Below are positions 1 through 64,000 of a DNA stretch of 64,000 nucleotides, piece by piece. The stretch comes from Nitrospinota bacterium (GTDB taxonomy: Bacteria; Nitrospinota_A; UBA7883; JACRGQ01). Where the stretch lies: NCBI GenBank assembly GCA_016212275.1, contig JACRGR010000032.1:1-64000 (forward strand), written 5' to 3'. A model generated the notes under the pieces. The model had not been told where the DNA came from, made no database searches, and saw only the letters and a program-made list of their open reading frames with translations. The translations under genes were made by a program, and so were the position numbers. Positions within the stretch are counted from its first letter, which is position 1. Each line of letters begins with the position of its first letter.

Positions 1-323
1 ATCACCCGTTCGCTGATGTTCACCGCCATGTCCCCCATCCGCTCCAGGTTGTCTATGATCTTGATGGCGGTGGTCACGAACCGCAGGTCCGGCCCCATCG
101 GCTGGCGCAGGGCGAGGATGTTGATGCACATCTCGTCTATTTCCACTTCCGTCTTGTTGATGAGGTGGTCGTTGGCGATGGTCCTTTTCGCCAGTTCGAC
201 GTTGTGCTCCATCAGCGCCTGGATGGCGTTGGAAACCTGTTCCTCCACCATCCCGCCGAGGCGGAGCACCACCTCTTTCAGGTCCTGCAGTTCTTGGTCA
301 AAGTACTTGTTGTAATGAGGCAT
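1..323 (-). CDS. phoU: Phosphate-specific transport accessory protein PhoU (3' end outside window)
   Basis: Only the first 107 codons are present; the gene runs off the left edge. The start MPHYNKYFDQEL, followed by a helical stretch with LRLGGMVEEQV and LERMGDMAVNI, is typical of PhoU, a helical-bundle protein of about 220 residues that damps PhoR/PhoB signalling when phosphate is plentiful and acts with the Pst transporter in the cytoplasm. It begins 12 bases after the pstB stop and closes the pstSCAB-phoU operon. The identification rests on these N-terminal motifs plus the gene order; the second half of the three-helix repeat cannot be seen. Confidence 0.93.
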   Translation of the reverse strand, partial: MPHYNKYFDQELQDLKEVVLRLGGMVEEQVSNAIQALMEHNVELAKRTIANDHLINKTEVEIDEMCINILALRQPMGPDLRFVTTAIKIIDNLERMGDMAVNISERV

Positions 324-335
324 TGTTTCTCCCGA

Positions 336-1118
336 TCAACCGAATTTGCCCGAAATGTAATCTTCCGTCCGCTTTTGCGTCGGGGTTTGGAATATCTTGG
401 CCGTGGCGTCCATCTCCACCAGCTTGCCCAGGTAGAAAAACGCGGTGTAGTCCGAACACCGCGCGGCCTGCTGGAGATTGTGGGTAACGATCACTATCGT
501 GTAGTTGGTCCGCAGTTCCTGGATGGTCTCCTCGATCTTCGCGGTGGAGATCGGGTCGAGCGCGCTTGCCGGCTCGTCCATCAGGATTATTTCCGGCTCG
601 TTCGCCAACGCGCGGGCGATGCACAGCCTCTGCTGTTGCCCGCCGGAAAGGTCGAGCGCGGAGCGGTTCAGCCTATCTTTCACTTCCTGCCACAGATCGG
701 CTTGCTTGAGCGAGCGTTCCACGATCCCTTCCAACTGCGCCTTTTCCCTCAATCCGCGCATCCGCGGGCCGAACGCGATGTTCTCGAAGATCGTCATCGG
801 AAAGGGGTTGGATTTCTGGAACACCATCCCCACCCGCTTGCGGAGCGACTCCAGCCGCGTACCTTCGCGGTATATGTCGCTCCCGTGGATGAGGATGTCC
901 CCCGCGATGCGGGTGCCGAGCAACACCTCGTTCATCCGGTTGAAGCACCGGAGCAATGTGCTTTTGCCACACCCCGATGGTCCGATGAAGGCCGTCACCT
1001 GCCGGGGCTTGATATTCATATTGATGCCGAACAGCGCCTGCACCTGGCCATAGTAAAAATCCAGGTTGCGCACATGCACCGCCACGGCGTCCAGTTCATT
1101 CACAACGGTCTGTTCCAT
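336..1118 (-). CDS. pstB: Phosphate ABC transporter ATP-binding protein PstB
   Basis: A 260-residue ABC ATPase, the usual PstB length, that energises phosphate import on the cytoplasmic side of PstA/PstC. It has a Walker [10 protein letters not shown] near residue 47, the signature LSGGQQQR near 157 and the Walker [13 protein letters not shown] near 178. The open frame also offers a TTG one codon upstream; I chose the ATG at 1118. It lies 41 bases downstream of pstA in the same operon. The motifs and the position between pstA and phoU leave little doubt. Confidence 0.97.
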
Positions 1119-1159
1119 CAATCCGCCAATCCATTACTCATTTTTAATTCCCAAAATCA

Positions 1160-2812
1160 TTATAGTGCCGAGCCGCGGTATTTGTTACGCAACTTGTTGC
1201 GCAAAACTATCGCCACGAGGTTCAGCGCCACCACGATGAGCAGGAGCAGTCCGGTGGTGGTGTACACCATCGGTTTCGCCGCCTCCACGTTCGGCGACTG
1301 GAAACCCACGTCGTAGATATGGAACCCCAGATGCATGAACTTCCGGTCGAGGTGGAAGAACGGCCATGAAGCGTCCACGGGAAGCTCCGAAACCAGCTTC
1401 ACCACGCCGGTGATCATCAGGGGGGCCACCTCGCCCGCGGCCCGGCTGATGGCAAGTATCACGCCGGTCAGTATCCCCGGCATGGCGTTGGGCAGGACCA
1501 CGTTCCAGATGGTCTGGAATTTCGACGCGCCCAGCGCCAGCGACCCCTCGCGGTTGGCGCGCGGCACCGCGGCAAGCCCTTCCAGCGTCGAAACCACCAC
1601 CACGGGAACGGTAAGCAAGGCCAGCGTGAGCGAGGCCCACAAAATGCCGCCGGTGCCAAACGTGGGTTCCGGCAGTTTGTCGGCGAAGAACAGCGCGTCC
1701 AGCCCGCCGCCGACGAAATACACGAAAAAGCCGAGGCCGAAAATGCCGAACACGATGGACGGCACGCCCGCGAGGTTGTTCACCGCCATCCGCACCGCGC
1801 TCAACGCCGGGCCTGGCTTGGCGTACTCGTGCATGTACAGCGCGGTCATCACCCCCAGCGGGGTACAGATGATGACCATCAGGAACACCATCATCACCGT
1901 GCCGAAAATGGCGGGATATACCCCCCCCTCGGTATTGGATTCACGCGGCCAGTCCACAAGGAACGAAACCGCCTTGCCCGCGTAGTAGGCGGCTTTTGAA
2001 AACGGCCCCATCCCGTTCGGACGGTAAATGTCCACCGCGTTCATCAGGGGGACCGTTTTTGTGCTTCCGTCCGAGATGGCCACCTCCACCTCGCAACATG
2101 CGGCCAACGCCTCCAGCCGTTCCAGTTCCCGCTCCGGCCCCTGAAGGGACGCGGCAAGTGTCTCTGATTTTGCATCGAACTGCTTTTGCATTTCATCCAG
2201 CCGGACTTTTGTTTCCGGCAGGTCCGAAGCGGGGCCGCTCGAAAGCTTGCGCATGGCGATCTCTATTTCCGTGAGCGAACGGCGTTCGTGCGTGATGCGT
2301 TCCTGAACCGATTTCATCTCTTCCCGCGCCTCGCTTACCTGCCGGTGTTTCGCGGCGACCATATCGAAAAACCCCGCCGAGGTGGCGGGCGTCACCGTAT
2401 CCCCTTCCTTGAAGGAAAGGATGAACCCCTGCAGGTGCCCATACTCCATCCGTTCGATGACCGCCGCGTCGGCGGGGTATTCCGTTTTCACGATCTCCGA
2501 ATCGTCAACCCATTTGAAGTCGAGGCCGAACACGTCGCGGTTGGCTATCTTCACCTGCGTACGCGCGGCCGCCCCCTCCTCTTCCCGGTCCGTGACGGGG
2601 CCGAGCAGGTAGGAACCGTCTTTCAAGGTCAGTTTCGCCACATTCGCGGGCCAGAAGTTGCCCGCGCCGCTTGCCACGATGATGCCGATGAGTCCCGCGA
2701 TCATCCCGATAAGAAGCAGGACGGTGATGCCGCTGATCCAGATGAACGGCACCCCCTCGGCCCAGAAGCCGCGGCGGAACTCCCTGTACCCTTTGTTTTC
2801 AGAAACGGGCAT
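1160..2812 (-). CDS. pstA: Phosphate ABC transporter permease PstA, large-insert form
   Basis: A 550-residue permease, about 250 residues longer than E. coli PstA. One membrane segment lies at about residues 22-48. Then comes a roughly 250-residue non-membrane region, probably periplasmic, including a charged helical stretch at about 150-240 likely to form a coiled coil. The conserved permease core with five or six membrane segments follows from about 300 to the end and includes the EAA-type loop (LGASKFQTIWNVVLP). The start has a GGAGG Shine-Dalgarno and overlaps the end of pstC by 14 bases, so the two are translationally coupled. Similar enlarged PstA proteins are known in some proteobacteria; the role of the insert is not known to me. 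Confidence 0.93.
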   Translation of the reverse strand: MPVSENKGYREFRRGFWAEGVPFIWISGITVLLLIGMIAGLIGIIVASGAGNFWPANVAKLTLKDGSYLLGPVTDREEEGAAARTQVKIANRDVFGLDFKWVDDSEIVKTEYPADAAVIERMEYGHLQGFILSFKEGDTVTPATSAGFFDMVAAKHRQVSEAREEMKSVQERITHERRSLTEIEIAMRKLSSGPASDLPETKVRLDEMQKQFDAKSETLAASLQGPERELERLEALAACCEVEVAISDGSTKTVPLMNAVDIYRPNGMGPFSKAAYYAGKAVSFLVDWPRESNTEGGVYPAIFGTVMMVFLMVIICTPLGVMTALYMHEYAKPGPALSAVRMAVNNLAGVPSIVFGIFGLGFFVYFVGGGLDALFFADKLPEPTFGTGGILWASLTLALLTVPVVVVSTLEGLAAVPRANREGSLALGASKFQTIWNVVLPNAMPGILTGVILAISRAAGEVAPLMITGVVKLVSELPVDASWPFFHLDRKFMHLGFHIYDVGFQSPNVEAAKPMVYTTTGLLLLIVVALNLVAIVLRNKLRNKYRGSAL

Positions 2813-5099
2813 ATTTCCTCCGGAGCCGCTGGCTCACCAGTTCGGCGACGGTGTTGATGAGGAACGTGAACACGAAAAGAATGAATCCGGTGAGGAACAG
2901 GATGCGGAAAAGGCTCCCGCCCACGGGGGCTTCCGGCATCTCCACCGCGATGGCGGCGGACATGGCCCTCATGCCGTTAAAGATGCTCAGGTCCATCACC
3001 GGCGTATTGCCGGTGGCCATCAGCACGATCATCGTCTCGCCCACCGCGCGCCCCAAGCCAAGCATCACCGCGGCGAAAATGCCGGGGCTGGCCGCCGGGA
3101 GCACGACATAAAGCGCCGTTTGCCAGCGAGAAGCCGCCAGGGCGAACGAGGCGGAAGTAAGCGACGGCGGCACCGCCGAAAGCGCGTCCTCGGCTATCGT
3201 GAAAATGATGGGTATCACCGCGAATCCGAGCGCGATCCCCACCACCACGCAGTTGCGCGGGTCGTACAAATATCCCATAACGGTGTACAGCCACTGCTTG
3301 AGTTCCCCGTGGAACAATACCCGCTCCGTGACCGGTCCCAAAGCGTATCCCGCCGCCAGCGCGGTGATCAGCACCGGCAGAATGTACAGCAATTCCCGCT
3401 TGCCCCCGGTTTCCGGCCTCAACCGGTGGGGCAAAGCCCACCAAACGCATACGAAGAGAAACCATGCCGCCGGCACGGAAAGAACCAGCGTAAAAAATCG
3501 CCCCAGGTTGTCGTTCAACGCGGGGGCCAGCCACAACCCGGCCAAAAAGCCCACCACCACGCTGGGGATGGCGGCCATCAATTCGATAAGCGGCTTGATA
3601 ACGTTACGCAATGCGGTCGGCGCCATTTGCGAGAGGTAAATCGCCCCCAGGATGGCGATCGGCACGGAAAATATCATGGCGTACAGCGTCCCTTTAAGCG
3701 TGCCGAAAATAAGCGGCCACAGGGAGAGCTTCGCCTCGAAATCGTCCGTTCCGCCGCTGGACTGCCACACAAATTCCGGTTTGGTGTACCCTTCGTACCA
3801 CACTTTCGCAAAAAGGGTTTTCAAGGTCACTTCGGGGTGCTTTTCGTCCAGATCGTAACTGTACAGCATCCCTTCGCCGCCAAGCGCCACCAGGCTGTCG
3901 GACTTCGGCCCTATAACGGCGAACCGCGCGGCTTGCCCCGGCTTGAACCGGGCATACGTCCGTCCGGAGGTGGAATAGTGGTAGACGATGGTCCCGTCCG
4001 CTCCGGTGGTCACAAACCCTTTGTTGCGGGGAGAAGGGGCGATAGCCGTCACCGGTGAGGAGTGGCTTTTGAACTGCCGCACCTGCATGTAGCGGAAGCC
4101 CAAGGGACTCACGGAGAGCGCGGCTTTACCGCCGTAATTGTCATCCGGCAGTTCGCGCTCCTCGCCGGGTTTGATCGCGGCGCCATCGGCAAGGGGGAAC
4201 GCGGCGGCGCCGCCGTTCTTCACTCGCACATAGCGCACCGGGAACCACTCCGATATGCCCCCCTTCTCATCCCCCACTATCAGCGCTTCGTCGCCAACGA
4301 GGAACGCAAGGGACGAAATGGCGCCCTCGGCGGCCTTGAATTGCTCCACCAAGCTATAGGAGCCGTCCTCAGGGGCGAAAACCATCAGTTCCCCCCGCGC
4401 GGTGCCCGCTATCACGCCGCCGGAATGCCGCATGGCCAATGCCGTGACGGATTCGCCGCGCCCGTCCACCGGCGTTTTTTTCGGCTCCTCGCCCGGCGCG
4501 AACTTCACGGTGAACAGGCCGGTCTCTTTCACCAGCCCGGCCACGGTAACGGCCCCCTCGTCGTCCATCAGGCCGGTGGCAAGCGATACCGCGCCACCGT
4601 CGGACAGGCGGAACGGCCGTCCGTATTCAACCGAAGGCTCCACCCGGCGTTTTTGGCCGGAATAGTCCGCGCGGTATTTTACTTCCATAAAACCTACCTG
4701 CCCATCCGCGGTGCCGTAGGCGATCAAATTGCGCCGGGCCGTGCGGCTGGCGGCGGTAATGGTTTTTCCTTTTAGCGCCGGATCGCCGAATGTTTGCAGA
4801 TGGTCGCCCGTTTCAAGCGAGAGGAACTCCACCCCGCCATTGGCGTCCACGCGGAAGGCGGTATTGCGGTATTCGTCGGTGCCGATAGCCACGGCGGTGG
4901 CGGGGGTAAGCCGTTTGCCCACCACCCATTCGCCGGATTTCTTCACTGCGGGATTGCTGATAAGGGGCGAGGCTTCCCAAGCGATAAAAAGCATGATGGC
5001 GAATACGGACACGAGCGTAAGGAGGCCCCCGGCGGTGATCGCCCGGCGCGCCCAGGCATCGGCCCGCGCCACCTTTTTATCGTGCCCCGCAATTTTCAT
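2799..5099 (-). CDS. pstC: Phosphate ABC transporter permease PstC with beta-propeller-like insert
   Basis: A permease of about 766 residues; classical PstC has about 320. A first membrane helix (about residues 25-45) is followed by some 390 residues of soluble sequence with repeated short beta-rich units, such as SPVTAIAPSPRNKGFVTTGADGT and similar stretches that recall WD40 blades. The PstC permease core then runs from about residue 440 to the end, with the LALAASRWQTALYVVLP loop. I chose the ATG at 5099 because GGGGAG lies just upstream; an ATG eight codons earlier has no ribosome site. It partners PstA and likely receives phosphate from PstS. The propeller is presumably periplasmic; its role is inferred, not known. 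Confidence 0.92.
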   Translation of the reverse strand: MKIAGHDKKVARADAWARRAITAGGLLTLVSVFAIMLFIAWEASPLISNPAVKKSGEWVVGKRLTPATAVAIGTDEYRNTAFRVDANGGVEFLSLETGDHLQTFGDPALKGKTITAASRTARRNLIAYGTADGQVGFMEVKYRADYSGQKRRVEPSVEYGRPFRLSDGGAVSLATGLMDDEGAVTVAGLVKETGLFTVKFAPGEEPKKTPVDGRGESVTALAMRHSGGVIAGTARGELMVFAPEDGSYSLVEQFKAAEGAISSLAFLVGDEALIVGDEKGGISEWFPVRYVRVKNGGAAAFPLADGAAIKPGEERELPDDNYGGKAALSVSPLGFRYMQVRQFKSHSSPVTAIAPSPRNKGFVTTGADGTIVYHYSTSGRTYARFKPGQAARFAVIGPKSDSLVALGGEGMLYSYDLDEKHPEVTLKTLFAKVWYEGYTKPEFVWQSSGGTDDFEAKLSLWPLIFGTLKGTLYAMIFSVPIAILGAIYLSQMAPTALRNVIKPLIELMAAIPSVVVGFLAGLWLAPALNDNLGRFFTLVLSVPAAWFLFVCVWWALPHRLRPETGGKRELLYILPVLITALAAGYALGPVTERVLFHGELKQWLYTVMGYLYDPRNCVVVGIALGFAVIPIIFTIAEDALSAVPPSLTSASFALAASRWQTALYVVLPAASPGIFAAVMLGLGRAVGETMIVLMATGNTPVMDLSIFNGMRAMSAAIAVEMPEAPVGGSLFRILFLTGFILFVFTFLINTVAELVSQRLRRKYARF

Positions 5100-5132
5100 C
5101 AGGCTCTCCCCACAAACGCCCAAAACGGCAGA

Positions 5133-5160
5133 GCCGGGAACGATGACAATCGTCCCCGGC
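5133..5160 (-). promoter_or_regulatory. Intercistronic hairpin between pstS and pstC
   Basis: In the transcript (minus) sense this is a 12-base-pair stem (GCCGGGGACGAT / ATCGTTCCCGGC, one G-U pair) with a TGTC loop and no U-run after it. It lies 24 bases past the pstS stop and 33 bases before pstC. Such hairpins after the first gene of a binding-protein operon commonly protect or partly terminate the message, so the binding protein is made in excess over the permease. That function is inferred here. Confidence 0.7.
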
Positions 5161-5184
5161 GTCCGTCACGAGAGGTTAGTCCGT

Positions 5185-6159
5185 TTATTTCAGTTGCGCA
5201 AGTTCCTTATCCGCGTTCTTGGCAAGCATCGGCATAAAGCCGTCTTTCACGACCACCGCCTGCCCTTCCTTGCTGTAGATGAACTTGATGAATTCCTTCA
5301 CCAGCGGATCGAGGCCCTTCTTCGGGTCAACCGCCACATACAGGTTCAAGTAGCGCGAGAGCGGGTAATTGCCGCTATATACGTTGGCCGGCGACTCGTC
5401 GAACACTTCGCCGCCATCCTTATCGGAAAGCGGAACGGTGCGCACGCCGGAGGTCATGTACCCCATGCCGCTGTAGCCGATGGCGAACTTGTCTTCGCTC
5501 ACCCCTTGCACCACCGCGGCGGAGCCGGGCTGTTCTTTCACGGTGTCCTTGTAATCCCCTTTGCCCAACGCATGTTCCTTGAAGTAGCCGTAGGTGCCGG
5601 AAGCTGAATTACGGCCGAACATGGTGATCGGCTTGCCCGCGAAATCGCCGGTAAGGCCAATCTGGTCCCATGTGGCGACGTCCGCCGCGGCGCCGCGCTT
5701 GCGCGCCTTGCCGAATATGGCGTCAACCTGCGTGAGCGAAAGGCTCTTTACCGGGTTGCTCTTGTTCACATACACCGCCAGACCGTCGACCGCCACGCGG
5801 AACCGGGTCGGCTTGAAACCGCGCTTGGCCTCGAAACCGTCCGCCTCGGCCGGCTTCATATCGCGCGACATCGGCCCAAGCTGGGCAACCCCTTCGGTCA
5901 GGGCGGGGGGCGCGGTGGCGGAGCCTTTGCCTTCCACCTGCACGTTCACGCCCGGATACATCTTCTTGAACCCTTCGCCCCACAGCGTAAGGAGGTTGTT
6001 CATCGTGTCGGAACCCACCGAGTTGAGGTTCCCGGAAATGCCTTTCACTTTCTTGTACGGCTGAAGGCCGCTGTCCAGCTTAACCACGTCGGCGCTGGCC
6101 GTTGCCGCGAACGTAAATACGGCGGCGGTGGCCAAGACCTGCTTCAATCCCGTTTTCAT
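5185..6159 (-). CDS. pstS: Periplasmic phosphate-binding protein PstS
   Basis: A 324-residue protein with a clear Sec signal peptide (about residues 1-23, ending TASA). The mature part has PstS/PBP-like features: a GSDTMNNL stretch near 48 in place of the usual phosphate-loop motif, GKGSATAPPAL near 78 and FGRNSASGTYGYFKEH in the second lobe. It captures phosphate in the periplasm and delivers it to PstCA. The start has an excellent Shine-Dalgarno (GGAGG, spacing 7). As first gene of the operon it is preceded by a hairpin and an 11-base-periodic Pho-box-like array. Confidence 0.96.
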   Translation of the reverse strand: MKTGLKQVLATAAVFTFAATASADVVKLDSGLQPYKKVKGISGNLNSVGSDTMNNLLTLWGEGFKKMYPGVNVQVEGKGSATAPPALTEGVAQLGPMSRDMKPAEADGFEAKRGFKPTRFRVAVDGLAVYVNKSNPVKSLSLTQVDAIFGKARKRGAAADVATWDQIGLTGDFAGKPITMFGRNSASGTYGYFKEHALGKGDYKDTVKEQPGSAAVVQGVSEDKFAIGYSGMGYMTSGVRTVPLSDKDGGEVFDESPANVYSGNYPLSRYLNLYVAVDPKKGLDPLVKEFIKFIYSKEGQAVVVKDGFMPMLAKNADKELAQLK

Positions 6160-6210
6160 CCACTTTCCTCCAGTTTAATTACTTCAGGACGTTGTTAACT
6201 TTTTCGCGCG

Positions 6211-6231
6211 GACCGGAATCCCTTTCCGGTC
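6211..6231. promoter_or_regulatory. Inverted repeat in the pstS leader
   Basis: GACCGGAA, five bases, then TTCCGGTC: a perfect 8-base-pair stem 52 bases upstream of the pstS start codon. It lies between the Pho-box-like array and the ribosome site, so it would be in the 5' untranslated leader. It may stabilise the message or bind a regulator; the sequence alone does not say which. Confidence 0.5.
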
Positions 6232-6253
6232 AGGCCACACTCTACTCAAGGGC

Positions 6254-6281
6254 AATGAAGGGATAATGAATGGATTGTTAA
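6254..6281 (-). promoter_or_regulatory. Candidate Pho box upstream of pstS
   Basis: Read on the minus strand, three six-base units TTAACA, TTCATT and TTCATT begin at exact 11-base intervals, the spacing PhoB/PhoP-type regulators need to bind as tandem dimers on one DNA face. The array lies about 95-120 bases upstream of pstS, where an activator of the operon would be expected. The match to the E. coli PhoB consensus is poor and resembles the Bacillus PhoP repeat more, so the assignment rests on periodicity and location. Confidence 0.5.
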
Positions 6282-6454
6282 GAAACGGTGAATGTTGGAT
6301 TCCTTGTTTATCAATAGGTTAAGGAGGACTCCAAGGGAGCGGAATCTCCCCGATTCCCCATTCAATGCCCCGAAGATGGCTTTGACTGTAGCGACGGAAA
6401 AGAATACACTCTCAAGAGAAATGCGCGGTTGCCCGATATGTATCCAAGAGGTGA

Positions 6455-6901
6455 ATGATGAAGATTGATGGATTGACTCCCGCGGAAAAAGGCGGCGAAA
6501 CGCCGAAGAAAACGGATAAAGTAACCGGCCCTTCGTTTGATTCCATACTCAAGGAAACCATGACCTCCGCCCCGGCGGGCAAAACGCAAGCCGCGCAGAT
6601 GGCGGCGCCCCTCATGCCCACGCATTTCGCGCCCTTTAAATCAACCAACCCGTTCGCCGCCGAAGCGGTGAATCAGCTTGACGGGGTGTTGGGAGATTTG
6701 CAGATATACCTCAACTCCCTCGCGAACCCCGATGTTCCAACGTCGCGGCTGGCCCCGATGGTGGACGGCCTGATGGAGAAAAAGGACAAATTGGTGTCCT
6801 TGCTATCGCATCTGAACGATCCGGCGTTGCAAGACCTCGTCACGCAAACCGCCTCGCTGATATTGAGCGAGAATACGCGGATACACACGGCCAAAGCCTG
6901 A
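6455..6901 (+). CDS. Hypothetical protein, 148 residues
   Basis: An unrecognised soluble protein with no signal peptide or membrane segment. The first 65 residues are rich in Lys, Thr, Pro and Ala and probably disordered, with a short FDSILKETM helix. Residues 70-148 look like a compact helical domain (hydrophobic heptads around LDGVLGDLQIYLNSL and LVTQTASLIL). Two adjacent ATG codons follow an AGAGGTG ribosome site. It stands alone, divergent from pstS and convergent with the porin gene. Its codon use matches its neighbours. I cannot assign a function. Confidence 0.75.
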   Translation: MMKIDGLTPAEKGGETPKKTDKVTGPSFDSILKETMTSAPAGKTQAAQMAAPLMPTHFAPFKSTNPFAAEAVNQLDGVLGDLQIYLNSLANPDVPTSRLAPMVDGLMEKKDKLVSLLSHLNDPALQDLVTQTASLILSENTRIHTAKA

Positions 6902-6929
6902 CGAACCCGCCGGACTTTTCAACAGCCTT

Positions 6930-8075
6930 CTAGAACGATATCTGCCACTGCATGCTGGTTACGCTGTGGTTTTTCCGGTCCCACGTCGCCCCCTCGGTGG
7001 GAAATGAAATCTGTTCAAAGTCGAACACCAGTTTGGCGTCAAACCCGCTAAGGAGATAGTTGAACCCCAGCGCGGTGCTCCGCTGGCTTGCGCCCGACGA
7101 GGCGCTTTCCGCGTCCCATACCACATACCGCGCATACGGCTGAATGCCGCCCTGCTTCTCCATGCTCATCCAGGCCAGCGTCGCCTGCCACCCCTTCCCC
7201 TGCACATAATTTCCGCTTGAATCTTTTTTGCCGGGATTGCTCCAGTCATACGAATAATATGCGCCGACCAGCGACATCACGCCGCTTTCGGTGCGCCCCT
7301 CCATCGCCACGTCGGCGGTCCACGCCGAGTAGCCAGCGGGCTTGCCCGCGACGTCGGTGGACGCCTTATCCTGCCGGTCGAACCCGTAGCCGATGGTGAA
7401 AATATCTTTTCCGCCCTGATAGCTTTCCTTGTAGAGGAAGTCCTCTTCGCCATCCATCAGTGAAATATGCACACGCCCGTGATAGCGGATGGTCTCCGCG
7501 CCGGTCTCCTGCGGTTTCGCCCCTTTGCCAGCCGCCAAGCGGTACTGGAACCCGCCAATGTTCCCCCACAGCAATAGCCCGCGGTCGCGCTTGCCGTCCA
7601 GAGCGGTGGAGTCCAACTGCAATTCGTCAATCGCCGCGCGGTCCAACGCAATGGAGCTGAACGGCGAGGTAAGCCTGCTCCGGGAAAACTGCACGGGGAA
7701 TATGCCCGCCATTACCTTGCCCGCCGTGCCGGAGTCCAGCTCTATCCATCCATCGAGCGTTTTTACCCCGGTGGACGCGGCATAGCTTTTCCCCCGGTTG
7801 TCATCAGCGAGTTGCAGGAAGAAATTGACCCCCGGCGCGGCCTGTCCGCCCACCAAAAGCCTGCTCCGCCGCAGATACAGGTCGGTGTGGTCGCCACTTA
7901 CCGTCGGATCGCCGGCGGCGGCTCCGGCCTGGTTTTGGCCGATTTGCGTAAGCACTTGCAGTCGGTAGCCGATCTGGATGAACCGGTCTTCCCCCGCCTT
8001 TAGCGTTATGCCGCCCGCGTGCGCGGTAATGGAGGCGGAAAGCAATATGATTGCGATTGCGAACATTCGGTACAT
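6930..8075 (-). CDS. Phosphate-selective porin O/P family outer-membrane protein
   Basis: A 381-residue beta-barrel porin. Residues 1-20 are a signal peptide ending AHA, the mature part has many alternating beta strands (for example RFIQIGYRLQVLTQIG and DLYLRRSRLLVGGQ), and the last residue is Phe, the usual BAM signal. These features fit the OprP/OprO family, which admits phosphate or polyphosphate through the outer membrane. The start at 8075 follows an AAGGGGG site; the frame stays open farther upstream but without a ribosome site. Its closeness to pst fits a phosphate role, but it is a separate transcription unit and the ion specificity is inferred. Confidence 0.82.
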   Translation of the reverse strand: MYRMFAIAIILLSASITAHAGGITLKAGEDRFIQIGYRLQVLTQIGQNQAGAAAGDPTVSGDHTDLYLRRSRLLVGGQAAPGVNFFLQLADDNRGKSYAASTGVKTLDGWIELDSGTAGKVMAGIFPVQFSRSRLTSPFSSIALDRAAIDELQLDSTALDGKRDRGLLLWGNIGGFQYRLAAGKGAKPQETGAETIRYHGRVHISLMDGEEDFLYKESYQGGKDIFTIGYGFDRQDKASTDVAGKPAGYSAWTADVAMEGRTESGVMSLVGAYYSYDWSNPGKKDSSGNYVQGKGWQATLAWMSMEKQGGIQPYARYVVWDAESASSGASQRSTALGFNYLLSGFDAKLVFDFEQISFPTEGATWDRKNHSVTSMQWQISF

Positions 8076-8206
8076 GGTTATTCCCCCTTGAGGGGATAAG
8101 CATAACATTTCAAGGGGCGATTCAGTAACCTTTCGGGAGAGCCGTCCAATGCTGTAGGGTGGTTGGCTTTTTGAAACACAAAAAAAGGAACGTGGAGGCC
8201 GCCCCA

Positions 8207-8219
8207 AAATGTGACATTT
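8207..8219. promoter_or_regulatory. Palindrome between the porin and the divergent gene
   Basis: AAATGT, one base, ACATTT is a perfect inverted repeat, and the flanks extend the symmetry loosely. It lies in the 178-base divergent region between the porin (minus) and the gene at 8254 (plus), where an operator would act on either side. No regulator can be named. Confidence 0.35.
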
Positions 8220-8253
8220 GGCGCAAACGCCCGCTTGGGTGTAGAATTCCACA

Positions 8254-8994
8254 ATGGCCTCCATAGTTCAGGTCGAAAAAGGGAAGGACGAAAAGCAGGA
8301 GCCAGCGGCGCCGCCGCCGGTCATACCTCCTTCGCTCACCACTCCTTTATTCATAAAGGGGTTCAAGGAACTGTTGTCCACGTTCCTCGGCAAGATGGTG
8401 GCAAGCGGCGTCCCGCGCGACAAGCTGAACAAGGCGCTTTCCGAAATGCCGCCCGAGATCCAAAGGATCGCCGCGGGCATGAACGCCACATTTTTGGAAG
8501 GGGTGGCGGACTACCTGCGCCGCAAGGAGCAGGAGGAACTGCGGAACGACTACCTGGGGCGCGCGCTGGTGTACGACATCGAAAAGCTTTTTCCGCCCGA
8601 CCACGAAACGGCGCGCAAGCTAACCACCGAGCCGGTGAAGGGAATGTTGCCGTATCAGGTGGCGGACGGGCTTATCGCCGCGCTGAAAGCCGCGCACGGG
8701 CTGGACACCATAAAGGAGTACAGCCAGACCTGCAAGGCGAAGGCGGAGCAGTACCGGAGCGAAGCGGACTTCCTGATAGACATCGAAAAATTCGTCAACG
8801 ACCCCGACGTGAAACGGATAACCACCGACGTGACCACGCGCTTCAAGCTCCTGATGCACAAAAAGCCGGAAGCCGACCAGCGGAAGTGGATACTGAACCA
8901 GATACACACCTCATTCTCGTTCCGCGAGATGAAGCGCGACCTTTCGGAAGAGGAGCTGGGGACCATCACCCACACGTTCCTGAAAGCGAAGTAA
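8254..8994 (+). CDS. Hypothetical soluble protein, 246 residues
   Basis: No recognised domain. After a Pro/Ala-rich segment (about residues 8-27) the protein is highly charged and largely helical, with long Lys/Glu-rich helices at about 85-115 and 150-200 and no membrane segment or signal peptide. The coding sequence is well supported: uninterrupted, same base and codon use as neighbouring genes, opposite frames clearly shadows. It is alone on its strand, between the porin and the decayed element that follows. The function is unknown. Confidence 0.8.
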   Translation: MASIVQVEKGKDEKQEPAAPPPVIPPSLTTPLFIKGFKELLSTFLGKMVASGVPRDKLNKALSEMPPEIQRIAAGMNATFLEGVADYLRRKEQEELRNDYLGRALVYDIEKLFPPDHETARKLTTEPVKGMLPYQVADGLIAALKAAHGLDTIKEYSQTCKAKAEQYRSEADFLIDIEKFVNDPDVKRITTDVTTRFKLLMHKKPEADQRKWILNQIHTSFSFREMKRDLSEEELGTITHTFLKAK

Positions 8995-9048
8995 GCTACC
9001 CTTCTTGTGTAACGGGCCAAACGCTTCTTTACATGAGGAAACAACGAT

Positions 9049-9304
9049 AATCCGCAGATTGCGCAGATGGACGCAGATTTAAGAGACGAACAAACCACGC
9101 CATCATTGCCGCGGCGATAGAGGTTCATCGCCAGCTAGGCCAAGGGATTCTGGAAGCCGTATATCAGGAGTCGTTGGCAATCGAGTTCAAAGCCAAATCT
9201 ATCCCCGTTGGAGCGAGGGCTTCTTTGGAATTTCGGTAGCCCTAGCCTTGAATTCAAACGATTGGTGTTTTCAAATCTGCGTCCATCCGCGCAATCTGCG
9301 GATT
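9049..9304. repeat. 32-bp inverted repeats enclosing a decayed GxxExxY gene
   Basis: The left arm at 9049-9080 and right arm at 9273-9304 are inverted copies matching at 31 of 32 positions; each contains the core AATCTGCGGATT in one orientation. The unit is about 256 bases. A shorter pair with the same core occurs at 14430-14508. The arms carry the first and last codons of the enclosed pseudogene, so they belong to the element rather than to a later insertion. No target-site duplication was identified. Confidence 0.8.
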
Positions 9305-9306
9305 GA
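9067..9306 (+). pseudogene. GxxExxY family protein, decayed
   Basis: Three pieces of one GxxExxY protein (PDDEXK-like family, function unsettled) can be read. An ATG at 9067 gives MDADLRDEQTT. After a one-base frame change near 9100 the sequence continues AIIAAAIEVHRQLGQG, then ILEAVYQESLAIEF, which carries the family motif. Near 9230 another frame holds the family C-terminus (NFGSPSLEFKRLVFSN) ending at 9306. About half of a normal 120-130-residue gene is missing from the middle. With one frameshift and one internal deletion it cannot make the native protein. Confidence 0.75.
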
Positions 9307-9337
9307 TTTAACTTTTTAATAAATTGTTGCCGCTCCA

Positions 9338-9559
9338 CCTTGGAACTCCAAGGCGATAGCGGTGCCGCCCATCCGCATTAACGAAGTAGTGCTGGGCAAA
9401 CGGGCCGTTTCGGCCGATACGGCCCTGCGGCTCGGAAAATATTTCGGCACCACCGCGCAATTCTGGATGAACCTGCAAACCGGCCACGAACTGGAACTGG
9501 CGAAGGACAAGGCGGGCGACAGTCTGCGGAAACTTGTCCCGCTGAAAAAAGCGGGCTGA
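9338..9559 (+). pseudogene. HigA-like antitoxin, N-terminally truncated
   Basis: The reading frame carries the second half of an XRE/HigA antitoxin: AVPPIRINEVVLGKR, then DTALRLGKYFGTTAQFWMNLQ. It lacks the first 25 or so residues, including the first helices of the DNA-binding domain, and has no proper start or ribosome site. A full-length relative lies at 27304-27603 in this window and shows what is missing. No HigB toxin is adjacent. It directly follows the decayed inverted-repeat element, suggesting that insertion or deletion there removed its 5' part. Confidence 0.65.
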
Positions 9560-9588
9560 AGTTGAAAATTGCAATAGCTGTTTATTAT

Positions 9589-11328
9589 TTAAGTTCTAGG
9601 TCTTGCTTTTTTTGCTACAGTGACTATGGCATCTAGTTTCTCCGAAATTTCAGAATCCAAGTTCTCGATAGGCATTAGGCTTGCGAGAACATGGTACTCG
9701 GATTTCCGTAGTTGCAACGGAAGATTCCTTTTCTTGAAGAATTTATTAAAAAGTGGATCAAGAAACTCATCCGTCACCTTGATGTCAGGTGACCAAGGTT
9801 CGGGCTTGTTGAGGTCAATCAAAGCATCTTTTATCTCATCGATGGAATCACGCATTGCCTGTTCACGTTCCTTTATTTCAGCACGACTGAACAAATCGTC
9901 CGGAGCATCCGGCAAATCATGTCCCGCGTAGGCAACCAATACCTCATTCGAACAAAAGTAGTTTTCAATTTCCCGGCGCTTCCACATCATTTCGTAGAGG
10001 GCACCAGTAGATTGAAGTTCACGATCCAAGCGATCAAATATGGCGATTCCCACCAAATCCTGCTTGGCCGCCCTTAACCCATAAAAGTGATCACGGGCTT
10101 TTTGTGGAAGATTGGTCTCTATGTATTTCACAAAGGGGCGCTCCAAGTATTGACTTGCCTCATGATTTAGGGTTTTTGAAAAGGACTGTAGGATCGCAAG
10201 GTCTGTGGAATTCTCCAAGTACAACACCCACCCGGTTTCCTCGGCCTGTAGGTAATGGTCAAAGCCAATATCCGCTAATGATTTCAGTATTTGCTGGGGC
10301 CGATCATCAATTCGATGGGGGTTCCCTACAAATGCAATAACAACGTCTCGCCCAACCGCTTCTTGGAGCACCACTTCGGAATGGCTCGCGGCAATAATCT
10401 GAGATCCTTGCTGTTCTCCAACTTGAATAAGGAGCTTGTAGGTCTGGCGTTGGCGCAATATCTCAAGGTGCGCATCAGGTTCATCCAGGAGAAGGACGGC
10501 CCCAGGATTGGCATACATATGGGCGAGTAAAAGTAACGTCTGTTGCAAACCCCTTCCTGAAGACGATAAATCGAGCTTGTTATTATACGCATCTCTGTAA
10601 GCCATCGTGATTTCACTGCGCTCAGAAATAAACTGTGGGGCTAAAAGCTCCACACCAAAGAAATCCCGAATGTTTCTTACAAGTTCTTCCCAATGCCCAT
10701 TGCCACTACTATAAAGTTGAAAGCACAAGTTGCGAAGAACCTGGGCAGTTTGCCCTTGACCTATGAGTACTCCTATCTCGCCTGGTTGCTTGACAAACTC
10801 CCTATCAGAAAGACCTGACATAGGAGGAAGGAAAGCGATTCGGACATTTTCCATCTCATCGGGAACTGGCATGCGCCCTGGAATCCCTCCCGTTCTCGAA
10901 GGCCGACAATAAAAAGACTCCTCGTTAAAATAGTCGAATTCAAGACCGCAAGACCATGCCCGATCGTGAGTCACACCATCCACGATTATTTCAACGCGAA
11001 CATTCTGTGTTTTGGATGATTCCTTGCCGTTTTTCTTTACCCGCTCGCCTTCACGCACATGCAAATTTCTCCAAAGGAGTTTAGCATCCGGAACAGGAAT
11101 GGAAACCAAATCGCGCCGATTTAGCGGGACTCCGGACTTTTTCTCCGGAGATGGCTTGCCCTTTCGTTTTTCATTCCAACGTCGCAATCCGATATCCCAA
11201 AGAGCCAACGACTGCAAGGCCGTCGTTTTACCAGAATTATTTGGCCCTATCAGGACAACGGCCTTTCCAAGTTCAATTTCTACATCATCGAATCGTTTAA
11301 AGTTTCGAATTCTTAACCTGGTTAACAT
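9589..11328 (-). CDS. OLD-like AAA ATPase with TOPRIM-type nuclease domain
   Basis: About 579 residues. The N-terminal SMC/RecF-like ATPase has RIRNFKRFDDVEIELG, Walker A GPNNSGKTT (28-36), signature LSSSGRGLQQ, Walker B VLLLDEPDAHLE and the H-loop ASHSE. The C-terminal part has OLD/TOPRIM-like marks: YLENSTDLAIL in place of the first acidic motif, AIFDRLDRE for the second, and RREIENYF. OLD proteins are nucleases, several of them antiphage. No helicase partner lies beside it, so it would be a stand-alone (class 1-like) member. I chose the ATG at 11328 because homologues begin at MLTRLRI; an ATG ten codons earlier is possible. It is visibly AT-richer than its neighbours, suggesting transfer. 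Confidence 0.78.
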   Translation of the reverse strand: MLTRLRIRNFKRFDDVEIELGKAVVLIGPNNSGKTTALQSLALWDIGLRRWNEKRKGKPSPEKKSGVPLNRRDLVSIPVPDAKLLWRNLHVREGERVKKNGKESSKTQNVRVEIIVDGVTHDRAWSCGLEFDYFNEESFYCRPSRTGGIPGRMPVPDEMENVRIAFLPPMSGLSDREFVKQPGEIGVLIGQGQTAQVLRNLCFQLYSSGNGHWEELVRNIRDFFGVELLAPQFISERSEITMAYRDAYNNKLDLSSSGRGLQQTLLLLAHMYANPGAVLLLDEPDAHLEILRQRQTYKLLIQVGEQQGSQIIAASHSEVVLQEAVGRDVVIAFVGNPHRIDDRPQQILKSLADIGFDHYLQAEETGWVLYLENSTDLAILQSFSKTLNHEASQYLERPFVKYIETNLPQKARDHFYGLRAAKQDLVGIAIFDRLDRELQSTGALYEMMWKRREIENYFCSNEVLVAYAGHDLPDAPDDLFSRAEIKEREQAMRDSIDEIKDALIDLNKPEPWSPDIKVTDEFLDPLFNKFFKKRNLPLQLRKSEYHVLASLMPIENLDSEISEKLDAIVTVAKKARPRT

Positions 11329-11394
11329 GAGCGAAAAAGCTTTCCCAACCAAGGGCATATAACAGGATATATTTTCGACTTGTCCATCGGCTAC

Positions 11395-12666
11395 CTACCG
11401 CGTGATGCCCTTCTTCTTCAGCTTTTCGACGAGCGTGGTGCGGTTCAATCCCAACAAAGTGGCGGCCTTGTTCTTCACCCAATTGCACTTCTCCAGCGCC
11501 TGGAGGATAAGCGCCATTTCGTACTCTTCCACCACCTCTTTCAGGTTGATTCCGGTCTCCGGAATCTCCATCACCGGGCCTTTTTGCGCGGGCGTTTCCA
11601 GTTCCGCCTCCTGCGCGCCAACCAACAGCATGTCCTGATACAGCATTTCCTCCGCCGACGAATCGGAACGGAACTGCATCGGCAGGTCGTCCACCTCTAT
11701 CACGCCCTCGCCCTTTATGACCGCCATCCGCTCGCAGATGTTCTCCAGTTCGCGCACGTTGCCGGGCCAGTCGTACTCCTGCATCAGCGCCATCGCCTCC
11801 GGCAATACGCCGGTGATGTTGCGGTTCTTGCTCTTGTTGAACCGCTTCATGAAGTGGTCTATCAGCAGGGGCAGGTCGTCCTTGCGGTCGCGCAAGGGCG
11901 GGAGCTTGAGCGGGATGACGTTCAGGCGGTAGAACAGGTCCTCGCGGAACCGCTTTTCCTTGATCGCCTTTTCCAAGTTCTGGTTCGTGGCGGCAAGCAC
12001 CCGCACGTTGGTCTTTATCACCTGGTTGCTCCCCACGCGCTCGAACTCCTGCTGTTGCAGAATGCGCAGGAGCTTCACCTGCAAGGTGGGGCTCATGTCG
12101 CCGATCTCGTCCAGGAATATCGTTCCCTCGTGCGCCATCTCGAACTTGCCGATGCGCGTGCGGATGGCGCCGGTGAACGACCCCTTCTCGTGGCCGAACA
12201 GCTCGCTCTCCAAAAGCTCTTCCGGGATCGCGCCGCAATTGACGGTCACGAAATTCCGGTCGCGCCGCGGCGAGTGCCAATGGATGGCGCGCGCGAAAAG
12301 CTCTTTGCCGGTGCCGGATTCGCCCAGCACCAACACGGTGGAATCGGTATCCGCCAAGCGCGTGATGACGTTGAAAATATCCTTGAGCTTGGTGGATTGC
12401 CCGATGATGTTCGAGAACCGGAACGGCATTTTTCGCGGCGAGGATTTTTGAGCAATTTCCGGCGGCGCTTCCGGCGCGATTTCCGCCACCGGCTCCGCGA
12501 CCGGTTCCGCAATAATTTCCGCCGGAGGTTCCTCGTCTAATTCAGAGGGCGGCTCCGCTCCTTCGTCTTCCGCCCGCACCGGCTCTGATTCATCGGCTGA
12601 TGTCGGCGGTGGAACGGACTCTTCGATGTTTTCGGCTAAATCGAGATATTCATCGTTCGCGTTCAT
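11395..12666 (-). CDS. Sigma-54-dependent transcriptional activator without receiver domain
   Basis: 423 residues. Residues 1-80 are Pro/Glu-rich, probably disordered, and replace the usual receiver or sensor domain. An AAA+ sigma-54 activator core follows: Walker A GESGTGKE near 115-122, the sigma-54 contact loop as GSFTGA (162-167, Ser instead of the usual Ala), Walker B TIFLDEIGD and the arginine-finger region FREDLFYRLNV. The C-terminal Fis-type helix-turn-helix (AATLLGLNRTTLVEKLKKKG) resembles FleQ/FlrC regulators of motility or pili. It is divergent from a sigma-54 promoter at 12923, its most obvious target. What signal controls it cannot be seen. Confidence 0.93.
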   Translation of the reverse strand: MNANDEYLDLAENIEESVPPPTSADESEPVRAEDEGAEPPSELDEEPPAEIIAEPVAEPVAEIAPEAPPEIAQKSSPRKMPFRFSNIIGQSTKLKDIFNVITRLADTDSTVLVLGESGTGKELFARAIHWHSPRRDRNFVTVNCGAIPEELLESELFGHEKGSFTGAIRTRIGKFEMAHEGTIFLDEIGDMSPTLQVKLLRILQQQEFERVGSNQVIKTNVRVLAATNQNLEKAIKEKRFREDLFYRLNVIPLKLPPLRDRKDDLPLLIDHFMKRFNKSKNRNITGVLPEAMALMQEYDWPGNVRELENICERMAVIKGEGVIEVDDLPMQFRSDSSAEEMLYQDMLLVGAQEAELETPAQKGPVMEIPETGINLKEVVEEYEMALILQALEKCNWVKNKAATLLGLNRTTLVEKLKKKGITR

Positions 12667-12922
12667 GAATTTGACGCTCTCGCGCCCCCCACGTTAGTTA
12701 ATTCCATCAAATTAGATGTAATTTACTTAACAATTAACCAAAATTCAAGCAAATAAATTTAGACAATAGTAGCATGACAAAATAAAATCGTCAAATAACC
12801 ATCCATCTGATGATTCCTATTTAAAGTCCCTTTTTATGCACTAGCTTTACCATGCGTATGCAATAGTGAACATTACATGCCGACAGATATTCATAAGATA
12901 TTGTTTATTATTTAAATATTCT

Positions 12923-12938
12923 TGGCACACCTTGTGCT
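12923..12938 (+). promoter_or_regulatory. Sigma-54 (-24/-12) promoter
   Basis: TGGCAC-ACCTT-GTGCT: the invariant GG and GC pairs are exactly ten bases apart, and only the T before the GC-containing element departs from TTGC. It predicts a transcript start near 12949. The 250 bases upstream (12690-12920) are strikingly AT-rich, have no gene, and include TGAC-N11-GTCA (about 12776-12794) as a possible activator site. The divergent sigma-54 activator next door makes this assignment strong. Confidence 0.8.
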
Positions 12939-12951
12939 TTTTCATTAGGGC

Positions 12952-13086
12952 ATGGAAGCAAACGTTACGCACATAAATGAAAACGGAACCAGAAAGTGCC
13001 CTACAGCCAAGGGAAAAAGCTCCGATATGTCATTGGTAAAACTGGAGAGCAAGGAAATGGGATTGAAAGGAAGGGATGAGCGATGA
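12952..13086 (+). CDS. Possible 44-residue peptide after the sigma-54 promoter
   Basis: A short frame (MEANVTHINENGTRKCPTAK and onward) of 44 codons, highly charged, one Cys, no membrane segment. Its stop overlaps the start of the next small gene as ATGA, which favours real coupling. Against it, the predicted transcript start is only about three bases before the ATG, so it would be leaderless, and the upstream TAGGGC is a poor ribosome site. This stretch could instead be the leader of the second gene. Confidence 0.35.
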   Translation: MEANVTHINENGTRKCPTAKGKSSDMSLVKLESKEMGLKGRDER

Positions 13087-13250
13087 AACGGCATGAACGG
13101 CTTCCCCTGTTCTGCAAAAAATGCGCAAACGTGCGGGAGACGATTTTCAGCGGCGAACAGTACTGCAAATTGCAGTGCAAGTACAACCCCGCGCACCGGA
13201 TTTCCGCGTGGCGCTCTTTCTATAAAAAGAAACAGGGGGTGGCCGCCTAG
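13083..13250 (+). CDS. Small Cys-rich (zinc-ribbon-like) protein, 55 residues
   Basis: A 55-residue basic protein with two cysteine pairs, CKKC at residues 11-14 and CKLQC at about 28-32, spaced as in a small zinc ribbon, followed by an aromatic/basic tail (AWRSFYKKK). A strong ribosome site (GGAAGG) lies 8 bases before the ATG. It is the first well-supported gene downstream of the sigma-54 promoter, so its expression is probably activator-dependent. I know no family for it. It may bind nucleic acid or protein through zinc; that is inference. Confidence 0.6.
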   Translation: MKRHERLPLFCKKCANVRETIFSGEQYCKLQCKYNPAHRISAWRSFYKKKQGVAA

Positions 13251-13364
13251 CAGGGCGCGGCCCACGGCGGATGTCCCGAATCGCCTCATTGGAAATGAAA
13301 GGCAGTCCACCGCGCTCCGGCATTTTTGTCCCTCGCTCCCCTGTGTCTGCGGTGGATTATTGGC

Positions 13365-13370
13365 TATAAT
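13365..13370 (+). promoter_or_regulatory. -10 element for the squalene synthase-like gene
   Basis: A perfect TATAAT eight bases before the ATG at 13378. Transcription would start at or next to the start codon, and there is no ribosome site in front of it, so a leaderless message is likely. The -35 region (13342-13347) is weak. Confidence 0.5.
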
Positions 13371-13377
13371 CCTCCCT

Positions 13378-14403
13378 ATGAAAAACGGCCATTTGAAACG
13401 GTGCTGGGAGATTCTTCCCGCCGTCTCGCGCAGTTTCGCGCTGTGCATCCAAAAGCTCCCCGCCGGGCTGGACGAAAAGATCATGCTCGCGTACCTCGTC
13501 TTCCGCGTCATTGACACGATAGAGGATTCCTCCGCGCCGCTTGAAACGAAGGAAGAAGCCTTCGCTGAATTTTTGGCGCTCATGGAACAGCGCCCCGTGG
13601 ACGAAAAACGGTTCGGACTGCACCGCGATATGCTGGTGGCGCGGATAGACCACACCTACGAGCGAGCGCTATTCGACAACGTGCCAAGCGTGTTCGAGGT
13701 ATTTTACGGATTCGGCGCGGAGGAGCGGGCGGTGATTTTGAAATACGCGCGCGAAATGGTGGAGGGGATGCTGAAATTCCAAAATACCCCCATCGCCGAT
13801 TTCAAGGCGCAGGAGGAATACTGCTACTACGTCGCGGGCATCGTGGGATACCTGAACACCCACCTATTCCACCTGTCGGGGCATATCGGCGCGGAACTGC
13901 GCGACGAACTGCTGGGGCTTTCAAAGAACTTCGGCATCGCACTGCAAAAGGTGAACGTCCTGCGCGACGTGGCATACGACATCCCCCAAGGACGCAAGTT
14001 CTGGCCACTGGACGTTTTGCAAAAACACGGGCTAACTTACGAAACGCTGTGCGCCCCGGAGCGCCGCGCCGACGCGATGAAGGTGCTTGCCGAAATGGTG
14101 GAGAACGCCCTGCCCTATCTGGAGGACGCCATCGAATACACCACGCGACTGCCCCGCTTCGAGGTGCGCGTGCGGGTGTTCTGCCTCATCCCGCTGTTCA
14201 TGGCGCTGGAGTCGTACGCGAAATGCGTGGGGAACGAGGACATCTTCAATTCCGGCAAGACCGTGAAAATATCGAAGGAAGACGTGGCCCGCATCGTGCG
14301 CCACTCGTTCGTACTGTCGCCGTTCAACGGCGCCTTGCGCCGGTGGTTCCGCTCCTGCACCGCCGATGTCCGCCAGAAACTTTCCGCTACCAACGGAAGA
14401 TAA
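13378..14403 (+). CDS. Squalene/phytoene synthase family protein (squalene synthase-like)
   Basis: 341 residues, the usual size. Both aspartate-rich Mg-diphosphate motifs are present, DTIED (46-50) and DVAYD at about 190, the latter within LRDVAYDIPQGRKFWP, close to eukaryote-type squalene synthase. YCYYVAGIVGYLNTHLF matches the conserved YCHYVAGxVG stretch. The enzyme condenses two farnesyl diphosphates head to head, toward hopanoids or other C30 terpenoids. No other terpenoid gene is nearby, so squalene rather than phytoene is judged from these motifs only. The frame is open upstream to 13093, but the ATG here is where homology begins. Confidence 0.88.
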   Translation: MKNGHLKRCWEILPAVSRSFALCIQKLPAGLDEKIMLAYLVFRVIDTIEDSSAPLETKEEAFAEFLALMEQRPVDEKRFGLHRDMLVARIDHTYERALFDNVPSVFEVFYGFGAEERAVILKYAREMVEGMLKFQNTPIADFKAQEEYCYYVAGIVGYLNTHLFHLSGHIGAELRDELLGLSKNFGIALQKVNVLRDVAYDIPQGRKFWPLDVLQKHGLTYETLCAPERRADAMKVLAEMVENALPYLEDAIEYTTRLPRFEVRVRVFCLIPLFMALESYAKCVGNEDIFNSGKTVKISKEDVARIVRHSFVLSPFNGALRRWFRSCTADVRQKLSATNGR

Positions 14404-14429
14404 GCCACAGAGTCACGGGAAAAAACTCC

Positions 14430-14508
14430 ATCCGCAGATTGCACAGATTTCACAGATTTTGGTTCACAGGCAATTTCTCCATCTGCGCCATCGGCATAAT
14501 CTGCGGAT
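14430..14508. repeat. Short inverted repeat related to the 9049-9304 element
   Basis: ATCCGCAGATT at 14430-14440 and AATCTGCGGAT at 14498-14508 form an 11-base inverted repeat with the same core as the arms at 9049 and 9273. The interior (about 57 bases) has CACAGATTTCACAGATTTT-like tracts and no coding capacity. It fills the 125-base gap between two convergent genes and looks like a solo remnant of the same element family. Confidence 0.65.
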
Positions 14509-14528
14509 AGCTTTCTCCGTATCTGTGG

Positions 14529-15329
14529 TTACCCCTTTCTTGTGAAGGCAAAGGTAGTCATGGAGAGGGTGCCGTACTGCCAGCCGCGGAAAATGATCTC
14601 CAGCGAATCGTTTTCATTCGCGCATCCCAGCGCGAAAAACAGCGGCAAAAAATGATCCGCTTCCGGGTGCGCAAGCGGTGCGTTCGGCGCGTCCGCCATG
14701 AAGCGCGAAAGCGCGTCCACATCCCGCGCGGCCACTTTCTCCATCACCCATTGTTCAAATGAGGCGTACGCCGGTTCCGGCGGAGCGTTTTTCCCGCGCC
14801 AGTTGAGCGCGCCAAGATTGTGCGTCATGCTCCCGCTCCCAATGAGCAGGATATTTTCCCCTCGCAAGAGGGCCAGCGCCTTTCCCATTTCCATAACCGT
14901 TTCGGGCTTGGCGGGATATGGCATGGAAACCTGCACCACCGGCACGTCCGCCGATGGATACAGTATCTTCAGCGGCACCCATGCGCCGTGGTCCAGCCCC
15001 CGCTTTTCATCGAGCGCCGCATCAACCCCCGCGTTGGAAAGTATCCCCGCTATCCTTTCCGCCAGCGCGGGATAGCCGGGTGCGGAATATTCCATAGCGA
15101 ACAGTTCCTTGGCGAACCCGCCAAAATCGTAGATGACATGGTTCGCCGCGCATGAGGTAATACCGATTCTCCCGCTGGCGGGCAAGTGCGCGGACAGAAC
15201 AACAATGGCGGCGGGTTTCGGGATACCCGCCGCGAACCGTTTCAGCCCTTCGTGGAAACCGTCCTTTTCCAACAGGACGGTCGGCGCCCCGTGCGAGATG
15301 AACAGCGCGGGGGCGACAACCGTTTCCAT
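14529..15329 (-). CDS. DODA-type extradiol aromatic ring-opening dioxygenase family (YgiD-like)
   Basis: 266 residues from the ATG at 15329. It shows the class III extradiol signature: LFISHGAPT at the N-terminus, VVLSAHLPA, LDHGAWVPLKILYP with a metal-ligand His, and GSGSMTHNLG. Members bind one Fe or Zn and open catechol-type rings; E. coli YgiD acts on L-DOPA. The true substrate is unknown. Translation starts four bases after the yceI-like stop, so the two form an operon. Confidence 0.85.
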   Translation of the reverse strand: METVVAPALFISHGAPTVLLEKDGFHEGLKRFAAGIPKPAAIVVLSAHLPASGRIGITSCAANHVIYDFGGFAKELFAMEYSAPGYPALAERIAGILSNAGVDAALDEKRGLDHGAWVPLKILYPSADVPVVQVSMPYPAKPETVMEMGKALALLRGENILLIGSGSMTHNLGALNWRGKNAPPEPAYASFEQWVMEKVAARDVDALSRFMADAPNAPLAHPEADHFLPLFFALGCANENDSLEIIFRGWQYGTLSMTTFAFTRKG

Positions 15330-15333
15330 CACG

Positions 15334-15921
15334 TCACTTTTGCTGTACCCCTTCGATCTCAAGGGAAAGCTTCACCTCGTTCCCCACTACCAAGCCGCCG
15401 GTCTCCAGCACCTTGTTGAAACTGACCCCGAAGTCGTTGCGGTTGATCGTGCCGGATGCGGTGAACCCCGCCCGCTGGTTGCCCCACGGATCCTTCACCG
15501 CGCCGAGGAATTCCCCTTCCAGCGTCACTTCTTTCGTCACGCCGCGGATGGTCAGGTCGCCGGTCACGCGCAGTTTGTCGCCCGTGGCGGCGGCCTTCTT
15601 CATGACAAAGGACATTTCCGGGAATTTTTGCGCGTCGAAAAAATCGGGCGAGCGCAGGTGGTCGTCGCGCTTTGGCTCGTTGGTATTGACGCTCGCGACT
15701 TTGATGACCGCGTTCGCGGCGGTAAGGGCCTTGCTCTTCTCGTCGAACGAGAACGTCCCGGCGAAGTCGCCAAAGTTCCCCTTCACGTTCGATATGACCA
15801 TGTGCTTCACCGAAAACCCGACGTTGGAATGTGCTTTATCCACCGCGTATTGAGCCGCGAATACCGGCTGGAAAAACACGGCAAGCGCCAGTGCGAACGA
15901 AATGAATATCGCCTTTTTCAT
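15334..15921 (-). CDS. YceI family periplasmic protein
   Basis: 195 residues from an ATG with an AGGGAGG ribosome site; the open frame runs further but without one. Residues 1-22 are a signal peptide ending FAA. The mature part is a YceI lipocalin-like barrel: YAVDKAHSNVGFSVKHMVISN, GTFSFDEKS, LRSPDFFDAQKFPEM, VTGDLTIRGVTKEVTL and NRNDFGVSF are family hallmarks. YceI proteins bind long isoprenoid chains such as polyprenols or quinones. The link to the squalene synthase-like gene 1 kb away is only suggestive. It is the first gene of an operon with the dioxygenase. Confidence 0.93.
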   Translation of the reverse strand: MKKAIFISFALALAVFFQPVFAAQYAVDKAHSNVGFSVKHMVISNVKGNFGDFAGTFSFDEKSKALTAANAVIKVASVNTNEPKRDDHLRSPDFFDAQKFPEMSFVMKKAAATGDKLRVTGDLTIRGVTKEVTLEGEFLGAVKDPWGNQRAGFTASGTINRNDFGVSFNKVLETGGLVVGNEVKLSLEIEGVQQK

Positions 15922-15934
15922 TATTCCTCCCTGT

Positions 15935-16189
15935 TCACGGCAGTTTTGTATGCGCGCCATCGCACCACGGGGGCATTTTGGTATTCTTGCACGCGCACCA
16001 CGGTTTCTTGCCGTCTTCGTCCACTTCCACCTTCAGCGGAGCGTTCGGCTGGTTGGCGAATCCGGCGGCTTTGTGCGCGCCGTCGCAGTACGGCTGTTTT
16101 TGCGAGTGGCCGCACCCGCACCAGTAGTAGGTCCCTTTCGGGGTCTCCATAACAATGGGACCTTTTTTCGCCACCTTCGGTTCCGGCAT
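15935..16189 (-). CDS. Twin CDGSH-type iron-sulfur protein
   Basis: 84 residues with two CDGSH-type [2Fe-2S] motifs in tandem: CGCGHSQKQPYCDGAH (about 24-39) and CACKNTKMPPWCDGAH (about 65-80). Each has the three Cys and one His ligands; Ala replaces the Ser of the name motif in both, a common variant. There is no membrane anchor, so it is a soluble redox or cluster-transfer protein. An excellent GGGAGG site precedes the ATG. The gap to the yceI-like gene is 13 bases, so all three genes may be co-transcribed. Confidence 0.93.
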   Translation of the reverse strand: MPEPKVAKKGPIVMETPKGTYYWCGCGHSQKQPYCDGAHKAAGFANQPNAPLKVEVDEDGKKPWCACKNTKMPPWCDGAHTKLP

Positions 16190-16284
16190 CGTTTCCTCCC
16201 TTCAAAACAGGTTGCTCATTCCGGGCCTTCCACCGGCCCGCCGGACTTACTAAACCATTTAGAACGTCTTGATTCAAGTGGCGG

Positions 16285-16623
16285 TCATTTCCCCGCCTGG
16301 TACACCGTTTCCCCCTCTTCCGCGAACTGCGTGAACAGCGATCCGCCGGTCTCGAACTCCTCGGTGGTGAGCGTGATGATGTCGAACGGCACCTGATATT
16401 TCCGCATCGCGGTCATCTCGGCGTTTTTCGTCAGGCGGGCGCGCTCGAATATCGTTTTACCCTTGAAGTCCTCCGACATGATGAGGATGTCAATATCGCT
16501 TTCCTCCTGCAGGTCGCCCCGCGTGCGTGAGCCGTACAGGACGATCTTTGAAAGGTTCACGCCGTCGGCGATCAGGGTGTCCTTCAGGCAGTTGATGGCC
16601 GCTATAACCGCGTCTTTATCCAT
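16285..16623 (-). CDS. MNT-type nucleotidyltransferase antitoxin (MntA-like)
   Basis: 112 residues with the minimal nucleotidyltransferase motif GSRTRGDLQEESDIDILI (about 31-48), giving the GSxxRG and DxD metal-binding residues. In HEPN/MNT toxin-antitoxin modules this protein silences the HEPN RNase, often by AMPylating a Tyr near the active site. It overlaps the upstream HEPN gene by 22 bases, the classical arrangement. The motif is intact, so the module may be active. Confidence 0.88.
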   Translation of the reverse strand: MDKDAVIAAINCLKDTLIADGVNLSKIVLYGSRTRGDLQEESDIDILIMSEDFKGKTIFERARLTKNAEMTAMRKYQVPFDIITLTTEEFETGGSLFTQFAEEGETVYQAGK

Positions 16624-16982
16624 ATCAGGGCCTCCCTGCTGTGGGTGATCAATTGGCGGGTCTTTTCCTCGTCAAAGTTGTTCAGCATCTTGTGCAGGTC
16701 GTCCGGGTAGCGTATCTGCGTACTGATGCGGTTGAGGGTGTACATGAAGTCCTCCAGATGTTCGGGCACATGCAGGCGCATCCGCTCGATGAGGTAGATG
16801 AGGCTGTGCGTCTTGGGGGGTATCTTGCCCAGCTTGGCGGTGAAAAGCCCCTTGAGCGCCTTTTCCAGCGAAAGGTGGCACATGAACACCGCGTAAAAAA
16901 AACGTCCCACGTTGCAGATCAGCTCGGCGGTGTCCATATCGAACTCCGCCTGCCGGAACCATTCGTTGGGCCGTTTTTTCAT
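16602..16982 (-). CDS. HEPN domain toxin of a HEPN/MNT module
   Basis: 126 residues, all helical. The start with WFRQAEFDMDTAELI and the later CHLSLEKALKGLF are typical of HEPN proteins. The RNase motif R-X4-6-H can be read as RYPDDLH (about 92-98); a Tyr inside it is the kind of residue MntA AMPylates. It is immediately upstream of, and overlaps, the MNT gene, so both are made from one message. The toxin role is inferred from this pairing. Confidence 0.85.
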   Translation of the reverse strand: MKKRPNEWFRQAEFDMDTAELICNVGRFFYAVFMCHLSLEKALKGLFTAKLGKIPPKTHSLIYLIERMRLHVPEHLEDFMYTLNRISTQIRYPDDLHKMLNNFDEEKTRQLITHSREALIWIKTRL

Positions 16983-17036
16983 TTCACCGCCGTTCGGATA
17001 TTGGTGGTTTCAAACACTCCTGACGAATCAACAAAA

Positions 17037-17096
17037 TGTCATGCCCGTAAAAACGGGCCTCCAGAATACTGGATTCCCGCCTGCGCGGGAATGACA
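17037..17096. repeat. 60-bp multi-hairpin intergenic repeat
   Basis: Bounded by TGTCAT and ATGACA, the unit contains three self-complementary segments in a row: GCCCGT/ACGGGC, TCCAG/CTGGA and TCCCGC/GCGGGA. From memory this is a widespread proteobacterial intergenic repeat type, not a gene. A partial copy (TGTCATACCCGTAAAAACGG) occurs at 26456-26475, inside the start of the haem-binding protein gene. It lies between the HEPN gene and greA. Confidence 0.75.
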
Positions 17097-17123
17097 TCGT
17101 AATGAGCTATTGTTTAAATCGCC

Positions 17124-17597
17124 TTACATATCCCGGTTATGGATGGTGACGAGCTTGTTGATCATGTACTCCCGTTTGCCCGCCGGAAGCACCACGGAAA
17201 ACTCGTCCCCCGCCTTTTTCCCCAGCATCGCCTTGCCTATCGGCGCCTGGATGGAGATCTTTCCCGCCGCGGCGTCCACCAGGTCTGCTATCACCAGTTC
17301 GTATTTCACCTCTTTACCGGTGTCCAGGTCTTCAAGCGTCACCAGCGAGCCAAGCCCCACGGAATCCCTGGCTATCTTCTCGAAATCTATCGAGCGCAAA
17401 AAGCGGATGCGCTCGCTTATCTGCGCGCCGCGCGCCTCGGTGTTGCGCTTCTTCTCGCGGGCCGCGTGGTATTCGGCGTTTTCCTTCAGGTCGCCCAGCG
17501 AGGCGGCCCGGTTTATCTCGTTCGGTATTTCGGATGCCAGCAGGCGCTTGATGTCCCCCAACTCCGCTTCCAGTTTCGCGATGGTATCTTTCAACAT
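17124..17597 (-). CDS. greA: Transcription elongation factor GreA
   Basis: 157 residues, the standard size. The N-terminal coiled-coil finger (about 1-75) contains IPNEINRAASLGDLKENAEYHAAREK, holding the tip acidic residues that stimulate RNA cleavage by backtracked RNA polymerase. The C-terminal globular domain has ISIQAPIGKAMLGKKAGDE. The ATG at 17597 fits family alignment, with AAGGA 11 bases upstream; the frame stays open upstream for 28 codons with no homology. Single gene, divergent from the receiver gene. Confidence 0.96.
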   Translation of the reverse strand: MLKDTIAKLEAELGDIKRLLASEIPNEINRAASLGDLKENAEYHAAREKKRNTEARGAQISERIRFLRSIDFEKIARDSVGLGSLVTLEDLDTGKEVKYELVIADLVDAAAGKISIQAPIGKAMLGKKAGDEFSVVLPAGKREYMINKLVTIHNRDM

Positions 17598-17793
17598 AAT
17601 AACCGTGTCCTTTTCGATGGTTGATGGATTTCCGCCTACCGGTATATATAGCACACCACGGGCGGGATTCGCACCCGCCACCGCGCTAAATCATTGAAAT
17701 TTGCCTTGTTTCCATCCGCCGGAAAATGTTACAAAGGTCGTGACGCATGGTTGGTGTTTTGCGGTGCGGGAAAAATCACATGAAAGATATGAA

Positions 17794-18168
17794 ATGAGAA
17801 AACGGCCGATACTGGTCATTGACGACGAATTTCACGTCACCCGCGCGCTTGCTTTCCTGCTTGAGGAAAACCATTTCGGATGCATCGCGCAAAACAGCGC
17901 GGAAAACCTCCATGAAATCCTGGAAAAGAACATGCCCAAGGTGGTGGTGCTGGACATTAACATGCCGAAGATGGACGGCTTCGAGGTATGCCAGAGCATC
18001 CGCGCCGACAACAAATACGACGACGTGGTGATCATCATTCTTTCCGGCAGGAGCCAAAAAGAAGATATGGATAAAGCGTTCCAGTCCGGCGCGAACGAAT
18101 ATTTTGTAAAGCCGTTCAGCCCGCTGGCCTTGCGGGACAAGATACTGAGCATCTACGGGGAAGCGTAG
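17794..18168 (+). CDS. Single-domain response regulator
   Basis: 124 residues consisting of one receiver domain: the acidic pair in LVIDDEF near the N-terminus, phospho-acceptor Asp in VVLDINMPKMDG, switch Ser in IILSGRS and Lys in YFVKPF. There is no output domain, so it acts through protein contacts like CheY or Spo0F-type relays. The start chosen is where the receiver begins; the frame is open 31 codons upstream. No histidine kinase lies in the window. Confidence 0.92.
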   Translation: MRKRPILVIDDEFHVTRALAFLLEENHFGCIAQNSAENLHEILEKNMPKVVVLDINMPKMDGFEVCQSIRADNKYDDVVIIILSGRSQKEDMDKAFQSGANEYFVKPFSPLALRDKILSIYGEA

Positions 18169-18173
18169 CCCCC

Positions 18174-20762
18174 CTACCCTTCCAGCGCCTCTTTGAGCTT
18201 GTGCAAAAAGTTGAGCGCGTCGAGCGGGGTCATCGAATTGGTATCCGCGTTCTTCAACAGTTCCACCGCCGGGTGGCGGCGCGCGTCGAATAGCGAGATC
18301 TGCGGCTCGTCCGCGCTGTCCGCCCCTTTCAGCACCGGCTTGCCGTCCGCGCCGAACTCCATTTTTTCCAGTTGGCGCAGAACGGCGCGAGCACGTTTTA
18401 ATACGTCCTTCGGCAATCCCGCCAGCCGCGCCACCTGTATGCCGTAGCTCTTGTCGGCTGGCCCCGCTTCCACTTTCCGCAAAAAAACCAGATGCTCGCG
18501 GTACTCTTTCACCGTGACGTTATGGTTGGAAACGCCCGGCTCGGTGAGCGCAAGGTCGGTCAGTTCGTGGTAATGCGTGGCAAACACGGTCCGCGCCTGC
18601 AGGCGCGCCAGGAATTCCGCCACCGCCCACGCTATCGAAATGCCGTCGAACGTGCTGGTGCCGCGCCCGATCTCGTCCAGCACCACCAGCGATTTGCCCG
18701 TGGCGTTGTTCAGGATGTTCGCCGTTTCCACCATCTCCACCATGAAAGTGGAAAGCCCCTTTTGCAAACGGTCCTGCGCCCCCACGCGGGTGAAGATGCG
18801 GTCCGCCACGCCGACGCGCGCGCTCTTGGCCGCCACATAGCTCCCCGCCTGCGCCATCAGAACCGCCAGCGCCACCTGCCGCAGGTAGGTGCTTTTGCCC
18901 GCCATGTTCGGTCCGGTGATGACCATAAGGCGCGGCGCGCCCTCGTCCATCTTGATGTCGTTCGGCACGAAATTCTCTTCCGTCATCAGCCGCTCGATGA
19001 CCGGATGGCGCGAATCTTCCAGCGCCAGTTCGTTCCCGTCCGTGACTGCCGGCGCGCAATAGCCGTGCAGGGCCGCCGCCTCCGCCAGAGCGGAGGCCAC
19101 ATCCAGCCGCGCCACGGCCGACGCCGCCGCGCGGACGCGCTCAAGGTATGTGGCGGTGGCGGCGCGCAGTTCTTCCGTCAGCCGCGTTTCTATCACCCGC
19201 GCGCGCTCCTCGGAAGAGACGAGCTTTTCCTCGATCTCCTTCAACTCCGGCGAGATGAACCGTTCGCAATTCACCAGCGACTGCTTGCGGATGTAGCCAG
19301 CCGGGACCTTCTCCGCGTGCTTGCTCGTCACCTCGATGTAGTAACCGTAGATTTTGTTGTAGCCGATCTTGAGCGTGGAAATGCCGGTTGCGGCGCGCTC
19401 CTTCTCTTCCATCGCGCGGACAGCCCCCGCCGCGTTCTCCCTAAAAAACCGAATCTCGTCCAGTTCCGCGTTGTACCCTTTGCGGATGAAGCCGAGGTCC
19501 TTGAACGTGGCGGGATGGTTCGGGTTCACCGCTTTTTCCAACAGGGTTTTCAGATCATCCACGTTGTCCCATTTTTGCATGATGCCCGCCAGAGCCTCCA
19601 TGCCGTCCACCGCAACGCGCAAGTCCGGCAGTTGCTTCAGCGAGCGCAAGAGCGACGAAAAGTCGCGCGGGGTGCAACTCTTCCCCGCGATCCGCCCGAT
19701 GCATCGCTCGAAATCGCCGACATCGGACAATAGCGCGCGGTACTTCTCGCGCACCGCGCCATCGTCGAAGAACGCCGTCACCGCCCCCTGCCGTTCCATC
19801 ACCCCCTTCGGGTCTTTCAACGGCTTCACCAGCCGCTCGCGCAAAAGGCGCGCTCCCATCGGGGTGCGGGTCTTGTCCAGCACTTCCACTAGCGTCCCTT
19901 CGCGTCCGCCGTCGGCTAGGTTTTGGAGTATCTCCAGATTGCGGAGCGTGGCGGCGTCCAGCTCCATCTCCTCGCCGGGGTGTATCCAGCGCACTGCGGT
20001 TAGCGCGTTTAGCGCGTCCGGCGCGTTCTTCTTCACATACCAGACCACCGCCCCTGCCGAGGCAATGGCCAACGCGCGCCCGGCAAGGCCGAAACCGTCC
20101 AGCGACGCGACGCCCAAATGCCCGGTGAGCCGCTTGCGCGCCTCTTCCTCATCGAACGCGAGGAAATCGGCTTTTTCCAAACGATACCCTTCCAGCAAAT
20201 TCTCCATTTCTTCCGGCGGTTCGGCGGGCAGGAGCACTTCGCGCGGGAGGATGCGCGCCAGTTCGTCCGCCAATTCCTCTCCCTTCTTCGGCCCGTGGAA
20301 TTCGCGCGCGGTGAACGCGCCGGTCGAAAGGTCGGCGCAGGCAAGGCCGATGCCTTCCGCGTCGAACGAGACGGCGGCCAGCAGGTTGGCCTGCTTTTCG
20401 TCCAGCAGGTAATCCTCGGTGAGCGTGCCGGGGGTGACGACGCGCACCACCTCGCGCCTCACGATCCCCTTTGCCTCTTTCGGGTCTTCCACCTGTTCGC
20501 AGATGGCAACCTTGTGTCCGGCCTTCACCATCCGCGCGAGGTACGTCTCCAGCGCATGATACGGCACACCGCACATCGGTGTTTTGTCGGTATCCTCCCC
20601 CTTATCGCGCGAGGTGAGCGCGATGTTGAGCGCGCGCGCGGCCACCTTCGCGTCCTCGAAGAACATTTCGTAGAAATCCCCCATGCGGAAAAAGAGCACG
20701 CAATCGGGGTACTGCTCTTTGATCGCCAGATACTGGCGCATGAGGGGGGTAAGCTGGCTCAT
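18174..20762 (-). CDS. mutS: DNA mismatch repair protein MutS
   Basis: 862 residues, full length. The N-terminus (TPLMRQYLAIKEQYPD, then FRMGDFYEMF with the mismatch-contacting Phe and Glu) begins domain I. The C-terminal ATPase carries GPNMAGKSTYLRQVA, the signature LSTFMVEM and Walker B VLDEIGRGTSTFDG. It recognises mismatches and recruits MutL, which is not in the window. It is last in the phoH-pgpH-ybeY-HIT-mutS series, beginning four bases after the HIT gene stops. Confidence 0.98.
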   Translation of the reverse strand: MSQLTPLMRQYLAIKEQYPDCVLFFRMGDFYEMFFEDAKVAARALNIALTSRDKGEDTDKTPMCGVPYHALETYLARMVKAGHKVAICEQVEDPKEAKGIVRREVVRVVTPGTLTEDYLLDEKQANLLAAVSFDAEGIGLACADLSTGAFTAREFHGPKKGEELADELARILPREVLLPAEPPEEMENLLEGYRLEKADFLAFDEEEARKRLTGHLGVASLDGFGLAGRALAIASAGAVVWYVKKNAPDALNALTAVRWIHPGEEMELDAATLRNLEILQNLADGGREGTLVEVLDKTRTPMGARLLRERLVKPLKDPKGVMERQGAVTAFFDDGAVREKYRALLSDVGDFERCIGRIAGKSCTPRDFSSLLRSLKQLPDLRVAVDGMEALAGIMQKWDNVDDLKTLLEKAVNPNHPATFKDLGFIRKGYNAELDEIRFFRENAAGAVRAMEEKERAATGISTLKIGYNKIYGYYIEVTSKHAEKVPAGYIRKQSLVNCERFISPELKEIEEKLVSSEERARVIETRLTEELRAATATYLERVRAAASAVARLDVASALAEAAALHGYCAPAVTDGNELALEDSRHPVIERLMTEENFVPNDIKMDEGAPRLMVITGPNMAGKSTYLRQVALAVLMAQAGSYVAAKSARVGVADRIFTRVGAQDRLQKGLSTFMVEMVETANILNNATGKSLVVLDEIGRGTSTFDGISIAWAVAEFLARLQARTVFATHYHELTDLALTEPGVSNHNVTVKEYREHLVFLRKVEAGPADKSYGIQVARLAGLPKDVLKRARAVLRQLEKMEFGADGKPVLKGADSADEPQISLFDARRHPAVELLKNADTNSMTPLDALNFLHKLKEALEG

Positions 20763-20766
20763 GGCG

Positions 20767-21249
20767 CTAGAAGCGGGAGAAGACTTCTTTCAGGCTGTCG
20801 TAAGTGGATTCGATGTGCTGGGGCATCACCTTCGTTTCCGCCAGCACCGGCATGAAGTTCGTGTCGCCGTTCCAGCGCGGCACCAGGTGCATGTGCAGAT
20901 GGTCGGCGATCCCCGCCCCCGCCGCCGCGCCAAGGTTCATGCCCACGTTGAACCCCTGCGGATGGAAGCGCTCCGTTATCGCCGCCACGCTTTTTTGCGT
21001 GAGCGCCATCATCTCGGCCCCCTCGTCGGCGGTCAGTTCGGTGAGGTCGCCAAAATGGCGGTACGGCACCACCATCAGGTGTCCGTTGTTGTACGGGAAC
21101 AGGTTGAGGATGATGTAATTGAGCTTTCCCCTATGGAGGATAAGGTTCTTCCTATCGTCGTTTTCCGCCACCTTGGCGCAGAATACGCACCCCTTCTCCT
21201 TTTCGTTCAAAATGAAATTCAGCCGCCACGGAGCCCACAGGAACTTCAT
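20767..21249 (-). CDS. HIT family hydrolase (Ap4A-phosphorylase-like)
   Basis: 160 residues. The histidine triad HLHMHLVPRW (about 129-138) gives the nucleotide-binding and catalytic His residues. The N-terminus WAPWRLNFI with CVFC is typical of the HIT subgroup related to Ap4A phosphorylases, whose Cys pair helps bind zinc. Members cleave dinucleoside polyphosphates or AMP conjugates. Its start overlaps the ybeY stop by four bases. The precise substrate is unknown. Confidence 0.92.
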   Translation of the reverse strand: MKFLWAPWRLNFILNEKEKGCVFCAKVAENDDRKNLILHRGKLNYIILNLFPYNNGHLMVVPYRHFGDLTELTADEGAEMMALTQKSVAAITERFHPQGFNVGMNLGAAAGAGIADHLHMHLVPRWNGDTNFMPVLAETKVMPQHIESTYDSLKEVFSRF

Positions 21250-21668
21250 GCGCCATACACCGCGGTGAACAGGCGTTTTTGCTCGTCCGCCATTTCATGC
21301 GCGGCCCTCGCGCTTTTCTCATGATCGTACCCCATCAGGTGCAAAAGGCCGTGGATGAGCAGGAAAAGAGCTTCTTTCTCCATTGACCAGCCGGCTTTGG
21401 CGGCCTGTTTCCGCGCCACCGGGACCGAGATCACCACGTCCCCCAGCGTATCCGGTCCCGGCCCGCCCCCTGCGGGGAACGCCAGCACGTCCGTGGTTTT
21501 GTCCTTGCCGCGCCATTGGCGGTTGAGGGTTTTCATCTCGGCGTCGCCGGTGAAAAGAACGGAAAGCTCGCCGGGCGGATCACCCAACGCGCTTAATATT
21601 GACTGGAGCCTTTTGCGTATCCGGGCGGGACTCGGCGCCTTGACCCGCGGCCTTGAGGTTATCAGCAC
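21246..21668 (-). CDS. ybeY: Endoribonuclease YbeY
   Basis: About 140 residues with the zinc-binding HGLLHLMGYDH signature (H-x3-H-x5-H) and the family stretch LNRQWRGKDKTTDVLAFP and LGDVVIS. YbeY takes part in 16S rRNA 3' maturation and ribosome quality control. I took a GTG at 21668 because family alignment begins close to VLITSRP; the frame is open to 21737. Even so it overlaps the 3' end of pgpH by 89 bases, unusually long. Confidence 0.93.
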   Translation of the reverse strand: MLITSRPRVKAPSPARIRKRLQSILSALGDPPGELSVLFTGDAEMKTLNRQWRGKDKTTDVLAFPAGGGPGPDTLGDVVISVPVARKQAAKAGWSMEKEALFLLIHGLLHLMGYDHEKSARAAHEMADEQKRLFTAVYGA

Positions 21669-24096
21669 TTTCGTCTTCAATCTTGTCTCCGGGATACTCC
21701 ACCCTGTAGTGAAATATACCGTGAAGGATGCGGACAAAGCTATCCCCTATTTTGTTGATGTCGTGCAAGGTGAGGTGAGAATCGTCCAGCTGGCCGCTGA
21801 CGAATTTGTCGTTGATGATCTTGGACACCAGCTGTTGCAGGCGGACCGACGCGGGGTTCTTCAGCGTGCGCGAGGCGGCCTCCACCGCGTCCGCCAGCGC
21901 CACGATGGCGGACTCGCGCGTGTGCGGCCTTCTGCCCGGATAGCGGAAATTCTGCTCGCTCACCGCGCCGTCTTTTTCCATCTCGCGCGCGCGGTGGTAA
22001 AAATACTGTATCACCTGCGTGCCGTGGTGCTCCGCTATCATGTCCTGTATCTGCGGAATGAGCTTGTGCTCCTTGGCCATCTCCAATCCCCTCGTCACAT
22101 GCGAGGTGAGGATGAGGGCGCTCATGGTGGGGTTCAACGTGTCGTGCTTGTTCAGGCCGTCCCGCTGGTTCTCGATGAAGTATTCCGGCTTGTGCAGTTT
22201 GCCTATGTCGTGAAAATACGCGCCCACCCGCGCCAGTAGCGGGTTCGCGCCAATGGCTTCCGCCGCGTCCTCGGCCAGGTTCCCCACGATGATGCTGTGG
22301 TGATAGGTGCCGGGCGCCACCACCGCCATCTTTGCCAGCAGGGGGTGGTTGAGGTCCTGCAATTCCAAAAGCTTGATGTCGGACACGACGGGAAAAACGG
22401 ATTCGATGAGCGGCGGGAGCGTGAGCACGAACATTACCGCGAGCACCGCCCCCAAAATGCCAAACAGAACGGCGTGGAACGATTCCATCATGAGCAACGA
22501 GCCGTCCATCAGTTTTATCATCACCAAGACCAAGGTGTTCACCGCCATCAGCCTGCCGCCCACACGCCACACTTCCGAGCGGCGGGTGATGCGTCCGGTG
22601 TGGAACACCGCCACAAGACCGCCCGCGAATGCGAACATCACATAGGCGTGCATTGGCTTGAAGAGGATACCGGCGGAAACCGCCGTGACGATGGAAACAA
22701 GGACCGCCGCTTCGAGCGAAAAGAACATGGCGGCCAAAAGCGGGGCCACCGCGAACGGCGCGGCGTACAGGTACGCGCCCAGCGCCGCGGCGGGGTTATG
22801 CGTGGCGAACACCTCCGCCGCCCCCCCGAACAGCCGCAACAGCGCCGCCTGCCCCACGAGGATGATCGCCAACAACGCCACATTGGACCGCGCGGCGGCG
22901 AATTCCGGCATATAGATCCGCACATAAAAACCGCAGGCCATTATCACCAGCGCGATGAACAACAACGTCCCGGCCAACGTCTGCGCGTTGCCGCCGAACC
23001 GCAGGCCGGACCGCATCCGCTCTATCTTCGCCAAGTGTTCGGGGGTGATCTTCTCCCCCTCCCGCACCACCAGTTCCCCTTTTTTCACTTCGTAAGCGAT
23101 GGGCGCGATCGCGTCGCGCACCTCTCTGCGGGACTCGATGGTGTGCGCCCGGTTGAAGGTGAGGTTCGGCGTGACCAGTTTTTCGGCGATGCCAACCACC
23201 CCTTTCTGGAGCGACAACGGTTGCGAGGCCATCAATTGGTCCAAGCGGGATTTCACGAATGCGCGTGCCCCCGCCACGTCCGCCACGTCCCGGTAGTCCA
23301 TCACCCCGCCATTTTTGCCGGTGGCGAGGTCTATGATGGCAATGCCACTTTTGCTCGATACCGGGAGAAGTTTCAGGTCCGCCACCACGCCGGCCTGCAT
23401 CGCTTCGGAAAGCGCGATGGAAAGCCACTCGGCGATATGCGGACGGTAGTGGTGGGCGCGGAGCACCGCCGTGGTTTCGGCGGGAAGCGAAACGCCCAGC
23501 GCGGCGTGGAACGATTTTTCCACCGCCGCGAAATCCGGCGATTCCTCATACGCCCGCAACGCTTCATGCGCCGCCAGCCGTGTCTCCGCCCCCGCCCCGG
23601 TGGCGGGGCCGAATTCCATCAACTCGCGCTCTTCTATTTCGCGCAACACATACCTGTAGGCAAGAGGTTGGTTCTTCAGGTATCCCTGCTGGACGATCCC
23701 GAACGCACGGCGTATCCGGTCAACCACCGTCCGCCCCGCCGCGGCGTCCAGGTCATAACTGTCTTGCACTTTCGCCGAGGCCTCGCTCCGTTTTTTCTCG
23801 GTGCTGGCCTCGTCCTCCACCGTGATGTCGGCGGGGGCGTAGATGTTCCGGTGCGCCACTTCCCCCTCGCTGAACACCTCGGATGAAAGGCGGCTGGACG
23901 GGATGAACACCGCCGCCGAAACGGCGAACACGATAACGCCGAACGCCGCGTAGAACCGCGGGCCGCTGGCGAAGATCTCCGCCAGCCCCTCCTTCAGGTT
24001 GTCAATGACGCGCCGCCGCCCGATGTAGATGTTCTTCAGTTGCTCGGCGCCCGCTTTGAGCTTTTTAGGTTTTTCTTTTCCGCCTTGGCCCGTCAT
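21580..24096 (-). CDS. pgpH: PgpH/YqfF-type 7TM-HD phosphodiesterase
   Basis: 838 residues. One membrane helix near 50-70, a large extracytoplasmic 7TMR-HDED domain (about 75-370), a block of seven membrane helices (about 375-575) and a cytoplasmic HD domain (about 600-790) with YHHSIIVGNLAEDAAEAI and YFHDIGKLHKP as metal ligands. In Firmicutes these hydrolyse c-di-AMP to pApA. The substrate here is inferred. The order phoH-pgpH-ybeY is the conserved one. Its start overlaps the phoH stop by four bases. Confidence 0.92.
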   Translation of the reverse strand: MTGQGGKEKPKKLKAGAEQLKNIYIGRRRVIDNLKEGLAEIFASGPRFYAAFGVIVFAVSAAVFIPSSRLSSEVFSEGEVAHRNIYAPADITVEDEASTEKKRSEASAKVQDSYDLDAAAGRTVVDRIRRAFGIVQQGYLKNQPLAYRYVLREIEERELMEFGPATGAGAETRLAAHEALRAYEESPDFAAVEKSFHAALGVSLPAETTAVLRAHHYRPHIAEWLSIALSEAMQAGVVADLKLLPVSSKSGIAIIDLATGKNGGVMDYRDVADVAGARAFVKSRLDQLMASQPLSLQKGVVGIAEKLVTPNLTFNRAHTIESRREVRDAIAPIAYEVKKGELVVREGEKITPEHLAKIERMRSGLRFGGNAQTLAGTLLFIALVIMACGFYVRIYMPEFAAARSNVALLAIILVGQAALLRLFGGAAEVFATHNPAAALGAYLYAAPFAVAPLLAAMFFSLEAAVLVSIVTAVSAGILFKPMHAYVMFAFAGGLVAVFHTGRITRRSEVWRVGGRLMAVNTLVLVMIKLMDGSLLMMESFHAVLFGILGAVLAVMFVLTLPPLIESVFPVVSDIKLLELQDLNHPLLAKMAVVAPGTYHHSIIVGNLAEDAAEAIGANPLLARVGAYFHDIGKLHKPEYFIENQRDGLNKHDTLNPTMSALILTSHVTRGLEMAKEHKLIPQIQDMIAEHHGTQVIQYFYHRAREMEKDGAVSEQNFRYPGRRPHTRESAIVALADAVEAASRTLKNPASVRLQQLVSKIINDKFVSGQLDDSHLTLHDINKIGDSFVRILHGIFHYRVEYPGDKIEDESADNLKAAGQGAESRPDTQKAPVNIKRVG

Positions 24097-24977
24097 TCCG
24101 GCTCCCCCGCCTTTGATTCTTCCAGCCCCTCGTAGGCGCGGATGATCTTTTCCACCAGCGAATGGCGCACCACGTCGCGCCGCGAGAAGAAGATGATGTC
24201 TATCCCTTCCACCCCGGCGAGTATGTTGCGCGCCTCCACCAGCCCGGAAGGGCGCCCGCGCGGCAGGTCTATCTGCGTCACGTCGCCGGTGATGGCGGCC
24301 TTCGAGTTCGTGCCCAGCCGCGTCAAGAACATCTTCATCTGCTCCGAAGTGCAGTTTTGCGCCTCGTCCAGGATGATGAACGAATCGTTCAGCGTCCGCC
24401 CGCGCATGTACGCCAGCGGGGCCACTTCTATCTGCCCCTGCTCCATCATGGTGCGGAGCTTGTCCGGCCCCAACAGGTCGTAGATCGCGTCGTACAGAGG
24501 ACGCAGGTACGGGGTGATCTTCTCGTTCAGGTCGCCCGGCAGGTATCCCAGGCTCTCCCCCGCCTCCACCGCGGGCCGGGTGAGCACGATGCGGGCGATC
24601 TTCTTTTTGAGGAGGTCGTTCACCGCCACCGCCATCGCCAGATACGTCTTGCCCGTCCCGGCGGGGCCGATGGCCACCACGATGTCGGTATTCAAAAGCG
24701 AGTGTACATAGCTCCGCTGGGCGATGGTGCGCGGAACAACGACTTTGCGCGCCGTTTGCACCCGCACATCGTCCGAAAAAATGCGCGTGACCGAGTTTTC
24801 ACCCCGGTTCTCGTAAAAATACCGGATGATGAACTTCATGTCGTCCGAGGGGATGGAGGCCCCTTTGGAGAGAAGTTCGTCCAGCTGGGCGAGCAGGTCG
24901 GACACCCGCTGAACCTCCGCCTCGCTCCCGGCGATGTTGATGGAGTCGTTGCGCGCCACAATCCCCACGTTGAACAC
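24093..24977 (-). CDS. phoH: PhoH-like ATPase
   Basis: 295 codons from the first GTG. Walker A is GPAGTGKTYLAMA, Walker B is FIILDEAQNCT, and AAITGDVTQIDLPRGRPSGL is the PhoH family signature. The domain is an RNA/nucleotide-associated P-loop ATPase; its exact role is poorly known. Homology clearly continues in frame upstream of this GTG for about 35 codons (VEIPHFEHF, LCGINDEHLRFIEKV), up to about 25082, but no ATG, GTG or TTG exists there. An ATT at 25082 preceded by AGGA is the best candidate for the true start. Confidence 0.93.
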   Translation of the reverse strand: MFNVGIVARNDSINIAGSEAEVQRVSDLLAQLDELLSKGASIPSDDMKFIIRYFYENRGENSVTRIFSDDVRVQTARKVVVPRTIAQRSYVHSLLNTDIVVAIGPAGTGKTYLAMAVAVNDLLKKKIARIVLTRPAVEAGESLGYLPGDLNEKITPYLRPLYDAIYDLLGPDKLRTMMEQGQIEVAPLAYMRGRTLNDSFIILDEAQNCTSEQMKMFLTRLGTNSKAAITGDVTQIDLPRGRPSGLVEARNILAGVEGIDIIFFSRRDVVRHSLVEKIIRAYEGLEESKAGEPE

Positions 24978-25347
24978 CTTTTCAATGAAGCGCAGGTGCT
25001 CGTCGTTGATGCCGCACAGATCGCGGAAATGCTCGAAATGGGGGATTTCGACCGTGCGCTTGCCGCTATCGGTAACTATAATGCCGTCCTGAATGTTCGG
25101 CCGTCCGGGAGGCTATCTCCCCGCGCACCACGCCCGGCGAACCAATCCCCTTCTCCGGTTAAGGGGGGAACGAACCTTGTCAATGCATTAAATTCCGTTT
25201 CCAAGATTAGTTTGATTTTACCATACCGGGACCGATGAACCAAAGATTTCAATGGAAGAATTCGATGGATAATACCTTAATGTTTATCAATAGGTTCTAG
25301 TCATTGGAGGAAGGTAAGCGCTGGCAGTTTGACCAATTTCCAACCCG

Positions 25348-25430
25348 CTATTTTGGGGACACAATACTAAATTCACCCCTCCCTTTACCCTTTTCCCACA
25401 TCTAATTTTAGTATTGTGTCCCCAAAATAG
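25348..25430. repeat. 22-bp inverted repeat of the GGGGACACAATACT type
   Basis: CTATTTTGGGGACACAATAC begins the left arm at 25348-25369, and its reverse complement ends the unit at 25409-25430: 22 perfect base pairs around 39 bases. The GGGGACACAATACT core is, from memory, common near REP-associated tyrosine transposases, but no transposase is in the window, so this is a solo unit. It lies in the 558-base gap between phoH and the lipoprotein gene; the rest of that gap (25113-25347) shows no gene. Confidence 0.7.
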
Positions 25431-25442
25431 GGGATGCGGCGG

Positions 25443-25471
25443 TTGACAATTATTACCCCCAGGTTTATCCT
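25443..25471 (+). promoter_or_regulatory. Sigma-70 promoter for the lipoprotein gene
   Basis: TTGACA, a 17-base spacer, then TATCCT (four of six to TATAAT). It begins 13 bases after the inverted repeat and leads to the gene at 25536 with a leader of about 58 bases. Confidence 0.6.
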
Positions 25472-25535
25472 TCCGTAAGAGGGAGAGGTTCTGATTAATT
25501 GGCACTGGGGCAAAGCCACTATTAGGGGGAATCTT

Positions 25536-26324
25536 ATGTTCTTGAAAAGGGGAATCGGGTATTCCGTTCTTGTCCTCTCTATGCTCGTGATCGCCTGCGC
25601 CACGACCTCACAAAATACCGAAGGGGTTAAGTCCGTCTCTCGCGGCATTGCAATCATGGTGGACGCCTCCACGGTGAACCAATCCACCATCGGCAATGAC
25701 GACTTCCCGATAGCCGATAACCGGGCGGTTGCGGAGTTGACCGCTGGAACGGTAAAAACGGTTCTTGAGTCAAAGGGGATGACGTTGGCGGGAACGCCGC
25801 GGACCTCCATCGGCGCGCGCACCACTGGTTCCCAATACAAACTCATCAACCCCGATGGCACCAAAACAGAGACCTCTGAAAGCGTTCAACCCCCTTTCGC
25901 CGCCTCGCCGGAACTGGACGTGAACGGGCGCAAACAACTGAACGAACTGTACCGTAGCCTGGTCCGCAAACATACCGCCCCCCTTGCCCCTCCCTCGCCG
26001 CCAACCTCCATTGACCCTTCCCTGTTGTCCAATGTGCAAGGTGACGGGGTGCTGGTGGTGATTTGCGAAGGACGCTCGCCCAGCGCGGGATCGCGCGCGG
26101 CGGCGGTGGGAACGGCTTTTGTGGCGGTGGTTGCGGCGGCCGCCGGAGGTTCCTCCGACGTTAAAGGAGAGATACGCACACAATCAAAAGCGGAGATTTA
26201 CCTCATCAGGCGGAGCAACGGGGCGGTGCTGTGGCACGATGAAGAGGAGGCGCACGACCTCACCCCGCAATTTTTCGCCGAAAGCGTGAAGAGAATGCTG
26301 GAAAAGCTCCCTCGAGCGAACTAA
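25536..26324 (+). CDS. Putative lipoprotein, 262 residues
   Basis: Residues 1-20 form a lipoprotein signal with lipobox LVIAC, so the mature protein is lipid-anchored at Cys21, probably on a periplasmic face. A Pro-rich linker (HTAPLAPPSPPTS, about 145-158) separates two parts. The second contains GDGVLVVICEGR, a hydrophobic Ala/Gly segment near 190-205 that could sit in a membrane, then KAEIYLIRRSNGAVLWHDEEEAHD, like the strand-helix ending of GNA1162/CsgG-type lipoproteins. That resemblance is weak. The start has a GGGGGAA site. Function unknown. Confidence 0.8.
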   Translation: MFLKRGIGYSVLVLSMLVIACATTSQNTEGVKSVSRGIAIMVDASTVNQSTIGNDDFPIADNRAVAELTAGTVKTVLESKGMTLAGTPRTSIGARTTGSQYKLINPDGTKTETSESVQPPFAASPELDVNGRKQLNELYRSLVRKHTAPLAPPSPPTSIDPSLLSNVQGDGVLVVICEGRSPSAGSRAAAVGTAFVAVVAAAAGGSSDVKGEIRTQSKAEIYLIRRSNGAVLWHDEEEAHDLTPQFFAESVKRMLEKLPRAN

Positions 26325-26440
26325 CGGTAGCCCAATAGAGCGGATGTCATCCTGAGCCGCAGGCGAAGGATCTGCGATTATTTTCTATATTTGGATTTCG
26401 TTTTGTCCGGCCCCTCGTTTATAGTGGCGGGGAAGGAAAC

Positions 26441-26974
26441 ATGGAAATGAAGAATGTCATACCCGTAAAAACGGGAATACGGTGCGCGTTGACCGCAATC
26501 TGTTTTATCGTTCTTTCAGCGCATGGAGCGTTGGCGCACGAAAAACATAGCCACGGCGCTCCGGCAACTCCCGCGCCGCCGCCGGACAACCCGCAAAAAG
26601 CGGCATTGGTCGCGATTGGCGCGCGCTACGCGGCGGAGATCGAGCCGGTGTTCAAGCGGGTCTGCTTCGACTGCCATTCAAGCAAAAACCGCTACCCGTG
26701 GTACTACGCCATCCCCGGTGCAAAACAGCTAATTGACTATGACATCCGCGAATCGCGCGAGCACCTGGACATGGATAAAGGGTATCCGTTTAAATCGCAC
26801 GCCACCATGCGGGAGGACCTGGAGGAAATAGCCAAAACGGTGCGGAAAAATAAAATGCCGCCGTGGCGCTACCGCATCTTCCACCGCGAAGAGGCATTGA
26901 CCGAAGCCGAGCGGGACAAAATCGTGACTTGGGCCGAAGAAAGCCTCAAGCAACTGGTCAACGCCGGAAAATAA
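26441..26974 (+). CDS. Haem-binding domain protein (c-type CxxCH)
   Basis: 177 residues. After a signal peptide (about 15-32, ending ALA) comes a His/Pro-rich linker and one haem-attachment motif CFDCH followed by SSKNRYPWYYAIPG, the hallmark of the Haem_bd family (PF14376, named from memory). MPPWRYRIFH later in the chain offers distal ligands. It is a periplasmic monohaem protein of unknown partner. AAGGAAAC precedes the ATG. The first 13 codons read through a piece of the intergenic repeat seen at 17037, so the N-terminus looks recently extended. Confidence 0.83.
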   Translation: MEMKNVIPVKTGIRCALTAICFIVLSAHGALAHEKHSHGAPATPAPPPDNPQKAALVAIGARYAAEIEPVFKRVCFDCHSSKNRYPWYYAIPGAKQLIDYDIRESREHLDMDKGYPFKSHATMREDLEEIAKTVRKNKMPPWRYRIFHREEALTEAERDKIVTWAEESLKQLVNAGK

Positions 26975-27004
26975 TCCAGTATCCATTTGCTGACAATGCC
27001 CTCT

Positions 27005-27179
27005 GGTGGCACGGTCACTCTTGCCCGTGACGCGTCCATAGGACGCGCGCATTCCCTGCGCCTGATTTGCTTGCGCCCACCAGGCGCCCTGTTTGCCAAG
27101 ATGCGCACAGGACGAGGGTTGTGGTCAAAACAGTCATGACCGCACTGCGGTCATCGCGGACAAGAGTGTCCGCGCCACC
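27005..27179. repeat. Cluster of short hairpins with imperfect terminal inverted repeats
   Basis: The 175-base unit starts with GGTGGCACGGTCACTCTTGC and ends with the imperfect reverse complement (CAAGAGTGTCCGCGCCACC). Inside are CGCGTCC-ATA-GGACGCG (27031-27047), ATGACCGC-ACT-GCGGTCAT (27136-27154) and CGCGGACA-AGAG-TGTCCGCG (27155-27174). It has no coding capacity I can support and fills most of the 329-base gap between the haem protein and the HigA-like gene. It resembles a MITE or REP doublet. Confidence 0.65.
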
Positions 27180-27303
27180 GTAGAAATCGGAACAACATTT
27201 CAAGGCCCTTATCGAGAGTTCGCGGCCCTATCCGCCGACCAACAGTTTGACAAAATATCCCATATCGCTATAAGTTTTACCATTAATGAAGGAGATTACG
27301 GTC

Positions 27304-27603
27304 ATGAATAAGAAGATAACGCCGGTAACGCCGGGAGAGATTTTGTTGGAAGAATTCCTTATCCCGATGGGAATAAGCCAGAACGCGCTGGCGCGGGCCA
27401 TCGGGGTACACGCCCGCCGGATAAACGAGATCGTGCTTGGCAGGCGCGGGATAACGGGGGATACGGCCTTGCGGCTGGGGAGGTATTTCGGGATGGAACC
27501 CGAATTCTGGATGAACCTGCAAGCCAGCTACGATCTGCGTATGGCGCGGCGAAAGCTGGGAACCGCCTTGGAGAAGAAGGTGCGCCCCCGCGCCGCCGCG
27601 TGA
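27304..27603 (+). CDS. HigA family antitoxin (XRE), orphan
   Basis: 99 residues. PVTPGEILLEEFLIPMG, then ISQNALARAIGV and RRINEIVLGRRGITGDTALRL form the XRE helix-turn-helix with the HigA-type C-terminus (FGMEPEFWMNLQ). The start at 27304 follows AAGGAG at good spacing. HigA normally neutralises the RNase HigB encoded just upstream; no HigB can be read on either side, so this is an orphan or acts on a distant toxin. The truncated copy at 9338-9559 is closely related. Confidence 0.85.
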   Translation: MNKKITPVTPGEILLEEFLIPMGISQNALARAIGVHARRINEIVLGRRGITGDTALRLGRYFGMEPEFWMNLQASYDLRMARRKLGTALEKKVRPRAAA

Positions 27604-27657
27604 CGCATTATCTCCCCGGTTTCCTGTGAAAAATGGAATTGTCCAGCTAAAAATGGC

Positions 27658-28320
27658 CTATAAGAAATGCTCGATTAGTTCACGCACTCCGGATATTAGC
27701 TCCCCGGCATCTTTATTATCAAATTTATCCCATTCGGCATGCAAGGCCCCGTTTCTTACACCCGCATAGGCCTTAACTCTTTTAGCCTTTACAGGGGTGA
27801 ATACTCCTATTTTGACAAGTTCATCAATTATCGGATCCAGCGTTTTGCCTGAGGGCGAAAGATCGTTCTTGGAGGCAATCTTTTTCACCGTATCCTCCAG
27901 AACTATCGCCGCAAGCACTCCAGCTTCTCGCGGTTTATTCGCTTTATGGAATGACTCAGCATGATCAAGGAAGTCATCAAGAGTGGTGGCAATTACAATG
28001 TATTCAAGTTTCCTTACCATTCCACGAGATGCTTCCTCTTTAAGAGAATTAAGAAGACCATGAAGCTTTTGGACAATTTCGAACGGAATGCCATTCTTCA
28101 AATTTTCATTAGCCATGAGACGCTTAAGCTCATCAATGTAGAAATTGTTTTGGGGAGTGATGAACTGTATGGAATTCGCAACGGAGCTTATCCAAGAATA
28201 GGTTTGGCTGATTAGATCGGGTTTAATCCAGTAACCATTGCTGCCATCACATCCGTTGGCTATTAAAGTGCTTCCTTCTGCTAGCAAGGATTCGATTCTG
28301 TCCAGCACCTCCTTTTCCAT
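27658..28320 (-). CDS. HEPN-like hypothetical protein, 220 residues
   Basis: An all-helical soluble protein with no named domain I am sure of. The C-terminal third reads AKRVKAYAGVRNGALHAEWDKFD: RNGALH fits the R-X4-H catalytic motif of HEPN RNases, and the context resembles DUF4145/abortive-infection-type proteins. It is clearly AT-richer than flanking genes and uses different codons, a sign of transfer. It stands alone, next to the orphan HigA and the hairpin cluster. A weak ribosome site makes the ATG at 28320 moderately certain. Confidence 0.7.
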   Translation of the reverse strand: MEKEVLDRIESLLAEGSTLIANGCDGSNGYWIKPDLISQTYSWISSVANSIQFITPQNNFYIDELKRLMANENLKNGIPFEIVQKLHGLLNSLKEEASRGMVRKLEYIVIATTLDDFLDHAESFHKANKPREAGVLAAIVLEDTVKKIASKNDLSPSGKTLDPIIDELVKIGVFTPVKAKRVKAYAGVRNGALHAEWDKFDNKDAGELISGVRELIEHFL

Positions 28321-28452
28321 AAACGACAGGATAGCAGAATTCCCGATTTAACAAAATTCAGGGGACGTAACAATTGCAAAGGACTACCCTAAGAGGAGGT
28401 ATCCTGCTTTTGTGGCAAGCCAAGTAAACCTCGATTTGACTCAAGTGGTGGG

Positions 28453-28488
28453 AAAAAATCGAACCCTCAAAGAGGGGTTTGGTTTTTT
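28453..28488. terminator. Bidirectional terminator after mdh
   Basis: AACCCTC-AAA-GAGGGGTT with an A6 run on its left (28453-28458) and a T6 run on its right (28483-28488). On the minus strand it is a stem followed by TTTTTT, placed 12 bases after the mdh stop; it also works on the plus strand. Confidence 0.8.
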
Positions 28489-28499
28489 CCTGTCCTACC

Positions 28500-29432
28500 T
28501 CACACCTTCAGTTGGGAGACGGATTTTTTCACGCCGTCGGCGGACTTGTTCAACAACGCCTTTTCCTCGCCGGTCATTTCCAGTTCGATGATCTTCTCCA
28601 CGCCGTTCATGCCGAGCACGCAGGGCACACCCATGAAGATGCCGTTCAGCCCGTACTCCCCTTCCAGGTACACCGGGCAGGGCAGAACGCGCTTTTTGTC
28701 GCGCACCACCGATTCCACCATCTGCGCCACGGACGAAGCCGGGGCGTAGTAGGCGCTCCCGGTCTTGAGGTACTTCACTATCTCCGCGCCGCCGTCCTGC
28801 GTGCGTTTGCACAGGTCGGCGATGCGCTCCTTGCTCATCAGTTCGGGAAGCGGAATGCCGGACACGGACGAATGGCTCGGCAGAGGCACCATGTCCTCCC
28901 CGTGGAGGCCCAGCACCATCGCCTGCACGTCGCCGTGGCTCACGCCAAGCTCCAGCGAAATGAAATGGCGGAAACGGGTCGCGTCCAGCACGCCCGCCAT
29001 GCCCACGACACGGTTCTTGGCAAGCTTCGCGTACTTCATCGCCACCCACGTCATGGTGTCCACCGGGTTGGTTACGACGATCATGAAACAGTTGGGCGAA
29101 TGCGCCGAGACCTTTTCGGCCACGTCTTTCACTATCCCCGCGTTCACGTCGCGCAGGTCTTCGCGGGTCATGCCCGGTTTGCGGGGAAGGCCGGCGGTGA
29201 TGACAACGATGTCGGAATCTTTCGTGTCGGCGTAATCGTTCGTGCCGGTCACGCGCATATCGAAGTTCTCCAGCGGTGCCGATTCCATCAGGTCGAGCGC
29301 CTTCCCCTGCGGGATGCCCTCCACCACGTCTATCAGCACCACGTTGCCGAGCTTTTTGTACGCGCACAATTGGGCCGTGGTCGCGCCCACATGCCCGGCC
29401 CCGACGATCGTTATCTTCCAGCGCTTGTTCAT
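28500..29432 (-). CDS. mdh: Malate dehydrogenase
   Basis: 310 residues of the LDH-like MDH type. The NAD-binding GAGHVGATTAQ is near residue 11; substrate Arg residues are in GLPRKPGMTREDL, and MVVTNPVDTMTWVAMK and the catalytic His in VLGLHGEDMVPL are present. It oxidises malate to oxaloacetate with NAD. It follows icd by 20 bases and ends the acn-icd-mdh series, so three consecutive TCA steps (citrate to 2-oxoglutarate, and malate oxidation) are encoded together. AGGGGAA precedes the ATG. Confidence 0.96.
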   Translation of the reverse strand: MNKRWKITIVGAGHVGATTAQLCAYKKLGNVVLIDVVEGIPQGKALDLMESAPLENFDMRVTGTNDYADTKDSDIVVITAGLPRKPGMTREDLRDVNAGIVKDVAEKVSAHSPNCFMIVVTNPVDTMTWVAMKYAKLAKNRVVGMAGVLDATRFRHFISLELGVSHGDVQAMVLGLHGEDMVPLPSHSSVSGIPLPELMSKERIADLCKRTQDGGAEIVKYLKTGSAYYAPASSVAQMVESVVRDKKRVLPCPVYLEGEYGLNGIFMGVPCVLGMNGVEKIIELEMTGEEKALLNKSADGVKKSVSQLKV

Positions 29433-29452
29433 TGCAATCTTCCCCTAATAAA

Positions 29453-31960
<2,508 letters not shown>

Positions 31961-31986
31961 TTACCCTTTAATGTTTTGGTTGTTCC

Positions 31987-33900
31987 TTACTTCGCCTGCT
32001 TCGCCAAACCCAAGGCGCCGCCCGCGCGTACCTGATCCTTTTCCCGGTCCGAAAGCTTGTGCTTCACCGGAATATCCAGGCCCTTCGTTTCGTTGCGCAC
32101 CACGATGTCGTCGTTCTCCACGTTCCCCACCACGATGGTCAGCTTGTCCCCCTGGGCGATCTTGTCGTAATCCGCTTCGTGGAGGAAGGTGAACGGGATG
32201 ATGCCAAAGTTGACGAGGTTCGAGCGGTGGATGCGGGCGAACGCCTTGGCGATGACCGCTTTCACGCCCAGCGACATGGGTGCCAGCGCCGCGTGCTCGC
32301 GGCTGGAGCCTTGCCCGTAGTTCTGCCCGCCGACGATGAAACCGCCGCCCGCCGCTTGCGCGCGGTCGTGGAATTTCGGGTCCACCGGGGCGAACACATG
32401 CTTGGAAATTTCGGGGATGTTGGAGCGCAGGGGCAGTATCTTGGCCCCCGCCGGCATGATGTGGTCGGTGGTGATGTTGTCGCCCACCTTCAAAAGCACC
32501 TCGCCGGACAGCGTGGGCTGGAGCGGCTTGGTTTCGGGGAGCGGCTTGATGTTCGGGCCGCGCACCACTTCCACCGGTTTTTTGGCCGGCTTGATGACCA
32601 TGTTGTCCGCCACGGGGTAGCTCTTGGGCTGGATGGTTTTCGGCGCGGTCTTGCCCAGCTTGCGCGGGTCGGTCAGTTCACCGGTGAGCGCCGCCGCGAT
32701 GCAGGTCTCCACGCTGGCGAGGTATACCTGCGCGTCCTTGGTGCCGGAACGTCCGGTGAAATTGCGGTTGAACGAGCGGACCGAAACGGCCCCGCTGTTC
32801 GGCGCGAAGCCCATGCCTATGCACGGGCCGCACCCGGATTCCAGTATGCGCGCGCCGGACGCGATGATGTCCTTCAGCGCGCCGTTGGCGGAGATCATCT
32901 CGTACACCTGTTTACTGCCGGGGGCCACCGCCAGCGAAAGCCCCGGATGCACGCTCTTGCCTTTCAGCATTCCCGCCACCGTCATCAGGTCCTTGAACGA
33001 CGAATTGGTGCAGGAGCCAACGGCCACCTGCGAAACCTTGGTGCCTTTCAGGCCTCTCACTTCGGTCACGTTGTCCGGGCTGTGCGGCTGGGCAACCAGC
33101 GGCTCCAGCTTGCCCAGGTCAATTTCCACCACTTGGTCGTAGGTGGCGTCGGCGTCGGCGGACAGCGCCTTGAAGGCTTTGCCGCGCTTTTGCGCCGTGA
33201 GGAACTTTTTGGTCACATCATCGGACGGAAACACCGAGGTGGTGGCGCCCAGTTCCGCCCCCATGTTGGTGATGGTGGCGCGCTCCGGCACCGAAAGCGT
33301 TTTCACGCCCGGTCCGGTGTACTCGATGACCTTGCCCACGCCGCCTTTCACCGTGAGTTTCCGCAGGACTTCCAATATCACGTCCTTGCCCGCCACCCAC
33401 GGCCGGAGTTTGCCGGTGAGTTTCACGTTCACGACGAACGGCATGTTCAAGGAAAACGGCTGTCCCGCCATCGCCAGCGCCACGTCAAGGCCGCCCGCGC
33501 CAATCGCTATCATGCCGATGCCGCCTTGCGTGGGGGTGTGGCTGTCCGACCCCAAAAGGGTGCCGCCCGGCTGGCCGAACCGCTCCAGGTGTACCTGGTG
33601 ACAAATGCCGTTACCGGGGCGTGAGAAATACAGGCCGTACTTCGCCGCGACGGTCTGCAAATAGATGTGGTCGTCAGCGTTCTTAAAGTCGTCCTGGAGC
33701 ATGTTATGGTCAACGTAACTGACTGAAAGTTTTGTTTTTACACGCGGAACACCCATCGCCTCGAACTGGAGATAGGCCATGGTGCCGGTGGCGTCTTGCG
33801 TCAGCGTTTGGTCAATGCGGATGGCAATTTCCTTACCAGCCACCATTTCGCCGGATACGAGATGAGCTTTCAGGATTTTTTGGGTTAGGTTAAGACCCAT
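31987..33900 (-). CDS. Aconitate hydratase (homoaconitase-like, about 640 residues)
   Basis: 637 residues from an ATG with an AAGGGGGG site; the frame is open upstream without homology. The swivel domain is C-terminal (AAGGGFIVGGQNYGQGSSREHAAL). The three [4Fe-4S] Cys ligands are in AVGSCTNSSF and ESGCGPCIGMG. LLGSDSHTPTQGGIGMIAIGAGG is the aconitase signature. It interconverts citrate and isocitrate. The compact form is that of AcnA-type enzymes from deltaproteobacteria and Nitrospira-like lineages rather than the 890-residue E. coli AcnA. First gene of the acn-icd-mdh block. Confidence 0.94.
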   Translation of the reverse strand: MGLNLTQKILKAHLVSGEMVAGKEIAIRIDQTLTQDATGTMAYLQFEAMGVPRVKTKLSVSYVDHNMLQDDFKNADDHIYLQTVAAKYGLYFSRPGNGICHQVHLERFGQPGGTLLGSDSHTPTQGGIGMIAIGAGGLDVALAMAGQPFSLNMPFVVNVKLTGKLRPWVAGKDVILEVLRKLTVKGGVGKVIEYTGPGVKTLSVPERATITNMGAELGATTSVFPSDDVTKKFLTAQKRGKAFKALSADADATYDQVVEIDLGKLEPLVAQPHSPDNVTEVRGLKGTKVSQVAVGSCTNSSFKDLMTVAGMLKGKSVHPGLSLAVAPGSKQVYEMISANGALKDIIASGARILESGCGPCIGMGFAPNSGAVSVRSFNRNFTGRSGTKDAQVYLASVETCIAAALTGELTDPRKLGKTAPKTIQPKSYPVADNMVIKPAKKPVEVVRGPNIKPLPETKPLQPTLSGEVLLKVGDNITTDHIMPAGAKILPLRSNIPEISKHVFAPVDPKFHDRAQAAGGGFIVGGQNYGQGSSREHAALAPMSLGVKAVIAKAFARIHRSNLVNFGIIPFTFLHEADYDKIAQGDKLTIVVGNVENDDIVVRNETKGLDIPVKHKLSDREKDQVRAGGALGLAKQAK

Positions 33901-34060
33901 TTGTATTCCCCCCTTGGTTGTTTTACCTCTCATTTTTGTACCGCGCCGCCCGCCTCTCTCAAAGGCGGCTTTAGCCCGGAAAGGATAACAGATTGCCAAT
34001 TGAAAATAAACAGTTTTTGGATGCACGGAAAAGAGGGAATATGGATGGAAATTCAGCGCA

Positions 34061-34522
34061 TCAAGGAAGTGTTTTTTCGAACTGGAAGGCCGGTTTTCCG
34101 CGCCCGTAGTAATGCTTGAGCGTCTTCATGTTGCGGTAGCCGTGCTTTTGGTAAAACGCGATGGCCGGGTGATTCTCCACCGCCGTTTGCAAAACGACCT
34201 TTTGGGCGCCGCGCTTGATGAGCGCCTCTTCCGCCAGTGCAATAAGCCTGCTCCCGATCCCCTTGGCGCGCCATTCCGGCAGAAGGTCAATAGTCACGAT
34301 CAGCCCTTCGTCCCGTTTTTCCATCGCGGTCATCACGAAGCCGATGATCCGCCCGTTCTCTTCCGCCACGAACGCCGGGTCGCGATGCACCAGCATGTGA
34401 AAATAGAACACGTCCACCGCGTAGGCGATGCCGGGGTCGAAGCAGACCTGGTCAATCTCCCACATCCGCTGGATGTCCGGCGATGCCGCCGGACGGAAGG
34501 CTATTTTGCCGCTGACATCCAT
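34061..34522 (-). CDS. GNAT family N-acetyltransferase (RimI-like)
   Basis: 153 residues. The acetyl-CoA site is LLPEWRAKGIGSRLIALAEE (Q/RxxGxG/A form), followed by VVLQTAVENHPAIAFYQKHGY typical of motif B in RimI-like enzymes. The fold is complete. The substrate, an N-terminus or a small amine, cannot be told. An AGGGATAGGGT stretch precedes the ATG. It is a single gene with no obvious operon. Confidence 0.9.
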   Translation of the reverse strand: MDVSGKIAFRPAASPDIQRMWEIDQVCFDPGIAYAVDVFYFHMLVHRDPAFVAEENGRIIGFVMTAMEKRDEGLIVTIDLLPEWRAKGIGSRLIALAEEALIKRGAQKVVLQTAVENHPAIAFYQKHGYRNMKTLKHYYGRGKPAFQFEKTLP

Positions 34523-34550
34523 ACCCTATCCCTTTCACTGCCTTTCATTT

Positions 34551-34685
34551 CTGGTAGGTGCGAATTCATTCGCACCGGGTGCGACTAAAGTCGCACCTAC
34601 CAAGGAAAATGGGATTCTCGGCAGGTACGATTTTAATCGCACCCCTCCCCCGAACCACTGGTGCGAATGAATTCGCACCTACCAG
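34551..34685. repeat. REP-like palindromic repeat cluster
   Basis: The ends are perfect 26-base inverted copies (34551-34576 and 34660-34685), each itself nearly palindromic around GGTGCGAATTCATTCGCACC. Between them are two further units of the same type with different cores (GGTGCGACTAAAGTCGCACC near 34578 and GTACGATTTTAATCGCACCC near 34625). It has the form of a bacterial interspersed mosaic element. The right half overlaps the 3' end of the next gene and supplies its last residues. Confidence 0.85.
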
Positions 34686-35379
34686 TGGCATCGGTAATGG
34701 TTTTCAACAGATTTTCAGTTTCACCTTTTACCCTATCCATTACACCATTACTTACCGTGGACAATGGTAGCGGGTTACGGCCGTTGTGAAACATCTGCCA
34801 CAAGGCTTCATAAAATCCCTGCAAGGATCCCACGAGTTGTTCAAGTTCAATGATATTTGTATTCTTAAAAAGCGCCTCAACATCACGTTCATGGTCACTA
34901 TGGGCAAATACTTTGTGTCTAATGGGTTGGTACTTCCCAAAGACTTCCTTCAACCTGTTTAAAAGTTCTTCTAGTTCGTCGAAATCCTTTTTACTAGGCA
35001 CATGCACATCGGAAAGATATGCCCGCAGGTTTTCTTCACTGATATTGTCCCTTCGTTTTCTTTCCGCAAGCGAGTCCTTTGAAAAAATCACTTGGTTCTT
35101 CCGGGCATACTCTAATAACTTTTCAATACTGTGAGATCTTGAATCAGGATCAAAAACCCTTCCGAGCGCAATGAAAAAGGAGGTTTGAAGCGCCCCCATC
35201 ACCGTCTTCCAGAAATGAGGAGCTTTATTAATCGCATTCAATAAGTCACTATCGCTGGCCGCGGTCGCATCAACAGTCAATGAAATTTGAAAAAACTGGA
35301 GACATGATTCTAAATCCACGCTGAACACTTCTAGCTTTTCTAGAAATTCTTCTTCAGCGGACATTTTCTTTTCAGCCAT
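34633..35379 (-). CDS. AbiU2/HEPN-like hypothetical protein
   Basis: 248 residues, helical and soluble. PHFWKTVMGALQTSFFIALGRVFD and IRHKVFAHSDHE resemble the AbiU2 family, whose RHKVFAH carries the HEPN-type R-X4-6-H motif. AbiU2 is linked to abortive infection in Lactococcus; function here is inferred. The gene is AT-richer than its neighbours. The last 16 or so residues (GRCEFIRTSGSGEGCD) are encoded by the palindromic repeat at 34551-34685, so the original stop was probably lost. Confidence 0.72.
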   Translation of the reverse strand: MAEKKMSAEEEFLEKLEVFSVDLESCLQFFQISLTVDATAASDSDLLNAINKAPHFWKTVMGALQTSFFIALGRVFDPDSRSHSIEKLLEYARKNQVIFSKDSLAERKRRDNISEENLRAYLSDVHVPSKKDFDELEELLNRLKEVFGKYQPIRHKVFAHSDHERDVEALFKNTNIIELEQLVGSLQGFYEALWQMFHNGRNPLPLSTVSNGVMDRVKGETENLLKTITDATGRCEFIRTSGSGEGCD

Positions 35380-35420
35380 CTAAACCCTGCCTGGCAATTT
35401 ACCCCTCTGTGTCTCTGTGG

Positions 35421-36467
35421 CTACTCCGCCTTCGCCAGGCGCTCATGCACATAGGTAGGCGTGATGGCAAGCGTTTGGCCGCGCATGTTCGGCGCGTCGA
35501 ACAGGTGGTCGTGCAGTACCTCTTCCATCAGCCCCCGCAGGCCGCGCGCCCCCACCTTGCGTTTTTGGCATTCCGCCACCATGGCCTTCAGCGCCTCAAC
35601 TTCAAATACCAATTCGATGTCGTCCGCCTTCATCAGTTCCTTGTACTGGTTCACCAGCGAATCGGGCGGCTCGGTAAGCACGCGGAGCAGGTCTTCGGGC
35701 GAAAGCTCGTCCATCCGCACCATCACCGGCAATCGCCCCAACAGTTCCGGTATCATGCCGTGGCGCGTCAGGTCTTCGTTGGTGATTTTTTTGAACCGCG
35801 CTTTTTCCGGCAGTCCCTTGGTGGAGAACCCCGGCGGGTTCGGTATCTTTTCCGCCCTCAAATCGGAAAACGTCCCGGCGCAGATGAACAGGATGTTCGT
35901 GGTGTCCAGAAGGACGAAATCGTGCTTGTTCCAGTGCTGAGTCACGTTTTCGGGGATGTACATCTTCTGCCCTTCCAGCATCCGCAGGAGCGATTGCTGG
36001 ACCCCTTCGCCGCCGATGTCTCGCCCGCCCGATCCGGTGCGCCCGTGATCGCTTTTGCGGGCCACCTTGTCTATCTCGTCAATGAAGATGATGCCCATCT
36101 CTGCCAGCGCCACGTTCCCCCCGGCGCGCTGGAGCAGTTCGCCCGCCATCACTTCCACATCCTTGCCGTAGTAGCCCGCCTCGGTGTACTCGGTGGCGTC
36201 GGCAATGGCGAACGGAAGTTCCAGAATCTCCGCCAGCCGCCGCGCGAGGTACGTCTTGCCGCACCCGGTGGGGCCGATGAGGAGCACGTTCGATTTTTTC
36301 ACGATGCCGCTTTTTTTCAGACCGGGGTGGCTGATCCGCTTGATGTGCTGGTACGCGGCGATGGCGACGGCCCTTTTTGCCTTTTCCTGCCCGACGACGT
36401 AGCGGTCGAGGTGCTTGTATATCTGTTCGGGGGTCAGCTCAACCGGCGTGGGCTTTTGCTTTTTCAT
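35421..36467 (-). CDS. ClpX-like AAA+ unfoldase lacking the zinc domain
   Basis: 348 residues. Walker A GPTGCGKT (65-72), Walker B IIFIDE (126-131), DFVLLDTTNILFICAGTF and IPELLGRLPV are ClpX-like. Two departures: the N-terminal C4 zinc-binding domain of about 60 residues is absent, and in the region aligned with the ClpP-binding IGF loop only PPGF (211-214) is found. The pore loop is GYYG rather than GYVG. It may be an alternative ClpX with changed substrates or partner. No clpP or lon is adjacent. The chosen ATG follows a GGGGATAATATCCCC palindrome that could mask the ribosome site. Confidence 0.85.
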   Translation of the reverse strand: MKKQKPTPVELTPEQIYKHLDRYVVGQEKAKRAVAIAAYQHIKRISHPGLKKSGIVKKSNVLLIGPTGCGKTYLARRLAEILELPFAIADATEYTEAGYYGKDVEVMAGELLQRAGGNVALAEMGIIFIDEIDKVARKSDHGRTGSGGRDIGGEGVQQSLLRMLEGQKMYIPENVTQHWNKHDFVLLDTTNILFICAGTFSDLRAEKIPNPPGFSTKGLPEKARFKKITNEDLTRHGMIPELLGRLPVMVRMDELSPEDLLRVLTEPPDSLVNQYKELMKADDIELVFEVEALKAMVAECQKRKVGARGLRGLMEEVLHDHLFDAPNMRGQTLAITPTYVHERLAKAE

Positions 36468-36610
36468 GGGGATATTATCCCCCTTTTCCCCACCGGTTCC
36501 AAAATTTCCGCGCTGTTCCGGCGCCCCGTTTTGCAGACCGCTAATAAGTGGCTCCCAAGCTTGATGAGGAAAAATGTTGTTCAACTGCCCGCCATATCGG
36601 GAGCAGTAAT

Positions 36611-36639
36611 TTGACTTACTTTCTGTAGGAATATATTAT
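36611..36639 (+). promoter_or_regulatory. Sigma-70 promoter for the outer-membrane protein gene
   Basis: TTGACT, a 17-base spacer, then TATTAT: close to consensus at both hexamers. It leads to the gene at 36721 with a leader of about 75 bases. Confidence 0.72.
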
Positions 36640-36720
36640 TACACTTATTCCGGAAAGACGTTGCACAGGGGTCATCCGGAAAATATTTGTTCAGTTGGCA
36701 AAAATATTTTTGGAGGACTT

Positions 36721-37263
36721 ATGAATATTTCGGGACGTTTTCTAGCAATTTTAACGCTCGGCCTGGCTCTCGTCCTCCCGGCTCAGGCATTTGCCGATGT
36801 GGGCATCCAACTCCGGGTTCCGTATCAAGCATCGGCCAACGATACCAAGGTTGGCAGCGCCATGGGATCCGGCATTTTGATCTCTTTCGACCTTGATGCC
36901 AACACCTCGGTCGGACTTCTTTCGGAGCAGGTATCTTTCACTGAAAAACCGGCCGCCGCTGGCGCGGTTGACGTAAACAGCACCTATATGGTGAACGCCA
37001 TCCGCCTGAGCAAGTTCGTCAACGAATTGTATTACGCGGCGGTGGATCTCGGCTCCGGCACGAACGCGGTGGCGCAGGCCCCTTTGGCGGATATCGTATT
37101 TGGTACGCACATCACCGGAACAAAGGGGGGAAAGATGACGTCGTTTTTTGCCGGTGAATTGATGTACCGGATGTTCAATCCGGGAAAAACGATGGTCGCC
37201 GGTGGTTCCGCCACCAACTACGGCGGTGTGGTTTTGGCCATCAGCGCCGGACTCTCGTTCTAA
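36721..37263 (+). CDS. Small outer-membrane beta-barrel-like protein
   Basis: 180 residues. Residues 1-25 are a signal peptide ending AFA. The mature part has alternating polar and hydrophobic strands (ILISFDLDANTSVGLLSEQ, ELYYAAVDLG, GVVLAISAGLSF) and ends in Phe, as outer-membrane barrels do. The size suggests eight strands. GGAGG sits five bases before the ATG. With a strong promoter and a stem-loop after the stop it looks like an abundantly made monocistronic gene. No family recognised. Confidence 0.82.
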   Translation: MNISGRFLAILTLGLALVLPAQAFADVGIQLRVPYQASANDTKVGSAMGSGILISFDLDANTSVGLLSEQVSFTEKPAAAGAVDVNSTYMVNAIRLSKFVNELYYAAVDLGSGTNAVAQAPLADIVFGTHITGTKGGKMTSFFAGELMYRMFNPGKTMVAGGSATNYGGVVLAISAGLSF

Positions 37264-37285
37264 ATATAATTTAATTTCCGCGGTT

Positions 37286-37323
37286 ATTGGGGGTTCTCCT
37301 GCAACCTCAGGGGATTCCCCAAT
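37286..37323 (+). terminator. Stem-loop after the outer-membrane protein gene
   Basis: ATTGGGG pairs with CCCCAAT, and inside it TCTCCTG pairs with CAGGGGA around a CAACCT loop: about 14 base pairs in all. It begins 23 bases after the stop codon. No U-run follows, so it may be a 3' stabiliser rather than an intrinsic terminator. Confidence 0.55.
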
Positions 37324-37509
37324 GGCCTCCAATTCCGCGCCACGACATGCCGGACACAACCCGGTGCAAATCGATCGCCATACATTCCCCCCGCCGCGGA
37401 TTTTTCCCGTTTTATGATGATCGCGAACCTCCGCCTCAAGTCCCTAAAAAGTACGGAAACCCAAGACACGGAAGAATCCTCCTGAAGATGCGCGGGCCAA
37501 GCCAACCGG

Positions 37510-38262
37510 CTATGCGCGGGCGGCTACGGCGCAGATGACGGACTTCGCGCCCGCTTTCTTCAGCGTTTTCGCCGCTTCCGCAAGCGTGGCGCCGGTGGTC
37601 ATTATGTCGTCCACCAGTATCACGGTATTGCCTTCCACCATCTCCGGGCGCGCGACAGCGAACGCCCCCTTGATGCTCTTCAGCCGTTCTGCCCGCGTTT
37701 GCTTCGATTGCGGATCGGTGTACTTCGCCCGGATCAAAACCCCCGTTTCGACGGGGAGCGAAAGCGCCATTCCCACCTCTTCCGCCAGCAGGAACGATTG
37801 GTTATAGCCCCGCGCATAGATACGCTTGCGGTGCAGGGGAACCGGAATAACAATAATATACGCCGCCTGCGCATGAAGCTTCGCGTACAGCCGGGCGCAC
37901 AGCGTGGAAGCGAGAAATCGGCTCAGCCCGGTCTTTCCCTGGAACTTGAACCGGTGAACAAGCTCGCGCGTTTTGCCGCCGTACCCCATGCCGCTCACCG
38001 TCAGATCGAACGGCGGGAGGGAGATCCGGCAATCGCCGCACAGCAGTATCCCCGCTCCGGCCACCTCGCCATCTATCGGCATGGCGCAGGCCAGGCACGC
38101 ATGCTCCGCCGGTTGCACCAGCCCTTCCTTGCATTGGGGACAAATGCCGAAAAGCTCTTCAGCGGGGAGCGGCGCTTTGCACACGGCGCACGACGCGGGG
38201 AACACGATGCCCGAAAAAGCGTCCCAAATGTTTTTCAATACCGCTTTGGGATTTCCGGGCAT
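37510..38262 (-). CDS. ComF family phosphoribosyltransferase-like protein
   Basis: 250 residues from an ATG with GAGGTGACG before it. The N-terminus has a four-Cys zinc ribbon (CAVC and CPQC) and a second pair (CLAC and CGDC). The C-terminal PRTase-like part has VIPVPLHRKRIYARGYNQS and the nucleotide loop VILVDDIMTTGATLAEA. ComF proteins are needed for DNA uptake in competent bacteria (ComFC/GntX) and act in the cytoplasm. No other competence gene lies in the window. Confidence 0.92.
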   Translation of the reverse strand: MPGNPKAVLKNIWDAFSGIVFPASCAVCKAPLPAEELFGICPQCKEGLVQPAEHACLACAMPIDGEVAGAGILLCGDCRISLPPFDLTVSGMGYGGKTRELVHRFKFQGKTGLSRFLASTLCARLYAKLHAQAAYIIVIPVPLHRKRIYARGYNQSFLLAEEVGMALSLPVETGVLIRAKYTDPQSKQTRAERLKSIKGAFAVARPEMVEGNTVILVDDIMTTGATLAEAAKTLKKAGAKSVICAVAARA

Positions 38263-38275
38263 CGTCACCTCATTT

Positions 38276-38363
38276 GGTAGCAACGGCCTTTAGGCTGTTG
38301 TTGCCTCCCCACAGAGGCAAGACTCATTGCCCCGCCGGGACAATATATACCCTGAAGGGTGTA
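38276..38363. repeat. Palindromic repeat pair upstream of comF
   Basis: CAACGGCC-TTTA-GGCTGTTG (38281-38300) and TACCCT-GA-AGGGTGTA (38348-38363) are two short hairpins of the REP type found in many proteobacterial intergenic regions. They occupy the gap between comF and the PilZ gene. Confidence 0.5.
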
Positions 38364-38389
38364 CCTATCGGCAAACGGGCCTGCCAAAC

Positions 38390-39100
38390 CTACTCTCCCG
38401 CGGGGGGAGGCGGGGGCTGTTGCAACGACGGATGGCGCGAAAGGAACGTCTTGATGTCCTGCTTGATCTGGTCGGTGGCCTGTAGCCACTCCAGCCCGTA
38501 ATCCCCCTGCCCGTCCTCGGCGATGGAAACGCGCCGCACGATGGAAAACATCTCCACGTTGCGCGGCTCCTTGGTATGCGAAAGGTTCACGAACACCCGC
38601 ACCTTGTCCCCCTTCGTCAATTGAACCTTCGAGAAAAGACTGCATCCGCCGTCGCTCAGGTCCGTGATGATGCCCATGCCGGTGGTATCGCGCGGGACCA
38701 GCACGTTGTCCCGCTTGCGCAGGATGATGGGGGTGGACATCCGGATGAACAGCCGCTTGGTGCCGCGCACGAAGCCAGGCTCTTCCTTGTCCGGGAATGA
38801 AATAATGACTCCCGGCAGTTTTTTCTGGAGGAGCCGCACGGGGAAAATGTTGACCGGCCCCTGCATGGAGAACACGCGGAGCTTGCAGTATTCGTATTTG
38901 GGGGGCACGTTCACCAGCCCCTGGTACGGTTTTTTTATCTTGATGAGCACATATTCACCGATGCGCATTTCGATGATCTCGGCTTCGTATTTGTGCTCGT
39001 CGAACTCGAAGAACATGTTCTTCGCGTTGTTCAGGATATTGTAGATGGGCCGGTAATCCGTTCCCTCCGGCACATTGCCGTTCTTCGCCTCTTCCGCCAT
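38390..39100 (-). CDS. PilZ domain protein (YcgR-like)
   Basis: 236 residues. An N-terminal YcgR_N-like beta domain (about 25-115) is followed by a PilZ domain (about 118-220): KRLFIRMS in the position of RxxxR, here with only the second Arg, and DLSDGGCSLF for D/NxSxxG. It should bind c-di-GMP and modulate motility or surface structures, though the incomplete RxxxR lowers certainty of binding. A Pro-rich tail (PPPPPAGE) ends the protein. Located 36 bases downstream of obgE. Confidence 0.85.
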   Translation of the reverse strand: MAEEAKNGNVPEGTDYRPIYNILNNAKNMFFEFDEHKYEAEIIEMRIGEYVLIKIKKPYQGLVNVPPKYEYCKLRVFSMQGPVNIFPVRLLQKKLPGVIISFPDKEEPGFVRGTKRLFIRMSTPIILRKRDNVLVPRDTTGMGIITDLSDGGCSLFSKVQLTKGDKVRVFVNLSHTKEPRNVEMFSIVRRVSIAEDGQGDYGLEWLQATDQIKQDIKTFLSRHPSLQQPPPPPAGE

Positions 39101-39136
39101 TATTCCCCTTTCCCGTTTTCCGCGCCGATTATAGCA

Positions 39137-40189
39137 TTACCCGGCGATCCCGTTTTTCCCTTCTTCTTCCGCCGCGGCGCGGTGCCGCTCCACGCGGGCC
39201 GCCTTCACCGCCGCATGAACCTGGCGCACCAACGGCTCCATCCCCTCCCCCGCCACGCTGGAGATGGCAAGCACCGTAAACCCCTTTTCCTCGAACATCC
39301 TCTTCAACGGTTCCAGCGGGGCGCGGTCATGCAGGGAATCGATCTTCGTCAATAGAACGAACATCCGCCGCTCCAATAGGCCGGGATCGAAGCTGGCCAG
39401 CTCGTTCTCTATCACGGTGAAATCGCGCAATACGCGCTCCGGATCCGGGTCGCTCACGTCTATCAGGTGGCACAGCACCGCCGTGCGCTCGATGTGCTTC
39501 AGGAACCGGATGCCCAACCCCTTGCCGCCGTGCGCCCCCTCGATGAGTCCCGGCATGTCCGCCATCACGAAAGAATCGTTGTCCGCTTGCACCACGCCGA
39601 TCTTCGGCGAGAGCGTGGTGAACGGGTAATCGGCGATCTTCGGCTTGGCGGCCGTCAGGCGCGAGATGAGCGTGCTCTTCCCGGCGTTCGGCAGGCCGAT
39701 GATCCCCACGTCGGCCAGCAGGCGCAGTTCCAGGTGCAATTTGCGCCCGTCGCCCGGCATGCCGGGCTGGGCGAATTTCGGCGCCTGCATGGTGGACGAC
39801 TTGAAAAATGCGTTCCCCTTGCCGCCGATGCCCCCTTTGGCGGCGATGAACTTCTGGCCGTCCTCCACGAGGTCGGCCACCGTCTCGCCGGTTCCGGAAT
39901 CTTTTATCAGCGTGCCGGGGGGGACCGGCAGTACCAGGTCTTCGCCGTCCTTGCCGTGGCAGTTGGACCCCATGCCGTATCCGCCGCGCTGGGCCTCGAA
40001 CTCCCGTTTGAAGCGGAACTTCAGCAGGGTGCTTTCGCCCCGGTCGGCCACGAAAATAACGTCGCCGCCTTTGCCGCCGTCGCCGCCGTCCGGCCCGCCG
40101 CGATCAACATACTTCTCGCGCCGCCAGCTCACGGCCCCCGCGCCGCCGTCGCCGGCCTTGATGGATAATTCCGCCTCATCTATGAACAT
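39137..40189 (-). CDS. obgE: GTPase Obg/CgtA
   Basis: 350 residues. The glycine-rich Obg fold (1-158) holds AGDGGAGAVSWRREKYVDRG and GPDGGDGGKGGDVIF. The G domain has G1 GLPNAGKSTL, G2 YPFTTL, G3 DMPGLIEGA and G4 LTKID. Obg associates with the 50S ribosome and links ribosome assembly to stringent signalling. The rplU-rpmA genes that often precede it are absent. Divergent from the glycan operon with 75 bases between. Confidence 0.98.
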   Translation of the reverse strand: MFIDEAELSIKAGDGGAGAVSWRREKYVDRGGPDGGDGGKGGDVIFVADRGESTLLKFRFKREFEAQRGGYGMGSNCHGKDGEDLVLPVPPGTLIKDSGTGETVADLVEDGQKFIAAKGGIGGKGNAFFKSSTMQAPKFAQPGMPGDGRKLHLELRLLADVGIIGLPNAGKSTLISRLTAAKPKIADYPFTTLSPKIGVVQADNDSFVMADMPGLIEGAHGGKGLGIRFLKHIERTAVLCHLIDVSDPDPERVLRDFTVIENELASFDPGLLERRMFVLLTKIDSLHDRAPLEPLKRMFEEKGFTVLAISSVAGEGMEPLVRQVHAAVKAARVERHRAAAEEEGKNGIAG

Positions 40190-40235
40190 GGCGGAATTGT
40201 AGCAGGTTTGAGCACCCGCCCACTCATCTTTCCGA

Positions 40236-40241
40236 TATAAT
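40236..40241 (+). promoter_or_regulatory. -10 element of the glycan operon
   Basis: A perfect TATAAT 24 bases before the ATG at 40265, within TTCCGATATAATTTCCGAA. No convincing -35 hexamer lies 17 bases upstream, so an activator may be needed. Confidence 0.5.
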
Positions 40242-40264
40242 TTCCGAAATAGAATGGAAGAGCA

Positions 40265-42586
40265 ATGACCATAGCCATCACCCTCACCGCGATCGCCGCA
40301 TTTTTATGCAAGCTTCCCTTCCTGCGTTTTCCGATGGACGAGGACTTCGCGTTTTACACCTACGTCCCCCACTTCCGCAAAGACGGGATACGGGTAAAAA
40401 AGGATTACCTGGCGCTGTTGCCCGCGTGGCGCACCAACCTCCTGTCGCTCGTGTACGGGAACGGGGGCTGGGAAAAAGGCGTGTTCCGCATACGCCTTGC
40501 GCTCGCACTGGCGCACGCGGCCACCGCGCTGGTGGTGCTGTGGGCAGGATTCGCGCTCACCCATTCCGTTTGGGCCGCGGCGGCGGCAGGCCTTCTGTAC
40601 GCCCTGTTCGGCACGGCGCCCGCCCTTTCCTGCCACACCGTGAACATGGAGCAGGTATACCTCCCCTTTGCGCTGGGCGGAATGGTGATGTTCCTCGATG
40701 GAAGCTACGAAGTCTCCGCGCTCATGTTCGGCGTCGCCGCCATTCCGAAGATCGCGTCCGGCATATATGTTCCCCCGCTGACGCTCCTGCTGTGGCACCG
40801 CGCCGACCTTCCCACCGCGCTGGCCTTCGCCCTCATTTCCGCCATCCCGTCCGCGATATCCCTCGCCGCCGACCTGCTGGCCGGGTACGGCGACGCCGAG
40901 AGCCGCAATCAGATCCGCACACGCCTCGCCGTCGCCGTCCGGTTGCCGAAACTGAAAACGATCTACGGCTCCATAAGGGACGACATCCGCGCAATCGTGC
41001 ATGAAACATTGCCGGTGTGGGTGATCGGAGCGCCCGCCCTGGCGTTCGTCCCCTTCACCGCGGAAGGAATGGCGCTTTCCCTCTTCATCCTCATCACGCT
41101 TTCCATGATCTGGTTTCAAGGAGGCTATTCCCGGTACCACTATCTGCCGGTGGTGGCCCTGCTATGTGTAGCCACCGCGGCGGGGTTAAGCCACGCGGGA
41201 CAATTCGCCGCCGGAATAATGGCGGCGTTTGCCGCCGCGTCCCTTCTCACCGCCTTCCGGCTATTCCCCTTTTATGCGCGGCCCCTCCATCCGCGCACAC
41301 TGGCGCGGTACGACAAATTCGACCAGTACCTGTACCTCCCCCGGCTGGGAAAAGCGCTTGGGCGGCTCATGAAGATGCGCAAGGAAAATGGACGCATTTT
41401 CGTGTGGGGGAACTTCACCCAGCTTTACCAGTATGCCGGGCGACCCGCGTCGGATGAGTTCATCCATTATGCCGTCGGCCCGTGGAACGACGAACGTCTG
41501 GCGGGGTATTTCGATACCATCATCGGCGGCATAATGCGGCACCGCCCCTTGTACATAATAAAATCATTCCCCGACTTCGATATGGAACTTGTTGGAAAGA
41601 CCACCGGATTGCGATACCGCCTGCTGAAGATATGGCTGGGCCGCTTCCCCGTCTATCGGATGGTTTCAGTTACAACCCCCGCGCAAGACCCGCTCACGCT
41701 CGACTGGCGAAAAAAAATGGACTTAATGGAGCAATTGACCAAAGGGAAACATACTCCGTGCATGGTGGAAAACGGCCAGCCCCCGCGGACGGCGATTAAA
41801 GAATGCCGAAGGCTTATCCGATTAAATTACAGCGATACCGAAGGGTTGTTTCATCTGGCCCGCCTGTATGAAGAAGCGGGGATCGAGGATTCGGAACTGG
41901 CGACGCTTTTTAAGCGGTTGATTGACGAGCGGCCCGGCCAGAAAATGGCGCGGCTGGCCTTGGCGAAACTCTGTATTAAGGGGAAGGATACAGCAACCGC
42001 CGCGTTGTATATCGCGGACGAAGAGCGTTTGTTCGGCGTTAGCGCGTCCACCCTTTTTTACCGGGGGCACTTGCTGAAAGGCGCCGGAGAGCCGCAAAAG
42101 GCGGCGGAGACATTCGCCGAACTTTGCCGGCGGGAACCCCTTAATGGCGAGTACGCCTTGTACCGTGCCGAGTGCCTGCACACGGCCGGGGAATATGCCG
42201 AGGCCCGGAGATCGTTCCTGCGGGCGTGGGACATGGGCGAACAACAGGAATGGATACGCACCCGCGCCGCGCTGGGGATCGCCGCGCTGGACGCGCCGGA
42301 AAAACGGGAGCATGAAACCATCGGGGAATTTATGGCAAAGGATGCCAAGAACCTGCCGCTGGCGTATGCGCGCGCATCGGCGCTGGAACGGGACGGGCGG
42401 GCGGAAGCGGCGCGAAAAGAATTTTCGGACATCGCGGCATCGGACGCCGCCCCCGACATCAAGGGAGCCGCGCTATTCCGCCTTGCGCGGCTTTCCGCAA
42501 ACGGCGCGCGCGCGGGACTGGCCCGGCAATGCTTGAAAATACTGCCGCACCACGGCGGCGCCAGGGAGCTTTTGAAGAATGGTTAA
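40265..42586 (+). CDS. Polytopic GT-C-like membrane protein with C-terminal TPR domain
   Basis: 773 residues. Residues 1-350 hold about nine or ten membrane helices; the first loop has FPMDEDFAFYTYVPHF, an acidic motif like the catalytic DE of GT-C (ArnT/PMT) glycosyltransferases that use lipid-linked sugars. A soluble middle part (about 350-510) follows, then TPR-like helical pairs (about 520-770, e.g. LFHLARLYEEAGIEDSEL). It probably transfers or moves a sugar at the membrane. It is the first gene of a five-gene operon and overlaps the next by 8 bases. GGAAGAG precedes the ATG. Confidence 0.8.
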   Translation: MTIAITLTAIAAFLCKLPFLRFPMDEDFAFYTYVPHFRKDGIRVKKDYLALLPAWRTNLLSLVYGNGGWEKGVFRIRLALALAHAATALVVLWAGFALTHSVWAAAAAGLLYALFGTAPALSCHTVNMEQVYLPFALGGMVMFLDGSYEVSALMFGVAAIPKIASGIYVPPLTLLLWHRADLPTALAFALISAIPSAISLAADLLAGYGDAESRNQIRTRLAVAVRLPKLKTIYGSIRDDIRAIVHETLPVWVIGAPALAFVPFTAEGMALSLFILITLSMIWFQGGYSRYHYLPVVALLCVATAAGLSHAGQFAAGIMAAFAAASLLTAFRLFPFYARPLHPRTLARYDKFDQYLYLPRLGKALGRLMKMRKENGRIFVWGNFTQLYQYAGRPASDEFIHYAVGPWNDERLAGYFDTIIGGIMRHRPLYIIKSFPDFDMELVGKTTGLRYRLLKIWLGRFPVYRMVSVTTPAQDPLTLDWRKKMDLMEQLTKGKHTPCMVENGQPPRTAIKECRRLIRLNYSDTEGLFHLARLYEEAGIEDSELATLFKRLIDERPGQKMARLALAKLCIKGKDTATAALYIADEERLFGVSASTLFYRGHLLKGAGEPQKAAETFAELCRREPLNGEYALYRAECLHTAGEYAEARRSFLRAWDMGEQQEWIRTRAALGIAALDAPEKREHETIGEFMAKDAKNLPLAYARASALERDGRAEAARKEFSDIAASDAAPDIKGAALFRLARLSANGARAGLARQCLKILPHHGGARELLKNG

Positions 42587-44240
42587 AAAGAAGATCGCCG
42601 TTTTCGCCACCGAGCCGGTGACGGGAAACATCGGCGGGCTGGGCATCCGCCAGCTCGAGGTGGCGCGCGAACTTCACCGCAAGGGGTTCAGTGTGCGGCT
42701 CATCACCCCGTTCCCCGTGGGGGAGCACCGCGAAAAATTCCCGGTGGAGCATATTCAGTTTTTCCACCACCCCGCGCTGGCGGAAGAACCTCTTCGGTGG
42801 GCCGACGCGCTATACGCCAGCCAGCCGTCGCCCCATTTCCTGCGGCTGGCCCGCGACATGAACAAGCCGGTGGCGGTGGACCTTTTGGCCCTGCTGTATT
42901 TCGAGGAACTGGAGCGGCTTCCCGTGGAACAGATGGGCGCCGCGGAACAGGGGGAATATTTTTCCTCCCGCGCATGGCTGGCGCAAAACCAGCTCGCGCT
43001 CGGCGATTTCTTCCTGTGTTCCAACGAGCGCGAGCGCGACTACTACCTCGGTTGCCTCACCCAACTCGGCAAACTCCCGCCGGACGTGTACCCGCGCGAC
43101 CCGCTCTTCCGCTCCATAATTGACATTGCGCCGTTCGGCATCCCCCGGCGCGCGCCCCGGCGCGGAAAAAACCGCCTGCGCGGGGTGGTGCCCGGCATCG
43201 AAAAATACGATTTCATCCTGCTGTGGGGCGGCTCGCTATGGAACTGGTACGATTGCATCACCCCGGTGAAAGCGATGACGCGCCTTTTACGAAAATGCCC
43301 AAAGGCCAAACTGGTGTTCCTTGGCACCCAGCACCCCGCCACCTCGAAACCGACCGAAGCGTACCTGGAAGTGAAACGGTACGCGGAAAAGCACAAGCTC
43401 CTTGGCAAAAACGTCTTTTTCCACTCCCAATGGGTGCCATACGGCGAACGGGACCATTTTCTCACCGAATCAGACGCGGGAGTGGCCACGTTCCGGGACC
43501 ACATCGAAAACCGTTTCTCGTTCCGCATCCGCCTCACCGACTGCCTGTGGGCGAACCTGCCGATCATCACCAACCCCGGCAATACGGTAAGCGGCCTGAT
43601 AGAAGGGAAAAACCTCGGAGTCATCGTTCCGTTCGGCGACGACAAGGCGGTGGCGGACGCGGTGGCCTGGATGGCGGCCCATCCGGCGGAAATGAAAAAA
43701 ATGCGCCAGCGCGTCGCGTCCGCGAAAACGGCGTTCCATTGGGACCGGGTGCTCGCGCCGCTTATGCGGTTTTTCAAAAACCCGCAAAAGCGGCTCCCCG
43801 TCTTCCACCACGCGCTGGCGCGCCTTTCGTTCACCGAATTCAACCGGCGGGACTTCAAGCGCGTGCTATTCCTTCGCTCCGCGCCCATGCCACAGTGCGC
43901 CGAAGCGTTGAAGGCGGTCAGGAGCATCGCGCCACATGCCGCCATTGACCTCGTCATCCAGCCCGGAACGGATGCGGCGGCATTGGGTGGGGGGCTGAAC
44001 CTCATCCCCCTGCCGGAAAACGGCTTCAGGCCGGAACATGCCGCCCTGGTGGCCGGCAAGGAGTACGACCTGGTGCTATGCGCTTTCAACACGAACGATA
44101 TGACCTTTTACGCCAATGTCGCCGCGTTCGCCAATAACGTGGTTGCGGGGCATTACTGGGCATTCGGGCACGACGGTCATTTCATGGACATACGCCCCCT
44201 GATGTCCGGCGGTGGTATAATCCCGGCGGTAAAACCATGA
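42579..44240 (+). CDS. GT4-type glycosyltransferase with extra C-terminal domain
   Basis: 553 residues. A GT-B fold: the N-terminal GGLGIRQLEVARELHRKGF is typical of GT4 enzymes, and LLWGGSLWNWYDCITPVKAM plus the donor-site region around DCLWANLPIITNPGN form the second Rossmann domain. After about residue 428 there is an extra domain of 125 residues opening with VLFLRSAPMPQC, repeated in the radical SAM gene at 47382 and probably in the GT2 gene. Cytoplasmic; sugar unknown. ATGA overlap with the next gene. Confidence 0.85.
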   Translation: MVKKKIAVFATEPVTGNIGGLGIRQLEVARELHRKGFSVRLITPFPVGEHREKFPVEHIQFFHHPALAEEPLRWADALYASQPSPHFLRLARDMNKPVAVDLLALLYFEELERLPVEQMGAAEQGEYFSSRAWLAQNQLALGDFFLCSNERERDYYLGCLTQLGKLPPDVYPRDPLFRSIIDIAPFGIPRRAPRRGKNRLRGVVPGIEKYDFILLWGGSLWNWYDCITPVKAMTRLLRKCPKAKLVFLGTQHPATSKPTEAYLEVKRYAEKHKLLGKNVFFHSQWVPYGERDHFLTESDAGVATFRDHIENRFSFRIRLTDCLWANLPIITNPGNTVSGLIEGKNLGVIVPFGDDKAVADAVAWMAAHPAEMKKMRQRVASAKTAFHWDRVLAPLMRFFKNPQKRLPVFHHALARLSFTEFNRRDFKRVLFLRSAPMPQCAEALKAVRSIAPHAAIDLVIQPGTDAAALGGGLNLIPLPENGFRPEHAALVAGKEYDLVLCAFNTNDMTFYANVAAFANNVVAGHYWAFGHDGHFMDIRPLMSGGGIIPAVKP

Positions 44241-46024
44241 AGATAGTGATAGCAAACCCGCCCGGACACTTTCCGGGCAACCGGTTCCCTTGCCCGTTCC
44301 CCAGCCGGTGGACCTCCTTGTTCAAGGATTATCCGGTATTCACCTTCTTCCCCTACGAACTTGCGTACCTTTCGTCCCTGTTGAAACGGGAACTGCCACA
44401 GGCACAGGTGAAAATGGTGGATGGAACATGGCTCCGCTTCACCGCCGAGGAATACATCCGCTGGCTGGAATGGCAAAAGCCGGATTGGCTGGTCTTTGAG
44501 ACCGATACCGTCACCTACAAGGAAACGCTCAAGGTGGCCCGCGGTATCAAGCAAAAACTCGGCACGAAAATCATCATGACGGGGCAATACCCCACCGTTT
44601 TCCCGCACAAGGTGATTGAAGACGGCGCGGACTACGCCTGCATCGGCGAATACGAGGCGACGGTGCTCGACATCCTGAAAGGGAACGACCCGGCAACCAT
44701 CCCCGGCCTGTTCCCGAAATCCCACCGGAAGGTGCTGGACATTGATTGGCTCCCCGACCCGGAGGACGACGACATCCGCAGAATTGACTACAGCTATCCC
44801 GGCGGGTGCCGGTGGACCCGCTGGCGCTCCGTGGAAGTCCACGCCGCGCGCGGGTGCCCCTATTCGTGCGACTTCTGCGTGGCGGGCACCGTGTACTACG
44901 AAAAGAACAACTGGCGGTTCCGCAAGCCGGAGCGGATCATCGGCGAGATACAGAACCTGCGGCGCAAGTACCCCGGCATCGAAGGGGTGTTCTTCAACGA
45001 GGAAACGCACATCGTCAAGAAGAAAACCATCCTGGAATTCTGTGACGCCATTATCGCGTCCGGCAACAACGACCTGCACTTCGAGGCGATGGCCAACCAC
45101 CAGCTCCTTGACGACGAAATACTGGAAGCGCTCAAGCGCGCCGGGTATTACAAACTGCGCATCGGCATCGAAACGGTGGATCCCGGCACGGCAAAAAGCA
45201 TCGGACGGAAAACAAAAGCGGACAGCCTGTACCGCCTTTTGCAAACCGCCCGGAAGCTGGGGATCGAGATGTACGGCACCTTCATCATCGGCGCGTCCGG
45301 CTCCACCCAAAAAGGGGACTTCGCCACGGTGGAGTACGGCGGCAAACTGCTGGAAGAGCGACTCCTTTCAAGCTGGCAGGCTTCCATCGCGGTGCCGCAC
45401 CCCGGCACGCCGTTCCACGAAAAGGCCCGGACGAACGGGTGGCTGGCCGAGGACGATCCGGAACAATACAACGGCATCAACGGAAGCGTGCTCAATTATC
45501 CGAACTACCCGAAAGAACAGATACGGGAGACCATCCGTGTCATGGGGGATCGTTTTGCGTGTGCCGTGCAAACGCAAGAGCGGGACACGGTGCATTCGGA
45601 AGCGGGGAAAATAACGTGGCTGTCGCCGGAAGAAAGGGACGCGGTGCGCCCCCGGATGAAAGCGCTTGCCGCGGCGTACGATGCGGGTGACGATAACGGC
45701 GCGTTGGCCCAGGCACAAGAAATCCTCGCCGAATACCCCCAGGCATTGCGGCCACGATATGTCACTGCGGCGGTAAAGGAACGGACGGGCAACAGGGAGG
45801 CCGCGCGCAAAGGGTTCGAGGAGATCATCGCCCTCGCGCGGGATTACAACGACGCGATCCAGTTCGCGGGAGGGGCGCATTTCCGCCTTGGCGGGATGGC
45901 GCGCGATGAAGGGCGCGCCGAGGACGCTTTGCGCCACTTTAAACAGTGCATGCACCTGTATCCGGCCCACGAATTGGCGCGGCGGAACTATTGGGAACTG
46001 GAAACCGGAAACGGCAAGGCATGA
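44237..46024 (+). CDS. Cobalamin-binding-type radical SAM protein with TPR tail
   Basis: 595 residues. Residues 1-150 form a B12-binding-like Rossmann domain (MKIVIANPPG, ELAYLSSLLK, TGQYPTVFP); the usual DxHxxG for base-off cobalamin is not evident. The radical SAM core has C207-x3-C211-x2-C214 (CPYSCDFC) and later GIETVDPGTAKSIGRK. Residues about 480-595 form TPR-like helices. Such proteins methylate or rearrange unactivated carbons in lipid or sugar pathways. Substrate unknown. ATGA overlaps on both sides. Confidence 0.85.
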   Translation: MKIVIANPPGHFPGNRFPCPFPSRWTSLFKDYPVFTFFPYELAYLSSLLKRELPQAQVKMVDGTWLRFTAEEYIRWLEWQKPDWLVFETDTVTYKETLKVARGIKQKLGTKIIMTGQYPTVFPHKVIEDGADYACIGEYEATVLDILKGNDPATIPGLFPKSHRKVLDIDWLPDPEDDDIRRIDYSYPGGCRWTRWRSVEVHAARGCPYSCDFCVAGTVYYEKNNWRFRKPERIIGEIQNLRRKYPGIEGVFFNEETHIVKKKTILEFCDAIIASGNNDLHFEAMANHQLLDDEILEALKRAGYYKLRIGIETVDPGTAKSIGRKTKADSLYRLLQTARKLGIEMYGTFIIGASGSTQKGDFATVEYGGKLLEERLLSSWQASIAVPHPGTPFHEKARTNGWLAEDDPEQYNGINGSVLNYPNYPKEQIRETIRVMGDRFACAVQTQERDTVHSEAGKITWLSPEERDAVRPRMKALAAAYDAGDDNGALAQAQEILAEYPQALRPRYVTAAVKERTGNREAARKGFEEIIALARDYNDAIQFAGGAHFRLGGMARDEGRAEDALRHFKQCMHLYPAHELARRNYWELETGNGKA

Positions 46025-47379
46025 ACCTCGTCTTCTGCTCCGCGCGGGCCGAGATCGTGGAGGCGGCGGTGAAAACATTACTCCCCGATGCGATGGAAGA
46101 CGCCGTCCTGTTCACCGGCCCGGACAATTCACCTCTGCGCAGGCGCTACCCCAACCGTTTTTTAAGCTGGGGAAACGGTTACTTCAATTGGTCGGCGGCG
46201 ATGGAACTGTGGAGCAGGCTGGAAGGCAATGCGCCGACCCGCTCGATCCTCCCGTTGAACAACGGCGAAGGCGAAGGATACGAAAAATTGCGGGCATTCG
46301 CCCGCCTCGTGACGCGCGGCGAAACCACCGAATTCACCCCGGACGGCGGCGCACGCCCGCTGACCGGCGGCGCGCTCATGCTCATGGTCAGGCCGGAGGA
46401 GCGGTGGCACGCCGGGATCATCACCCTGCTGGAACTGGCACGCCCCCTGCTCGGTTTTTCCGGGAAAGACGTTCCCGCCGCCATGCCGTGCGCCGTCACG
46501 GAATGCGCCACGGTCAGGGAGATGGAAACAGCGCCGGACATTTCGGTGGTCATCCGCGCCTTCAACGAAAAAGAACTGCTGGAAAAAACGCTCTCGATGG
46601 TGATGGCCCAGGAAGGGGTGCGCGCCGAGACCATCCTCATCGATTCGGGATCCACCGATGGCACGATGGAGATAGCAAAGAAATTTCCCGTGAGGATATT
46701 TTCCATCCCCAAAAACTCGTTCAGCTACGGCGCGGCGCTCAACCTCGGCGCGCGGCTGGCGCGCGGCAAGACTGTGGTGAACCTGAGCGCCCACGCCGTC
46801 CCCGCGGACATCCGTTGGTTGAAAGAGCTTACCGCGCCGCTGGCAGATGCGCGCATCGCGGCGGTGTACGGACGCGAACTGCCGATGGAGAGGCGGTGCG
46901 GCCACTTCGAGCGCAAGATACTTGCCGATTCGTTCGGGGAAACACCGAACGAAAGCTCGTCGAACCCGTTTTTCTCCAATGCCAATTCCGCCGTCCTGAA
47001 AAAACTCCTTATCGAACTGCCGTTCGACGAACAGGCGGGCTGGGCCGAAGACCAGATATGGGCGTACGGGGTACAAAAGCGCGGCATGACCATCCGCTAC
47101 CAGCCCGCCGCCGCCGTCCACCATTCGCACAACCTTTCGATGGCGGGAAACTTCGCCCGCTGTTACAAATACCACCGCGCGATGTTCGGCGGAGCGTGGC
47201 AAGGGAAAGAAAGGGAAGTACAAAAGGCGTTCCGCGCCCGGTTGGCGCGCCGGAGCCTTTCCTTCCGCAGATTCCTGTGCGCAAATCGGCTGATGGGGAC
47301 TATGGGGGCCGCGTTCTACGCGCCCTACTGCGAATTTGTGAACTACCTCGGATGCCGGGAAGCCGCGAACGGACAATAG
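46021..47379 (+). CDS. GT2 glycosyltransferase with N-terminal accessory domain
   Basis: 452 residues. Residues 174 to about 400 are a GT-A domain: ISVVIRAFNEKELLEKTL, ILIDSGSTDGT (206-215), and an acceptor-side AGWAEDQIWAYGVQKRG. Residues 1 to about 135 are separate (MNLVFCSARAEIVEAAVKTL ... ILPLNNGEGEGYEKL) and appear to be another copy of the domain found at the C-termini of two neighbours. The start at 46021 overlaps the preceding stop as ATGA. Product unknown; probably adds a sugar to the glycan made by this operon. Confidence 0.88.
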   Translation: MNLVFCSARAEIVEAAVKTLLPDAMEDAVLFTGPDNSPLRRRYPNRFLSWGNGYFNWSAAMELWSRLEGNAPTRSILPLNNGEGEGYEKLRAFARLVTRGETTEFTPDGGARPLTGGALMLMVRPEERWHAGIITLLELARPLLGFSGKDVPAAMPCAVTECATVREMETAPDISVVIRAFNEKELLEKTLSMVMAQEGVRAETILIDSGSTDGTMEIAKKFPVRIFSIPKNSFSYGAALNLGARLARGKTVVNLSAHAVPADIRWLKELTAPLADARIAAVYGRELPMERRCGHFERKILADSFGETPNESSSNPFFSNANSAVLKKLLIELPFDEQAGWAEDQIWAYGVQKRGMTIRYQPAAAVHHSHNLSMAGNFARCYKYHRAMFGGAWQGKEREVQKAFRARLARRSLSFRRFLCANRLMGTMGAAFYAPYCEFVNYLGCREAANGQ

Positions 47380-47381
47380 AA

Positions 47382-48923
47382 ATGAGATCCACCCGCACCG
47401 CGGATGACGACTGGAAAGAACGGGCCGTCCACGTCTCCTCCGGTCCCGCGTATCTGACCGTCCTCTCCACCGGAAGGTGCAACCTCGCCTGCTTCATGTG
47501 CAGTCACAGTTTCATCAAGGAAACGCCGGTCGTGTTTACCGTGAATATGCTCACACCGTGGCTGAAGAACGCCCGGCGCGTGTTTCTGGCGGGCGGGGAA
47601 CCCTTGTGGATGACCGATGCCGTGAACCGCGCGGCAAAGGAGATATTCGAATGCCTTGTGCGCGACCACCCGAACGTAAAGATCAACGCCTATACCAACG
47701 GCGTCCTTCTGGACGAACGGATGGCGGAGATGGTCATGGAGCGGTTCGAGACCATCCAGTTCTCGGTGGATTCTGTAAACCCGGCGGTGTACGCGAAAGT
47801 GCGCGGCAGGCCGCTTTTGACGACGGTGCTGGAGAACATGGAACGGCTGGCGGAGATGAAACGCAAACGCGGGCTTGCCTCCGCCGACCATCCGCACATC
47901 AACATGAATACCATCGTCATGCGCTCCACGGTGAAAGGATTGCCCGATGTGGCGCAAATGCTGGCGCGTCTGGGAGGAAACAAACACTGCCTCGTGAAAC
48001 TGCGCGACACAATCGGCCATGATCACGCGAAGATGGCGGCGGACATGCTGAAGGAAAACCGCATGCCGGATACCCCGGAAAACCGCGCGGCGGCGCTCAA
48101 AACGATAGCCGCGAACCAAGCGGCGATACTGGAGGAAATTTATCCGGCGGAGACGGTGCCACCCGCGGTCGCTGAACGCCTGAACGGGATATATGCCGCG
48201 AACGGTATCACGGTGGAAGACCAGGGATATTTCCTCGGCGGCGGAGTGGCGAAACCTCTTCCCTCCGGGGCCGATGCGGTCTGCTCCGCCCCGTGGGTAA
48301 CGGCCGACATCCGCGAGGACGGCAACGTGTACTGCTGTTGCGCCCACACCGAAATACTGGGAAACGTGAAAGAGCGGAGCTTCGACGAGATTTGGAACGG
48401 CCCGAAGATTAAAGCCATCCGCGCGGCGTTCATCCGGGGCGAAATGAAGGGGTGCATCCAGAGCGGGTGCCCTTCCGTGTTCGACTACTTCAAGGTGGGG
48501 CCGCAATCATACTCTTCCCTCCTGCTGGACAACCTTTTGCGGGAATGGGACGGCACGAAACCGCCAAGTTCGATCATAATGTTGCGGAGCGCGCCCGACT
48601 ACCAGTCGCATCTGGTCGCGCGCACTTTGCTGAGGGCGTTTCCCGGAGCGCGGCTGACGGTGGTCACGAATCAAGCGGGAGAAGCTTCCTGCCGGGCTTG
48701 GGGCGTCGAAAACATGGCGGTACTCGCCTACCCCGGCGCCACCTTCACGCCGGAAGAGTTTTCCCGGTGGTGGCGACCGCCGAATGGCGATCATTCCCTC
48801 GCGGCGCTTTTGTACAACCGTGAGGATCACACCGGTTATGGAAGCGTGGAAGAAGTCTTGCGTTCTATCGGCGCGGGCCGCGCCCTCGGCATCGCGCCGG
48901 GCGGCGCCCTCACCCGCCTTTAG
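47382..48923 (+). CDS. SPASM-type radical SAM protein with shared C-terminal domain
   Basis: 513 residues. The radical SAM cluster is CNLACFMC (C33, C37, C40). A SPASM-like Cys-rich section (CSAPWVTADIREDGNVYCCC, then GCIQSGC; about 300-370) binds extra Fe-S clusters, as in peptide- or sugar-modifying enzymes. Residues 398-513 repeat the extra domain seen in the GT4 neighbour (IIMLRSAPDYQS ... LLYNREDHTGYGSVEEV). It starts two bases after the GT2 stop and ends the operon. Its 3' end overlaps the convergent M20 gene by four bases. Confidence 0.87.
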   Translation: MRSTRTADDDWKERAVHVSSGPAYLTVLSTGRCNLACFMCSHSFIKETPVVFTVNMLTPWLKNARRVFLAGGEPLWMTDAVNRAAKEIFECLVRDHPNVKINAYTNGVLLDERMAEMVMERFETIQFSVDSVNPAVYAKVRGRPLLTTVLENMERLAEMKRKRGLASADHPHINMNTIVMRSTVKGLPDVAQMLARLGGNKHCLVKLRDTIGHDHAKMAADMLKENRMPDTPENRAAALKTIAANQAAILEEIYPAETVPPAVAERLNGIYAANGITVEDQGYFLGGGVAKPLPSGADAVCSAPWVTADIREDGNVYCCCAHTEILGNVKERSFDEIWNGPKIKAIRAAFIRGEMKGCIQSGCPSVFDYFKVGPQSYSSLLLDNLLREWDGTKPPSSIIMLRSAPDYQSHLVARTLLRAFPGARLTVVTNQAGEASCRAWGVENMAVLAYPGATFTPEEFSRWWRPPNGDHSLAALLYNREDHTGYGSVEEVLRSIGAGRALGIAPGGALTRL

Positions 48924-50098
48924 CGGTTTTTCAGGAACGTCTCGAACTCGCGGCGCACGGAGGCCGCCAGCGTTTTATCCGCGAACAGTTTGCATACCGT
49001 GGCGGCAAGCGCGGTGGTTGCCTTTAGCAGGGCATCCTCGCCGCGTTTTGAGACCACCGCCTTCAAAAATTCGCGCGAGTGGTTCACGATATGCGGATCG
49101 CTCACCGCGAACTCCGGGTGCAGGCACGGCACGACCTGCGAGAGGTTGCCGATGTCGGAAGAGCCTATTTCCTCGTTCTCCGGGATGCCCGCGTCCTTCA
49201 GCCCCAGCGCTTCGGCGTACGGACGGAACACCTTGCCCAGCGTCCGGTTCGGCTCGAACGGCTGGTACACCAGCGGGTTTTTCACGACTTTCAGTTTGCA
49301 CCCGGTGGCGCGCGCGGACGCTTTCGCGCAGTCCGTCACTTTCGCCAGCATGTAGCGGAAATCCGCCATCGTGATGCCGCGCACGAAGAACTTCGCCGAC
49401 GCGAACTCCGGGATGATGTTCGGCGCGTCGCCGCCGTGCGTCACAATGCCGTGTACCCTGCTGAAATTCGGCGTCTGCTGGCGCAGGGCGTTGATGGAAT
49501 TGAACAGCATGATCACCGCGTCCAGCGCGTTTATCCCCAGTTCCGGGTGCGCGGCGGCGTGCGACGCCTTGCCGTAATACTTGAACTCTATCTCCATTAC
49601 CGCCAGCATCCGGGCAACGGTGCGGGTGTGGTTCGCCGGATGAACCATCAGAGCGGCGTCCACCCCTTTGAACCATCCTTCCTTTATCATCATCAGTTTG
49701 CCGCCGCCCCCTTCCTCGGCGGGCGTGCCTACCACCTTCAGGGTGCCGCAGTTTTTCCCCAACAAACGCCGCACGGCGACCGCCGCGCCGAACGAGGCCG
49801 CGGCGATCATGTTGTGCCCGCAGGCATGGCCGATGTTTGGGAGCGCGTCGTATTCCGACAGGATGGCGACGACCGGCCCCTTGCGCGATCCGCGCCACGT
49901 CGCGTCGAACGCCGTTTTCAGCTTCCCCGCCCCGGCCCGCACCGCAAACCCTTCCTCCGCAAGCGCGGAGGAAATGTGCCCGGCGGCGAACCGCTCGTTG
50001 AAGTTCAGTTCCGGCCTTTCGAAGATGCACCGGTTCATTTCGATGATGCGGGGGGCCAGGTCCCGCACCGCCTTTTTCGCTTCCGATAAATGCTTCAT
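48920..50098 (-). CDS. M20 family amidohydrolase (AbgB-like)
   Basis: 392 residues. Zinc-site motifs of the M20D group: HACGHNMIAAASFGAA (about 90-105), TPAEEGGGGK with the catalytic Glu, and MVHPANHT; the small lid domain has KASHAAAHPELGINALDAV. The enzymes hydrolyse amide bonds of N-acyl or p-aminobenzoyl amino acids. No signal peptide, so cytoplasmic. The ATG overlaps the stop of the HPr-fusion gene (ATGA), so they are co-translated. Confidence 0.9.
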   Translation of the reverse strand: MKHLSEAKKAVRDLAPRIIEMNRCIFERPELNFNERFAAGHISSALAEEGFAVRAGAGKLKTAFDATWRGSRKGPVVAILSEYDALPNIGHACGHNMIAAASFGAAVAVRRLLGKNCGTLKVVGTPAEEGGGGKLMMIKEGWFKGVDAALMVHPANHTRTVARMLAVMEIEFKYYGKASHAAAHPELGINALDAVIMLFNSINALRQQTPNFSRVHGIVTHGGDAPNIIPEFASAKFFVRGITMADFRYMLAKVTDCAKASARATGCKLKVVKNPLVYQPFEPNRTLGKVFRPYAEALGLKDAGIPENEEIGSSDIGNLSQVVPCLHPEFAVSDPHIVNHSREFLKAVVSKRGEDALLKATTALAATVCKLFADKTLAASVRREFETFLKNR

Positions 50099-51477
50099 GT
50101 CATGATGTTCCTTGCAACGCGGATGTAATACAGTTCCTTGGGGATCTGCTCGTTCTCGCAGTAGTTGCAATCCGCGAGGAGTTTGATGTCCGCCAGCGTG
50201 CGCTCGTCCCCTTCGAACTCAACCATCTCCAGTCCTTCATCAGCCGTCACCCCACCCGCCTCCAGCAGATCCAGCACCGAGCGCGCGTCGAACTTGCGGT
50301 CCCCGACCACCAAGAAGGCGTCGGTGCCGTGTTCTTCAACCACCAGCGTGACGTAGTATGCGGGGCGCGCGTGGAACCCGGCGGGCTTGGGAACCGGCAC
50401 GGAAATGCGCGTGATGCGGGAAAGCCGGGTCATCACTTTTTCCGATACGCTTTTTCCCATCATCATGTAGCGGTGCGCGTAGAACAGACCGAAATCGGAT
50501 ATGAGTCCCAGCACGATTTTCTTGTCCACCAGCCCCGCGATGCGGTCGCGGCTTTGGTCGGAATGGATATCATTCTCATGCCGCTCGTAGAAATGGATGA
50601 GCCAGCGGGCCATCTCGAACAGGTGCATGGGCGCCGATATGAACGCCCGTAAACTCACCAGGTCCGGATCGCCCATTTCCTCCCGCGTCTGGCGGATGTG
50701 GGTGTCGTATTCCGACTGGATGTTGTGCAGGGCGCTTTCCAGAATTTTAACCTTTGTCTCGTTGATCCGCGCCGGGATGAGTTTCGCGAACTCCTCCGCC
50801 GGCGTCTTTTTGCCGTACCGCTCGCGGTTCACGCGGACCGCCACCTTGCGGTAACTCTCCACGATGTGCATGATCATCCGGTCGCTGGTCTTGTACACTT
50901 CCGTTTCCATGTTGCGCGGGAGCTTGGCCCTGCTGACGATCTCTTTGAAACCGCCGGGCGCGAGGCTGGGCATACCTATGTCGCACCCCCGGCGCTTGAG
51001 TTCTTCCACCGCCTCGCCGGCGAGGGCCGTCACGATGCCGTTGATATACTCCATCGCCTCTTCGCCGTGGGCCAAAAACTCTTCGGTGGAATGTTCCGGC
51101 TCCGCCGGGTGGTAGTCGTGATACCGGCTGAGCAAATGGCTGAGTTGGAACGCCGCGATGGCGAAATTGCGGATGCTGGCGACAAGCTCCCGGAAATAGA
51201 CCCACGTGCGGTTTTCCTTCGCGCCGTGGTCGTCCAGAAACACCTCCAGCTTCTCCGCCTCGTTCATCAGGTTGAAGTAGAACCGGTTGTTGAATATCCG
51301 CTTGTCGATGGTGGGGAGCAGGGCCAGCCGGAAAAACGGCAGGGAGGTTTCCTCCAGCGGCTTGAGGAACTCCTCTTCGCTGATAATGGTATGGAGCGAC
51401 CGGTGCAAAGGGAGTGTCCCTCCCGTCCGGCTTTGCACATCAACGCCGCCGGCGGGCGTGGTATTTTCTTCCGTCAT
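50095..51477 (-). CDS. HPr-like domain fused to a large helical region
   Basis: 460 residues. Residues 1 to about 350 are helical with no recognised domain (HLLSRYHDYHPAEPEHSTEEF, FEMARWLIHFYERHENDI). From 358 onward there is an HPr-like fold: ISVPVPKPAGFHARPAYYV with the phospho-accepting His at 369, then FDARSVLDLLEAGGVTADEG. The HPr regulatory Ser is not obvious. HPr carries phosphate in the PTS, but none of the other PTS genes is here, so a regulatory phosphorelay is likelier. The ATG follows GAGG at spacing 7; an earlier ATG lacks a site. Confidence 0.82.
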   Translation of the reverse strand: MTEENTTPAGGVDVQSRTGGTLPLHRSLHTIISEEEFLKPLEETSLPFFRLALLPTIDKRIFNNRFYFNLMNEAEKLEVFLDDHGAKENRTWVYFRELVASIRNFAIAAFQLSHLLSRYHDYHPAEPEHSTEEFLAHGEEAMEYINGIVTALAGEAVEELKRRGCDIGMPSLAPGGFKEIVSRAKLPRNMETEVYKTSDRMIMHIVESYRKVAVRVNRERYGKKTPAEEFAKLIPARINETKVKILESALHNIQSEYDTHIRQTREEMGDPDLVSLRAFISAPMHLFEMARWLIHFYERHENDIHSDQSRDRIAGLVDKKIVLGLISDFGLFYAHRYMMMGKSVSEKVMTRLSRITRISVPVPKPAGFHARPAYYVTLVVEEHGTDAFLVVGDRKFDARSVLDLLEAGGVTADEGLEMVEFEGDERTLADIKLLADCNYCENEQIPKELYYIRVARNIMT

Positions 51478-51570
51478 ATTCAATCCTCGACACATTCTAA
51501 TTCCTAATCGTGTGCGCTTTCAAACCATTCCTCAAACCGGTGTACAATAGCCGCCAGACGCAAGGAGGAT

Positions 51571-51837
51571 ATGATGAAAAGCGCCCTGGAACTTGCAATG
51601 GAAAAGACCGCCCAAAAGGAGGGCGCGAAACCGACCGAAAAACAAAAACGGGAGATCGAGGAGATACGTTCCATCGCCAAGGCAAAGGCGGCGGAAGAGG
51701 AGATCATGGCGCAAGGGCAGATCGCTTCCGCCGACCCCGCGAAGGCGAAGGAACTGAAAGAACTGTCCGCCGCGCGCATCCGAAAAATAATGGCGGATGC
51801 CGAGGCGAAGATCGAAAAGGCGCGGCAGTCCCGATGA
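51571..51837 (+). CDS. Small charged coiled-coil protein, 88 residues
   Basis: Strongly helical, almost all Lys/Glu/Ala/Arg, no Cys or Trp, no signal peptide. Heptad-like spacing in KQKREIEEIRSIAKAKAAEE and LKELSAARIRKIMADAEAKI suggests a coiled coil. An ideal AAGGAGGAT site precedes two ATG codons. Its stop overlaps the rlmN start (ATGA), so the pair is translated together. No family recognised. It could be a chaperone-like or scaffolding peptide, but this is a guess. Confidence 0.8.
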   Translation: MMKSALELAMEKTAQKEGAKPTEKQKREIEEIRSIAKAKAAEEEIMAQGQIASADPAKAKELKELSAARIRKIMADAEAKIEKARQSR

Positions 51838-52856
51838 CCGTAAACCTGAAGGACCTCACGTTCGCTCGGCAGGACGAACTTATCGCCGCGCTGGGGGAAC
51901 CGAAGTTCCGCGCCAAACAGGTGCGCGACTGGCTGTACGCGAAAAACTGCCGCGACATAACCCTTATGACCAACCTCTCGAAACCACTGCGCGAAAAACT
52001 GGCGGTGGAGCATACCGCCGAAGGGCTGAAAACCCTGCACCGGCGCGCCGCGGCGGATGGGACGATCAAATACCTCTTCGGGCTTGCCGACGGGCTGAGC
52101 GTGGAAACGGTGTACATTCCGGAAGAAAAGCGCAAGACCGTCTGCGTTTCAACACAAGTGGGGTGCAAGTTCTCCTGCGCGTTTTGCGCCACGGGGAGCC
52201 AAGGGTTCACCCGCAACCTGTCGCTGGGCGAAATACTCAACCAGGTGATCGAGGCGCGGGTGGACGCGGGCGACGTGACCAATGTGGTGTTCATGGGTAT
52301 GGGGGAGCCGCTGGACAATTACCAAGCGGTGGTGGAAGCCGCGCGGATGTTGAATGCCAAAGAGGGGTTCAATATCGGCGGACGGCGCATCACCATCTCC
52401 ACGGCGGGGCTTGCCCCGCAAATCGAAAAACTGGCCGGGGAAGGATTGAACGTGAATATCGCCGTATCGCTCCACGCGGCGGATAACGCCATCCGCACGC
52501 GGCTGATGCCAATCAACAAGAAATTCCCGGTTGAAAAACTGATGGATGCCCTCACGCACTACCCCCTGAAAGAGGGGCGCAGAATAACGATGGAGGTGAT
52601 CCTCTTCGACGGCGTAAACGATTCGGCGCAAGACGCGAAAAAGCTGGTGCGCGCCCTGCACGGACTTCGCGCGAAGGTGAACCTCATCCGGTTCAACCCG
52701 GTGGCGGGCGCGGAACTGCAACCCTCCCCCAGAGAGCGCGTGGAACAGTTCAGGCAATCGCTGGAAAATAGCGGATTGGACGCAACCATACGGATAAGCA
52801 GGGGGGGAGACATCGAGGCGGCCTGCGGTCAATTAAAGTCAGCAAAAATGGGGTAG
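51834..52856 (+). CDS. rlmN: Dual-specificity 23S rRNA/tRNA A2503 methyltransferase RlmN
   Basis: 340 residues. The radical SAM cluster is CKFSCAFC (C111, C115, C118); the two catalytic Cys match C104 (KTVCVSTQVG) and C331 (IEAACGQL). VFMGMGEPLDNY is the RlmN signature. It methylates C2 of A2503 in 23S rRNA and A37 in some tRNAs. The start overlaps the small upstream gene (ATGA); the frame is open farther upstream but without homology. Confidence 0.97.
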   Translation: MTVNLKDLTFARQDELIAALGEPKFRAKQVRDWLYAKNCRDITLMTNLSKPLREKLAVEHTAEGLKTLHRRAAADGTIKYLFGLADGLSVETVYIPEEKRKTVCVSTQVGCKFSCAFCATGSQGFTRNLSLGEILNQVIEARVDAGDVTNVVFMGMGEPLDNYQAVVEAARMLNAKEGFNIGGRRITISTAGLAPQIEKLAGEGLNVNIAVSLHAADNAIRTRLMPINKKFPVEKLMDALTHYPLKEGRRITMEVILFDGVNDSAQDAKKLVRALHGLRAKVNLIRFNPVAGAELQPSPRERVEQFRQSLENSGLDATIRISRGGDIEAACGQLKSAKMG

Positions 52857-52933
52857 CATTTCCCCATATTTTATTAGTATTCAATACATTCAACCAGATG
52901 AAGTCAATTGAGTCTAATCTAAAACACCACAAA

Positions 52934-52951
52934 TGATACGAAAACGTATCA
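52934..52951. promoter_or_regulatory. Palindrome upstream of the sigma-54 promoter (possible activator site)
   Basis: TGATACG-AAAA-CGTATCA is a perfect 7-base inverted repeat, 155 bases upstream of the -24/-12 promoter at 53106. That is a usual distance for a sigma-54 activator working by DNA looping. The surrounding region (52857-53100) is very AT-rich and contains no gene. Confidence 0.5.
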
Positions 52952-53105
52952 CTTTTTTCAGTTATATATAATCATTTGTTTTCATTGATATTTATTTAAT
53001 ATAAATCATTAAGTGCGGCAAAAAGGTTTCATTTAAATATAGAGTTATGGAAGTGCAAAAATAGAAAATCTATACTCCACTAAATAAATCAATCAGTTGA
53101 TATTT

Positions 53106-53121
53106 TGGCACGCCGCTTGCT
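53106..53121 (+). promoter_or_regulatory. Consensus sigma-54 promoter
   Basis: TGGCAC-GCCGC-TTGCT matches the -24/-12 consensus at every invariant position (GG at 53107-53108, GC at 53119-53120, ten bases between). The expected transcript start is near 53132. No open frame with a start codon follows before a strong terminator. Confidence 0.88.
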
Positions 53122-53131
53122 AAATAGATAA

Positions 53132-53230
53132 GTGGAACAACGCTTCTCGCCAGAGAGGCTAGTTTCGTTAGATCACCCTCTAACCTCCCCTTAGAAAAGG
53201 GAATCATCGCCCGATGATTCCCTTTTTATT
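53132..53230 (+). ncRNA. Candidate sigma-54-dependent small RNA
   Basis: About 98 nucleotides between a consensus sigma-54 promoter and an intrinsic terminator, with no ATG or coding frame. Three stems: GCTTCTC-GCCA-GAGAGGC (53142-53159, one G-U), GTTAGA-TCACCC-TCTAAC (53167-53184) and the terminator stem. Two C-rich stretches stay single-stranded: the TCACCC loop and CTCCCCTTAGAAAA at 53185-53198. Both complement Shine-Dalgarno-like sequences, so pairing to mRNA starts is plausible. Organisation resembles Vibrio Qrr RNAs (sigma-54-driven, about 100 nt), but I see no sequence similarity. No known Rfam family came to mind. Confidence 0.7.
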
Positions 53231-53233
53231 TTT
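53199..53233 (+). terminator. Intrinsic terminator of the candidate sRNA
   Basis: GGGAATCATC, loop GCCC, GATGATTCCC: a perfect 10-base-pair stem directly followed by TTTTTATTTTT. On the minus strand the A-run is not placed well for the opposite gene, so it serves the plus transcript. Confidence 0.92.
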
Positions 53234-53311
53234 CCGCCATATTATATCGCATTGAAACCGCCATGCGTAAAACCATATCGGAAAGCGGAAAAGAAAGAAG
53301 GCGGGAATTAG

Positions 53312-53596
53312 TTAGACCTCTTGCACCGAGCAGAAAACGGAGCACCGGTCATAGGTGCCGCTCTGGGCGCAACTGGCGATGATCTGGAACTTGGCATCGT
53401 AAACAAGGCTGTTACGGTGCCGTTCCGCCATGAACCAGCAGTAGGTGGCGATTGGAACATGCCGCGCGGAGGAATACGAATCCGCTTCCACGGCGAAGGG
53501 GCACACCAGCCGTTCCCGCTTCAGGAAATTGAAAAGGGAGTTCCCGGCGGGGCTATCGGAACCGCACGAACTCAAAAAAACCACGTTTTGTTCCAT
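53312..53596 (-). CDS. Cys-rich small protein at the end of the c-di-GMP operon
   Basis: 94 residues with six cysteines spread along the chain (SSC, VCPF, TYCWF, SCAQ, RCSVFC), suggesting a metal or Fe-S site. No signal peptide. It starts one base after the HD-GYP stop, so it belongs to the PilZ-PilZ-HD-GYP operon. The spacing of CPF, YC and the paired Cys near the end recalls small uncharacterised deltaproteobacterial proteins found near PilZ genes; that is a memory-level impression. Function unknown. Confidence 0.72.
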   Translation of the reverse strand: MEQNVVFLSSCGSDSPAGNSLFNFLKRERLVCPFAVEADSYSSARHVPIATYCWFMAERHRNSLVYDAKFQIIASCAQSGTYDRCSVFCSVQEV

Positions 53597-53597
53597 G

Positions 53598-54815
53598 TTA
53601 CGCCATCCCCATGTATTGGAGCAGATTGATCCCATACGCATCCGCTTTCTCATACCCGGTTATTTTGCCGTGGCCATGGTCGGGGTCCGATAGGTCAACA
53701 TCCTTTGGCCGTATCTTCGCGTTTTTCCGGGGATCGTACACCAAGCGCACCTTCGGCAGGTGCGTCCCTTTGGCGGAGGGTTCCAGCACCAGCGCCAAAA
53801 AGCCGCTTTCCAGCCGCACCAGCGAGCCGGAGGGATAGATGCCGACGCATTTGATGAAGTGCTCCACCATTTCCTTTTTGAAATGGTACTGCGCCCATTC
53901 GTACATCTTGCGCAAAGCCTCCGAGGGGGTCAGGCCCTTGTGGTAGCACCGGTCGGACGTTATCGCGTCGTACACGTCCACCACCGAGGCCATCTGGCCT
54001 ATCGGCGTTATCTCCTCCCCCTTCAGCTTAAAGGGGTAACCGCTCCCGTCGAACCGTTCGTGGTGCTGAATCATCACGCTCACCGCGTTCGCCGAAATGT
54101 CGTTAAAATTCTTCACCGAGGTTTTCCCCAGCAGGACGTGGCTTTTCATCATGTCGAATTCGCCGTCCGAGAGTTTGCCCGCCTTGTTCAGCACCTCGTC
54201 GGGCACCTTCATCTTTCCCAAATCATGGAGCAAGGCGCCGGTGGCCACCTCGCGCACCTTCTCCTTCTCCATCTTCATGGCCCGGCAAAACGAGATCATC
54301 AAAATGCAAACATTGACGGAATGCTGGAAGGTGTATTCGTCCCGGCTCTTGAGCTGGCTCAGGCATACCAGCGCGCTGGAGTTGCGGAACACCGAGTCCA
54401 CCAGGTTGTTCGCGGCGTCGTCCACCACGGCGAAATCCACCTGCTTGCCCAGTTTCACGTCCCCCATGATGCTGGTGACCACCTTTTTCGCCTCGTCGCG
54501 CACTTCCTTGGCCTTGGTCACTTCCTCCATGAAAGAAAGCGGGGCGTCTTCCCGAATCGCTTCCTTGGCAACCGCCATGATCTCCTTTTCCACCACCTTT
54601 TTCACTTCGGCAAGCGGAAGCGCGTCCGCCACGTCTTTGCCGCGGGCCGTGTCTATGTACACTTCGCGGATGTGGTTCGCGAGTATCTTTTGCACCATCG
54701 CGTCGTCCGTCACCATCAGCGACCGGCGCATGAACGGCACTTCCATCCATCCGCAGTCGAAATCGTGTATGTACATACCGGGCTGTAACTGCTCGGTCTT
54801 CACTTTCTTTATCAC
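53598..54815 (-). CDS. HD-GYP domain c-di-GMP phosphodiesterase
   Basis: 405 residues from a GTG at 54815 with GGAGG at proper spacing; an in-frame ATG 11 codons upstream overlaps the previous gene and lacks such a site. The N-terminus resembles DUF3391 (QLQPGMYIHDFDCGWMEVPF). The HD-GYP domain (about 150-320) has HSVNVCILMI, LLHDLGKMKVP, and HHERFDGSGYP in the GYP position. It hydrolyses c-di-GMP. Adjacent PilZ genes fit as receptors of the same messenger. Confidence 0.92.
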   Translation of the reverse strand: MIKKVKTEQLQPGMYIHDFDCGWMEVPFMRRSLMVTDDAMVQKILANHIREVYIDTARGKDVADALPLAEVKKVVEKEIMAVAKEAIREDAPLSFMEEVTKAKEVRDEAKKVVTSIMGDVKLGKQVDFAVVDDAANNLVDSVFRNSSALVCLSQLKSRDEYTFQHSVNVCILMISFCRAMKMEKEKVREVATGALLHDLGKMKVPDEVLNKAGKLSDGEFDMMKSHVLLGKTSVKNFNDISANAVSVMIQHHERFDGSGYPFKLKGEEITPIGQMASVVDVYDAITSDRCYHKGLTPSEALRKMYEWAQYHFKKEMVEHFIKCVGIYPSGSLVRLESGFLALVLEPSAKGTHLPKVRLVYDPRKNAKIRPKDVDLSDPDHGHGKITGYEKADAYGINLLQYMGMA

Positions 54816-54832
54816 ATTGCCTCCATGAGTGG

Positions 54833-55447
54833 TCAATTGGTTAGCCATTTTCTGCAGAACTCCAGATAGGCCAGGACTATCTCTTCGCCCGGTTTGTTCA
54901 GTTCCACGAACGAACCGTAATACTCGAATTTTCCCGCGGTCGCCTTGATGCGGGAAACCTTCACCAGCTGTGAATCTATGTGGCCCATCTCGCCGATGTG
55001 GAAGCTGACCTTTATCGCGTTATGCGCGGGAATGTCCAGCCGCTCCGTGGAGTAGAACGCGATGCCGCCGAGGCCGATATCGAACACCATCCCCTCCCCC
55101 AGCCTGACGCCGGTTTCCACATCAGTCACCTGCACCGGCAAAAAGCACGAAAAGCGCTCCATCGCCAGAAGGGAGCTGATGACCGTTTCGTCCTCCGTCG
55201 CGAAAAGCAGTAGCCCGGTGTGCTTGAGCGGCTCAATATACACCGCGGAAAGGCCGAACACGCTCCCGCCGGTTCCCAGGTTCACCGTAACTTCCTCGCC
55301 CGGCAAGGGGGTCACCACCCCGTTCTTGGCCTGCGGCGGTTCGAAAAACAAAAAGCCCTTGCGTTTTTTCAATTTCCAGCCCACCAGCTTGCTCACCGCG
55401 CGTTTGCCGCCGATTTCCAAAACAACCTCTTTGCCAATTTGCAACAC
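54833..55447 (-). CDS. PilZ-like protein, 204 residues
   Basis: An N-terminal beta domain (about 1-90) like YcgR_N and a C-terminal PilZ-like domain. GMVFDIGLGGIAFYS fits D/NxSxxG with Gly for Ser; the RxxxR motif is not seen (ERFSCFLPV instead), so c-di-GMP binding is doubtful and it may be a degenerate PilZ that works through protein contacts. Start is TTG, or GTG one codon earlier, after an AAGGGGTAAGAG stretch. Lies between a PilZ gene (10-base gap) and the HD-GYP gene. Confidence 0.78.
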   Translation of the reverse strand: MLQIGKEVVLEIGGKRAVSKLVGWKLKKRKGFLFFEPPQAKNGVVTPLPGEEVTVNLGTGGSVFGLSAVYIEPLKHTGLLLFATEDETVISSLLAMERFSCFLPVQVTDVETGVRLGEGMVFDIGLGGIAFYSTERLDIPAHNAIKVSFHIGEMGHIDSQLVKVSRIKATAGKFEYYGSFVELNKPGEEIVLAYLEFCRKWLTN

Positions 55448-55457
55448 CTCTTACCCC

Positions 55458-56180
55458 TTAAACGTAGCCGAGGCATTTTTGGTAATATTGCGCCACCGCC
55501 CGCGCCGGGGCGGAATCCCCCTCGGCGAAATTCAGGCCTAAATGGAACTTCCCGCAATTCTCGCGCACGCTTTTAATGAGGCCGGAAAGCCCGCTTATCC
55601 CTTTGCCGTCCGGCAAGGCCCCGAACAGCGACAGGGTGCTTCCCACATCCCATCCATCGCGCTTGTCCAGGGCGACCCGCGCCCCAACGGCGGAAACATC
55701 GAGAATCGCCCCATTTTGCCGGGCGGGGGCGGAGGGATTCCCCACCTCCACCGGCACCATCACGTTTATCCGTTTGGATTTCCGCAGGCAGAATTTTTCT
55801 ATGTTGTTTGGATATTCAAGCACCACGAGGCCCGCCTTGGGGTGTATCCGCAGGAAAAAGGTTTTGAACCCGTACACCACCCCTTCGGAAAGGAACCGCA
55901 CCACCACCGAGGAGTTGAACTCCATCGGCGCCGGTTTGCCGTCCGCCATCGGAACGTCCACCAACAGATACCCCTGCTCGGCGATCTGCATGATCGGCTT
56001 GCCGCCGCCCGACGTGATGTCCGCGAACACATAGGTGTTTTCCTTCGCCCCTCGGAAGGTGGTGGGATATTTTATCCCCTTCCACTCCACCGACATCGGT
56101 TCGCCCACCGCGCACAACGATTCGAGCTCCAGTTTCGTTTTCGCCCCGGATTCAGCGGCAACTGCACTGTTCATTTTCAT
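55458..56180 (-). CDS. PilZ domain protein, 240 residues
   Basis: An N-terminal YcgR_N-like domain (about 20-110) followed by PilZ: RKSKRINVMVPV gives RxxxR, DVSAVGARVAL gives DxSxxG. Both c-di-GMP motifs are therefore intact. There is no membrane segment. The ATG at 56180 has AAAGGGGTA before it; a second ATG two codons later is possible. First gene of the operon; the 250 bases upstream to the RND gene end show no gene. Confidence 0.83.
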   Translation of the reverse strand: MKMNSAVAAESGAKTKLELESLCAVGEPMSVEWKGIKYPTTFRGAKENTYVFADITSGGGKPIMQIAEQGYLLVDVPMADGKPAPMEFNSSVVVRFLSEGVVYGFKTFFLRIHPKAGLVVLEYPNNIEKFCLRKSKRINVMVPVEVGNPSAPARQNGAILDVSAVGARVALDKRDGWDVGSTLSLFGALPDGKGISGLSGLIKSVRENCGKFHLGLNFAEGDSAPARAVAQYYQKCLGYV

Positions 56181-56432
56181 TACCCCTTTTTGCTTGCCAA
56201 CTACGCTGAAAGACGTATTCAAAAAATTGGACGTTTCAGTTATCGCAATTGTAACTAATTCATTATCAAAAGAGTTGGTGGTTATTTAGGGGGTTGGTGT
56301 AAATGCCATAAATGGGTTATTCACCCCCCAATTCCGCCACTATCTATTGGCTTTTCTCTGTGACGAAATGGCGCGGTTCATTACTCGCGCGCAACGGCGC
56401 AATACGGATGGAATGGGGAATGGAATAATCGT

Positions 56433-59400
56433 TTACGCGGCGGTTTTCCGCGCGGCGCGTTTTTCCAGCCGGTGCATGATGAGCGAATAGACCGCCGGCA
56501 CCACCACCAGCGTGAGGAACGTGGAACTGATCATGCCGCCGATGACGGCGATTGCCAGCGGGCCGTTGGTATCGGCCCCCGCGCCCAGCCCCAGCGCCGC
56601 CGGGAGCATGGCGAAGATGACGGTGAAGCTCGTCATCAACACCGGGCGCATCCGTATCGGGCACGCTTCGGTCAATGCGGTATCTATGTCCTTCCCTTCT
56701 TCGCGCAGTTGGTTGGTGAAATCCACCAGCAGGATGGAATTTTTCGCCACCAGCCCCATCAAAAGCACAAGGCCAATCATCGAATAGATGTTCAGCGTGT
56801 TCCGCGTGACCCACAACGCCGCCAAACCCCCGATGATCGCCAGCGGCTGTGCCAGCATGATGATGAACGGCTGAACGAACGAATTGAACTGGCTGGACAG
56901 CACCATGTACAAAAGGACGATGGCCAGCGTGAACGCGAAGAGCATGTACCCCATCGTCTTGCCCATTTCCTCGGCCTGTCCGCGCAGGCGCACTTCGTAC
57001 CCCGCGGGCAATATCTCGCGCCCCACGGCCCGCACTTTTTCCGCCGCGTCGCCCAACGGGACGGTGGGAGTGCTGAAGAAATTCGCCGCATAGCGAAGGT
57101 CCAGCCGCGATATGACGGCGGGTCCCACCTCCGCCTTCACATCGGCCACGGTATCCAGCCGCACCAGTTTTCCTTCCTTGCTCCGCACATATATCCGGCT
57201 CATGTCGGCGGGGGATTCCAGTTGTCCTTCCGCCGCTTTCATGCGCACGTCGTACCGTTCGCCGTCCCCCGGCTCGTCGTTGTACTTCGCCACGTCGAAC
57301 CCGCCCATCAGCACGTTCACCGCCTGCGTGAGGTCCATCGAGCTGATGCCCAGGCTGGCGGCGCGGGTGCGGTCAATGTGCAGGTTTATCTGCGGCATGT
57401 CGAGTTGCACGTCCAGATCAACCCTCCCCAGCGCGCCGTCCTGGTTCACCTTGCGTTTCATCTCGTTCGCCAGGCGCGAGACCTCGCCGAGGTTCGTGCC
57501 GGAAAGCGAGAACTGCAAAGGCTCCCCGCGCTGGCCGCCCACTATCGGCACAATGGCGGGAAACGCCATCACGCCGGGAATCGCCGAGAACTTCTTGCCC
57601 AGTTCAGCCATGATCTCCTGTTGGCTGGGCTTCCGCTCACCCCGCGGGGTGAGCCGCACGAACGCAAGCCCCTGGTTCACCTGTCCCGCCTGCCCCAGCC
57701 CGATGGCGGTGAAATAGGTCGCTATTCCCGGCTGGGCGCCGAGTATTCCCTCGATCTGTTTGAGCCGCCCGTTCGTGTATTGGATGCTGGAACCCAGCGG
57801 CGTCTTGAAGAACACCAGAAAGCGACCTTCGTCCTCCTGCGGCACGAATTCCTTGCCCACCCCCGCGAAAAAGAGGCCGCTGGAAAGCACCGCCGCCACC
57901 GTGAACGCCACCACGCGCCAGCGGTACTTGAGCGAAAGCCCCAGCAGGTATTGGTAATGCTCGTCCATCTTCCTGAATATCCGGTCGAAGAACCGGTACA
58001 GCTTTCCGTGCTCTTCCTCCTTCGCCACGCGCAGGTAGCGCGAGCAGAGCATCGGCGTGAGCGTCATGGAAACGAACCACGAGGCCATCACGCCAACCGT
58101 GACCACCACGGCGAACGACTTGAAGAACCGCCCGATGATGCCCCCCATGAATATGACCGGGAAAAAGATGGATACCAGCGTGAGCGTGGCGGCCAGCACG
58201 GCGAACACCACCTGCCGCGATCCGTTGATGGCCGCGCTCATCGGCTCCGGATCTATCTCCTCGCGGTGGCGGAAGATGTTTTCCAGCACCACTATCGCGT
58301 CGTCCACCACCACGCCGATGAGGAGCAGAAGGGCCAAAAGCGTGAGGGAGTTGAACGTGAAGCCCGAAAAGTACATGGCGGCGATAGCCGAGAGCAACGA
58401 CACCGGGATGGCGGTGATGATGATGGCGGTGGCGCGGAAACTCTTGAGGAACATCAGCACCACCAAACCGGCGAGGATAACGCTCTCCACCAGATGTTCC
58501 TTGAGGGAGTTCACCATCTCCTGAATGAACAGCGCGTCGTTGGACGCCTGCTGTATCTTCAGACCCGGCGGGAGGTTCGGGATGATCTCCTTGTTCAGCC
58601 GTTCCCACACCGCGTCCACCACCGCCACGGTGTTCGCCTTGCTCACCTTCACGATGCCGAGACCCACGTTCGGCTTGCCGTTGAAATTGGCCAGCTGGCG
58701 GAAATCGGCAAGTCCGTCCTCCACCTGCGCCACGTCCGCCAGCCGCACCGGGGCGCCCTCGCGGTAGCCCACGATCATCTGGCGTATGGCGGGAAGGCTG
58801 TGGAACTCGGCGTCCAGCTTTATCAAGAATTCCACATCGCGCCCGGACAAAAAGCCGCCGGGTTGCACCACATGTTCCGCGTTGAAGGCGTTGAGCACGT
58901 CCTGTATCGCCACCCCGTAGGATGCCAGCGCGGAAAGGTTCAGGTTCACCCGTATCTGCCGCTTGCGCTCGCCGCCCAGCCGCACTTCGCCCACGCCGTT
59001 GATGTTCTCCAGACGCTTCTTGACCACGTTGCGCGCGTACAGGTTCAGGTCCTGCAAGGTGCGGTCCCCCTGCAACGACAGCCACATCACCGGCTGGGCG
59101 CCGACCTCCACCTTGGCCACCACCGGGGGATCGGTGCCGCGCGGGAGCTGGTTGAGCACCTGGTTCACCTTCGCCTGCACCTCGTTGAAGGCCACGTCGG
59201 CGTTCTTGTCCAGATCGAACTCGATGGCGACGATGGAGATGCCGGGGGAGGAGGTGGACTGGATATGGTTGACGCCGGGCACGGCGTTCACCGCCGACTC
59301 GATGACGTTGGTGATGTTGGAATCCACGATGTTCGGGTTCGCCCCGCGCAGGGCGGTCATCACGGTGATGACGGGGAACTCGATCTGCGGGAAGCGGTCA

Positions 59401-59501
59401 ACGCCCAGCCGCTGATAGCCGATGATCCCCATCAGCATGAGTACGCCGCTCATCATGAACGCCAGCACATGCCGGCGTATGGATAATTCCGGTAAGCTCA
59501 C
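56433..59501 (-). CDS. RND efflux pump inner-membrane transporter (HAE1-like)
   Basis: 1022 residues, the usual length. Twelve membrane helices and two large periplasmic loops. Landmarks: GANPNIVDSNITNVIESAVNAV near the start, the proton-relay Asp pair in LLLIGVVVDDAIVVLENI, FPVIFMGGIIGRFFKSF, and the second-half LVLLMGLVAKNSILLVDF. It exports drugs, lipids or other hydrophobic compounds with the fusion protein encoded just upstream. No TolC-type outer-membrane gene is adjacent, so it must use a shared one. ATGA overlap with the fusion-protein gene. Confidence 0.95.
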   Translation of the reverse strand: MSLPELSIRRHVLAFMMSGVLMLMGIIGYQRLGVDRFPQIEFPVITVMTALRGANPNIVDSNITNVIESAVNAVPGVNHIQSTSSPGISIVAIEFDLDKNADVAFNEVQAKVNQVLNQLPRGTDPPVVAKVEVGAQPVMWLSLQGDRTLQDLNLYARNVVKKRLENINGVGEVRLGGERKRQIRVNLNLSALASYGVAIQDVLNAFNAEHVVQPGGFLSGRDVEFLIKLDAEFHSLPAIRQMIVGYREGAPVRLADVAQVEDGLADFRQLANFNGKPNVGLGIVKVSKANTVAVVDAVWERLNKEIIPNLPPGLKIQQASNDALFIQEMVNSLKEHLVESVILAGLVVLMFLKSFRATAIIITAIPVSLLSAIAAMYFSGFTFNSLTLLALLLLIGVVVDDAIVVLENIFRHREEIDPEPMSAAINGSRQVVFAVLAATLTLVSIFFPVIFMGGIIGRFFKSFAVVVTVGVMASWFVSMTLTPMLCSRYLRVAKEEEHGKLYRFFDRIFRKMDEHYQYLLGLSLKYRWRVVAFTVAAVLSSGLFFAGVGKEFVPQEDEGRFLVFFKTPLGSSIQYTNGRLKQIEGILGAQPGIATYFTAIGLGQAGQVNQGLAFVRLTPRGERKPSQQEIMAELGKKFSAIPGVMAFPAIVPIVGGQRGEPLQFSLSGTNLGEVSRLANEMKRKVNQDGALGRVDLDVQLDMPQINLHIDRTRAASLGISSMDLTQAVNVLMGGFDVAKYNDEPGDGERYDVRMKAAEGQLESPADMSRIYVRSKEGKLVRLDTVADVKAEVGPAVISRLDLRYAANFFSTPTVPLGDAAEKVRAVGREILPAGYEVRLRGQAEEMGKTMGYMLFAFTLAIVLLYMVLSSQFNSFVQPFIIMLAQPLAIIGGLAALWVTRNTLNIYSMIGLVLLMGLVAKNSILLVDFTNQLREEGKDIDTALTEACPIRMRPVLMTSFTVIFAMLPAALGLGAGADTNGPLAIAVIGGMISSTFLTLVVVPAVYSLIMHRLEKRAARKTAA

Positions 59502-60595
59502 TGTTGTCTTTTTTCCTGTATTTTCACCGGCGCGCCGTCGGTCAAAAAGCCCGCGCCGTCCGCCGCCAGCGTCTCGCCTTCGCGCACGCCGTCAACGATC
59601 TCCACCATGCCGTCCTGCCGCGCGCCGGTGCGGACTATCCGCTGGGCCGCTTTTCCGCCCTCCACCACATACACCACTTCGCCCGCCGGACGCAGTACCA
59701 CGCTCAGCGCCGGGACCACCACCGCGTTGTGGTGCTTGCCCACCAGCACGCTCCCGTTCACGCTGGCGCCGGACTTCCAGCCGCCGGGGTTGTGCTTGTA
59801 AACGATGGCGTCTATGGCGCGGCTCCCCGCCGTTATGGTCGGTTTTATCTCCGCCACCACGCCGTCGTGCTCCCTGCCGGGATCAACCGGGGTGGAAAGC
59901 CGCACCGGCTGGCCCGCCTTTATCCGGTGTGCCGCCGTTTCGGGGAACGGCAGGTGTATCTGAAATTTTTCCTCGTTGCTCACCACGAACAGCGGCTTGC
60001 CCACGGCAAGGTAGTCCCCCACCGATACCATCCGGTTTTGCACCTTGCCGGAAACGGGGGCCATTATCCTGCTCTTCCCCAAATCGCGCTCAGCCCCCGA
60101 AAGCTGGGCGCGCGCGCCGGTCAGTTGCTCCTTGATCGCGGATAGCTGGGCCTCCGCGTCGTCCACCTGGCTTTGGGAAACCACCTTTTGCTCCAAAAGC
60201 GACCTCAGCCGCTCGATGTTCTTCTGCTGGTTCGCGGTCAAGGTCTCCAGCCGCGCCGCATCGGCCCTCATGGAGGAAAGGCGCAGTTTCAGGTCCGCGT
60301 CGTCCAATAGGGCGAGTGTCTCACCCTCGTTCACCGTGTCGCCGTTATCCACCATCACCTGAGCCACGCGGCCCGCCACCTCGGCGGACACGGTGGGGGC
60401 ATTGCGGCTTTCGATATAGCCCACCGATTCCTCGCGCAGTTCCACCGGGCGCAACACCGCTTGCGCGGCGGTGATGGGGGTGGGGCGAGGCCCCTTCTGC
60501 GCGTCACCGCCCGATTTTTTGTTGCAGGCGGCCACAGCCAACGCCGCCACACAGGCGGCAATGATGGCCACCGTCCTCGCCACTCCGGTTTTCAT
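59498..60595 (-). CDS. RND periplasmic adaptor (membrane fusion protein)
   Basis: 365 residues. Signal peptide with a Cys at about 24 (LAVAACNKKSGG) that fits a lipobox, so probably lipid-anchored in the inner membrane. Then the lipoyl half-motifs (AEVAGRVAQVMVDNGDTVNEG, and MAPVSGKVQNRMVSVGDYL) around an alpha-hairpin (about 90-160), followed by the beta-barrel and membrane-proximal domains. It joins the RND pump to an outer-membrane channel. Coupled to both neighbours by ATGA overlaps. Confidence 0.94.
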   Translation of the reverse strand: MKTGVARTVAIIAACVAALAVAACNKKSGGDAQKGPRPTPITAAQAVLRPVELREESVGYIESRNAPTVSAEVAGRVAQVMVDNGDTVNEGETLALLDDADLKLRLSSMRADAARLETLTANQQKNIERLRSLLEQKVVSQSQVDDAEAQLSAIKEQLTGARAQLSGAERDLGKSRIMAPVSGKVQNRMVSVGDYLAVGKPLFVVSNEEKFQIHLPFPETAAHRIKAGQPVRLSTPVDPGREHDGVVAEIKPTITAGSRAIDAIVYKHNPGGWKSGASVNGSVLVGKHHNAVVVPALSVVLRPAGEVVYVVEGGKAAQRIVRTGARQDGMVEIVDGVREGETLAADGAGFLTDGAPVKIQEKRQQ

Positions 60596-61275
60596 CGTGC
60601 CGTTCTCCTTATTTTTTTTGCTGGGGCCTTCACGCCGGACAAAATGATGTCCGAAAGGGTTTTCACATACCGCGCGGGATCGTCCGTCAGGCGGAATTCC
60701 TTGTAGTGGCGCAGTACGTCGCGGTTCAGGAAAAAAAAGACGTTCGCGGCGATGATCATCACGGCCACCGCCGCCGGGTCCATGTCCTTGCGCAGTTCAC
60801 CGCTCTTTTGACCGTCGCGGATGACCTGGGTGAGCATGCTGAAGTTCCGCGCGAAACCGCCCTCGGCAAGCTCCCGGCTCCGGCGGGGGCTGTCCAGCAA
60901 TATCTCGGTAAGCACCAGCCGGGCGATGTCGGAATGGTCCAGCAACGCTTTCAGGTGCGCCTCGGCGAAACGGGGGAGCCGCTTGGCGAGCGGTTCATGG
61001 TCCGATTCGAAATCATGGATGAGTTCGCGCACCCCTTCGGAAGCGGCCTGGATAACGGCGGCGTACAGGCCGTCCTTCGTGGGAAAATGGTGATAGATGT
61101 TCGCCTTGCTCACGCCGGCCTTTTTTGCGATGGCGCTCATGGAGGCGGCGGAGAACCCGCGCTCGGCGAACAGGCTTTCGGCGGCGCACAGGATGCGCCG
61201 GGCGCCCTGGGAGGGGCCGCAGGTTGTTTTCTTTTTCGCTCGTGCCGTTTTCGTGTGCGCCTCCCTGGGTTGCAA
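60592..61275 (-). CDS. TetR family repressor of the efflux operon
   Basis: 227 residues. The N-terminal HTH is FSAASMSAIAKKAGVSKANIYHHFPTKDGLYA-type TetR (about 40-75). The ligand domain has the AcrR-like MIIAANVFFFLNRD. The start is a TTG with AAGGC before it; no ATG occurs before residue 46. The palindrome 8 bases upstream of the start is an obvious operator, so it represses itself and the mfp-rnd genes that follow. First gene of the operon. Confidence 0.92.
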   Translation of the reverse strand: MQPREAHTKTARAKKKTTCGPSQGARRILCAAESLFAERGFSAASMSAIAKKAGVSKANIYHHFPTKDGLYAAVIQAASEGVRELIHDFESDHEPLAKRLPRFAEAHLKALLDHSDIARLVLTEILLDSPRRSRELAEGGFARNFSMLTQVIRDGQKSGELRKDMDPAAVAVMIIAANVFFFLNRDVLRHYKEFRLTDDPARYVKTLSDIILSGVKAPAKKIRRTAR

Positions 61276-61282
61276 GTTGCCT

Positions 61283-61298
61283 TACCGAACGGTCGGTA
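61283..61298. promoter_or_regulatory. TetR-type operator of the efflux operon
   Basis: TACCGA-ACGG-TCGGTA: perfect 6-base arms with the TACCGACCGGTCGGTA-like sequence bound by many AcrR/TetR repressors. It lies between the start codon and a likely -10 (TATATT on the minus strand near 61305), so binding would block transcription. Confidence 0.8.
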
Positions 61299-61419
61299 GA
61301 TTTAAATATACCATAAAAACCGCCCGGCCAAAACGGGTTTCCGGAAGATGATGGAAGATCAAGGAAGCGGGCTTTCAATTTCCGTCCGCCGGGGGTAGAA
61401 TCAGGCCGAGGGAACAAGT

Positions 61420-61602
61420 ATGGCTATTATGTCGGTAAGCACGTCGCCAAGTCCAAAGTACGAACCCGCCACGGCGAACAACACGGTGGAACAGCGCGAC
61501 CGCGCGGAAAACCGCGGAAAGATCGAAAAGAAGGAAGAAAGCGTTCAACGCTCGGAACAAAAGATCGCCGAGGCCCACAGCCGCGTCAATGTGACCGTTT
61601 AA
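61420..61602 (+). CDS. Small hypothetical protein, 60 residues
   Basis: A hydrophilic helical peptide with a long charged stretch (RDRAENRGKIEKKEESVQRSE) and no Cys, membrane segment or signal. GAGGGAAC lies before the ATG. It is the only gene on its strand between two minus-strand genes. Codon use matches the neighbours. Family unknown. Confidence 0.6.
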   Translation: MAIMSVSTSPSPKYEPATANNTVEQRDRAENRGKIEKKEESVQRSEQKIAEAHSRVNVTV

Positions 61603-61646
61603 CCCCGCCGGAAAGAGCTATCCGCGCAAAAAAGGCGCGGAAATAT

Positions 61647-61988
61647 TTACCAGTCTATATCGTCCTGGGGAACCGGTACGCCCGCTATCTTGGCACCCTG
61701 GATGGACGGCCCGTTCGGAAACAGCCGGTACAGGTAACGCGCGCTCCCCTTCTGCGCGCCAAGGGTTTTGCCCACTTCACGCATGAGGTCTTTCACTTTC
61801 AGGGGAACCTGATGCTTCTGGTAGTACTCTCTTATAAACGTCAGAATCTCCCAGTGGTACTCCGTCAGTTCCAAGCCTTCTTCGCGGGCAACACGATCGG
61901 CCGAAGCCTTGTCCCACGATGGCAGTTGAACCTTCGCGTACCCTTTTCCTGTGCCTGTTTCGCTTGATTCAGCCGTTCCCATAAACAT
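61647..61988 (-). CDS. DsrC/TusE family protein lacking the catalytic cysteines
   Basis: 113 residues from the ATG after GGAGG. The fold of the DsrC family is clear: LTEYHWEILTFIREYYQKHQVPLKVKDLMREVGK and RYLYRLFPNGPSIQGAKIAGVP. The family C-terminal arm normally ends in one (TusE) or two (DsrC) cysteines that carry sulfur; here the arm ends QDDIDW and the whole protein has no Cys. It cannot do sulfur relay and may be a regulatory member of the family. No dsr or tus genes are nearby. The N-terminal 15 residues are an extra, disordered extension. Confidence 0.88.
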   Translation of the reverse strand: MFMGTAESSETGTGKGYAKVQLPSWDKASADRVAREEGLELTEYHWEILTFIREYYQKHQVPLKVKDLMREVGKTLGAQKGSARYLYRLFPNGPSIQGAKIAGVPVPQDDIDW

Positions 61989-62198
61989 ACTGTCCTCCAA
62001 TCAATGGCGACATTGTAACACATACAAACACAAATTTTACTAACACCAAATATAATTTTATTTAGTAGCCACTTATTTTTCAATGCAATAAGCAGGGAGA
62101 ATAGTAAATAAACGTTCCATGATTATCTGAATCATTACAATATGGGCTGGACTTTTAGGGGTAGATTTAAGCTAGCCTATTTCTCAAAATGAGCCGGA

Positions 62199-62420
62199 TC
62201 AGGTCCGGACGAACTGCAGATACGCTTTCACCGCCATCAAAATGAACGGAGAGGCGTGGAGGAAAAGGTCGAAAATATCAATCGGTCGCTTGAGGTTCCC
62301 CTCATACAGCAGACCGATCTTCTCAATAAGGTGCGGGGTGTGGCCGAGCGGCGCGGTCCCCAGAAGCACCGCCGCGATGATTAGGTAACTCCACGGAATA
62401 TTCCCGATAGCGTTCAGCAT
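62199..62420 (-). CDS. Small membrane protein, 73 residues
   Basis: Two hydrophobic segments (about 10-27 and 54-70) around a conserved-looking middle: LGTAPLGHTPHLIEKIGLL and LKRPIDIFDLFLHASP. Similar 70-residue proteins are often labelled RND transporter in databases, a misleading name; the family has no proven role. The PIDIFDLFLHA stretch is the recognisable hallmark. Single gene; the 210 bases between it and the DsrC-like gene are AT-rich without a feature I can name. Confidence 0.7.
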   Translation of the reverse strand: MLNAIGNIPWSYLIIAAVLLGTAPLGHTPHLIEKIGLLYEGNLKRPIDIFDLFLHASPFILMAVKAYLQFVRT

Positions 62421-62633
62421 TGGCGTTTTGTTCAGCCCCTTTTTCCCCGGCGACGCTCAACCCTTGCTTGAGCCAAGGGTGGCAACGTACACAGCGCCAA
62501 GACCGCCGTAAGGAGCATCATTACTGTCATCATACACAGTATAGAGCCGCAAACCGGCGGAACGGTTCTTTCCCCGACACACCCCAATAAAAGTGTTTGC
62601 CGGAGCGGAGGTTGTCGTAGAATATGGGGCCTT

Positions 62634-64000
62634 ATGACGGACTTTAACAAGATATTGGAAAGCATGGACAAGGAATTCGACCACACCGCGGTCGAAAACC
62701 GGTGCCGGACGCTGTGGGAAGAAAGCGGCATCCACCGCTACGATCCCAACAAAGGCGGCGAGGTGTTCTCCGTGGACACTCCCCCGCCCTACGTCTCCGC
62801 GGCGCACCTGCATGTGGGGCATGCGATGAGCTACTCGCAGGCGGAATTCATCATCCGCTTCCAGCGGATGAAGGGAAAGAACATCTACTACCCGATGGGG
62901 TTCGACGATAACGGACTGCCCACCGAGCGGTATGTGGAACAGACCCACAAGATCAACAAGCGTACCATCAGCCGGGCCGACTTCATAAAGCTGTGCCTCG
63001 AAGAGACGAAAAAAGGGGCCGCCGAGTACGAAGAGCTGTGGCGCGCGCTGGGGCTTTCGGTGGACTGGAGCCTGCGGTACTCCACCATAGACCCGCTGTG
63101 CCGGAAGACCGCCCAAAAATCGTTCATCGAACTTTTCAACAAGGGACTCATCTACCGCGCCAACGAGCCGGTGCTGTGGGACACGCATTTCGAGACCGCG
63201 CTCTCGCAGGCGGATCTCGACTCCCTCACCCGCAAAACACAACTCAACGACATCGCGTTCAAGGCGCCGGACGGCACGGCATTGGTCATATCCACCACCC
63301 GGCCCGAACTTCTGCCGGGATGCGTGGCGCTGTACTGCAACCCGAACGATGAGCGCTACAAGCGCCTCATCGGCTCCCGCGCCATCGTCCCGCTGTTCGG
63401 GTTCGAGGTGCCGGTGCTGGCCGACGAGGAGGTGCTGGCCGATTTCGGCACCGGGCTGATGATGGTCTGCACCTTCGGCGACAGCGACGACGTGCGCCGA
63501 TGGAAACGCGACAACCTGAACACGCGCATCTGCCTGAACCCGGACGGACGCTTTAACGACTTGGCGGGCAAATACGCCGGGATGAAAGGCGAGAACGCCC
63601 GCAAATCAATATTGGAAGACCTGAAAGCGGGCGGCCACTTCATATCCGCCAAAACGGTGGAGCAAAACGTGGCCGTTTCCGAGCGCTCCGGCACGCCGGT
63701 GGAGTTCCTCATCTTCCCGCAGTGGTTCATCAACGTCATGGGCGTGAAGCAGGAACTGCTGGAACGGAGCGGCCAACTGAAATGGCACCCCGACCTTATG
63801 AAGGTGCGGCTGGACCGCTGGGTGGAAGGGTTGAAATACGATTGGAACATCTCCCGCCAGCGGTTCTACGGCGTGCCGTTCCCGCTGTGGTACTGCGCCA
63901 AGTGCGGGCACCCCGTGCTGGCGGACGAAGGCAGTCTGCCGATTGACCCGACCGAATCCCCCTGCCCCGCCGCGCAATGCGCGCAGTGCGGCGGCGCGGA
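62634..64000 (+). CDS. valS: Valyl-tRNA synthetase (3' end outside window)
   Basis: 455 codons are present and continuous to the right edge. HLHVGH (residues 58-63) is the class I HIGH motif; FDDNGLPTERYVE, FNKGLIYRANEPVLWD and the editing-domain sequence LVISTTRPELLPGCVAL mark a valyl-type enzyme. A zinc-ribbon-like pair (CAKCGHP, CAQCGG) lies near the end of what is visible; the KMSKS loop would be beyond the edge. The assignment to ValS rather than IleS or LeuS rests on the TTRPELLPG and DDNGLPTER forms. GGGG lies before the ATG, weakly. Confidence 0.9.
   Translation, partial: MTDFNKILESMDKEFDHTAVENRCRTLWEESGIHRYDPNKGGEVFSVDTPPPYVSAAHLHVGHAMSYSQAEFIIRFQRMKGKNIYYPMGFDDNGLPTERYVEQTHKINKRTISRADFIKLCLEETKKGAAEYEELWRALGLSVDWSLRYSTIDPLCRKTAQKSFIELFNKGLIYRANEPVLWDTHFETALSQADLDSLTRKTQLNDIAFKAPDGTALVISTTRPELLPGCVALYCNPNDERYKRLIGSRAIVPLFGFEVPVLADEEVLADFGTGLMMVCTFGDSDDVRRWKRDNLNTRICLNPDGRFNDLAGKYAGMKGENARKSILEDLKAGGHFISAKTVEQNVAVSERSGTPVEFLIFPQWFINVMGVKQELLERSGQLKWHPDLMKVRLDRWVEGLKYDWNISRQRFYGVPFPLWYCAKCGHPVLADEGSLPIDPTESPCPAAQCAQCGGA

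Follow-up and report, generated by a model that had tools for sequence, protein, structure and literature searches.

The Vibrio Qrr RNAs are small RNAs (sRNAs) of about 100 nt that are transcribed from a sigma-54 promoter under an activator, end at a terminator, use Hfq and carry a conserved seed of their own. GlmY and CrcZ are sigma-54-dependent sRNAs as well and act by protein binding, not through C-rich seeds. Pxr of Myxococcus xanthus is a 108-nt RNA with an apparent sigma-54 promoter, an upstream enhancer site and a predicted triple stem-loop; no Hfq was detected in its hosts, so Pxr is likely Hfq-independent (PMC5568312). Its targets are given as unknown (PMC11928866). In Sinorhizobium, alpha-r14/NfeR1 folds into three hairpins, presents an ultraconserved anti-Shine-Dalgarno motif in unpaired regions and was reported to be Hfq-independent (PMC10746234). 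The Bacillus sRNAs RoxS, FsrA and CsfG bind target mRNAs through C-rich regions, Hfq has no global role in the group, and RosA is a G-rich sponge of the RoxS/FsrA group (PMC8216469).

We analysed a 64,000-nucleotide stretch of a Nitrospinota assembly (the window) together with the other genomes of one uncultured Nitrospinota family, 11 in all, comprising this assembly (G000) and ten others. In our judgement there is a probability of roughly 0.6 that the window encodes a trans-acting, Hfq-independent sRNA of ~98 nt, controlled by sigma-54 and an activator, whose C-rich patches would pair with Shine-Dalgarno (SD) regions. The RNA gene, its promoter, the paired upstream sites, the accessible conserved patches and the non-detection of Hfq come from comparative sequence. 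Pxr, alpha-r14/NfeR1 and RoxS/FsrA were likened to this RNA by description, not by homology. Pxr is the closest by control, having sigma-54, three hairpins and a host group with no Hfq detected, as here; the Pxr gene immediately follows nla19, which encodes its sigma-54 response regulator, whereas no activator homologue was found among the flanking proteins within 9 kb of the sRNA in the 11 genomes. By seed, alpha-r14/NfeR1 and the RoxS/FsrA group come closest. An exposed anti-SD-like motif, with high unpaired probability in 11 genomes, is common to alpha-r14 and the present RNA. However, alpha-r14 has CCUCCUCCC in each of its three hairpins and NfeR1, which silences ntrBC, is controlled by NtrC and LsrB, whereas here UCACCC and CCUCCCC are found together with a sigma-54 promoter. 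RoxS, FsrA and CsfG likewise differ from this sigma-54-linked RNA in sequence and control, and no Rfam match connects it to GlmY or CrcZ. Across the whole window no Rfam family, Qrr included, reached its gathering threshold, in agreement with a preliminary description of the locus that had called the sequence unrelated to Qrr; relaxed thresholds gave nothing credible, the L20_leader score of 24 bits being far under the cut-off of 58.7. Membership in Qrr was rejected on these grounds, on the absence of Qrr among the weak matches and on the failure to detect Hfq in 11 genomes.

The predicted sRNA gene and its sigma-54 promoter

Comparative evidence strongly supports a real and new sRNA family, lineage-restricted and of a familiar kind, and strongly favours a sigma-54 promoter in front of it. 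The predicted transcription unit comprises the following features, the limits of the sRNA being derived from the positions of promoter and terminator.

53106..53121, + strand: sigma-54 -24/-12 promoter TGGCACGCCGCTTGCT, full consensus
53132..53231, + strand: sRNA gene, with the start predicted at 53131-53132, 12 nt past the -12 element, and the end within the U tract at 53222-53231
53134..53166, + strand: 5' hairpin, variable in sequence and kept in structure, with both-sided changes in 7 of 9 consensus pairs
53194..53227, + strand: intrinsic terminator hairpin, with a T-rich tract to 53231 and both-sided changes in 8 of 15 pairs

The promoter has the form TGGCACG-N4-TTGCT, and each of the 11 genomes has GG[CT]A-N6-8-TTGC at the equivalent position, the weakest copy being that of G008. 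Two occurrences of the full consensus TGGCACGNNNNTTGCW were found in the entire 2.19 Mb assembly, which encodes RpoN (E = 4e-61) and 17 full-length sigma-54 activators. The other occurrence, G000:C68:10418-10433 on the minus strand (L022), lies near the gene of a sigma-54 activator at C68:11004-11507 and fronts a short ORF resembling a small membrane protein.

Related DNA is present in single copy in each of the ten other family genomes. The covariance model made with the 11 family sequences returned one strong match per genome (E 7e-25 to 4e-12), that in the window lying at 53132-53235 (E = 8e-25), and no strong match among 12 genomes of the class that belong to other families. Weak extra matches (L044-L048) looked like ordinary terminators or C-rich repeats and were set aside. 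A class-wide pattern search for a remote -24/-12 element with CTCCCC gave chance-level matches only, and its spacing limit missed the known loci. In a second collection, exact matches to the RNA's conserved core (described below) occurred in metagenome-assembled genomes (MAGs) that carry the labels Nitrospinota, Nitrospinales, Nitrospirae or simply bacterium; judging by their isolate names, several come from groundwater. The sole core match outside the family set, in a Deltaproteobacteria MAG (L053), has neither a sigma-54 site nor matching hairpins and looks unrelated.

The RNA at 53130-53232 gave a folding energy of -40.9 kcal/mol, whereas shuffled sequences averaged -19.9 (z = -6.9), and none of 200 shuffles folded as well. 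In order, the fold has the 5' hairpin, a stem of six pairs closing the UCACCC loop, the unpaired CCUCCCCUU stretch and the long hairpin of the terminator, whose predicted 15-bp stem is followed by TTTTTATTTTT; G008 and G009 have only a short U tract. In the alignment, 34 cells changed on both sides of a pair compared with 13.9 in shuffles, with such changes in 15 pairs, and 91% of cells are paired in the consensus structure, a share that does not exceed 58% once the partner is slid. It is the outer hairpins that covary across the 11 genomes; the middle hairpin is invariant, and covariation is therefore uninformative about it. The preliminary description had proposed a stand-alone sRNA with a full-consensus promoter at 53106-53121, three stem-loops and a terminator, with stems expected to be kept in relatives, and in each of these points the comparison bears it out. 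Its terminator stands as well, though with 15 bp in place of the 10 bp given for the stem, and its statement that no start codon follows the promoter was nearly right: in two genomes a 20-codon frame begins with a GTG at 53132, but most relatives lack that start codon.

Paired activator-like sites and gene neighbours

Two candidate activator sites precede the promoter.

52934..52951, + strand: distal activator-like site TGATACGAAAACGTATCA, found with a leave-one-genus-out matrix, 173 bp before the -24 GG
53014..53031, + strand: proximal activator-like site TGCGGCAAAAAGGTTTCA, best leave-one-out match of the entire window (18.1 bits), ~93 bp upstream of -24

The palindrome GATACGAAAACGTATC at 52935-52950, 155 bp upstream, had been put forward as an activator site; it now appears as one of a conserved pair of predicted sites that passed a test in which the site matrix was trained without the genus under test. 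The proximal site is located at -84 to -106 in 11 of 11 genomes. The distal site is located at -171 to -174 in six (G000, G002, G003, G004, G006 and G007) and, more weakly, at -160 in G001, and with the same leave-one-genus-out matrix is not clear in G005, G008, G009 and G010. The two are spaced by ~79-80 bp in G000 and by 76-79 bp in other genomes, and both are among the three best matrix matches across the window. Allowing up to 3 mismatches, the distal consensus TGCTACGAAAACGTTGCA finds this locus alone in its own assembly and few matches elsewhere in the family. Autoregulation of an activator through the same site was considered and rejected, as no matches lie near activator genes; a scan of the 17 activator loci gave no convincing copy (best score 11.6).

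The gene neighbourhood is not fixed. rlmN is upstream of the sRNA in G000, G004 and G009, associated genes are common to G005, G008 and G010, and the remaining genera have different neighbours; this change between genera marks the sRNA as its own transcription unit. Downstream in G000, and convergent with the sRNA, are c-di-GMP genes for an HD-GYP protein with DUF3391 and for a PilZ protein, from which a link to c-di-GMP or motility had been drawn. No HD-GYP/PilZ homologues were found in the flanks of the other ten family genomes, which confines that link to one genome and leaves it unsupported.

The C-rich core and its proposed mode of action

The most conserved part of the sRNA is a C-rich segment containing two candidate seeds.

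53168..53195, + strand: near-invariant 28-nt C-rich core UUAGAUCACCCUCUAACCUCCCCUUAGA, from the alignment of 11 genomes
53173..53178, + strand: UCACCC loop, candidate seed 1, with ACC unpaired in 11 of 11 genomes
53184..53192, + strand: single-stranded CCUCCCCUU, candidate seed 2, anti-SD-like, with CUCCCC largely unpaired in 11 of 11 genomes

Exceptions to the core are confined to G003, where it begins AAGAUAACCC, and G008, with one change near the core end. Partition-function folding leaves ACC within the loop, and also most of CCUCCCC, unpaired in all 11 genomes, with single positions falling to ~0.5 in G005 (0.51) and G008. The final UU of the CCUCCCCUU stretch is partly paired in several genomes, and the alternative fold of G003 pairs the last C of the UCACCC loop. 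The patches are complementary to the SD-like sequences GGGUGA and AAGGGGAGG. Both the exposure of the patches and their SD complementarity had been read from the single sequence; the former recurs in nearly all of the 11 relatives, and the patches are nearly invariant and accessible across the set.

The central UCUAA of the core has one UUAGA before it and another after it and can thus pair upstream, leaving UCACCC in the loop, or downstream, leaving CCUCCCC in the loop. The UUAGA-UCUAA-UUAGA arrangement at 53168-53195 of the window permits two mutually exclusive hairpins, each showing a different C-rich loop. In partition-function folding the upstream pairing dominated in 10 of 11 genomes and the downstream pairing in G003; in G006 and G001 downstream pairing reached 15-19%. 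We also observed that the core at 53171-53192 and the 16S rRNA 3' end of the same assembly, GGCTGGATCACCTCCTT, have GATCACC and CTCC..CTT in common.

Hfq (PF17209) was undetected in 11 of 11 family genomes by a search whose controls were positive in E. coli, B. subtilis and others; with the control working, the sRNA probably acts without Hfq. A search among family genes with GGGGAGGT ribosome-binding sites yielded no target conserved across genera. The only gene common to the matches, in a tally that leaves out one gene fetched twice, is an aminotransferase-like ORF of G002 and G007, in which the motif is apparently inside the coding sequence. A search with an 18-nt complement gave no convincing mRNA target either. 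GGGGAGGT before ATG is common in family genomes, and specificity must therefore come from elsewhere.

We propose that a sigma-54 activator, probably a response regulator, would bind the two sites ~79 bp apart, 93 and 173 bp upstream of -24, and that the bound activator would drive transcription of the sRNA by RpoN polymerase. The exposed UCACCC loop and CCUCCCCUU stretch would pair with G-rich SD regions, and this pairing would keep a set of mRNAs from being translated, with no need for Hfq. Being exposed, SD-complementary and the most conserved, the patches fit a base-pairing sRNA that acts at ribosome-binding sites. The evidence for this mode of action is indirect: since target searches with a few patterns found no conserved target, we infer repression of mRNAs as the main outcome, together with the pairing at ribosome-binding sites and the identity of the activator.

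A second hairpin element and competing readings

The complement search led to a second hairpin element of ~70 bp, conserved in four family genomes and more weakly in a fifth.

G000:C27:8662-8728 (L155/L170): second element
G004:C352 (L156/L168): second element
G007:C96 (L169): second element
G002:C8 (L171): second element
G008:C21 (L172): second element, weaker

One strand of this element is complementary to the sRNA core over 15/16 nt, while the other carries ACCCACUAACCUCCCC, a near-copy of the core motif (15/16); the C-rich strand contains the core-like ACCCACTAACCTCCCC, and the outer stem is formed by GGCCGCCTTG...CAAGGCGGCC. Rfam gave no match for it. In three genomes an ORF near the element resembles, by our reading, gmhA-type isomerases. 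Its complementarity on one strand and core-like motif on the other raise the alternative that the C-rich sRNA is balanced by, or has its targets in common with, this element (L168-L172), which would be a sponge if its G-rich strand is transcribed and a sister sRNA if the C-rich one is. In favour, the element is kept in 5 of 11 family genomes and was found in no other family, but the same search misses it in 6 family genomes that carry the sRNA. The C-rich strand is favoured by a TAnAAT-like box ~60 nt away and by one good T run (G008), which argues against a sponge; as a lead only, the element would be a second C-rich RNA. We give this alternative a slim chance. An unlikely elaboration is that two conserved non-coding RNAs, one under sigma-54 and an activator and the other with a promoter of housekeeping type, make up a small circuit in this lineage without detectable Hfq, either having an anti-SD motif and target set in common under two inputs or one sponging the other, with the alternative hairpins of the core switching the C-rich loop on display.

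The near-invariance of the core even in its stem arms could instead reflect a sigma-54-driven RNA that titrates a protein or the ribosome, like CsrB, CrcZ or 6S RNA or as a mimic of the 16S 3' end, and does not pair with mRNA. GATCACC, common to the core and GGCTGGATCACCTCCTT, would agree with mimicry, but a 7-nt match to the 16S tail is also reached by 4% of shuffled cores (p about 0.04), so the likeness is weak, and any SD-pairing RNA would look like an anti-SD sequence. With the repeated GGA or AAnAAnAA motifs of CsrB or CrcZ missing from the sequence as well, we regard titration as unlikely. A repeat, a riboswitch, a leader of a downstream gene, or a chance promoter next to an rlmN terminator is very improbable: the sRNA is indeed just downstream of rlmN in G000, G004 and G009, and there is the weak, sub-threshold L20_leader score, but the locus is single-copy, has no fixed downstream gene and changes neighbours between genera, while promoter and core are kept together, so that the comparative data already contradict these readings. 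That the locus encodes a short ORF that is translated, or a leader peptide (...SLDHPLTSP*), and no regulatory RNA, is scarcely credible. The 20-codon GTG frame ends at a conserved UAG in G000 and G002; the in-frame start is missing in most relatives, so that the peptide is not conserved, an upstream in-frame stop occurs in G007, the stop is lost in G008, and the 5' part keeps pairing, not codons.

A base-pairing, sigma-54-controlled sRNA is thus the reading we prefer. Rfam has no model of this family, and our search of the literature on Nitrospinota and small RNAs found no described sRNA for the phylum. The family would join the known sigma-54-dependent sRNAs from a group in which no Hfq was detected, and it invites the question of where C-rich anti-SD RNAs get their specificity when that chaperone is missing. 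With the covariance model and the double activator site, new genomes can readily be screened for the family, and a clear test is posed: which of the 17 activators switches the sRNA on, and which mRNAs respond.
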